A stretch of 32,654 nt of DNA, taken from assembly GCA_902628635.1 (NCBI GenBank), contig CACONQ010000007.1:1-32654 (forward strand), given 5' to 3'. Positions 1 to 32,654 of the stretch are shown here, in pieces. Under the pieces are notes generated by a model. It did not search any database. It saw nothing but the letters and a program-made list of their open reading frames with translations, and was not told the DNA's origin. How positions within the stretch are numbered: the first letter of the stretch is position 1; every line of letters begins with the position of its first letter. Source of the DNA: an uncultured Pelagibacteraceae bacterium (GTDB lineage: Bacteria > Pseudomonadota > Alphaproteobacteria > Pelagibacterales > Pelagibacteraceae). Made by a program: the position numbers and the translations under genes.

Positions 1-2
1 AT

Positions 3-626
3 ATATTAAATAGAAAGCAAATAGAAAAAAAAATTAAGAAATATAAACCATATGCAATAATTCATCTTGCTGGATTATCAAGACCAATGATAATCCACGA
101 AAAAAATATTGAAAAAAGTATTGAGTTAAATATTATTGGCACCTCAAACTTAGTAGTTGAGTGCTCTAAACTAAATATAAAAATCATATATTTTTCCTCT
201 CAATATGTTTATCCAGGAAATAAAGGAAATTATAAAGAAGATTCACCAGTTCTTCCGATGAATAATTATGCTTGGTCTAAATTAGGAGGTGAGTGTGCAG
301 TTCATATGTATAAAAATTCTCTAATTTTAAGGTTAAATATGACCGAGAAACCCTGGATACATAAATATGCTTTTAAAAACATAAAGAGTAATTTTTTATA
401 TCACGATGAAGTAATTAAAATTCTTCCTTATTTATTTAGTCATAATGGAATAATAAATATAGGAAGTAATAATAGCTCTATTTTAAAATTTGCTAAAAGA
501 ACAAACAAATCCGTAAAAGGTAAAAATTACAAAATAAACAAAAATGAACCTATTATGCCAAAAAATTCTACTCTTAATACAAATAAACTAAAAAAAATTC
601 TAAAAAAAAAATTTAATTTTATTTAA
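3..626 (+). CDS. NAD-dependent sugar epimerase/reductase, extended SDR family (5' truncated)
   Basis: The reading frame is open from the left edge (base 3), so the N-terminal Rossmann glycine motif lies outside the window. What remains begins with a typical SDR beta-strand, IIHLAG, then the asparagine-containing stretch ELNIIGTSNLVVEC. The active-site region follows: IIYFSSQYVYPG, then a Tyr-x-x-x-Lys pair in YAWSKLGGE. The C-terminal part is short and resembles dTDP-4-dehydrorhamnose reductase (RmlD)-like or other nucleotide-sugar SDR proteins. It probably works on a nucleotide-linked sugar in the cytoplasm, feeding the glycan genes that follow, but its substrate cannot be read from the sequence. 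An internal ATG at 87 exists, but the homology-like part starts before it, so 87 is not the real start. It ends convergently with the next gene. Confidence 0.75.
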   Translation: MLNRKQIEKKIKKYKPYAIIHLAGLSRPMIIHEKNIEKSIELNIIGTSNLVVECSKLNIKIIYFSSQYVYPGNKGNYKEDSPVLPMNNYAWSKLGGECAVHMYKNSLILRLNMTEKPWIHKYAFKNIKSNFLYHDEVIKILPYLFSHNGIINIGSNNSSILKFAKRTNKSVKGKNYKINKNEPIMPKNSTLNTNKLKKILKKKFNFI

Positions 627-647
627 AATTTTTTAAAACTTTGCAAT

Positions 648-681
648 TAAGCTAAGTAGATAATTATCAGTAGTTAGCTTA
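648..681. terminator. Possible bidirectional hairpin between convergent genes
   Basis: An 8-base perfect inverted repeat, TAAGCTAA and TTAGCTTA, flanks an 18-base loop in the 127-base gap between two convergent genes. There is no clean T-tract immediately after it on either strand. Its function as a terminator is therefore only suggested by position. Confidence 0.25.
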
Positions 682-753
682 GGCTTAAATTATACTTATT
701 CTTTATTTATTTTATTTTAATTATATGTTCTTTAATTTTCAAATTTTGAAAAA

Positions 754-1665
754 TTAATTTATTTTCAACATTAATAATGTCTTTTTAATATCTTTGGAGA
801 TTTTAGAATTTAGTTTAATACCCAAGTTTTCTATTTTTTTTTTACAAATTTTATATGAATCTTGGTTTAATATTCTTGAGTTAACAAATTTGATTTTTAC
901 TTTAAATCTACTTTTTTTAATTAATCTCAATATTTCACTTACTGTTTTATTTTCAGATAAAATATTAAAAATATCATTAGGAAAATAATTTTTCAAAATT
1001 ATATATTGAAAAACTTTATTAGCATCTGTTAAACTCAGATATGGCCTATAAGTATTTAGAGCTTTTCCCCATACAGGTATTGTTATTCCCATAACTGAAT
1101 TAAAACAAAATTTATTTACAGCTGTATGAAATCTCATACCATCTGAAAACCCACTTATTGTACCAAATCTTAAAGTAATATATTTAATTAGTTTTTGCTT
1201 TTTTAGTAAATTTTCTTCAATCAATTTTATTTCTGCATAGGGACTTTGAGGAACTGGCTTTGTTTCATCTTCTTTAACTAGTCCTTTTTTTGGTCCATAA
1301 ATGCTTGTAGACGATATGTGTACTAACCTAGAGTTGTTTCTTTTGCAATAATTTAATATATTCTTAAAACACCCTAAATTATTTTTAGTTATTTTTTTTC
1401 TATTTTCAAAACTTTTTTCAGCATCTGTAATCGATGCTAAATGAATTACAATATTAGTCTTTGGTAATTTTTTACAAAAATTATTATTTGTCAAATCTCC
1501 AAAAAGAAAATTTATTTTTTTATTTTTTATTTTAAATAGGACATTAAATCTTTGATTACTCAAATTGTCTACCAAATAAATTTTTTTTACTTTTTTGATT
1601 TTTATCAAATCGTTAATTATAAAACTACCAATATGGCCAAATGCACCACTTACTAAAATTTTCAT
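754..1665 (-). CDS. NAD-dependent epimerase/dehydratase, extended SDR family
   Basis: The 303-residue protein has a full extended-SDR layout. The NAD-binding motif GAFGHIG is at residues 7-13, IVIHLAS is near 72, the catalytic Ser/Thr cluster SSTS is around 118-121, and Tyr143 and Lys147 form the Y-x-x-x-K pair in YAEIK. It resembles UDP-glucose/UDP-galactose 4-epimerase-type enzymes, but the exact nucleotide sugar is not assignable. The ATG overlaps the stop of the upstream FdtA-like gene by four bases (1662-1665), so rmlC-like, fdtA-like and this gene form one minus-strand operon. It may process the same dTDP-sugar or a co-ordinated precursor, which is inference from position. Confidence 0.8.
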   Translation of the reverse strand: MKILVSGAFGHIGSFIINDLIKIKKVKKIYLVDNLSNQRFNVLFKIKNKKINFLFGDLTNNNFCKKLPKTNIVIHLASITDAEKSFENRKKITKNNLGCFKNILNYCKRNNSRLVHISSTSIYGPKKGLVKEDETKPVPQSPYAEIKLIEENLLKKQKLIKYITLRFGTISGFSDGMRFHTAVNKFCFNSVMGITIPVWGKALNTYRPYLSLTDANKVFQYIILKNYFPNDIFNILSENKTVSEILRLIKKSRFKVKIKFVNSRILNQDSYKICKKKIENLGIKLNSKISKDIKKTLLMLKIN

Positions 1666-2078
1666 TTTGAAATTATTTTCTTAAAATCTTTGTATAGTGA
1701 AATATATTCTTTTTTATCATACTTGTAATCACATAATGTTAAAAGTGAGTCTTGGTTTTCTTTAAAATAAATAGTGATCCAATTATAAGGAGGTATAAAT
1801 AATGCTTTTCTTTTTTTTACATTTAAACTAAATGATTTTGAAAAATTTTTACTTTTAATTTTAATTTTGATTTGACCTTTTAGTGGAATAATTATTTGAG
1901 AGCATTTCTTGTGAGCATGATCGGCTCTAAAAAATTTACTTTTTCCATAAAGAATAAAGAATCTTTTTAGTCTGAATTTTTTTGGAAAATGTTTATTTGT
2001 ATAAAACGGTATTAGTGTTCCACTTAATTCTGGATAAATTGAATATTTTAATATTTTTGGTCTGACGAATTTGATCAT
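1662..2078 (-). CDS. fdtA: FdtA/QdtA-type cupin, dTDP-keto-6-deoxyhexose isomerase
   Basis: This is a 138-residue single-domain cupin of the FdtA/WxcM family, whose usual length is about 130-150. The family signature is visible as RADHAHKK (His54 and His56) in the place of the usual RGxHAHK. After it come the beta-rich core with a PLKGQIKIKIK strand and the C-terminal CDYKYDKKEYISLYKDF helix typical of the family. Known members turn dTDP-4-keto-6-deoxyglucose into the 3-keto isomer, the substrate for a PLP aminotransferase that makes dTDP-Fuc3N or dTDP-Qui3N. Such an aminotransferase lies just across the divergent spacer at 2653. It overlaps the RmlC-like gene upstream by four bases. The 3-keto epimer formed (Fuc or Qui) cannot be told by eye. 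Confidence 0.8.
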   Translation of the reverse strand: MIKFVRPKILKYSIYPELSGTLIPFYTNKHFPKKFRLKRFFILYGKSKFFRADHAHKKCSQIIIPLKGQIKIKIKSKNFSKSFSLNVKKRKALFIPPYNWITIYFKENQDSLLTLCDYKYDKKEYISLYKDFKKIISK

Positions 2079-2581
2079 TTTTTTTTGAATTTTTTTGGAA
2101 AAGTTTCTTTCATTGTAGGCATTAAACTATCTCTTTTTGATGTTATAGGTTTTTTTATTTTCCAGTTTATTTTTAAACTTTTATCACTAAATATTATTCC
2201 CCTTTCATATTGCTGATATCTATATTCTGATAGGTGATAAAGTAATATGTTTTCTTTCTCATAAAATCCAATTCCATGAGCATAGTTTTTTGGAACATAT
2301 AAAATTAGCCCAGGTTTTAATAAAAATTTATAAACTTTACCAAAATTTTTTGATTTTTTGTCTATATTCACACAAACATCTAAAGCTTTACCTTTAAGCA
2401 CTGAAAGTAACTTAGCTTGCTTTTTTTTACTCTGATAGTGCAATCCCCTAATAACGTTTTTTTTTGAAGATGAAATAGCAGTAAATTTACAGTTAAATTT
2501 AATTTTTTTTTTTAAATATAACTCTTTAAAAAATCCTCTGTTATCAGGATAAATTTTAGTTTTAAACAGAGTTGGTTTCAT
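2075..2581 (-). CDS. rmlC: dTDP-4-dehydrorhamnose 3,5-epimerase-like protein (RmlC family)
   Basis: The 168-residue protein follows the RmlC cupin pattern: DNRGFF at 13-18, RGLHYQ with the catalytic-type His48 at 45-50, LKGKALDVCVNI, then VPKNYAHG and LSEYRYQQYERGIIFSD, which match the family's later strands. Classical RmlC epimerises C3 and C5 of dTDP-4-keto-6-deoxyglucose on the way to dTDP-L-rhamnose. No rmlA, rmlB or clear rmlD is in the window, and the gene is operonic with fdtA. It may therefore be a single-position epimerase in an amino- or branched-sugar pathway instead of a rhamnose gene. The start ATG is directly followed upstream by the divergent spacer. Confidence 0.8.
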   Translation of the reverse strand: MKPTLFKTKIYPDNRGFFKELYLKKKIKFNCKFTAISSSKKNVIRGLHYQSKKKQAKLLSVLKGKALDVCVNIDKKSKNFGKVYKFLLKPGLILYVPKNYAHGIGFYEKENILLYHLSEYRYQQYERGIIFSDKSLKINWKIKKPITSKRDSLMPTMKETFPKKFKKK

Positions 2582-2652
2582 AAATGTTATATTGTAAGAT
2601 TTTGTTTCAAAAATTTAAAATTAATGTATTTATCTTAAAAAGCAATATTTTT
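2582..2652. promoter_or_regulatory. Divergent promoter spacer between rmlC-like and aminotransferase genes
   Basis: This 71-base A+T-rich spacer separates two operons that diverge but act in the same sugar pathway. It exists only if the aminotransferase starts at 2653. An in-frame ATG at 2584 would leave just two bases between the genes. No strong -35/-10 pair stands out from the A+T background. Confidence 0.35.
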
Positions 2653-3747
2653 ATGAAAGTCAAATTCACAAACTTATATAAATTAGTACCAGAAAAAAAA
2701 AAAATAAACAAAAAAATTAATTATTTAATCAAAAATTCAAAATTTGTTGGAGGCGAAAACGTAAAGAATTTTGAAAAAAATTTTTCTAAATATATTGGTT
2801 CAAACTATTGTGTCGGTGTTGGAAATGGAACTGACGCATTGGAAATTGCAGTTAAATCATTAAAATTAAAAAAAAATTCAGAAATAATTGTTCCAAATAA
2901 TACGTGGATATCCACCGCAGAAGCAGTTTTGAACAATGGTTATAGAGTTGTTTTTTGCGATATTAATTTAAACGATTATACAATTTGCACTAAAAGTTTA
3001 GAAAAAAAAATAAGTAAAAAGACATCAGCTATTATTGCAGTTCATCTTTACGGAAATCCTGCAGATATGAGTAAAATAAAAAAATTAGTAAGAGGAAAAA
3101 AAATAAAAATTATAGAAGACTGTGCACAAGCTCATGGGACTAAGATAAAAAATAAACATGTTGGCACATTTGGCGACGTTGGAACTTTTAGTTTTTTTCC
3201 AGGAAAAAATTTAGGTGCTTTTGGAGATGGTGGAGCTATCGTAACCAATTCCAAAAAAATTTTTGAATATTGTTTTAGATCAAGAAATCATGGAGCTTTA
3301 AAAAAATATGATCACATTTTCTCTGGAAGAAACTCTCGACTTGATACAATCCAGTCAGCTATTCTTGATATTAAATTAAAGAGCTATGAAAAAAAAGTTT
3401 TTAAAAAAAGAAATGAGCTTGCAAAAAGATATTTTAAAAACTTGGATACTATTAAACAAATCAAGTTATTTAATTTAATAAAATCAAATAAGTCATGTTT
3501 TCATCAGTTTGTAATTAGGACAGATAATAGAAATAACTTAAAAAAATATTTAGAAAAAAAAGGTATAGATACAATGATACATTATCCATACATGTTAAAT
3601 GAGTTAGAATTTTTTAAAAATAAAAAAAAATTAAAAAATAGTTATAAGCTTGGAAGTAAGATTCTGAGCTTGCCAATTTCGGAGGAACATTCTTTTAAAG
3701 ATATTGATTATATAAGTAATTCAATAATCAACTTTTTTAAAAAATAA
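2653..3747 (+). CDS. DegT/DnrJ/EryC1/StrS-family PLP sugar aminotransferase (FdtB-like)
   Basis: This is a nucleotide-sugar aminotransferase with all family landmarks. GNGTDALEIA binds the PLP phosphate, PNNTWISTAEAV follows, IIEDCAQAHG holds the Asp that pairs with the pyridine nitrogen, and FSFFPGKNLGAFGDGG holds the Schiff-base lysine (Lys185 from this start). The open frame reaches back to an ATG at 2584, but starting at 2653 (MKVKFTNLY) gives 364 residues, the usual size. It also removes a 23-residue extension that has no room for a leader beside the divergent rmlC. With fdtA opposite, the likely product is a dTDP-3-amino-3,6-dideoxyhexose. An N-acetyltransferase (FdtC-type) to finish that pathway was not seen. 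The next gene follows after six bases. Confidence 0.85.
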   Translation: MKVKFTNLYKLVPEKKKINKKINYLIKNSKFVGGENVKNFEKNFSKYIGSNYCVGVGNGTDALEIAVKSLKLKKNSEIIVPNNTWISTAEAVLNNGYRVVFCDINLNDYTICTKSLEKKISKKTSAIIAVHLYGNPADMSKIKKLVRGKKIKIIEDCAQAHGTKIKNKHVGTFGDVGTFSFFPGKNLGAFGDGGAIVTNSKKIFEYCFRSRNHGALKKYDHIFSGRNSRLDTIQSAILDIKLKSYEKKVFKKRNELAKRYFKNLDTIKQIKLFNLIKSNKSCFHQFVIRTDNRNNLKKYLEKKGIDTMIHYPYMLNELEFFKNKKKLKNSYKLGSKILSLPISEEHSFKDIDYISNSIINFFKK

Positions 3748-3753
3748 TTTTTA

Positions 3754-4704
3754 ATGAAAATTATTGTTACAGGCGCTGCTGGTTTTATTGGATTTCACTT
3801 GTGCAAAAATTTATTAAAAAATAAAAAAATAACTGTTATAGGAATAGATAGTATTAATAGTTATTACAGCAGAAGTTTAAAAAAAAAAAGAATTAATATT
3901 TTAAAAAAAAAAAATTTTTTTTTTAAAAAAATAGATTTAATCAATAAAAAAAAATTAGATTTGATAATTAGAAAATTTAATCCTGAAACTATTTATCATC
4001 TAGCTGGTCAACCAAGCGTATTATACTCATTTAAAAATCCATATAGCTATAAGAGAAATAATATAACTGCTACGGAAGTTTTATGTAAAATTTCAAAAAA
4101 ATATAAAATTAAAAATTTTATATTTGGTTCATCCAGTTCAATATATGGAGATCAAAAGAGATTTCCTATAAAAGAAAATTTTAAAAAAAAACCAAAAAAT
4201 TATTATGCTATAACAAAATATAAATGTGAAAAAATTGTAGAAAAAAACTTCAAAGTAAGTTCAGTTAATTTTAAAATTTTTAGATTTTTTACAGTTTATG
4301 GTCCTTATGGAAGGCCCGATATGTTTATACATAAGTTACTAAACGCACTAAAAAAAAATAAACAAATTAATATTCATAATAAGGGTAAAAATCTGAGAGA
4401 TTTCACATATGTTGATGATGTAGTTAAAATTTTGATAAATTTTTCAATTATTAATAATAAAGTGAAAATACTTAATATCGCAAGATCTAAACCTGTAAAA
4501 AATATTGATTTAATCTATAAAATTAAGAAAATTTATAGACAAAAAAAAGAGAATTTCAATTTTATAAAAACTGTCAGGGGAGAAATGTTAAAAACACATG
4601 GGTGTAATAAAAAACTTATTAAAAATTTTAAAAAATTTAAATTTACTGAACTCGATGAAGGTTTGGCAAAAACAATCAAGATTTTCAAAAAATATGGAAT
4701 TTAA
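3754..4704 (+). CDS. Probable UDP-glucuronate 4-epimerase (extended SDR)
   Basis: The protein has 316 residues, slightly short for the family (about 325-340). GAAGFIG at 7-13 binds NAD. The stretch GIDSINSYYSRSLKKKRI (30-47) matches the signature of UDP-glucuronate 4-epimerases. SSSSIYGD with Ser127-129, then Tyr151 and Lys155 in YAITK, make the active site. FRFFTVYGPYGRPDM is the typical substrate-loop sequence of that subfamily. The expected reaction is UDP-GlcA to UDP-GalA, giving an acidic sugar for the surface glycan. The coding sequence contains a striking A12-T10-A7 tract (3903-3931) encoding LKKKNFFFKK. It ends convergently with the FkbM-like gene 33 bases on. Confidence 0.8.
   Translation: MKIIVTGAAGFIGFHLCKNLLKNKKITVIGIDSINSYYSRSLKKKRINILKKKNFFFKKIDLINKKKLDLIIRKFNPETIYHLAGQPSVLYSFKNPYSYKRNNITATEVLCKISKKYKIKNFIFGSSSSIYGDQKRFPIKENFKKKPKNYYAITKYKCEKIVEKNFKVSSVNFKIFRFFTVYGPYGRPDMFIHKLLNALKKNKQINIHNKGKNLRDFTYVDDVVKILINFSIINNKVKILNIARSKPVKNIDLIYKIKKIYRQKKENFNFIKTVRGEMLKTHGCNKKLIKNFKKFKFTELDEGLAKTIKIFKKYGI
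3903..3931. repeat. A12-T10-A7 homopolymer tract inside a coding sequence
   Basis: Twelve A, ten T and seven A follow one another within the epimerase gene. The A/T junction is a perfect 20-base self-complementary palindrome. It stays in frame (tta, three aaa, aat, three ttt, two aaa, ata). Confidence 0.9.
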
Positions 4705-4737
4705 AAAACTTACTTTTTAATTTTTAAAACAACAATT

Positions 4738-5523
4738 TTATACTTCTATAAATCTTAAATCTTTAATTCTTTTCCACTGTTCTTTCGATGTGGTATTGCT
4801 CCATTTGTTTCTTAAATAATTTTCTGAATATGCCTTCTCTGGTGTTAAAGTTTTATGTTTATTCAAAAAGATATCATTGCGAATAAAAATTAAGTTTAGA
4901 CCACCAATATTTTGAATAAGGGAATAATCATTATTTAATAGATTATAAAAGGCTGTAATTGATGCCCCATGATAGATTCCACTTTTATGTGCTTTATGTC
5001 TATCAAAGTTAGCTGCATAGGGTATTGTAATGCTTTTCATTAAAAAAGATGCATTATACTCTACACATATTATTTCAGGTTTAAAATGAATAAGTAGTTT
5101 TTTTAGTATCCAATAATCGTTTCCATCAATATCAACACTAAGCACACCAAGCTTACCATCATTTTTTTTTACGAAGTCAATTATTGGATCAAGATTTTCA
5201 AGGGTAATCCAGTGGCAAACAGCTGTAACATTTAATCTTAAACTTTTAAAAATTTTATTTGCTTGATCACAAAATAATTTTGTACCATCAATTAATAGTC
5301 CTTTATAGTGTCGCTTAGTAAGACCTATCGAGTTATATTGGAATGGTCCAAATCCAAATTCGACAAAAGATTTATCTATTTTAAATTCTTCTGCGTAGTG
5401 TAAAAGAGCCTCTGACTCTTGGTTGTCATTTTGGGAGATTGCTCTTCTTTTCCAAATTAAACCTGGAAAAAAAAAAGAAATAAATTTTCCCAATTTTCTT
5501 TTTAACATATATCTTGATAACAA
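4738..5523 (-). CDS. FkbM-like methyltransferase-fold protein, function unknown
   Basis: The 261-residue protein has a Rossmann-like methyltransferase core. FVEFGFGPFQYNSIG (about residues 53-67) sits where the SAM-binding glycine loop is expected. LLIDGTK follows as an acidic-loop strand, and GVLSVDIDGNDYWILKKL resembles the D-x-D-G-x-(E/D) motif of FkbM-type methyltransferases, followed by ICVEYN. The C-terminus is rich in Trp, Asn and Lys. No specific substrate is assignable; O-methylation of a glycan sugar would fit the setting. It stands alone on the minus strand between two plus-strand blocks, and by eye it has fewer A-runs and lysine clusters than its neighbours. Both suggest a separate origin. 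Confidence 0.6.
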   Translation of the reverse strand: MLSRYMLKRKLGKFISFFFPGLIWKRRAISQNDNQESEALLHYAEEFKIDKSFVEFGFGPFQYNSIGLTKRHYKGLLIDGTKLFCDQANKIFKSLRLNVTAVCHWITLENLDPIIDFVKKNDGKLGVLSVDIDGNDYWILKKLLIHFKPEIICVEYNASFLMKSITIPYAANFDRHKAHKSGIYHGASITAFYNLLNNDYSLIQNIGGLNLIFIRNDIFLNKHKTLTPEKAYSENYLRNKWSNTTSKEQWKRIKDLRFIEV

Positions 5524-5593
5524 ATTATACTTCTAATAATGTATAAGAAATTGTCTATAAGTAAACAAAATAACAATAATTTAAATTAACATA
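5524..5593. promoter_or_regulatory. Divergent spacer with a possible minus-strand promoter
   Basis: Reading the minus strand, TTGTTT (5568-5563) and TATACA (5545-5540) are separated by 17 bases. They would start a transcript about ten bases before the FkbM-like ATG at 5523. Each box matches the sigma-70 consensus only in part (three and four of six), and such matches arise easily in this A+T background. Confidence 0.35.
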
Positions 5594-6823
5594 ATGAGTA
5601 TCATCAAATACTGTAGAAATTGTAGAGAAAAAAAATTTTCAAATTTATTTTCATTAGGTAGCCTAAGTTTCACAGGAAAATTTTCATCTAAGAAAAAAAA
5701 AATTCCAAAAGATTTCATTTCTTTGATCAAATGCAACAAATGTCAACTTGTGCAGTTAGATAGAAGCTTTAATTCTAAATATTTATATGGTCTAGATTAT
5801 GGTTACAGATCTGGCATAAATTTAACGATGACAAATCACTTAAAATCAATTTCAAAAAAACTCACTAAACTTACAAAATTAAAAAAAAATGATTATGTTT
5901 TGGATATAGCTAGCAACGATGGAACTTTGTTAAACTCTTATAAAATCAAAGGTATCAAAACTGTCGGTATTGATCCAATTTTAAAAAAATATAAAAAATT
6001 TTATAAAAAAATTAATATTAAAATTCCAAGTTTTTTTTCACGTAAAGCTCTTAAAAAAAGTAAAATCACTAAAAAATTTAAAATTATAACAGCATGTGCC
6101 GTTTTCTACGATATTGAAAAACCAAATAACTTTTTAACCGATATTAGTAATATTTTAGACGAAAAAAGAGGGATTTTTTATTTAGAATTTCAGGATTTAC
6201 TTTCAATAATAAAAGATAATTTGTTTGATACTATATGTCATGAACATCTTGAATACTATTCATTAGAAGTTATCAAAAAAATGTTAAAAGTAAATAATTT
6301 AAGTTTAATCGAAGTAACAAGAAACAATATAAACGGAGGAAGTCTTAGTTTAATTATTTCACATAAAAAATCAAAATATAATGTAAACTCAAAAAGTATT
6401 GATAGTATTTTAAAAGAAGAGAAAAAGTTTAAACTTAATAAGGTTGAAACCTATAAAAATTTTTTCAAAAAAATTCAAAAATTAAAGTTTAAAATTAATA
6501 AAAATTTGCATAATTTAGTTAAAAAAAATAAAATTATTCATGGATATGGTGCTTCAACAAAAGGAAATGTTCTATTACAATATTTTGGCATAAATAAGAA
6601 AATTGTGCCTGTAATAGCTGATAGAAATCCAGAAAAAACAAATTTATATACTCCTGGCACATCAATTAGAATAGTAAGTGAAAATTATTCTAGAAATATT
6701 TTACCCAATTATTATTTAGTGTTACCATGGCACTTTAAAAAAGAAATCTTATTGAGAGAAAGAAAGATTAGAAAAAATGGAACTAAATTTATTTTTCCTT
6801 TGCCAAAATTAGAAATTAAATAA
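5594..6823 (+). CDS. Nucleotide-sugar C-methyltransferase (TylCIII/TcaB9/NovU type)
   Basis: This 409-residue protein has the three-part layout of sugar C-methyltransferases. An N-terminal zinc-binding segment has Cys7-x-x-Cys10 and Cys47-x-x-Cys50. The SAM domain carries VLDIASNDGTLL (102-113). The family motif CHEHLEYYS follows, with His216-Glu217-His218, where Glu and His serve as the catalytic pair in TcaB9. The C-terminal domain contains IHGYGASTKGNVLLQYF, typical of the Methyltransf_14 region. Known members add a methyl group to C3 of dTDP-4-keto sugars to make branched sugars. The same dTDP-keto pool is used by the fdt genes in this island. The following glycosyltransferase overlaps by one base (TAATG). 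Confidence 0.85.
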   Translation: MSIIKYCRNCREKKFSNLFSLGSLSFTGKFSSKKKKIPKDFISLIKCNKCQLVQLDRSFNSKYLYGLDYGYRSGINLTMTNHLKSISKKLTKLTKLKKNDYVLDIASNDGTLLNSYKIKGIKTVGIDPILKKYKKFYKKINIKIPSFFSRKALKKSKITKKFKIITACAVFYDIEKPNNFLTDISNILDEKRGIFYLEFQDLLSIIKDNLFDTICHEHLEYYSLEVIKKMLKVNNLSLIEVTRNNINGGSLSLIISHKKSKYNVNSKSIDSILKEEKKFKLNKVETYKNFFKKIQKLKFKINKNLHNLVKKNKIIHGYGASTKGNVLLQYFGINKKIVPVIADRNPEKTNLYTPGTSIRIVSENYSRNILPNYYLVLPWHFKKEILLRERKIRKNGTKFIFPLPKLEIK

Positions 6824-8001
6824 TGAAAATTGGTATTTTTGTATCTTTTAGTGAAACAGGGGGATCCTTAAATCAATCGCTCGGATTTGCAAGATCTTTA
6901 AAGTCTCTTAAATTAAGTGATAAAGATGAAATATGCATTATTTCAGATAAAAAAATTGAGCCCAACGAATATATTGACACTAAAATAAAAGTTTATTTTT
7001 TTGAGAAAACCTGGGTTGATAAAATTAAATTTTTATTATCTGGTTTTTTAAAAAAAAATAAATATTATTTTTTAGGTAGATTAAATCCATTTCAAGTTTT
7101 TTTAAAAAGAAATAATATAGACTTATTAATTTTTTCTAGCCCCTCAGCATACTCTATTTATTGTGATAATTTTTATTTCGTAATCAATATCTGGAACACT
7201 GAGATAAAAAAATATAAAAATTTTACAGAACTCAAAACTGGCGGATATTTAAACCAGAAGAAGATTATTGATAATGCCGTTGAAAATGCATTTAGAATAG
7301 TCGTTTTTACAGAACAAAATAAATTAGATTTAATTAATGATTTTAGTTGTAAACCTGATGACATAAAGATTTTAAATTTAACACCAATACTTCCTAAAAA
7401 ATACGAAAAAATAAAAAATATAGATTTTATTAAAGTCTTTAATAGATTTAATTTTGATAAAAATAAAAAATGGTTTTTTTACCCAGCACAATTTTGGTCT
7501 CATAAAAATCATATATATTTAATTGAAGTAATGAATAAAATACGACAAAAAAAATTAGATAATTATGGATTTATATTTTGTGGAAATGACAAAGGAAATA
7601 AAAAATATATTAAAAAAAAAATAAATGATCTTAAACTAGAAAAAAATATAAAAATTTTGGGACACATAAATGATGAGGAATTGATTTCAATTTATAAATA
7701 CTGTGACGCAGTAATAATCCCCACTTATTTGGGGAGATCAAGTCTACCTTTATTGGAGTCGGTATATTTTAACAAAAAGATCTATTATTCCAAAGGTATT
7801 CTTGATAATAAATTGCTTCCTTATGTTGAGGAATTTGACCTAAATGATCCTGATGATTTGGTCGAAAAAGTTATTAACTATAAAGATAGTGATATCGAAC
7901 ATAATTATAAAGATTTAACAACCGATAAGTATTTCAGAGATACCTATGAGGGCATTATAGAGGAGTTCCGCTTTTTGCAAAATAAATGGAGTGCAAATTA
8001 G
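6823..8001 (+). CDS. GT4-type (group 1) glycosyltransferase
   Basis: The 392-residue protein has a GT-B layout. The N-terminal half starts with a beta-strand and glycine-rich loop (IGIFVSFSETGGSLNQSLGFARSL). The C-terminal half carries the recognisable group 1 pattern: FYPAQFWSHKNHIYLIEVM, FIFCGNDKG, ILGHINDEELISIYKYCDAVIIPTYLGRSSLPLLES. The acceptor-side E-x7-E motif appears weak. It likely adds one sugar to a lipid-linked glycan on the cytoplasmic face of the membrane; donor and linkage are not assignable. It is co-transcribed with the C-methyltransferase, so it could transfer the branched sugar, which is inference. Its stop is a single base from the stop of the opposite-strand gene. Confidence 0.8.
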   Translation: MKIGIFVSFSETGGSLNQSLGFARSLKSLKLSDKDEICIISDKKIEPNEYIDTKIKVYFFEKTWVDKIKFLLSGFLKKNKYYFLGRLNPFQVFLKRNNIDLLIFSSPSAYSIYCDNFYFVINIWNTEIKKYKNFTELKTGGYLNQKKIIDNAVENAFRIVVFTEQNKLDLINDFSCKPDDIKILNLTPILPKKYEKIKNIDFIKVFNRFNFDKNKKWFFYPAQFWSHKNHIYLIEVMNKIRQKKLDNYGFIFCGNDKGNKKYIKKKINDLKLEKNIKILGHINDEELISIYKYCDAVIIPTYLGRSSLPLLESVYFNKKIYYSKGILDNKLLPYVEEFDLNDPDDLVEKVINYKDSDIEHNYKDLTTDKYFRDTYEGIIEEFRFLQNKWSAN

Positions 8002-8002
8002 T

Positions 8003-8923
8003 TTAAATAATTTCTTCTCTAATTAAATCTTTTATATTTTTCTTAGGAAACCATTTAATTTTTTTTTTGATCTTGTTTATATTTGCTGACATATTTTTAA
8101 CATGTTTATTTTTAAGTTTATTTTTATTTACCTTTATGAACTTTAGATAATTTTCATTTTTTAATTTAAATGCAAATTTTACTACATTTCTTACTAAAAT
8201 AGATTTTCCAGTTGCAACTATATAATCATCTGCATCTCTACTTTTATTAATTTTGTAAATTGCTTCAACATATTCTTTTGCGTATCCAAAATCTCTGTGA
8301 GTATTTATATTTCCTAGTTGTAGTTTAAATTTTTTAAAGTTTTTATCTTTTAAATAATTAATCAGCTTTTTTGAAAAATTATCTTTTGAGCGATAAGCCG
8401 AATCATGATTAAAAAAAATTCCTACGGAAATATTTAAATTATAATATTTTCTAAAATATCTTATATATTCCATGCTTAAATATTTTGATAGGGCATAAGG
8501 GTTTAGAGGATTTTTTGGGCTTTTTTCGTTTACACTTTTAATAGAATTTCCAAAAATTTCTCCTGAACTTGCATAAAAAATTTTTGTTTTTTTTGAGTAT
8601 TTTATGCAGCTGTTAATGATATGGGTGAAGATTATAAAATTAGAATTTAGGCTTTTCTCAGGGAATTTGAAAGATGAGTGTGATTCTGACTGACCTATTA
8701 AAAAATATATTTCGTCAAATTTTTTGTATTTAATAAATTTACATATTATTTCATTATTAAGGTCTTTTTTGTAAATTTTTAAAACTTTTTTATTAACTAG
8801 TTTTATCTTTTTTTTATCTCTATAAAAACCATATACTTTATATTTTTTTTTAATAAGTAAATTACTCAGCAAAATTCCGTCTTGACCTGTAATACCAAAT
8901 ATTAAAGCTTTTTTATTTTTCAT
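8003..8923 (-). CDS. Diverged GDP-mannose 4,6-dehydratase-like SDR
   Basis: The 306-residue protein starts like Gmd: GITGQDG at 10-16, as in the true gmd of this window (15154). It keeps the NAD-binding and Y-x-x-x-K features, with Tyr143 and Lys147 in YALSK, plus an RDFGYAKEYVEAIY segment equivalent to Gmd's RDWGHAKDYVEAMW. The catalytic Thr-Ser-Glu of Gmd (TSELYG) is here Ser120-Gly121-Glu122 (SGEIFG). It is about 40 residues shorter than Gmd, and the N-terminal arginine-rich SSS loop is reduced. It may be another GDP-sugar dehydratase or a reductase such as RMD. It lies downstream of a GT2 gene on the same strand. Confidence 0.7.
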   Translation of the reverse strand: MKNKKALIFGITGQDGILLSNLLIKKKYKVYGFYRDKKKIKLVNKKVLKIYKKDLNNEIICKFIKYKKFDEIYFLIGQSESHSSFKFPEKSLNSNFIIFTHIINSCIKYSKKTKIFYASSGEIFGNSIKSVNEKSPKNPLNPYALSKYLSMEYIRYFRKYYNLNISVGIFFNHDSAYRSKDNFSKKLINYLKDKNFKKFKLQLGNINTHRDFGYAKEYVEAIYKINKSRDADDYIVATGKSILVRNVVKFAFKLKNENYLKFIKVNKNKLKNKHVKNMSANINKIKKKIKWFPKKNIKDLIREEII

Positions 8924-9018
8924 TATTTTCTTACTGGCTTTTAAATTTAGAGAAATTATAATATTTATTTAATAAGTTAAGTACTATTTTTAAATAACGA
9001 TAAAATGAATAATTCATA

Positions 9019-9768
9019 TTATTTTATTGATTTTAAAAACTTAAAAGGCTTTTTAAGAATTTTAATCAAGAATAAAGTATAAACTAAAAATTTATTTTGA
9101 CCATTATCAATTCTGATTTGGTTCAAATCGATTAAGTGATCTATATAATTAATTTTAGATGAAAAACCCCCTTTAGAAAATTCTCCAAATATTTCTTTTT
9201 TACTAGAACTAATACCTTTCATCTTGTATTTTACTATCATCTTATAAAATAAATCAAGATCGGCGCTAAGATATTTTAAATTATAAAATCCAACTTTTTT
9301 ATGCTGGTTAAGATTTATAAAAAAACCTACTGAATGTGACGTGTAAAAGCCAAAACTATATTTTATTTTCCATGGTGAAAATCCATGCATAATTTTATAT
9401 TTCCTTACCGAACCAAATAGAAAATCAATTTTAAAGTTATTGAAATAATTATTGACTATTTTTAAAGTATTTTGATTATATGTATCGTCAGAATTTAAAA
9501 AACCAACTATATCCCCTTTGGCAATTTTTAACCCTTTGTTCATTGCATCCCATATCCCTTTATCATTCTCGATTATTACCTTATCAATTTTATACTGATA
9601 CTTTTTAATAATATCAATTGTTCCATCATTTGAACCTCCATCAATAATGATGTACTCAATATTGTCATAATTTTGGTTTATTACGCTCTGAATGCATCTC
9701 TCAATTTTATCTACAGAATTTTTTACTACTGTAATTATTGTAATTTTATTTTTTTTAAAATTTTGCAT
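9019..9768 (-). CDS. GT2-family glycosyltransferase
   Basis: The 249-residue protein is a single-domain GT-A enzyme. ITIITVVKNSVDKIERCIQSVINQ is the classic GT2 start, followed by EYIIIDGGSNDGTIDII. ENDKGIWDAMNKGL and the metal-binding NSDD (Asp94-Asp95) complete the nucleotide-sugar site. The ENDKGIWDAMNKG stretch is typical of the WcaE/WcaA-like group. It probably adds a sugar to a lipid-linked intermediate; the donor is unknown. The downstream gmd-like gene is 95 bases away on the same strand, and a GT4 gene diverges 40 bases upstream. Confidence 0.85.
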   Translation of the reverse strand: MQNFKKNKITIITVVKNSVDKIERCIQSVINQNYDNIEYIIIDGGSNDGTIDIIKKYQYKIDKVIIENDKGIWDAMNKGLKIAKGDIVGFLNSDDTYNQNTLKIVNNYFNNFKIDFLFGSVRKYKIMHGFSPWKIKYSFGFYTSHSVGFFINLNQHKKVGFYNLKYLSADLDLFYKMIVKYKMKGISSSKKEIFGEFSKGGFSSKINYIDHLIDLNQIRIDNGQNKFLVYTLFLIKILKKPFKFLKSIK

Positions 9769-9808
9769 TATCTTAGAATTTAAATATATACATAAATAGC
9801 TTTAAAAA
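9769..9808. promoter_or_regulatory. Short divergent spacer between GT2 and GT4 genes
   Basis: Forty A+T-rich bases must hold the starts of both divergent transcripts, or overlapping promoters that reach into the coding ends. No clear promoter boxes stand out. Confidence 0.25.
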
Positions 9809-10960
9809 ATGAAAAAAATTTTCTATTGGTCCCCTCATTTATCAAATGTTGCAACAATTAAAAATGTAATAAATTCAGCCAAATCATTAAAGATATTTAA
9901 TAAGAAAGATTATGAAGTTTCAATTATTGATACTATAGGTGAATGGAAAGATAAAAAGTCTAATCTAAATAAATTTAATGTGAATGTTTTAAGTTTATCT
10001 AATTTTGATTTAGGAAATTTTTTACCAATTACTGGGTTTTTTAGATCAAGGATATTTAGTCTAATTATTTTATTAACAAAATTTGTTCCACTCAAAAAAA
10101 TTTTAAAAAAAGAGAAACCAGACTTTTTTTTAATGCATCTAATTACCATTATTCCTTTAATAGTAATGTTTTTTTCTTCAAATAAAACTAAATTTATTTT
10201 AAGAATTTCTGGTTTACCAAAATTAAATTTCATTAGAAAAGTACTCTGGAAAGCTACTTCAAAAAAAATTTATTTGGTTACGTGTCCCTCAAATCAAACA
10301 AGAAATGATTTATTAAAATTAAAAATATTTCCGAAAGAGAAGCTTAAAATATTATATGATCCAATATTGGAAGTTAATCAAATATCAAAAAACCTTAAAG
10401 ATAGTTTGCCCCAAAAGTTTAAAGATAAAAAATATTTTTTAAACATTGGTCGATTGACAAAGCAAAAAAATCAAATCCTTTTAATAAAAGCTTTTTCAAG
10501 AATACTGAAAAAATATAGTAATTTAGATTTAATAATTATTGGGGAGGGAGAAGAAAGGACTAAATTAAAGAGATTTGTCCAATCAAATAACCTTCAAGAT
10601 AAAGTCTATTTTTTAGGTCAGGTAAAAAATGTTTATCCATTTATAAAAAATTCTCTTGGAGTAATTTCAACTTCATTATGGGAAGATCCTGGCGCAGTGA
10701 TGATCGAGTCTTCATTTTGTAAAAAACCAGTTATATCAAGTAATTGCCCAAACGGACCAGAAGAATTTCTGTCATATGGTAAAGGGGGTTATTTATTTTC
10801 AAATAATAATATTAATGACTTAGAGGAAAGCATAATTACTTTTTTAAAAGATGAAAAAAAAATTATAATGAGTAAAATTTTGCTCTCTAAAAAAAAATCA
10901 AAAAATTATAGTATGTTTGATCATTACCAAAAATTAAATAATTTTTTACAACAAAATTAA
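9809..10960 (+). CDS. GT4-family (group 1) glycosyltransferase
   Basis: A 383-residue GT-B enzyme with a clear C-terminal Glycos_transf_1 domain: FLNIGRLTKQKNQILLIKAF, LIIIGEGEERTKLKRFV, VYFLGQVKNVYPFIKNS, and EDPGAVMIESSFCKKPVISSNCPNGPEEFL. The last contains the E-x7-E-like donor site. The N-terminal half has a hydrophobic patch around IPLIVMFF that may touch the membrane. It heads a plus-strand block of GT4, WecA-like transferase and membrane protein, so it probably builds the repeat unit on the lipid carrier. Donor sugar not assignable. Confidence 0.85.
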   Translation: MKKIFYWSPHLSNVATIKNVINSAKSLKIFNKKDYEVSIIDTIGEWKDKKSNLNKFNVNVLSLSNFDLGNFLPITGFFRSRIFSLIILLTKFVPLKKILKKEKPDFFLMHLITIIPLIVMFFSSNKTKFILRISGLPKLNFIRKVLWKATSKKIYLVTCPSNQTRNDLLKLKIFPKEKLKILYDPILEVNQISKNLKDSLPQKFKDKKYFLNIGRLTKQKNQILLIKAFSRILKKYSNLDLIIIGEGEERTKLKRFVQSNNLQDKVYFLGQVKNVYPFIKNSLGVISTSLWEDPGAVMIESSFCKKPVISSNCPNGPEEFLSYGKGGYLFSNNNINDLEESIITFLKDEKKIIMSKILLSKKKSKNYSMFDHYQKLNNFLQQN

Positions 10961-10969
10961 GTAAATCTT

Positions 10970-12001
10970 ATGTATATAAATTTCATAATACTTTTTATTT
11001 TACTGGCTATTTCCTTAATTTTAATTTGTAGAAAAAAAAATCTTTTTGTTGATTTTAAGCTTGAAAAACATAAAAGACACTCATCAAATTCCAAAAGTTT
11101 TTCAGTTGGAGGTCTCCTGCTTATTCTATTTTTATTTTATCATTTTTTTTACTTAAAAGGTGAATACTTGATATTTCTCTATTTATTTTCCATTTTTTTA
11201 ATAGGCTTTTTGTCTGATCTAAAAAAACTTAATAGTGTAAGTTTAAGATTTTTTTTACAATTTATTTTAATTATTTTTTTTTCACAAGTTTTGAATTTAG
11301 AAATTAAAACAACAAAAATAGAGTTTGTAGATAATTTATTATCAAATACATATTTTAATAGTGCTTTTGTGACATTTTGCTTAATGGTTTTTATTAACGG
11401 TGGAAATTTTATCGATGGACTTAATACTTTATTAATAAAATATTTTATAATTATATACCTAATATTATTAATTCCTTTAGGTACATTTTTAATCGACGAC
11501 TTAGATTTTATCAAAAATTTAGTTCTAATTTTAACGATATTATTTTGCCTTAATTCCCTCGGTATCATTTACATGGGGGACTCTGGTGCATACTTAATGT
11601 CTATATTAACAGGCTATATTTTAATAAACTTTTCATCAGATAATTTATCGATTTCCCCTTATTTTATTATAATTTTACTATGGTATCCTTGTTTCGAGTT
11701 GTTATTTTCAATGATCAGAAGAAAATTGAGTCAAAAAAAAGTATACAAGCCTGATACACGACATCTTCACCAAATGTTAAATGATTTTTTGAATTATAAA
11801 TTTAAAATTAATAATCATAAATTTTCACATTTATCCACTTCTATTATTATTAACTTATATAATTTGGTTATTTTTGTAATTTCTACAAAATTTATTTATA
11901 ACTCAGAAATACTCATAGCTATTTTGATAATTAATATTTTATTTTATTTTATAACTTACTTTTTTTTGAAAAAAATTGTTGTAGGAAAGTTAAATTATTA
12001 A
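10970..12001 (+). CDS. WecA/MraY-family polyprenyl-phosphate sugar-1-phosphate transferase
   Basis: The 343-residue polytopic membrane protein starts glycan assembly by moving a sugar-1-phosphate from a UDP-sugar to undecaprenyl phosphate. Visible landmarks are the HKRHSSNSKSFSVGG loop (where related enzymes have R-K-x-H...P-x-x-GG), NGGNFIDGLNTL (Asn146, Asp149), MGDSGAYLMS (Asp203), and the cytoplasmic RHLHQML loop (His264, His266). One point is odd: the usual Asp-Asp pair in the second cytoplasmic loop reads GFLSDLKKL here, with Ser82 before Asp83. Ten or so hydrophobic helices fit the family. It lies nine bases after a GT4 gene and one base before the large membrane protein. It is closest to WbpL/TagO-like enzymes. 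Confidence 0.85.
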   Translation: MYINFIILFILLAISLILICRKKNLFVDFKLEKHKRHSSNSKSFSVGGLLLILFLFYHFFYLKGEYLIFLYLFSIFLIGFLSDLKKLNSVSLRFFLQFILIIFFSQVLNLEIKTTKIEFVDNLLSNTYFNSAFVTFCLMVFINGGNFIDGLNTLLIKYFIIIYLILLIPLGTFLIDDLDFIKNLVLILTILFCLNSLGIIYMGDSGAYLMSILTGYILINFSSDNLSISPYFIIILLWYPCFELLFSMIRRKLSQKKVYKPDTRHLHQMLNDFLNYKFKINNHKFSHLSTSIIINLYNLVIFVISTKFIYNSEILIAILIINILFYFITYFFLKKIVVGKLNY

Positions 12002-12002
12002 A

Positions 12003-13670
12003 ATGAATATAATTAATTTTATTTTAATATATTCTATATTAACAATATCAATAATTGGTTATGGATTTTTATTTTCTATAAAATTTACAAAATATAATTC
12101 TATTGTTTCAAATAAAATATCGATTGGTTTTATTGGAATATTTGGAATATTTTTTTCAATTTTAATATCTTATATTACAAATTTAGTATTTCCTCATAAT
12201 AATCTTCATAACTTAATATTTATTTTTTTTGGTATATTATTTTTTATAATTTTTATCAAAAAATATAGATCACAAATACATTTAAAATACTTCTTACTCT
12301 CATTTTTAATATATTTTATCGCTATTTTTTTTACTAAGAATCATGACGATTTTTCTTATTATCATTTAAGCTTTATAGCTAATTTGACACAAAATAAAAT
12401 TGAGTTTGGAATTAGTCATTTTGATATAGCATTTAATCATACTTCATCATTATTTTATTTTCACTCATTATTTAAAACTTTTTTTAGTGGTGAATATTTT
12501 TATCAACTAGGTCAAGCTAGTTTAGCAATATTTATCAATACGATTTTACTTGAAAATATTTTTTATAATAAAAAAATGCTTAAATTAAATACATCATTTT
12601 TTTTATCATTATTTTTATTAATATTCATTAATATATTTTTTTATAGATTAGCAGAGCACGGCACAGATAGGTCTGCTCAAATATTATTTTTTCTAGCTTT
12701 TATTTTTATAATAAATTTAATTGAAAATAATAAAATTGAAAAAAAAATTTTTGAATTGTTGATAATTATTTTTACCTTGATAATATCAATTAAATCTTTT
12801 TACATATTATATTCAGTTTTATTTTTAGTAATTTATTTTAAGTTTTTTAAAATAACAGAAGGTTTTAAAATTTTTTCACTGTTTCCCGCTACATATCTTT
12901 GTTTAGCAACAATGTTTTTAATGATTATAAGTAATTTAGCAGCCTCAGGGTGTCTATTATATCCTGTCTCTTTTACATGTTTTGAAAGTTTTTTTTGGGG
13001 GTATGGAAAGGACCAAGTAGTTGGAGCTATGCAATGGTACGAAATATGGTCAAAGGCTGGCGCAACACCAAATTACAGAGTTAATGATTTTGACGAATAT
13101 CTTAGAAATTTTAATTGGGTCTCTAACTGGATTGATAAGTATTTTTTTAATAAGTTTTTTGATTTTTTTTTAGGAGTAATATTTTCAATTTTTATTGTAT
13201 GTTTATTTTTTTTCCCAAAGATTATTAGTTTCAAAAATTTTAAAAAATATTCTATTGTATATTTCATATTAATATTATTATTAATTGAGTGGTTTTGGAA
13301 CCACCCAGCTCTTAGATATGGTGGATTTGTTTTAGTCTTTTTAATTATGACATTTCCATTTGCAATTTTATTATCAAATCAAAAATTTAGTTTTAATAAA
13401 AAATTTTTACAAATTAAGTTAATAGTGTTGATTATTTTTATAGTATTTTCTTTTCGAAATATAGATAGACTTATTAATGAGTATAATATTTATAATTATA
13501 ATTTTCTTAAAGATCCAAATTATTTGATTGATAGAAATTTTTATAATATGCAAAATGTAAAGAGAAAACTTTTTAAAGATCCAAACAAGTGTGAAGAAAA
13601 TAATTCTTTAGGTAAAATTAAGTGTAAAAAAATTATAAACTACAAATTTTATTATAAGCCCTTAAATTAA
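12003..13670 (+). CDS. Large multispanning membrane protein, GT-C or polymerase-like
   Basis: A 555-residue protein with roughly a dozen hydrophobic segments over most of its length. The first long loop carries TKNHDDFSYYHLSFIANL, with an acidic pair after the second to third helix as in GT-C glycosyltransferases. A large loop at about 315-380 is rich in Trp, Gly and Tyr (FFWGYGKDQVVGAMQWYEIW). The C-terminal tail (about 500-555) is charged and has four cysteines. It resembles LIC_10190-type membrane proteins of O-antigen clusters as I remember them. Possible roles are a polyprenyl-phosphate-sugar-dependent transferase or a Wzy-type polymerase; no motif decides. It directly follows the initiating transferase, and its stop overlaps the opposite-strand GT2 stop. 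Confidence 0.6.
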   Translation: MNIINFILIYSILTISIIGYGFLFSIKFTKYNSIVSNKISIGFIGIFGIFFSILISYITNLVFPHNNLHNLIFIFFGILFFIIFIKKYRSQIHLKYFLLSFLIYFIAIFFTKNHDDFSYYHLSFIANLTQNKIEFGISHFDIAFNHTSSLFYFHSLFKTFFSGEYFYQLGQASLAIFINTILLENIFYNKKMLKLNTSFFLSLFLLIFINIFFYRLAEHGTDRSAQILFFLAFIFIINLIENNKIEKKIFELLIIIFTLIISIKSFYILYSVLFLVIYFKFFKITEGFKIFSLFPATYLCLATMFLMIISNLAASGCLLYPVSFTCFESFFWGYGKDQVVGAMQWYEIWSKAGATPNYRVNDFDEYLRNFNWVSNWIDKYFFNKFFDFFLGVIFSIFIVCLFFFPKIISFKNFKKYSIVYFILILLLIEWFWNHPALRYGGFVLVFLIMTFPFAILLSNQKFSFNKKFLQIKLIVLIIFIVFSFRNIDRLINEYNIYNYNFLKDPNYLIDRNFYNMQNVKRKLFKDPNKCEENNSLGKIKCKKIINYKFYYKPLN

Positions 13671-14410
13671 ATTTTTCTTTTAATAGAATTAATACTCAGC
13701 AATAATAGGTAATATAAAGATTTTATAAAATTAAATTTTTCATATTTCATAAAAACTATAAAGCCATCATATAATTTTTGAAAAAGGTTTGAGGATAATG
13801 AGTTTTTTGTTTTGTTCCATACAACCAAGGTTTGTGGGAAATTATAAGCATTTATGTTTTTTTTTGTGATTTTAAGCCATGCAACAAAGTCCTCTTTTGT
13901 TTTAAGAGGCGGAAACAAGTCATCCATAATAATTTTTTTATTTAGTTGAACAGTTGATAATCCGACTTCATTTGAAACTAATAAATCATTGTAATTTAAA
14001 ATAGACTTAGAACTTTTTACTTTGATAGTTTTTTTGCTTGAAATCACTTTATCATAATTACAAAATGTAAAATCAAGACTATTTTCTTGCATAAATTTAG
14101 TTTGCCTTTCTAGCTTGTCTGGTAGCCAAAAATCGTCAGAGTCTACAAAAGCAATTATTTCACCAATAGCATGTTTTATACCAATATTTCTTGAAATACC
14201 TGCACCTAGGTTTTTTGAATTTTTAATTATTTTTATTTTTGGATTATTCTTAAAATCATTCTCTATTACAGATAAATCATGTAAATCTTCATCATCATAG
14301 ATCAATATTATTTCAAAGTCTTTGAATGATTGATCTAAAATAGAATTTATAGTCTTTTTAACATAATTTATTTTTCTATAGTAAGGTAATATGATACTAA
14401 CAAGTGGCAT
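13667..14410 (-). CDS. GT2-family glycosyltransferase
   Basis: The 247-residue GT-A enzyme opens with VSIILPYYRKINYVKKTINSILDQS. It carries FEIILIYDDED, a KNLGAGISRNIGIKHAIGEIIAFVDSDD segment with the metal-binding DSDD at 90-93, and LPDKLERQ just after it. All are strong marks of the WaaE/WbbD-like GT2 group. The C-terminal third is hydrophobic and may hold it at the membrane. It stands alone on the minus strand; its stop codon overlaps the stop of the membrane-protein gene by three to four bases. Donor and acceptor are unknown. Confidence 0.85.
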   Translation of the reverse strand: MPLVSIILPYYRKINYVKKTINSILDQSFKDFEIILIYDDEDLHDLSVIENDFKNNPKIKIIKNSKNLGAGISRNIGIKHAIGEIIAFVDSDDFWLPDKLERQTKFMQENSLDFTFCNYDKVISSKKTIKVKSSKSILNYNDLLVSNEVGLSTVQLNKKIIMDDLFPPLKTKEDFVAWLKITKKNINAYNFPQTLVVWNKTKNSLSSNLFQKLYDGFIVFMKYEKFNFIKSLYYLLLLSINSIKRKI

Positions 14411-14468
14411 TATTTAATAAGTTAATAATAAAATACTATTATACATCATAAATATATTAAATAAGATA
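14411..14468. promoter_or_regulatory. Divergent spacer between GT2 and DPM1-like genes
   Basis: Fifty-eight bases, almost entirely A and T, separate the start codons of two divergent genes. Several TATA-like hexamers are present, but none has a convincing partner -35 box. Confidence 0.3.
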
Positions 14469-15143
14469 ATGAACAATTTAACCTTAATAATTCCAGCATT
14501 AAAAGAAGCCGAGTCTCTTCCAATTTTCTTAAAAGAAATAGAGAAATACGAATGTAAAAAATTAATAGTGCTTCAGAAAGAAGACTTAGAAACGAAAAAT
14601 TCTATTCAAAATATAAAAAATATAGAAATTCATGAACAAACTAAAAATGGATACGGTAGTGCTTTAATCGAGGGTATAAATTTTGTTAAAACAGAGTACT
14701 GTTGTATAATAAATGCAGATGGTTCTATGGATCCAAAATATCTTGAAGATATGAAAAAGTGCTGTAGCAAATTAGATTTTGTTTTTGGTTCAAGATATCA
14801 AAGACCAGGTGGAGGGAGCGAAGATGATGATGTAGTGACATCAATTGGTAATTTTGTATTTACTTTAGCAGGAAATATTTTATTTAATTTAAAAATAACA
14901 GACATTTTGTTTACTTATATTCTTGGTAAAACTTCCTCTTTTAGAAAATTAAATTTGAATAATTTTGATTTTAGAATTTGTGTTGAAATTCCAATTAAGG
15001 CTAAATTTAGAAAAATGAATTATATGTGCCTACCTAGCTTTGAGAGAGAGAGAATAGGTGGAAAAAAGAAAGTTAATGCTCTAAAAGATGGATTGCTTAT
15101 CCTTTCTGAAATTGTTAAATATTTTTTAAGACTAAAAAAATAA
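14469..15143 (+). CDS. DPM1-like GT2, probable polyprenyl-phosphate sugar synthase
   Basis: The 224-residue protein resembles dolichyl-phosphate mannosyltransferase (DPM1) and its bacterial relatives. LTLIIPALKEAESLPIFLKEI starts the domain, NGYGSALIEGI (60-70) matches the family's G-x-G-x-A loop, and INADGSMDPKYLEDM holds the metal-site Asp84. FVFGSRYQRPGGG then matches the DPM1 GSRY-x-x-GG segment. No C-terminal membrane helices follow, so it is the soluble or peripheral type. The likely product is a polyprenyl-phosphate-linked sugar, the donor for GT-C membrane transferases such as those suspected at 12003 and 22775. It starts a block with gmd, fcl and an SDR gene. Confidence 0.75.
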   Translation: MNNLTLIIPALKEAESLPIFLKEIEKYECKKLIVLQKEDLETKNSIQNIKNIEIHEQTKNGYGSALIEGINFVKTEYCCIINADGSMDPKYLEDMKKCCSKLDFVFGSRYQRPGGGSEDDDVVTSIGNFVFTLAGNILFNLKITDILFTYILGKTSSFRKLNLNNFDFRICVEIPIKAKFRKMNYMCLPSFERERIGGKKKVNALKDGLLILSEIVKYFLRLKK

Positions 15144-15153
15144 ATATTTAAAA

Positions 15154-16194
15154 ATGAGAAAAGTTGCATTAATTTTTGGAATTACCGGCCAAGATGGATC
15201 ATATTTAGCTGAATTTCTATTAAAAAAAAAATATGTTGTTCATGGTGTTAAAAGAAGATCTTCATCAATTAATACTGGAAGAATAGACCATATCTATCAG
15301 GATCCACAAATTAAAAAAAGAACTTTTATTTTACATTATGGAGATATTACAGACTCTTTACTAGTGACAAGATTGATCAAAGAAATAAAGCCTGATGAAA
15401 TTTATAACCTAGCAGCCCAATCTCATGTGCAGGTATCTTTTGAGTCTCCTGAATATACAGCAAATGCAGATGCTTTAGGAGCACTTAGAATACTTGAGGC
15501 AATTAGATTCAATAAACTAGAAAAAAAAACAAAGTATTATCAAGCAGGTACATCTGAGTTGTATGGCAGAAACGAAAAAACTCCTCAAAATGAAAAAACA
15601 AACTTTCATCCCGCAAGTCCATATGGTGTCGCAAAGCTTTATGCGCACTGGATTACTATTAATTATAAAGAAGCCTATAATATTTTTGCTTGCAATGGTA
15701 TTTTGTTTAATCATGAAAGCCCAAGAAGAGGAGAAACTTTTGTTACACAAAAAATTGTCCAAGGTTTATGTAGAATTAAAAAAAATAAACAAAAAACATT
15801 ATATCTTGGTAATCTATACTCTAAAAGAGATTGGGGGCATGCCAAAGATTATGTAGAGGCAATGTGGCTTATGTTACAGCAAAAAAAACCTATTGATTTA
15901 GTGATAGCAACAGGCAAACAATCTACAGTCAAAAATTTTGTAAACAAAGTTTCAAAGAAATTAAACATGAAAATAATTTGGAAAGGCAAGGGAACATCTG
16001 AAAAAGCCGTTGATCAGAATGGAAAAACTATAGTTGCTTGTGATAAAAATTATTATAGACCTTTAGAAGTAAATAGCCTCCTTGGCGATTCAAAAAAAGC
16101 TAGAAAAATTCTAAATTGGAAACCAAAAACTGGACTTGATGATCTAATTTCGGAGATGGTAAATTTAGAGCTGAATAGGTTTAATTATAAATGA
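15154..16194 (+). CDS. gmd: GDP-mannose 4,6-dehydratase
   Basis: It converts GDP-D-mannose to GDP-4-keto-6-deoxy-D-mannose with NADP. The 346-residue protein has GITGQDGSY at 9-17, the GVKRRSSSINTGRIDHIY loop that grips NADP, and the catalytic AGTSELYG (Thr133, Ser134, Glu135). Tyr157 and Lys161 lie in SPYGVAKLYAHW, and NHESPRRGETFVTQKI is the tetramer and substrate segment. All catalytic residues are intact and the length is normal. The next gene, GDP-fucose synthase, overlaps by four bases (ATGA), so the two steps to GDP-L-fucose are translationally coupled. It is one of the more conserved-looking genes of the island. Confidence 0.95.
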   Translation: MRKVALIFGITGQDGSYLAEFLLKKKYVVHGVKRRSSSINTGRIDHIYQDPQIKKRTFILHYGDITDSLLVTRLIKEIKPDEIYNLAAQSHVQVSFESPEYTANADALGALRILEAIRFNKLEKKTKYYQAGTSELYGRNEKTPQNEKTNFHPASPYGVAKLYAHWITINYKEAYNIFACNGILFNHESPRRGETFVTQKIVQGLCRIKKNKQKTLYLGNLYSKRDWGHAKDYVEAMWLMLQQKKPIDLVIATGKQSTVKNFVNKVSKKLNMKIIWKGKGTSEKAVDQNGKTIVACDKNYYRPLEVNSLLGDSKKARKILNWKPKTGLDDLISEMVNLELNRFNYK

Positions 16195-17114
16195 GCATTT
16201 TTTTAGCTGGCCACAAAGGTCTAGTAGGTTCAGCAATTTTAAGGAAATTAAAAAAAAAAAAATATAAAAAAATAATCACAATTGATAGAAAAAATCTTGA
16301 TTTATTAGATCAAAAGTCTGTTTTAAATTTTTTAAAAAAAAAAAAACCAAAAATAGTTATTATCGCAGCTGCAAAAGTGGGTGGAGTTCATCACAATAAC
16401 ATTCACGGTGCTGATTTTATCTATGAGAATTTGCAAATACAAAATAATTTAATTCATGGAAGCTTTATGAATAATGTAAAAAAAGTTATTTTTCTTGGAT
16501 CAAGCTGCATATATCCAAAAAAGTCTAAACAACCTATTAAGGAAAAATACTTATTATCAGGAAAATTAGAGGAAACTAATGAACCTTATGCTATAGCAAA
16601 AATAGCAGGAGTAAAAATGTGCGAGGCTTACAATAAACAATATAAAACAAATTTTTTAAGTTTAATGCCAACAAACACTTATGGGCCTAACGATAATTAT
16701 GATACGTATAACTCACATTTTTTTCCTGCATTAATCAAAAAAGCTCATGAGTGTAAGATAAAAAATAAAAAAATATTTAAAGTCTGGGGTAGTGGAAAAC
16801 CACTAAGAGAACTAATTTTTGTTGATGATATTGCTGATGCATGCATTTTTTTTATGAATAAAAATATAAAAGATACGATTATTAACATAGGCAGTGGTAA
16901 AGATATGAGGATAAAAGATTATGTTAATTTTTTAATAAAAAAGTTGAAAATTAAAGTTAAAATAAAATACGACGATAAAAAGCCTGATGGAGTTTTTAGA
17001 AAAGTTCTTGATATAAGTGTTGCTAAAAAATATGGATGGAAATCTAAAATATCTTTAGAAAAAGGTTTTGATATTACTTATAAAGACTTTGTTAAAAACT
17101 ATAAAAAAAATTAA
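16191..17114 (+). CDS. fcl: GDP-L-fucose synthase
   Basis: This bifunctional epimerase/reductase turns GDP-4-keto-6-deoxymannose into GDP-L-fucose. It has 307 residues. GHKGLVGSAI (7-16) is the NADP loop, AAAKVGGVHHNN follows (60-70), GSSCIYPK holds Ser104 and Cys106, and EPYAIAKIAG holds Tyr133 and Lys137, matching the E. coli catalytic set with a constant offset of three. The first 160 bases contain two runs of thirteen A (16250-16262 and 16334-16346), each encoding a four-lysine stretch. It overlaps gmd by four bases and the next SDR gene by one. Confidence 0.95.
   Translation: MSIFLAGHKGLVGSAILRKLKKKKYKKIITIDRKNLDLLDQKSVLNFLKKKKPKIVIIAAAKVGGVHHNNIHGADFIYENLQIQNNLIHGSFMNNVKKVIFLGSSCIYPKKSKQPIKEKYLLSGKLEETNEPYAIAKIAGVKMCEAYNKQYKTNFLSLMPTNTYGPNDNYDTYNSHFFPALIKKAHECKIKNKKIFKVWGSGKPLRELIFVDDIADACIFFMNKNIKDTIINIGSGKDMRIKDYVNFLIKKLKIKVKIKYDDKKPDGVFRKVLDISVAKKYGWKSKISLEKGFDITYKDFVKNYKKN
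16250..16262. repeat. A13 run in fcl coding sequence
   Basis: Thirteen consecutive A encode the end of Leu20 and Lys21-Lys24. A run of this length is a possible site of polymerase slippage. Confidence 0.9.
16334..16346. repeat. Second A13 run in fcl coding sequence
   Basis: Another thirteen A, 84 bases after the first, encode the end of a Leu codon and four Lys codons in FLKKKKPKIV. Confidence 0.9.
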
Positions 17115-17995
17115 TGAAAAATATTCTTGTTGTTACTGGTGGTGCTGGATTTGTTGGATCTAATTTAATAAGCTATCTAATAAAAAAAACAAATCATAAA
17201 ATTATCTCGATAGATAATTATAGCTCTGGGTCAAAAAAAAATCATATTAAAAATTCTAGAATAAAATATTTTTCATCACACACAAAAAATATTTCTCAAA
17301 TATTGAGGAAACCAAAAAATATAAAAGCAATTTTTCACTTTGGTGAGTTTGCTAGGATTTATCAAAGTTTTTTAAAAATGGATCAATGTTTGGACTCTAA
17401 TACTATAGGAACAAATGCAGTATTTAATTTTTGTTTAATTAATAATATAAAACTTATCTATAGCGCAACCTCAGCTTCTCTAGGAAATCGTGGTAAAGAT
17501 AAAAATCTTTCCCCTTATGCATTTTCAAAATCCCAAAATTTAGAGTTACTAGAGAATTTAAAAAAGTGGTTTAAGTTTAAATACGAAATAATTTATTTTT
17601 ATAATGTGTATGGCCCAAGACAGATAAGCCAAGGCAGTATGGCTACTGTAATAGGAATATTTGAAAATTGTTTCAAGAAAAAAAAATTTTTACCAGTTGT
17701 TAAACCTGGTACGCAATCAAGAAGATTTACACATATAGATGATACAATTAAGGTTTGCTATCTGGCTTGGAAAAAAAACTTATGTAGACATTATAGTATT
17801 TCTCACAGAGAAAGTTATTCAATCTTACAAGTTGCAAAGCTTTTTAAAAAAAAAATTAAATTTTTACCTAAAAGATCAGGTGAAAGATATGCATCTGCAT
17901 TAACAAATATGAATCTTTCTAATCGCGTCTATAAATATTTTGGTAAAAAAAAATTGAAGGATTATGTTGAGCAATTTATTATAAATAATCAATAA
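17114..17995 (+). CDS. NAD-dependent epimerase/dehydratase, extended SDR family
   Basis: The 293-residue protein has GGAGFVG at 9-15, IDNYSSGSKKNH at the ribose-binding position, AIFHFGEFARI where most members have H-x-A-A, and the active site SATSASLG with Tyr135 and Lys139 in YAFSK. FYNVYGPRQISQGSMATVI and RRFTHIDDTIKVCYLAW are typical of UDP-glucose 4-epimerase-like enzymes. The substrate cannot be fixed. The motif SATSASLGN, where most homologues read S-S-x-x-VYG, sets it apart from ordinary GalE. It is the last sugar gene before the 5S rRNA; its TAA stop is inside a terminator-like hairpin. Confidence 0.75.
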   Translation: MKNILVVTGGAGFVGSNLISYLIKKTNHKIISIDNYSSGSKKNHIKNSRIKYFSSHTKNISQILRKPKNIKAIFHFGEFARIYQSFLKMDQCLDSNTIGTNAVFNFCLINNIKLIYSATSASLGNRGKDKNLSPYAFSKSQNLELLENLKKWFKFKYEIIYFYNVYGPRQISQGSMATVIGIFENCFKKKKFLPVVKPGTQSRRFTHIDDTIKVCYLAWKKNLCRHYSISHRESYSILQVAKLFKKKIKFLPKRSGERYASALTNMNLSNRVYKYFGKKKLKDYVEQFIINNQ

Positions 17996-18023
17996 TTTAT
18001 TGTTGATTTTAAGTTTTTTTTTT
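17987..18023 (+). terminator. Intrinsic-terminator-like hairpin and T-tract between sugar operon and 5S rRNA
   Basis: AATCAATAA (17987-17995) pairs with TTGTTGATT (18000-18008) around the four-base loop TTTA, giving nine pairs with one G.T wobble. A run of ten T follows at 18014-18023 after five other bases. The stem is A+T-rich, and the gap before the T-run weakens the call. The stem holds the stop codon of the upstream gene. Confidence 0.4.
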
Positions 18024-18030
18024 ATATAAC
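18003..18030 (+). promoter_or_regulatory. Probable sigma-70 promoter of the 5S rRNA gene
   Basis: TTGATT (18003-18008), a 16-base spacer, and TATAAC (18025-18030) match the -35 and -10 consensus at four and five of six positions. The predicted start, about six or seven bases after the -10 box, coincides with the first base of the mature 5S rRNA (18036-18037). This would make a 5S transcript with almost no leader. Confidence 0.5.
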
Positions 18031-18035
18031 TTTCA

Positions 18036-18153
18036 TGCCTGGTGATTATTGCGAAGGTGTAATACCCGATCCCATTCCGAACTCGGAAGTCAAGCCCTTC
18101 TGCGCCGATGGTACTTTGTCTTAAGACATGGAAGAGTAGGACGTTGCCAGGCT
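18036..18153 (+). rRNA. rrf: 5S ribosomal RNA
   Basis: The roughly 118-base element has the expected 5S secondary structure. Its 5' end GCCTGG (18037-18042) pairs with CCAGGC (18147-18152) to form helix I. The conserved core CCCGATCCCATTCCGAACTC sits at the normal place (loop B/helix III), and GCGCCGATGGTA and GGGA-type elements follow, with GAAGAGTAGGACG near the 3' side. No 23S or tRNA gene lies upstream within the window, so it is unlinked from the rest of the rRNA operon by at least 18 kb of protein genes. The ends are set by helix I and are good to a few bases. Confidence 0.95.
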
Positions 18154-18928
18154 ATAAAATCACATTTACAATCTTTGTAAGAATATAATCTAAATTAAAG
18201 TCATTTTTTTTTTTTAAAAAAAATTCGTATTCAATTTGCATTTTTCTTCTTTTCCAAAATGCAGTAGATATTAATCTTGAGAAAGTTTTATCTAAGTTAT
18301 TATTATGTATCCTCTTCATGGTTAATTCTTTTTGTAGTGAAATCAAATCAAATTGTGTGTAAGCAAATAATATTAACTTAATATCTATAGCTAAAAACTT
18401 CCAACAAAAAGGTTTTCCTTCTTTAAAAAATTTATCAAGTATTTCTCTGCTACAAGATATTGCGCTTGTTCCAAAAATTTGTGGCCAACTAATTAAAATT
18501 TTTTTAAAAAAAATATTATTTTTATAGAATTTAATTTTACCTTTTTTTTTGAAATTATTTGAAAAAAAAGAGGGAACATCTTGAATAATTTTGTTTTTGG
18601 TTTGATAAAATATTTTTGACAAATTATTTAACTTTAAATTTGAGAATTTATCATCTCCGTCTAAAAGACAAATATAATTCCCTTTAGATTTAAAAAATCC
18701 ATATTGAATTTGGTGCATTTGATTTAAAACAGGAAATCTTTTATATTTTTCTTTAATATGAAAATATTTTAATTTTTTTATATTTTTGTATTTATCTTTT
18801 GAAGGTCTTTTTGAAGTGTCTACAACAATTATCTCATAACTAGAATAGTTTTGATTTAAGCAGCTTTTTATACACTCATTCAAGAACTTTGATTGATCAT
18901 GTGTATTAATAATTATACTAAAGTCCAT
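18152..18928 (-). CDS. GT2-family glycosyltransferase convergent with 5S rRNA
   Basis: The 258-residue GT-A protein opens with FSIIINTHDQSKFLNECIKSCLNQNY and EIIVVDTSKRPS. It has the acidic metal site LLDGDD (90-93), preceded by the less common QMHQIQYGFFKSKGNYI segment. The second half (residues 120-258) is Lys/Phe-rich and includes SWPQIFGTSAISCSREIL and a likely catalytic-base region with FCWKFLAIDIKLI. Donor unknown. It is the only polysaccharide gene on the far side of the 5S gene. Its TAG stop (18152-18154) overlaps the last bases of 5S helix I, so the two transcripts converge with no spacer. It may be an outlier of the same island. Confidence 0.8.
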   Translation of the reverse strand: MDFSIIINTHDQSKFLNECIKSCLNQNYSSYEIIVVDTSKRPSKDKYKNIKKLKYFHIKEKYKRFPVLNQMHQIQYGFFKSKGNYICLLDGDDKFSNLKLNNLSKIFYQTKNKIIQDVPSFFSNNFKKKGKIKFYKNNIFFKKILISWPQIFGTSAISCSREILDKFFKEGKPFCWKFLAIDIKLILFAYTQFDLISLQKELTMKRIHNNNLDKTFSRLISTAFWKRRKMQIEYEFFLKKKNDFNLDYILTKIVNVIL

Positions 18929-19014
18929 TTATTAAATTATTCAGTATTTTAAATGCCGATGCAACAATTCTTTTATTGACCAAATAAATTTTAATAAGTA
19001 AAAGGTCTGAAATT
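18929..19014. promoter_or_regulatory. Divergent spacer upstream of rpmJ with a possible promoter
   Basis: On the plus strand TTGACC (18976-18981) is a good -35 match, five of six. A weak -10-like TAAAAG follows after 17 bases (18999-19004), just before an AGG ribosome-binding sequence at about 19003-19005. The -10 box is poor, so the exact promoter is uncertain. This is still the only place for a promoter of the rpmJ-pnt run. Confidence 0.35.
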
Positions 19015-19140
19015 ATGAAAATTAAAAGCTCACTAAAATCATTAAAATCTCGAGATCTCAACTCCAAATTAGTAAGAAGAAGGGGACGAGTTTATATTAT
19101 CAATAAAAAAAATCCAAAATTTAAAGCAAGACAAAAATAA
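19015..19140 (+). CDS. rpmJ: 50S ribosomal protein L36 (zinc-free type)
   Basis: Too small for long-ORF listings, but clear: 41 residues beginning [14 protein letters not shown] and ending [16 protein letters not shown]. It is the alphaproteobacterial L36 form with the RRRGRVYVINKxNPRFKARQ core. The zinc-binding cysteines and histidine of the E. coli type are absent, so it is a C-minus paralogue. An AGG lies about ten bases before the ATG. The stop codon is followed at once by the ATG of the next small gene, so the two are probably co-translated. Confidence 0.92.
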
Positions 19141-19251
19141 ATGGATAATGAGAGTCATAAAAAAACCTGGGACACCTTCACAAAATTTGTTCTTTGGGGA
19201 ACTATAGCAGTAATTGGTGTGTTGGTTCTTATGGCAATTTTCCTATTGTAA
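19141..19251 (+). CDS. aa3-type cytochrome c oxidase subunit IV-like small membrane protein
   Basis: A 36-residue protein with a charged N-terminus (MDNESHKKTWDTFTKF) and one transmembrane helix (VLWGTIAVIGVLVLMAIFLL). This is the pattern of the bacterial aa3 oxidase subunit IV family (PF07835), where a His, then a short amphipathic stretch, then W-G-T/S-I leads into the helix. In other alphaproteobacteria, as I recall, this small gene also sits just before pntA, which supports the call. It would be an accessory subunit of the terminal oxidase in the inner membrane. It starts directly after the rpmJ stop and ends eight bases before pntAA. Confidence 0.8.
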   Translation: MDNESHKKTWDTFTKFVLWGTIAVIGVLVLMAIFLL

Positions 19252-19259
19252 AAAATTAG

Positions 19260-20348
19260 ATGATCATAGGTTCTATTCCAGAAAATAAAGACTTAGAAAA
19301 AAGAATTTCTTTAGTACCAGACATAATTAAAAAATATACTAACCTTGGATTAGAGGTGAATATAGTAAAAGGATATGGTGATCATTTAGGTTTTAATGAT
19401 AATACTTTTAAAAACGCTGGTGCTAAGATTCTTTTATCAAAAGAAGAAGTAATAAAAAATTCAAATATTTTAATCCAGTTGGACATGATTAATGAAAATG
19501 ATTTTTCAATTTTAAGTAAAGACAAAATTTTAATTGGGTCTATGAATTATTCTAAAAATAAGGATAAGATTGAAAAATTAAAATCCAACGGAGTAAATAT
19601 ATTTTCTTTAGAACTACTCCCAAGAATAACAAGAGCTCAATCAATGGATATTTTATCGTCACAAGCAAACCTTGCAGGTTATAAAGCTGTAATTGAGGCA
19701 TTTGCTTTTTTTGAAAAAGCAATTCCAATGATGATGACAGCGGCGGGAACTGTTCCAGCTGCAAAAGTTTTAGTTGTTGGCGCAGGTGTGGCCGGATTAC
19801 AGGCTGTTGCTACAGCAAAAAGAATGGGTGCAGTTGTTTTTGCTACTGATGTGAGAATGGCATCTAAAGAACAAGTGGAGAGTCTAGGAGGTAAATTTTT
19901 AACTGTAGAGGGATCAGAAAACCTTGAGACTGAGGGTGGATATGCTAAGGAGGCGTCTGAAGAATTTAAGAAAAAACAAGAAGAACTTTTATCTGAAACT
20001 TTAAAAAAAATTGATATAGTTATTTGTACTGCTTTGATACCTGGAAAAAAGGCTCCAATAATTCTAAAAGAGGGCATGATAGAAAATATGCAATCTGGTT
20101 CAGTTATTTATGACTTAGCTGCTATTCAAGGTGGAAATACAGCATACACAAAAGTTGATGAAATAATTGATAAAAATGGAGTAAAAATCATGGGAGAAAA
20201 AAATATACTTAATAAACTTCCAGTATCATCATCTAATCTTTATGCAAAAAATTTATTTAATTTTGTCTCAAATTTATATGACAAAGATAATAAAAAAATT
20301 AATATTAATTTAGAAGATGAAATTATAAAAAATACATTGTTAAAATAG
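19260..20348 (+). CDS. pntAA: NAD(P) transhydrogenase subunit alpha, part 1 (NAD-binding domain I)
   Basis: The 362-residue soluble domain binds NAD(H) in the proton-translocating transhydrogenase, which uses the proton gradient to reduce NADP with NADH. It shows the AlaDh/PNT fold: GSIPENKDLEKRISLVPD at the start, RITRAQSMDILSSQANLAGY (122-141), a Rossmann GAGVAG at 174-179, and FATDVR soon after. A mobile-loop region is seen around EGGYAKEASEEFKKKQ. As in many alphaproteobacteria the alpha subunit is split; this ORF carries domain I only, and the membrane part is the next ORF, six bases on. Confidence 0.95.
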   Translation: MIIGSIPENKDLEKRISLVPDIIKKYTNLGLEVNIVKGYGDHLGFNDNTFKNAGAKILLSKEEVIKNSNILIQLDMINENDFSILSKDKILIGSMNYSKNKDKIEKLKSNGVNIFSLELLPRITRAQSMDILSSQANLAGYKAVIEAFAFFEKAIPMMMTAAGTVPAAKVLVVGAGVAGLQAVATAKRMGAVVFATDVRMASKEQVESLGGKFLTVEGSENLETEGGYAKEASEEFKKKQEELLSETLKKIDIVICTALIPGKKAPIILKEGMIENMQSGSVIYDLAAIQGGNTAYTKVDEIIDKNGVKIMGEKNILNKLPVSSSNLYAKNLFNFVSNLYDKDNKKININLEDEIIKNTLLK

Positions 20349-20354
20349 ATTATT

Positions 20355-20663
20355 ATGGAAATAGATCCTTTTATATTCAGATTAAGTATATTTATTCTAT
20401 CTATATTTGTGGGTTATTATGTTGTTTGGAGTGTTACTCCATCTCTTCATACACCTTTAATGTCAGTAACAAATGCTATTTCATCAGTAATAATAGTTGG
20501 TGCTATTATTGCATCATTAGCAGGAAATTCTAATGAAGTTTTTGATACAGCCAGTATATTTGGCTATCTAGCCATAATCCTAGCAGCAGTAAATATATTT
20601 GGGGGCTTTTTGGTAACTCAAAGAATGCTAGCAATGTACAAGAAGAAGAAAAAAGATAAATAA
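20355..20663 (+). CDS. pntAB: NAD(P) transhydrogenase subunit alpha, part 2 (membrane segment)
   Basis: This 102-residue membrane protein carries part of domain II of the transhydrogenase. It has three to four helices; VVWSVTPSLHTPLMSVTNAISSVIIVGAI contains the conserved H-T-P-L-M-S-x-T-N-A-I-S segment of the proton channel side. A basic tail (YKKKKKDK) ends the protein at the cytoplasmic face. It lies between pntAA and pntB with spacers of six and two bases, as expected for a three-gene pnt operon. Confidence 0.95.
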   Translation: MEIDPFIFRLSIFILSIFVGYYVVWSVTPSLHTPLMSVTNAISSVIIVGAIIASLAGNSNEVFDTASIFGYLAIILAAVNIFGGFLVTQRMLAMYKKKKKDK

Positions 20664-20665
20664 TT

Positions 20666-22060
20666 ATGTCAGCAAATTTATTAGCAATTTTTTACTTAGT
20701 TTCCGGAGTATTATTTATTTTAGCTCTTAGAGGACTTTCATCACCCGAGACATCAAGACAAGGTAACTTATACGGAATTATTGGAATGATAATTGCAATA
20801 AGTGTTACAATAATCTCAGTAGGGAATTTTTCAATTGAATTTGTATACTTGATTGTTTTTTTAATAGTAGGTGGAACAATCGGGGGATTTATAGCTTTTA
20901 AAATTCCTATGACTGCTATGCCAGAATTGGTAGCGGGCTTTCATAGTTTGGTAGGTTTAGCAGCAGTGTTTGTTGCAATTTCTGCTTTTTTAAATCCTGA
21001 GATATTTAATCTTGGTTATCCAGGAGATATAAAAATTGCAAGTTTAGTTGAAATGTCACTGGGTGCAGCAATTGGGGCAATTACATTCACGGGATCAATA
21101 ATAGCCTTTTTAAAACTAAGAGGAATAATGTCAGGTTCCCCAATTACATTTCCTGGACAGCATTTTTTAAATCTTGTACTAGGAATTTTACTGGTTGGAT
21201 TAATATATTTTCTATGCAAAACCCAATCTGAAAATTTATTTTGGTCTTTAATATTTATATCTTTTGTCGTTGGTATATTGCTAATTATTCCAATTGGAGG
21301 TGCTGATATGCCAGTCGTAATATCAATGCTAAATTCATATTCTGGATGGGCAGCTGCTGGAATAGGTTTTACTCTTGAAAATACAGCTTTAATTATAACA
21401 GGAGCTTTGGTTGGTTCATCTGGTGCGATTTTATCTTACATAATGTGCAAAGGAATGAATAGATCTTTTTTTAATGTAATATTAGGAGGATGGGGAGCAA
21501 CAGATGATACTTCAAGTAAAAAATCTAGTGAACAAAAACCGGTAAAAAGCGGCAATGCCGACGATGCTGCATTTTTAATGAAGAATGCATCATCAGTAAT
21601 TATTGTTCCAGGTTATGGAATGGCTGTTGCCCAAGCACAACATGCACTTAAAGAAATGGTAGACTCACTTAAAAAGAATGGTGTTAAAGTTTCTTATGCA
21701 ATTCACCCAGTTGCAGGAAGAATGCCAGGACACATGAACGTTTTATTAGCTGAGGCAAATGTACCGTATGATGAGGTTTTTGAACTTGAGGATATAAATA
21801 ATGATTTTGCAAACTGTGACGTTGCTTATGTAATAGGAGCCAATGATGTTACAAATCCAGTTGCTAAAACAGACCCGCAAAGTCCAATTTATGGAATGCC
21901 AATTTTAGATGTTGAGAAATCAAAATCAGTATTATTTGTAAAAAGGAGTTTGTCACCAGGTTATGCTGGCATAGATAACGATTTATTTTATAGAGAAAAT
22001 ACATTAATGTTGTTTGCGGATGCAAAAAAAATGACAGAAGAGATTACAAAAAGCTTGTAG
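20666..22060 (+). CDS. pntB: NAD(P) transhydrogenase subunit beta
   Basis: The 464-residue protein joins membrane domain II to NADP-binding domain III. The first 250 residues hold eight or nine helices, including PMTAMPELVAGFHSLVGLAAVFVA (conserved proton-path His in FHSLVG) and GADMPVVISMLNSYSGWAAA. Domain III starts near residue 300: IIVPGYGMAVAQAQHALKEM, HPVAGRMPGHMNVLLAEA, YVIGANDVTNPVAKTDP, and FVKRSLSPGYAGIDNDLFY bind NADP(H). Every landmark is intact. The TAG stop overlaps the AGG likely used as ribosome-binding site by the next gene. Confidence 0.95.
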   Translation: MSANLLAIFYLVSGVLFILALRGLSSPETSRQGNLYGIIGMIIAISVTIISVGNFSIEFVYLIVFLIVGGTIGGFIAFKIPMTAMPELVAGFHSLVGLAAVFVAISAFLNPEIFNLGYPGDIKIASLVEMSLGAAIGAITFTGSIIAFLKLRGIMSGSPITFPGQHFLNLVLGILLVGLIYFLCKTQSENLFWSLIFISFVVGILLIIPIGGADMPVVISMLNSYSGWAAAGIGFTLENTALIITGALVGSSGAILSYIMCKGMNRSFFNVILGGWGATDDTSSKKSSEQKPVKSGNADDAAFLMKNASSVIIVPGYGMAVAQAQHALKEMVDSLKKNGVKVSYAIHPVAGRMPGHMNVLLAEANVPYDEVFELEDINNDFANCDVAYVIGANDVTNPVAKTDPQSPIYGMPILDVEKSKSVLFVKRSLSPGYAGIDNDLFYRENTLMLFADAKKMTEEITKSL

Positions 22061-22066
22061 GATAAA

Positions 22067-22765
22067 TTGAGTACAAAAATATTTTGTGATATTGCAGAAA
22101 TTAGTCAGATTAAAAAGTTTAATAAAAAAAAAATTGTTAAAGGTTTTACTACTAACCCAAGCTTAATAAGAAAAGCAGGAGCTAAAGACTACAAGTCTTA
22201 TTGTAAAAAAATTTTAAAAGCTTGTCCTGAAAAACCTATATCCTTTGAAGTTTTTGCAGACGATCATAAAAATATGATTAATCAAGCGTATATACTTAAC
22301 TCACTTGGGAAAAACGTTTATGTAAAAGTACCTTTTTGTAATTCGAAGGGAATTTTTTGTGGGAAGATTATTAAAGAATTAAATAAAAAAAATATAAAGT
22401 TAAATATTACAGCTGTCTATAGCTCATCACAAACAAAAAAAATTCTAAAAAATATTAATAAAAAATCAAAGGTTATTATATCTATCTTCGCAGGAAGATC
22501 TGGTGACACAGGATTAGATCCAATTCCAGAATTTAAAAAGAGTTTGTCATTATGTAAAAATTATAAAAATGTTGAAATTTTATGGGCCAGCGTGAGAGAG
22601 CCATATAATTTCACTCAAGCAAAACAATTAAAATGTCATATCATTACTGTTCCGCCATCAATAATTGAAAAAATAGAAAAATTTGGAAAAAATTTTAAAG
22701 ATTTAACGATTGAGACTGTAAGAAATTTTTTAATTGATAGCAAAAAATCAAATTTTAAAATTTAG
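22067..22765 (+). CDS. Small transaldolase (TalC/FSA-type)
   Basis: The 232-residue TIM-barrel aldolase is of the short transaldolase/fructose-6-phosphate aldolase group. Landmarks are GFTTNPSLIRKAG (26-38), the Schiff-base lysine Lys87 in VYVKVPF, INITAVYS-type strand KLNITAVYSS, SIFAGRSGDTGLDP, and ITVPPSII. The start codon is TTG at 22067, preceded by AGGA in the pntB stop region; it is needed to include the first strand (IFCDIAE). Family members act on sedoheptulose-7-phosphate or fructose-6-phosphate, and which one is not clear. The pentose-phosphate partner tkt is in the minus-strand run nearby. Divergence from E. coli FSA is considerable. Confidence 0.85.
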   Translation: MSTKIFCDIAEISQIKKFNKKKIVKGFTTNPSLIRKAGAKDYKSYCKKILKACPEKPISFEVFADDHKNMINQAYILNSLGKNVYVKVPFCNSKGIFCGKIIKELNKKNIKLNITAVYSSSQTKKILKNINKKSKVIISIFAGRSGDTGLDPIPEFKKSLSLCKNYKNVEILWASVREPYNFTQAKQLKCHIITVPPSIIEKIEKFGKNFKDLTIETVRNFLIDSKKSNFKI

Positions 22766-22774
22766 CTTTCTAAA

Positions 22775-24034
22775 ATGAAAGATAGTAACTTTTTAAAACA
22801 TTATAAAATTTTATTAGTATTTTTATTTTTATATTTTTCTTTAGTTTTTGGCTTCTACATTAATGAGAATCTTAACTACGGTGCTATTGGAGATTGGCAT
22901 ACAGATAAATCTGTTATTGAAGCCTTATCAGTAGATATTAAAAAAACACTTTTAAGATATGAAAGTTTTGGTCATAGGCATTCACCATTATATTTAATTT
23001 TTTTAAGTTTTTTTCATAAATTAGGTCTTTCATTAGACTTAATTAGATTTTTACACTTAAATTTATCAATTTTTCTAATTTATTATTTTTACAAATGTTT
23101 AAATCTAAAATTTGAGAAAATAGATAAAAATTTTCTTTTACTAATATCTTTTTCACTTTTTCTATCACCAACATTCAGATCACTTTCAGTTTGGCCTAGT
23201 ACAAGATTAATTGGCTTGATTTTTTTTGTAATATCTATTTATGAGTTTTTGAAGTACCAAAAATTTAGCAAAGAAAAGTATATTTTTAGAAATTTATTAT
23301 TTTTAATTTTATCTTCTTATATTAGCCCAAATTTTTCAGTTTTCGTGATTTATTTTTTCTTTCATTACATCAAAAAAGAAAATTTAATATTAATTATTAA
23401 ATATCTTATTTTTTGTGGAATTTTGTCGTTACCCGCATTTTACTATTTAATCATACTTGATATTAATTTCTTAACAGCTACTACTCCAGGTTCGTCAAAT
23501 GAGGAAAAAATTGGATTAAGTCTAAACTTCGCAAATAAAATTTTAATAATTTCAAGTATAATTCTATTTCACTTTTTACCTTTTTTAATAAATAAATCTA
23601 TACTGAGTGAATTTAAAAAGATAAAAAATTTAAACTTATTCGTCTTTTTTATAATATTTTTAATATCTTTATTTTATTTTAATTACGTTCCAAATTACAC
23701 AGGTGGAGGAGTTTTTTTTCAAATTTCATATTATTTTTTTAATAATAATTATTTTTTCTATTTTATTAGCTTAGTATCAATATTTATTTTATGTTTTTTT
23801 TCTTACAAAAACCTAAATAATTTTTTAATATTTTTCATTTTAATAATATCTAATATACAGAATACCATATATCATAAATACTACGACCCACTTATATTGA
23901 TAATTTTTTTTACAATTATTTCAAACTATTTGGTTAAAAATTTTTTTATTAAAAAAAATAGCATTTATTATTTGTACACTTTTTATATTGGTTTTATTTG
24001 TTTGAGATTAGTTAAGAACAATATTTTTGCTTAA
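22775..24034 (+). CDS. GT-C-like multispanning membrane protein
   Basis: The 419-residue protein has about ten hydrophobic segments. After the first helix comes a periplasmic-type loop with GDWHTDKSVIEALS, and later GHRHSPLYLIFLSFF. An acidic first loop and an (R/H)-x-x-P-L-Y segment are features shared with GT39/ArnT-like GT-C glycosyltransferases, which use polyprenyl-phosphate sugars. No definite family is recognised. It sits nine bases after the transaldolase gene at the end of the rpmJ-pnt run, an odd place for a glycan gene, and ends nine bases before the opposing tRNA. A general hypothetical membrane protein is the alternative. Confidence 0.55.
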   Translation: MKDSNFLKHYKILLVFLFLYFSLVFGFYINENLNYGAIGDWHTDKSVIEALSVDIKKTLLRYESFGHRHSPLYLIFLSFFHKLGLSLDLIRFLHLNLSIFLIYYFYKCLNLKFEKIDKNFLLLISFSLFLSPTFRSLSVWPSTRLIGLIFFVISIYEFLKYQKFSKEKYIFRNLLFLILSSYISPNFSVFVIYFFFHYIKKENLILIIKYLIFCGILSLPAFYYLIILDINFLTATTPGSSNEEKIGLSLNFANKILIISSIILFHFLPFLINKSILSEFKKIKNLNLFVFFIIFLISLFYFNYVPNYTGGGVFFQISYYFFNNNYFFYFISLVSIFILCFFSYKNLNNFLIFFILIISNIQNTIYHKYYDPLILIIFFTIISNYLVKNFFIKKNSIYYLYTFYIGFICLRLVKNNIFA

Positions 24035-24043
24035 TATTTAAAT

Positions 24044-24120
<77 letters not shown>

Positions 24121-24123
24121 TTA

Positions 24124-24318
24124 TTAGATTCTATTTTTAAGCTTATTTAGCTTTTTAACTCTTTTAATATTTTCTTGAAGTATTCTTTTCTTTTTCTCTG
24201 ATGGTTTTTCATAAGTATCTTTCAGTCTTATTATTTTAAAAAAACCATCTCTCTGGAGTTTTCTTTTTAAAACTCTGAGAGCCTGTTCAACATTATTATC
24301 TTTTACTTCTATTTTAAT
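24124..24318 (-). CDS. rpsU: 30S ribosomal protein S21
   Basis: S21 helps the small subunit pair with mRNA at initiation. The sequence IEVKDNNVEQALRVLKRKLQRDGFF, then YEKPSEKKKR and a basic tail, is clear S21. The open frame begins with TTG at 24330, but a strong ribosome-binding sequence GGAGG lies inside it at 24328-24324. Five bases later comes an in-frame ATT (24318). Starting there gives 64 residues with exactly the family's usual N-terminus (M-x-x-x-V-(R/K)-D-N-N-V). The TTG has no such sequence before it. The ATT start is therefore preferred, though unusual; if wrong, the gene is 24124-24330. It is followed three bases on by the initiator tRNA. Confidence 0.85.
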   Translation of the reverse strand: MKIEVKDNNVEQALRVLKRKLQRDGFFKIIRLKDTYEKPSEKKKRILQENIKRVKKLNKLKNRI

Positions 24319-24381
24319 AACTACCTCCAAAAAAAAGGTTTATTAACACTTTAAAAATTTTTTGTCTATAAAATTTATAAA

Positions 24382-24954
24382 TCAATCTTTTTCCCGCTTC
24401 TCTTTTTCTTTTTCTCTTTTCTCCCTTTTAATACGTCTTTCAGCTTTTTCTAAAGCCAAGACCAAATCTTTTTGAGAAAATAAGTTTATGGAAACTGGGT
24501 CTTTAGGATTTAAATTATTAAAGTTCCAATAACTTTTATTTCTTATAGATGTAACTGAATTTTTTGTTATGCCAACTAACTTTGCTATTTGTGAGTCCTT
24601 TAATTGTGAGTGATGTTTTAATAACCACAAAGCAGAATCTGGTTTATCTTGTCTTTTTGAAAGGGGAACATACTTTTTTATCTTATCTGTCTGACCTGAT
24701 ATCTCAATATGATTTATTTTTATTTCCAGAGGTCTATTTTCATCTTTGGAGGATAAATTAATTTCTTCTCGGGTTAATTGACCTGCCATTATCGGATTAT
24801 ATGGTTTAATTCCTTTGGCAACCTCTCCATCTGCAATACCTTGAACTTCAACTTCATGCAAATTACAAAAATTTGCAATTTGCTTAAAAGTTAATGTAGT
24901 GTTTTCAACTAGCCAAACAGCCGTAGCCATCGGCATTAAAAGTCCGTTCGTCAT
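24382..24954 (-). CDS. trcR: TrcR/DUF1013 family cell-cycle transcriptional regulator
   Basis: The 190-residue protein matches the alphaproteobacterial DUF1013 family, named TrcR in Caulobacter. Landmarks are LLMPMATAVWLVENTTLTFKQIANFC at the start, HEVEVQGIADGEVAKGI, YNPIMAGQLTREEI, and a second helix-turn-helix-like half, PDSALWLLKHHSQLKDSQIAKLVGITKNSVTSIRN. The tail is a dense Lys/Arg/Glu helix (residues 168-190). It presumably binds DNA or RNA polymerase; the mechanism is not shown here. Its ATG overlaps the rpmE stop by one base (TAATG), so it is translated with L31. Confidence 0.9.
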   Translation of the reverse strand: MTNGLLMPMATAVWLVENTTLTFKQIANFCNLHEVEVQGIADGEVAKGIKPYNPIMAGQLTREEINLSSKDENRPLEIKINHIEISGQTDKIKKYVPLSKRQDKPDSALWLLKHHSQLKDSQIAKLVGITKNSVTSIRNKSYWNFNNLNPKDPVSINLFSQKDLVLALEKAERRIKREKREKEKEKREKD

Positions 24955-25181
24955 TATTTTTTATCAGATCTAAAGTTTTGGAATTTTTTATTAAACTTAC
25001 TAACTCTTCCTTTGTCTAAAATTTTTTGTTTTCCACCTGTCCATGCAGAGTGCGATTTTGGATCTATCTCTAATTTAAGTATATCCCCTTCATTACCCCA
25101 TGTTGATTTAGTTTCAAACTGTGATCCATCAGTCATTTCCACTTTGATCTTGTGGTATTTGGGGTGTATATCTTTTTTCAT
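24954..25181 (-). CDS. rpmE: 50S ribosomal protein L31 (zinc-free type)
   Basis: The 75-residue protein reads [19 protein letters not shown] at the start and [24 protein letters not shown] at the end, matching alphaproteobacterial L31. It lacks the C-x-x-C zinc motif that other L31 proteins carry in the first third. The insertion [18 protein letters not shown] between the two halves is typical of the alphaproteobacterial form. It is translationally linked to trcR by a one-base overlap and lies 35 bases after suhB. Confidence 0.95.
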
Positions 25182-25216
25182 ATCGAGACTTATAGCAAAT
25201 GATTTTTATAAAACAA

Positions 25217-25957
25217 TTAAAACTTATCTAAAATTTTAACCATTTTTTCATTAATACTTGGATTAGATGTAATTACTTCAATATCATTAATTTTTTTAAT
25301 GTCTGCCTTGTTAACTATGCCACCAGCTTCTTGGATTAGTAAAATTCCTGGCGCAATATCCCAAATGTTTAATTTTTCTTGGAAAAATCCATCAAATCTT
25401 CCTGAAGCTACGTATGCAAGGTCTAAAGCTGCACTTCCCGAATTTCTTTTTGAAAGCTCTACGTTTCTATATTTTTTACCATTTGAAGCAAACAGACATT
25501 CATTTAGATTTTTTTTTTTTGAAACTCTTACTCTTTTGTTATTCAAAAATGATCCATTATTTTTTTCTGAGAAAAACATTTCATCTTTTATAGGATCAAA
25601 AATTAATCCAGAAGTAATAACTCCATGAGATTTTAAAGCTATACAAATAGAGAAATGAGGAATGCCATGAAAAAGGTTTGTTGTTCCATCAATTGGATCA
25701 ATAATCCATATATTTTCTTCATCAGTATTTTTTGTAAAACCAGATTCTTCACTAATAATACAATAATTTTTTTTTGCCTTTAAAAGTTCGTCTATTAAAA
25801 TTTTTTCAACTTTTTTATCTGCGTTAGTAACAAAATCTGATGGACCTTTCATTGACACTTGAAGATTTTCTATTTCACCAAAATCTCTAATTAGTGATTT
25901 CGATGCTTTTTCGCAAGCTTTAATCATAATATTTAAGTTAGGTGAAATAGAATTCAT
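25217..25957 (-). CDS. suhB: Inositol-1-monophosphatase family protein
   Basis: The 246-residue Mg-dependent phosphatase has the full family set. SDFVTNADKKVEKIL is near 40, Glu70/Glu71 lie in ISEESG, WIIDPIDGTTNLFHGIPHF holds Asp87 and Asp90, and WDIAPGILLIQEAGG holds the third Asp. Family members remove phosphate from inositol phosphates or, in bacteria, act as SuhB in rRNA transcription complexes. Which applies here is unknown, but its place among efp and ribosomal genes agrees with a link to translation. It follows efp by eight bases. The ATG gives an N-terminus of normal length. Confidence 0.9.
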   Translation of the reverse strand: MNSISPNLNIMIKACEKASKSLIRDFGEIENLQVSMKGPSDFVTNADKKVEKILIDELLKAKKNYCIISEESGFTKNTDEENIWIIDPIDGTTNLFHGIPHFSICIALKSHGVITSGLIFDPIKDEMFFSEKNNGSFLNNKRVRVSKKKNLNECLFASNGKKYRNVELSKRNSGSAALDLAYVASGRFDGFFQEKLNIWDIAPGILLIQEAGGIVNKADIKKINDIEVITSNPSINEKMVKILDKF

Positions 25958-25965
25958 TTTATTTA

Positions 25966-26526
25966 TTAAATTTTTTTGACATATTCGAATGTTCTTGTAT
26001 CAATTAAGACTTCATCACCTATTTCTATAAATGGTGGAACCTGTATTTTGACTCCATTGTCTAAAGTTGCAGGCTTATAAGAGGACGAAACTGTTTGGCC
26101 CTTGAGTGCTGCGTCAGTCATTTGGATCTTACATGATACCTGATTAGGAAGCTGAACCATTATCGGATTATCATTATGAAAGCTTATAGTAACTTCTAAA
26201 TTTTCCTTAAGCATACTACCTTTCTCACCGACAATATTTTTTCTAATCTCAACTTGCTCAAATGATTTAGTATTTATAAAATAATAATTTCTTTCATCGT
26301 CATACGAATAATTAAATTTATTTTCCTCTACAGATGCTTTTTCTATAGTTTCACTAGATCTAAATCTTTCATTTAATTTTGTATTTTTATTTATACTTTT
26401 CATTTCTACCTGCGCAAATGCCCCACCTTTACCAGGTTTAACATGTTGGGTTTTTAAAACTTCCCATAAATCATTTTTATATTCTAAAAGCATACCAACT
26501 CTTATTTCATTAGCTGTAATTTTCAT
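25966..26526 (-). CDS. efp: Elongation factor P
   Basis: EF-P rescues ribosomes stalled at proline runs. The 186-residue protein has three beta-barrel domains: a KOW-like N-terminal domain with the tip loop VKPGKGGAF, where Lys33 is the residue that EpmA-type systems lysylate; a middle domain (ETIEKASVEENKFNYSYDDERNYYFI); and the C-terminal domain ending IQVPPFIEIGDEVLIDTRTFEYVKKI. Lysine instead of arginine at the tip implies the EpmA/EpmB route if modified; neither gene is in the window. The ATG overlaps the thiE stop by four bases (ATGA). Confidence 0.95.
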   Translation of the reverse strand: MKITANEIRVGMLLEYKNDLWEVLKTQHVKPGKGGAFAQVEMKSINKNTKLNERFRSSETIEKASVEENKFNYSYDDERNYYFINTKSFEQVEIRKNIVGEKGSMLKENLEVTISFHNDNPIMVQLPNQVSCKIQMTDAALKGQTVSSSYKPATLDNGVKIQVPPFIEIGDEVLIDTRTFEYVKKI

Positions 26527-27149
26527 CTTAATTTTTTCAAAGCTTCTATAGGTTTATATTTTTTATTTTTCCAAATGTAGCCTGAAATAGCTAAAAAGTT
26601 TGCTTTATTCAATAAGAGTTTTTTATAATTACTTTGTTTAATTCCTCCAATTGCGATAACAGGTATTTTTGCAATTTTTTTCGCATATTTTATGAGATCA
26701 ATATTTGCTCTAAATTTTGTTTTTTTTGTTTTTGAAGAAAAAAAAGCTCCAATAGCAATATAATCCGCTTTGTTTTGAATGGCTTTTTTAATTAATTTTT
26801 TGGAATTGTGACAAGTTACTCCAATAATTTTTTGTCTCAAAACTCTTCTAGCTTCTTGAATATCAACATCCTTTTGACCAATATGACATCCATCAGCATT
26901 TATTTGTTTAGCCAGAAAGGGATCATCATTAATAATAAATTTCACTTTATATTTGTTACAAATTTTTTGAATTTTTCTTGCAAAAGATAAAATTTTTCTT
27001 TTAGGAGTTGTTTTTAATCTTAATTGAAAAAAAAATATTTTTTTCGTTTTAAAAATTTCCTCTAATTCAGTAAAAAAATAAGAATTATTTATTAAATTTG
27101 GAGATATTAAATAGATAAATTTTTTTTTCGAATTTTTAAATTTTTTCAA
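26523..27149 (-). CDS. thiE: Thiamine-phosphate synthase-like protein (ThiE/TenI family)
   Basis: This TIM-barrel protein joins the pyrimidine and thiazole halves of thiamine in the ThiE reaction. Visible motifs are FFQLRLKTT, VKFIINDDPFLAKQINADGCHIGQKD, IIGVTCHNS, ADYIAIGAFFSSKTK, and IPVIAIGGI. The open frame extends to an ATG at 27230, but those extra 27 codons are only an out-of-frame reading of the fba 3' end. A TTG at 27149 (LKKFKNSKKKFIYLIS), with AGAGGA just before it, gives 208 residues, the family norm, and a 14-base overlap with fba. The phosphate loop is altered from the usual G-P-I-F-x-T-x-T-K, so a TenI-like or relaxed activity is possible. Confidence 0.75.
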   Translation of the reverse strand: MKKFKNSKKKFIYLISPNLINNSYFFTELEEIFKTKKIFFFQLRLKTTPKRKILSFARKIQKICNKYKVKFIINDDPFLAKQINADGCHIGQKDVDIQEARRVLRQKIIGVTCHNSKKLIKKAIQNKADYIAIGAFFSSKTKKTKFRANIDLIKYAKKIAKIPVIAIGGIKQSNYKKLLLNKANFLAISGYIWKNKKYKPIEALKKLR

Positions 27150-28146
27150 GATCCTCTGACCATTTTCCTCTAGAAGCAAGCGAACACATTTTTGCTCGTT
27201 GATTAAAAACTTCCTGAGTGCCTTTAACATTTTGAATATTTTTTGCCCAGAATTTCAAAGCGCTTTGTTGCAAAGCTCTGCCATACGAATATGTCATTAT
27301 GAAATTAGTATCATTAATTAAATTAATACTATTGAGGTTTTTCGCAGCATCAAACTCTGATTGTCCGCCTGATAAAAAAGCAACTCCAGGAACTTCAGAT
27401 GGTACAGACATTTTTAAGCATTTTAAAGTTAGTTCCGCAATTGTTTTTGTATTTATTTCTTTTTTAGAACCCGATCCTGGTAAAATCATATTTGGTTTTA
27501 AAATAATACCACTAGGGTCTACTTTATGTTTATTTAGTTCATCAAAACATTTTTTAATTACCTCAGAAGTTTTATTAAAACATTCTTCGGCACTATGATT
27601 ACCATCCATAAGAACTTCAGGCTCAACAATTGGAACCATCCCACACTCCTGAACCAACGCAGAATATCTTGCAAGAGCGTGTGCATTTGAATATATTGAT
27701 AACTTACTAGGATAATTTTCTGAAATTGAATAAACAGCTCTCCATTTTGTAAATCTAGCACCTAATTTATAATATTCTTTTAATCTTTCTCTTAGTCCAT
27801 CTAAACCTTCTGTAATTTTCTCATCAGGTGAGTTGGCAAGAATTTTTGCACCAGTATCAACCTTAATTCCTGGAATTGCACCATAACCAGATATTAACTC
27901 TGGAATTTTTTTATTCGTTAAACTTTTTTGTTTGATTGTTTCATCATATAAAATTACTCCACCGATGAAACTTTTCATTGCCTCAGAGGAAAAAAGTGTT
28001 TCTCTAAACAATAGCCTATTCTCAGGGCTTGAAGAAACCCCAACTGCTTCAAGACGTTTTGTCATTGTACCAGTGCTTTCATCAGCAGCCAAAATTCCTT
28101 TCCCTTTTTCTAAGATTTTTTTTGCTATTTGATTTAACTCTGTCAT
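27136..28146 (-). CDS. fba: Fructose-bisphosphate aldolase, class I
   Basis: It reversibly splits fructose-1,6-bisphosphate to DHAP and glyceraldehyde-3-phosphate. The 336-residue enzyme is of the metal-free class I type: GILAADESTGTMTKRL (18-32), FTKWRAVY with Lys134, IVEPEVLMDG (Glu176, Glu178), and the Schiff-base lysine at Lys217 in GIILKPNMILPG, followed by PGVAFLSGGQSEFDA. The length and all catalytic residues are normal. It overlaps pgk by four bases (ATGA). With gap and pgk it forms a triose section that would run in the gluconeogenic direction if, as reported for SAR11 isolates, no phosphofructokinase is present. Confidence 0.95.
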   Translation of the reverse strand: MTELNQIAKKILEKGKGILAADESTGTMTKRLEAVGVSSSPENRLLFRETLFSSEAMKSFIGGVILYDETIKQKSLTNKKIPELISGYGAIPGIKVDTGAKILANSPDEKITEGLDGLRERLKEYYKLGARFTKWRAVYSISENYPSKLSIYSNAHALARYSALVQECGMVPIVEPEVLMDGNHSAEECFNKTSEVIKKCFDELNKHKVDPSGIILKPNMILPGSGSKKEINTKTIAELTLKCLKMSVPSEVPGVAFLSGGQSEFDAAKNLNSINLINDTNFIMTYSYGRALQQSALKFWAKNIQNVKGTQEVFNQRAKMCSLASRGKWSEDLEKI

Positions 28147-29324
28147 GAATTAAGTGCCTTTATACCAGGAAGCTCTTTTCCTTCAAGAAATTCTAGAAAT
28201 GCTCCACCAGCAGTTGAAACAAAATCGAAATCCTTTGCTAATCCAAAATTATTGAGAGCTGCAACAGTATCCCCGCCACCAGAAACACAGTAAATTTTAT
28301 TTTCTTTTTTTCTCACTATAATTTGTTTAGCAATCTCTTTGCTTCCTTTTGAAAATTCTGGATTTTCAAAATAACCTGCTGGACCATTCCAAAGTATGGT
28401 ATTTGATTTATTGATTATATTTTTAATCATTTTAATAGTTTCGGGTCCGATGTCTAAAATCATATCATCATTGGATATTTCTGTTAATTTTTTTACTATA
28501 GATTTTTCATTAACACTCTTACCAGTACTTACATCTAATGGAAAAAAAACTTTGCAGTTTTTTTTCTCAGATAGATTAAAAATTTCAGAAACTATTTGAT
28601 CAACATTTTTCTCATATATTGAGTTTCCAATTTGATATTCTTTAAATTTAAGAATGTTATTTGCCATTCCACCAACAAAAATTATATTATCAAATTTATT
28701 AATTAAATTTTTAATAACAGTTATTTTTGTTGAAATTTTAGACCCCCCAATTATACAAGATATCGGTCTTTTAATATTTGAGGTTATTTTTATTAATGAA
28801 TTTACCTCTTCTTCTAATTGTATTCCTGAGTATGAGGGTATAAATTTTGTAATTGAATGAACCGAGGCATGTTTTCTATGTGAGCATGAAAAAGCTTCAT
28901 TAACATAAATATCAGCTAGATTTGCTAAATTTTCAGCAAAAATTACATCATCACTTTCTTCCTCTTTAAAAAATCTTAAATTTTCAAGCATCACTATATT
29001 TTTTTTTTCACTAAAGTAACTCTCAATTTTTATTTTATTAATATTATCATTTATGAATGATATTTTTTGATTTAATTTTTTTTCCAATTCATCACAGACA
29101 GGTTTCAAAGAGAGCTCATTTACAACTTTTCCTTTAGGTCTTCCAATATGAGAAAGTATAATTATTTTTGCATTATTTTTTAATAAATATTGTAATGTAG
29201 GAATAGTTTTATCAATTCTGTTAGTATCAGTTATATCTGTACCATTAAGGGGAACATTGAGGTCTAATCTGATTAAAATTTTTTTATTATATAAATTTAA
29301 ACCTCTACTTTGTATGCTTTTCAT
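28143..29324 (-). CDS. pgk: Phosphoglycerate kinase
   Basis: It interconverts 1,3-bisphosphoglycerate and 3-phosphoglycerate with ADP/ATP. The 393-residue two-domain kinase shows RLDLNVPLNG at the start, SHIGRPKG, ENLRFFKEEE, the hinge and adenine-binding region with IIGGSKISTK, LWNGPAGYFENPEF, and the phosphate loop SGGGDTVAAL followed by STAGGAFLEFLEGKELPGI. The protein is complete. Its start overlaps the gap stop by one base, and its stop overlaps the fba start by four, so the three genes are tightly coupled. Confidence 0.97.
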   Translation of the reverse strand: MKSIQSRGLNLYNKKILIRLDLNVPLNGTDITDTNRIDKTIPTLQYLLKNNAKIIILSHIGRPKGKVVNELSLKPVCDELEKKLNQKISFINDNINKIKIESYFSEKKNIVMLENLRFFKEEESDDVIFAENLANLADIYVNEAFSCSHRKHASVHSITKFIPSYSGIQLEEEVNSLIKITSNIKRPISCIIGGSKISTKITVIKNLINKFDNIIFVGGMANNILKFKEYQIGNSIYEKNVDQIVSEIFNLSEKKNCKVFFPLDVSTGKSVNEKSIVKKLTEISNDDMILDIGPETIKMIKNIINKSNTILWNGPAGYFENPEFSKGSKEIAKQIIVRKKENKIYCVSGGGDTVAALNNFGLAKDFDFVSTAGGAFLEFLEGKELPGIKALNS

Positions 29325-30331
29325 TAGATTTTTTTATGAATGTATTCTGCCAAATCACACATTCTACAGGAAAAACCCCATTCATTATCATACCAAGCTG
29401 AAATTTTTCCCATATTTTTGCCAATTGTATTTGTTAAGCTAGCATCAACAATAGCTGAGTTGGGGTTGTGATTGAAATCAACTGATACTAATTTTTCATT
29501 TGTGATATCTATTATACCTTTTAATGATTTTTTAGATGCATCTAAAAAACTTCTGTTTATTTTTTGAACTGATAAATCTTTTTTTGTGCAAAAAACTAAC
29601 TCGATTAAAGAGACATTTGGAGTCGGCACTCTCATTGCTACACCTTCTAATTTACCTTTTAAAGAAGGTATGATCTCACCAATTGCTTTTGATGCACCTG
29701 TAGATGTTGGCACTATTGATTGTGATGCAGATCTCGCTCTTCTCGGATCCTTGTGAGAATTATCCAACAATCTTTGATCAGTAGTAAAAGCATGAATTGT
29801 TGTCATAAAACCTTTTTCTATTTGATAATTATCATGAAGAACATTAACTACGGGCGCTAAACAATTTGTAGTACAAGATGCTGAAGAAATTATTTTATCA
29901 TTTTTATTTATGGATTTTTGGTTAACACCGTAAACTATAGTTTTGTCGGCATTTTTACAAGGCGCTGAAACGATAACTTTTTTTGCACCATTTTTTAAAT
30001 GAGGTAGAAGTTTTTCTTTTGAATTAAATTTTCCTGTGCATTCAAAAACATAATCAACACCATACTTTTTCCAATTTATATTTTCGATATTTGTTTCTTG
30101 AGAAAATGATATTTTGTGTTTTCCAATTGTAATTTTATCTTTATTAAATTTAATTTTAGAATTTAATTTACCATGTATTGAGTCGTGCTTAAGCAAATTT
30201 GAGCTTACCTCAGGCCCAGTTCTATTGTTTATATGTTTAACTTCAAAGTTATTATATTTACCCTCAATAATTGATCTAATAACCATTCTACCTATTCTAC
30301 CAAGTCCATTAATACCTAATTTAATTTTCAT
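29324..30331 (-). CDS. gap: Glyceraldehyde-3-phosphate dehydrogenase, possible dual NAD/NADP use
   Basis: The 335-residue type I GAPDH has the Rossmann motif INGLGRIGR (7-15), catalytic Cys153 in SASCTTNC, His180 in [10 protein letters not shown], and PTSTGASKA. Two cofactor sites differ from the NAD-specific pattern. The Asp at the end of the second strand (usually I-N-D) is Asn36 in HINNRTG. The Leu-Pro that blocks NADP in bacterial NAD enzymes is Asn191-Ser192 in LLDNSHKD, resembling the Ala-Ser of chloroplast NADP enzymes. Both changes would admit NADP, which is inference. It overlaps the tkt stop by four bases and pgk by one. Confidence 0.95.
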
Positions 30332-32331
30332 ATTTTCTCTTTTATTGCTTTAATTATGTCTGTCGAATTTAGTTTAAAGTGATCATAGATATCTTTGTAG
30401 GGAGCACTTTTACCAAAATCATTAATACCAAAATTCATTCCATTAGAACCTGTATATTTTTTCCAAAATTCAGTTTCAGAAGCTTCTATAGAGACCAAAA
30501 GTTCTGTTCCAGAGAAAATTTCTTTTTTGTAGATCTCATCTTGTTTGTCAAATAATTCCTGACAAGGAATTGATATAACTTTTGAATAAATATTTTCTGT
30601 GGCTAATTTATGGCTAACTTCGCAAGCTAAACTAGTCTCAGAACCGCTTGAAAGTAATATTACTTTTATATTTTCTCCCGTTCTCATTATTTCATATGCT
30701 CCTTTAGAGCACTTATTAATTTTACTATATTCTTTCCTTAAAGGATTTATCTTTTGTCTAGATAGTGCAATTACACTTGGTGACTCAGTACTTTCCAGTG
30801 CTAATTGCCAACACTCAAAAGTTTCAATTGTATCTGCAGGTCTAAAAACATTTAAATTAGGAATTGATCTTAAACTAGCTAACTGCTCAATTGGTTGATG
30901 TGTTGGACCGTCTTCACCAAGTCCAATCGAGTCATGAGTGAAAATATAAATCACTCTTTGTTTCATCATTGCAGCTAATCTAATTGAGGGTTTACAATAA
31001 TCACTGAAAATTAAAAATGTTCCACCATAAGGTATTAAACCACTATGCAAAGACAAACCATTCATAATACCACACATAGCGTGTTCTCTTACTCCATAAT
31101 GAATATAATTTCCTTTAAAATTTCCTGGTTTAATTATTTCATGTTTTTTAGTTTTAGTGTTATTTGAACCAGCCAAATCAGCTGACCCCCCAATTAAGTT
31201 TGGCAAAGTTGAAACTAATTCTAAAAACATTTCAGATGATTTTCTTGTTGCAATAGGATCTAAATTTTTGAGATAGCTTTTTATTGCTTTTTCAATTGAT
31301 TGATTAATCTGATCCTTATGATTTTTGAAACCAGAAGGGTAATTATTTTTAAAATGTCTTTTTATTGACCATCCCAACCAACCAAACTTTTTTATTTCCT
31401 TTTGATATTTAGTTTCATCTTTTTCAGCTTTTGCAGATGCTTTATCGCCAATTTCTTTCCACAATTTTCTGATTTCACTTGGAATTTCAAAAGGTTTATA
31501 ATTCCAATTTAATTTTTTTCTAACCAAGTTAATTTCTTCTTCACCTAGTGGACTTCCGTGAGAAGATGCCTTTCCACCTTTGTTTGGAGAGCCATAACCA
31601 ATTGTTGTTTTACATGAAATAGCAAAAGGTTTTTTTGCTTTTTGAGCTTTTTTAAGCGCTTTAAAAATTTGTTTTTCATCATGTCCATTTATATTTAGAT
31701 AATCCCAACCATAACTCTCAAACCTTTTTTTTGTATTATCAGATACTGCTAAATTAGTTGGCCCATCAATTGATATTGAATTATTATCAAATAATAAAAT
31801 AAGATTTTTTAATTTAAGGTGACCTGCAAAACTTAATGCTTCATGGCTTATTCCTTCCATCAAACATCCATCCCCAGCTAAAACATAAGTCTTATGATTT
31901 ATAATTTTTTTACCTACCTTATTTTTTAAAATTTCTTCTGCTAGTGCAAAACCAACTGCATTTGCTATGCCTTGACCTAGTGGGCCAGTTGTAGTTTCAA
32001 TTCCAGATCCTGGGTGATATTCAGGATGTCCTGCACAAATGGAGTCTAATTGTCTAAAATTTTTTATATCCTCTAAAGAAACACTTTTGTAGCCTGTAAG
32101 ATAAAGAAGTGAATAAAGAAGCATGGATCCGTGTCCAGCCGATAAAACAAATCTATCTCTATTCAACCAATCTGGTTTTTTTGGATTAAATTTTAAAAAA
32201 TATTTAAATAGAACTGTCACAACATCAGCCATTCCCATTGGCATTCCTGGATGACCAGAATTTGCTTTTTGTACAGCATCCATTGACAAAAACCTGATGC
32301 TATTTGCTAATTCTCTGTGTTGTTTGCTCAA
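30328..32331 (-). CDS. tkt: Transketolase
   Basis: The 667-residue thiamine-diphosphate enzyme exchanges two-carbon units in the pentose-phosphate pathway. Landmarks are [14 protein letters not shown] at the start, [22 protein letters not shown], the ThDP motif [20 protein letters not shown]...NN, the active-site Glu in [15 protein letters not shown], and [19 protein letters not shown]. The length is normal for the family (about 660-670). The start is a TTG at 32331 ([19 protein letters not shown]), with an AGGA ribosome-binding sequence about six bases before it and no better ATG nearby. It begins the long minus-strand gene run, and a coiled-coil gene diverges from it. Confidence 0.95.
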
Positions 32332-32385
32332 AAATTATCCTATCTAGACTAAGAAGACTCAATTTAATAATATAAATATATATAT
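32332..32385. promoter_or_regulatory. Divergent promoter spacer, tkt and coiled-coil gene
   Basis: The 54-base spacer holds an alternating T-A stretch (about 32366-32387) that gives several possible -10 boxes on either strand. On the minus strand, AGGA (about 32338-32341) serves tkt. It is the most likely promoter site for the ten-gene minus-strand run, but no -35 box can be picked with confidence. Confidence 0.4.
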
Positions 32386-32654
32386 ATGAAAACTTTTAAT
32401 GAAAAAGAAGAAAAACTTAATTCTTCACTTCAGAAGTTAAAAAAATTAAAATTTGAAAATCCACAATTAACAGAACAAACTAAAAATTTAAAAGCACAAA
32501 AAAATCAATTAGAAATTGAAAAAAGGGATATAGAGGAGAAGTATCGAGTTCTTCTCACCGAACATGAGACTTTAAGGAAAAAAATAAAAGATGAAAAACT
32601 CTCACAAAGACATAAAGAATTAAAATTTAACGAAAAAATAGATGAATTAAATCA
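32386..32654 (+). CDS. Coiled-coil protein, 3' end outside the window (possibly DUF4164-like)
   Basis: The frame is open from the ATG at 32386 to the right edge, giving 89 codons. It begins MKTFNEKEEKLNSSLQKLKK. The residues are almost all Lys, Glu, Leu, Gln and Asn in a heptad-like spacing (KLKKLKFEN, LKAQKNQLEIEKRDIEEKY, LRKKIKDEKL, FNEKIDELN), so a long coiled coil is expected. In alphaproteobacteria, as I remember, a short coiled-coil protein (DUF4164) and the division factor ZapA often stand divergent from tkt. The match here is by position and composition only. The C-terminus is not seen, so length and function remain open. Confidence 0.7.
   Translation, partial: MKTFNEKEEKLNSSLQKLKKLKFENPQLTEQTKNLKAQKNQLEIEKRDIEEKYRVLLTEHETLRKKIKDEKLSQRHKELKFNEKIDELN

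Follow-up and report, generated by a model that had tools for sequence, protein, structure and literature searches.

Evidence for an AUU initiation codon in the ribosomal protein S21 gene of SAR11 bacteria and its possible role in translational control

Initiation factor 3 (IF3) represses bacterial starts other than ATG, GTG, or TTG, and few such non-canonical starts have been characterized experimentally (PMC5472188). According to the same source, infC is autoregulated and the Streptomyces gene sigR, which begins with GTC, is another proven case; the sigR start is conserved, and a nearby upstream canonical codon is tempting but wrong (PMC5472188). In vitro, IF3 favours strong codon-anticodon pairs, and the addition of more IF3 lowers the yield of full-length product from an AUU codon read by a CAU anticodon (PMC10158994). 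A second described system concerns ribosomal protein bS21, the product of rpsU, which is a late addition to the 30S subunit and readily exchanged (PMC10931766). Flavobacterium ribosomes without bS21 translate rpsU, with its strong Shine-Dalgarno (SD) sequence, better than other ribosomes do; the autoregulation described for Flavobacterium johnsoniae works through the SD and a sequestered anti-SD, and the main text of that paper does not mention AUU (PMC9976891). A literature search that took in few subscription journals and no bioRxiv preprints returned no recognisable report of a non-canonical rpsU start in the Alphaproteobacteria.

Comparison of relatives suggests that rpsU of SAR11 belongs beside these genes. 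It resembles infC, as the original prediction had proposed: both genes belong to the initiation machinery and carry an AUU-class start, which for rpsU is conserved and was recognized by sequence comparison; however, the product of rpsU is a ribosomal protein rather than the factor that reads the codon, and an effect of IF3 on rpsU would be an extrapolation. With the infC/sigR class it shares both a start other than ATG, GTG, or TTG and the conservation of that start in relatives (ATA, ATC, or ATT, together ATH, in 130/131 loci of the family and 28/28 of the sister family). Like sigR, it lies outside infC and has a misleading canonical codon upstream, but codon and function differ, and the effect of IF3 is proven for sigR only (PMC5472188).

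The window, a stretch of 32,654 nt from an uncultured member of the Pelagibacteraceae, carries rpsU on the minus strand at 24124..24318, where the region reads TTTTTTTTGGAGGTAGTTATTAAAATAGAAGTAAAAGATAATAATGTT. From ATT to the TAA stop (24126-24124), the gene would encode a bS21 of 64 amino acids; this start was assigned by comparison, and the product matches both Pfam PF01165 (58.3 bits, cut-off 27) and NCBIfam TIGR00030 (53.3 bits, cut-off 28.95). The SD, GGAGGTA (24322..24328, minus strand), is followed by GTT and the putative start (24316..24318), so that the sequence is GGAGGTA-GTT-ATT and five bases, TAGTT, separate GGAGG (24328-24324) from ATT. The codons that follow are AAA ATA GAA GTA AAA GAT AAT AAT GTT. 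The longest reading frame is opened instead by TTG at 24330-24328 (minus strand), and GGAGG lies 3' of that codon.

Relatives were found with peptide patterns that exclude the start codon; among named records, Candidatus Pelagibacter ubique and Pelagibacteraceae came closest, which places the window in SAR11. The family was taken as the group f1, in which 118 of 147 genomes had an rpsU match and 50 loci were read besides the window's own, together with named records titled Pelagibacteraceae, Pelagibacterales, or Candidatus Pelagibacter; the 80 named loci, the best 80 of 434 relatives, lean to close kin, and their species may overlap with those of the other genomes. Starts were set by hand for eight loci in the whole survey (L185, L190, L219, L223, L229, L232, L241, and L244). 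Among the 131 family loci, the rpsU start is ATT in 128, ATC in one, and ATA in one, and ATG, GTG, and TTG never occur; the single exception is an off-register copy. GGAGG is present before the gene in 125 of the 131, and the gap between SD core and ATT is 5 nt in 101 loci, 6 nt in 14, 4 nt in seven, and 9 nt in seven, the core being missing in two. The alignment of relatives thus bears out the original prediction both in the ATT start and in its spacing of five bases from GGAGG. The off-register copy (L185, on contig C47 of G010, a genome with 8% contamination), retained in the count of 131, is a divergent second S21 with GGAGG and ATA-ATA and without a canonical start in range, and it probably comes from another organism.

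The sequence 5' of ATT is informative as well. An in-frame stop lies two to six codons before the start in 27 of the 131 family loci; it stands two codons before ATT in ten (TAG-GTT-ATT, TAG-TTT-ATT, or TAA-TTT-ATT) and three codons before it in two (TAA-GCA-AAT-ATT). Forty-six loci whose start is ATT lack any in-frame ATG, GTG, or TTG over the interval bounded by codon +8 and, on the 5' side, by the upstream stop, a distance of 40 codons, or the edge of the locus. Given these stops and the gaps of 4, 5, 6, or 9 nt, the interval between SD and ATT is noncoding. Three other codons were nevertheless considered as the start. TTG 24330 is the first canonical codon in the frame. However, the corresponding position, four codons 5' of ATT, has TTG in only 79 of the 131 family loci and is replaced in the other 52 by any of thirteen codons, stops included (AGG 17, CTG 9, and TAG 7 among them); an SD that lies 3' of TTG, together with the lack of conservation of this codon, rules the TTG frame out as the start. 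GTT 24321 is disfavoured, as the same codon is TTT, CTT, AAT, TAT, or ATT in other loci. ATA 24312-24310, two codons past ATT, is kept in 100 of 103 genomes, but its distance from the SD core is 11 nt in the window and greater in other loci, and a start there would drop residues that match the S21 N-terminus. Finally, chance constancy of an internal isoleucine codon is ruled out by the stops, the frameshifting spacers, and the tree described below. Initiation of rpsU at any of the three other codons is hardly tenable, and AUU is almost certainly the start of SAR11 rpsU.

In the sister family (f2), an rpsU match was present in 28 of 30 genomes, and all 28 loci were read. The assigned start is ATA in 27 and ATC in one, never ATG; it stands about eight bases past GGAGG or a variant of it and is followed by GTT, GTC, or GTA. 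No in-frame canonical codon is present in 27 of these loci, and the remaining one, L137, has only an ATG 13 codons upstream. Across the 159 loci of the two families, then, the assigned start is never ATG, GTG, or TTG. A sample of the class Alphaproteobacteria (89 loci in 88 genomes, none of them that of the window, with the duplicate L248 dropped and second copies in four genomes left out) is more mixed, with GTG in 41, ATG in 19, ATH in 15, TTG in ten, and CTG in four. Where Met is aligned with GTT, GTC, or GTA, the preceding codon is ATH (12) or NTG (15) in 27 of 27 loci; where Met is aligned with GTG, this holds in 2 of 33. This pattern argues that the ATH codon is the start in those class loci. 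Of the 15 ATH loci, six lack a canonical codon in range (L156, L190, L230, L234, L236, and L237), two have one downstream only (L194 and L216), and three have one 16-26 codons upstream (L162, L200, and L217); the other four, with a canonical codon 4-8 codons upstream, are less certain (L198, L201, L211, and L228). CTG and ATH starts were seen to recur through the class sample (L140-L169, L190-L249).

The avoidance of AUG appears to go with the form of the protein. For L27, used as a control gene, the start is ATG in all 30 loci read, out of 88 class-sample genomes with a match. The MPxxKV type of S21 N-terminus is the form found in Escherichia coli. In 26 further loci, read by eye at the level of the phylum, this other form (n = 15) starts with ATG in 14 and TTG in one, whereas the alphaproteobacterial form (n = 11, of which five are from the same phylum but not the same class) starts with GTG in ten and TTG in one. 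Avoidance of AUG is thus linked to the alphaproteobacterial form.

Within the family, the constancy of the start codon can be set against that of other codons and other genes. On a tree built from the 103 family rpsU loci, out of 130, in which trcR is present as well, codon 1 changes twice at its third base; among the other 51 codons the median is 15, and only one of them changes as little. Codons 2 and 3 are slow too, with 7 and 3 changes, and part of the constancy of codon 1 may therefore reflect a general constraint on the initiation region. Codon 30, which is Ile in most loci, is ATG in 12 of the 103, so mutation readily supplies ATG; codon 1 is never ATG. The neighbouring genes, in the family loci where they are present, start in the ordinary way: trcR, the upstream neighbour (24382..24954, minus strand), with ATG in 95/95, the next gene, g25181, with ATG in 92/92, the EF-P gene with ATG in 73/73, and IMPase with ATG in 72 and GTG in five of 77. 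The gene thiE was set aside as an additional local control, as its N-terminus did not align (a blind projection gave four ATG and nine ATA of 13, and these were not taken as ATA starts). It is strongly suggested that selection holds an AUU/AUC/AUA-class start and excludes AUG in SAR11 rpsU, and the AUU itself is quite probably kept by selection.

The start codon is joined to an unusual SD. Three of three SAR11 16S genes that were read (L404-L406) end in GGATTACCTCCTTTCT, with the anti-SD CCTCC intact; the usual 16S tail, GGATCACCTCC, has C where the SAR11 tail has T. GGAGGTA in the window pairs over seven bases with this SAR11 tail, and TA directly follows GGAGG in 88 of 130 family loci, which fits it as well. 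The background was taken from the complete genome G003, which belongs to the same genus, and each of 221 genes sampled there was given its best candidate start: the median SD duplex of these genes is -3.8 kcal/mol, and only two of them equal or exceed the -12.2 kcal/mol of the window's rpsU. When the choice of start was fixed, 11 of 186 genes in ten stretches of G003 fitted the SD consensus over at least 5 bases. In the family loci read, no GGAG was found in the SD window of trcR, g25181, the EF-P gene, or IMPase, and a three-base SD piece occurs in 20 trcR loci. Given the weak duplexes and few consensus SDs of the sampled G003 genes, and these neighbours without GGAG, SAR11 is SD-poor, and rpsU couples a strong SD with a very poor start codon. 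Over 130 family loci, the rpsU duplex has a median of -12.2 kcal/mol (range, -14.6 to -7.3), and 88 reach or pass the level of the strongest 1% in the G003 gene sample.

The SD of SAR11 rpsU may parallel the exceptional rpsU SD of F. johnsoniae, whose genome is SD-poor too, and one explanation would transfer the published Flavobacterium type of bS21 autoregulation (PMC9976891) to SAR11: in 30S subunits without bS21, the anti-SD would be exposed, allowing translation of the strong-SD rpsU mRNA, with AUU only adding to the dependence on the SD. The distance of the window's duplex from the G003 median speaks for it. However, the pairing of 7 bp is short of the 9-13 bp in Bacteroidota, whose duplexes fall below -13 kcal/mol by another program (PMC9976891), and other SAR11 genes with SDs of 5-6 nt exist; we regard this explanation as rather unlikely. 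The leader was considered too. TGNTA lies 20-27 nt 5' of GGRGG in 127 of the 129 family loci that have GGRGG. In the window, the putative extended -10-like promoter element, TGTTAATAA, is at 24340..24348 on the minus strand; with such an element in this position, the leader may be short. A structured operator, as expected of ribosomal protein autoregulation, was rejected: folds of positions -22 to +60 in 130 loci had a mean z of +0.22 against mononucleotide shuffles, with none below -2. Since no excess structure is found near the start, the simplest interpretation is that control runs through the start codon and the SD.

The infC genes of the same lineages were read by eye, in 30 loci of 40 matching family genomes and 30 of 92 in the class. 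In the family, infC starts with ATT in eight loci (genera g5 and g12), ATG in seven (g7 and g9), and GTG in 15; these GTG codons (L269 and 14 others, in the window's genus and several more) directly follow an in-frame stop, as TAAGTG. In the window's genus itself, GTG is found in 5/5 loci read. In the sister family, infC starts with ATA in 6/6 loci, and in the class sample ATA or ATC is apparent in 25/30, canonical alternatives not having been individually excluded. The most economical reading is that, in the window's genus, an IF3-sensitive start has been lost from infC and kept in rpsU. With GTG at infC, IF3 would not be held constant there by an AUU of its own.

How, then, might an AUU start serve rpsU? 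Most likely, although with no great confidence, it puts S21 under repression by IF3, with the exceptional SD as an offset. In this model, the pairing of a poor AUU with such an SD in an SD-poor genome would make initiation rely on SD pairing, with IF3 as the check. When IF3 and mature 30S subunits are plentiful, synthesis of S21 would be held down; when IF3-free or immature 30S subunits build up, it would rise. The rpsU start could thereby act as a homeostat, controlling a protein that is among the last to join the 30S subunit. The feedback step, in which 30S subunits that are immature or lack bS21 act on rpsU, is a guess, and more probably wrong than right. Several observations run against IF3 repression as the best explanation: infC of the window's genus begins with GTG, some family members have a weak rpsU SD (the upper end of the range given above), and GTG, the commonest rpsU start of the class sample, lies outside the class of codons repressed by IF3. 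Since GTG is not IF3-repressed, the avoidance of AUG across the class might serve simply to keep the level low. AUU might likewise do nothing more than fix a low translation rate or offset the strong SD, with no regulation by IF3 or the state of the 30S subunit; the mixture of GTG, TTG, and CTG with ATH in the class sample would fit a start that is weak rather than IF3-sensitive. However, AUG with a weak SD would suffice for a low rate, and SAR11 instead joins a rare codon to an exceptional SD, with no ATG, GTG, or TTG at the assigned start in either family. This alternative is therefore considered unlikely, though worth keeping in mind. If IF3 repression is correct, an AUU-class start for S21 across two SAR11 families, recurrent in the sampled Alphaproteobacteria, would open a second target, within the ribosome, to IF3 proofreading, and it makes feedback from ribosome composition testable. 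In addition, gene finders restricted to ATG, GTG, and TTG miss such starts, and an AUU start would correct the annotation of S21 wherever it has been placed at an upstream codon.

S21 is also carried by viruses. It was found in 57 viral contigs and in three cultured phages, HTVC008M, Mosig, and Melnitz-3, which are the three phage records read of eight. In these 60 genes, the nearest in-frame canonical codon is ATG in 38 and TTG in 22, and in every one it sits at the aligned start position or at most three codons before it. For HTVC008M and Mosig, the annotated gene begins at this codon; that of Melnitz-3 begins farther upstream. With ATG or TTG starts available to the viral genes, the S21 protein itself needs no AUU start. 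The contrast between AUU in the host and ordinary starts in the viral copies read points to a built-in brake on S21 synthesis and suggests that viruses avoid it. A broader proposal can be put forward as speculation, and we would not expect it to hold in full: SAR11 would have shifted the AUU switch from IF3 to S21, with infC of Pelagibacter losing its ATH start and rpsU retaining one beside an exceptional SD, 30S subunits lacking bS21 or IF3 would preferentially make bS21, the cell would sense incomplete 30S subunits at a start codon, and S21-carrying phages would escape through AUG or UUG. Among the marine viral S21 genes (L340-L399), many combine a TTG start with an extended SD, for example GGAGGTAAAATAA, and exceed the host gene in length by one to two codons.

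It had also been proposed that, with the initiator tRNA encoded next to rpsU, the AUU start would form a feedback loop on initiation; in such a loop, co-transcription would tie rpsU to the supply of initiator. In the window, a tRNA-Met(CAU) is encoded on the minus strand at 24044..24120, 3 bases past the rpsU stop, and shows a C1-A72 mismatch, which marks initiator tRNAs. The tRNA is found within 10 nt downstream of rpsU in 85 of the 131 family loci, at 11-100 nt in 16, and at 101-700 nt in 17. However, it was not found within the available sequence, up to 700 nt, in 11 family loci (2 further loci could not be checked) or near rpsU in 28/28 loci of the sister family, where the ATH start is still present. 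Adjacency of the tRNA is not part of the AUU-start trait; this portion of the original prediction is not supported, and a loop through the initiator tRNA is very improbable. Several translation genes do cluster here: the EF-P gene (25966-26526), encoded on the same, minus strand, precedes rpsU and the initiator tRNA by a short distance.
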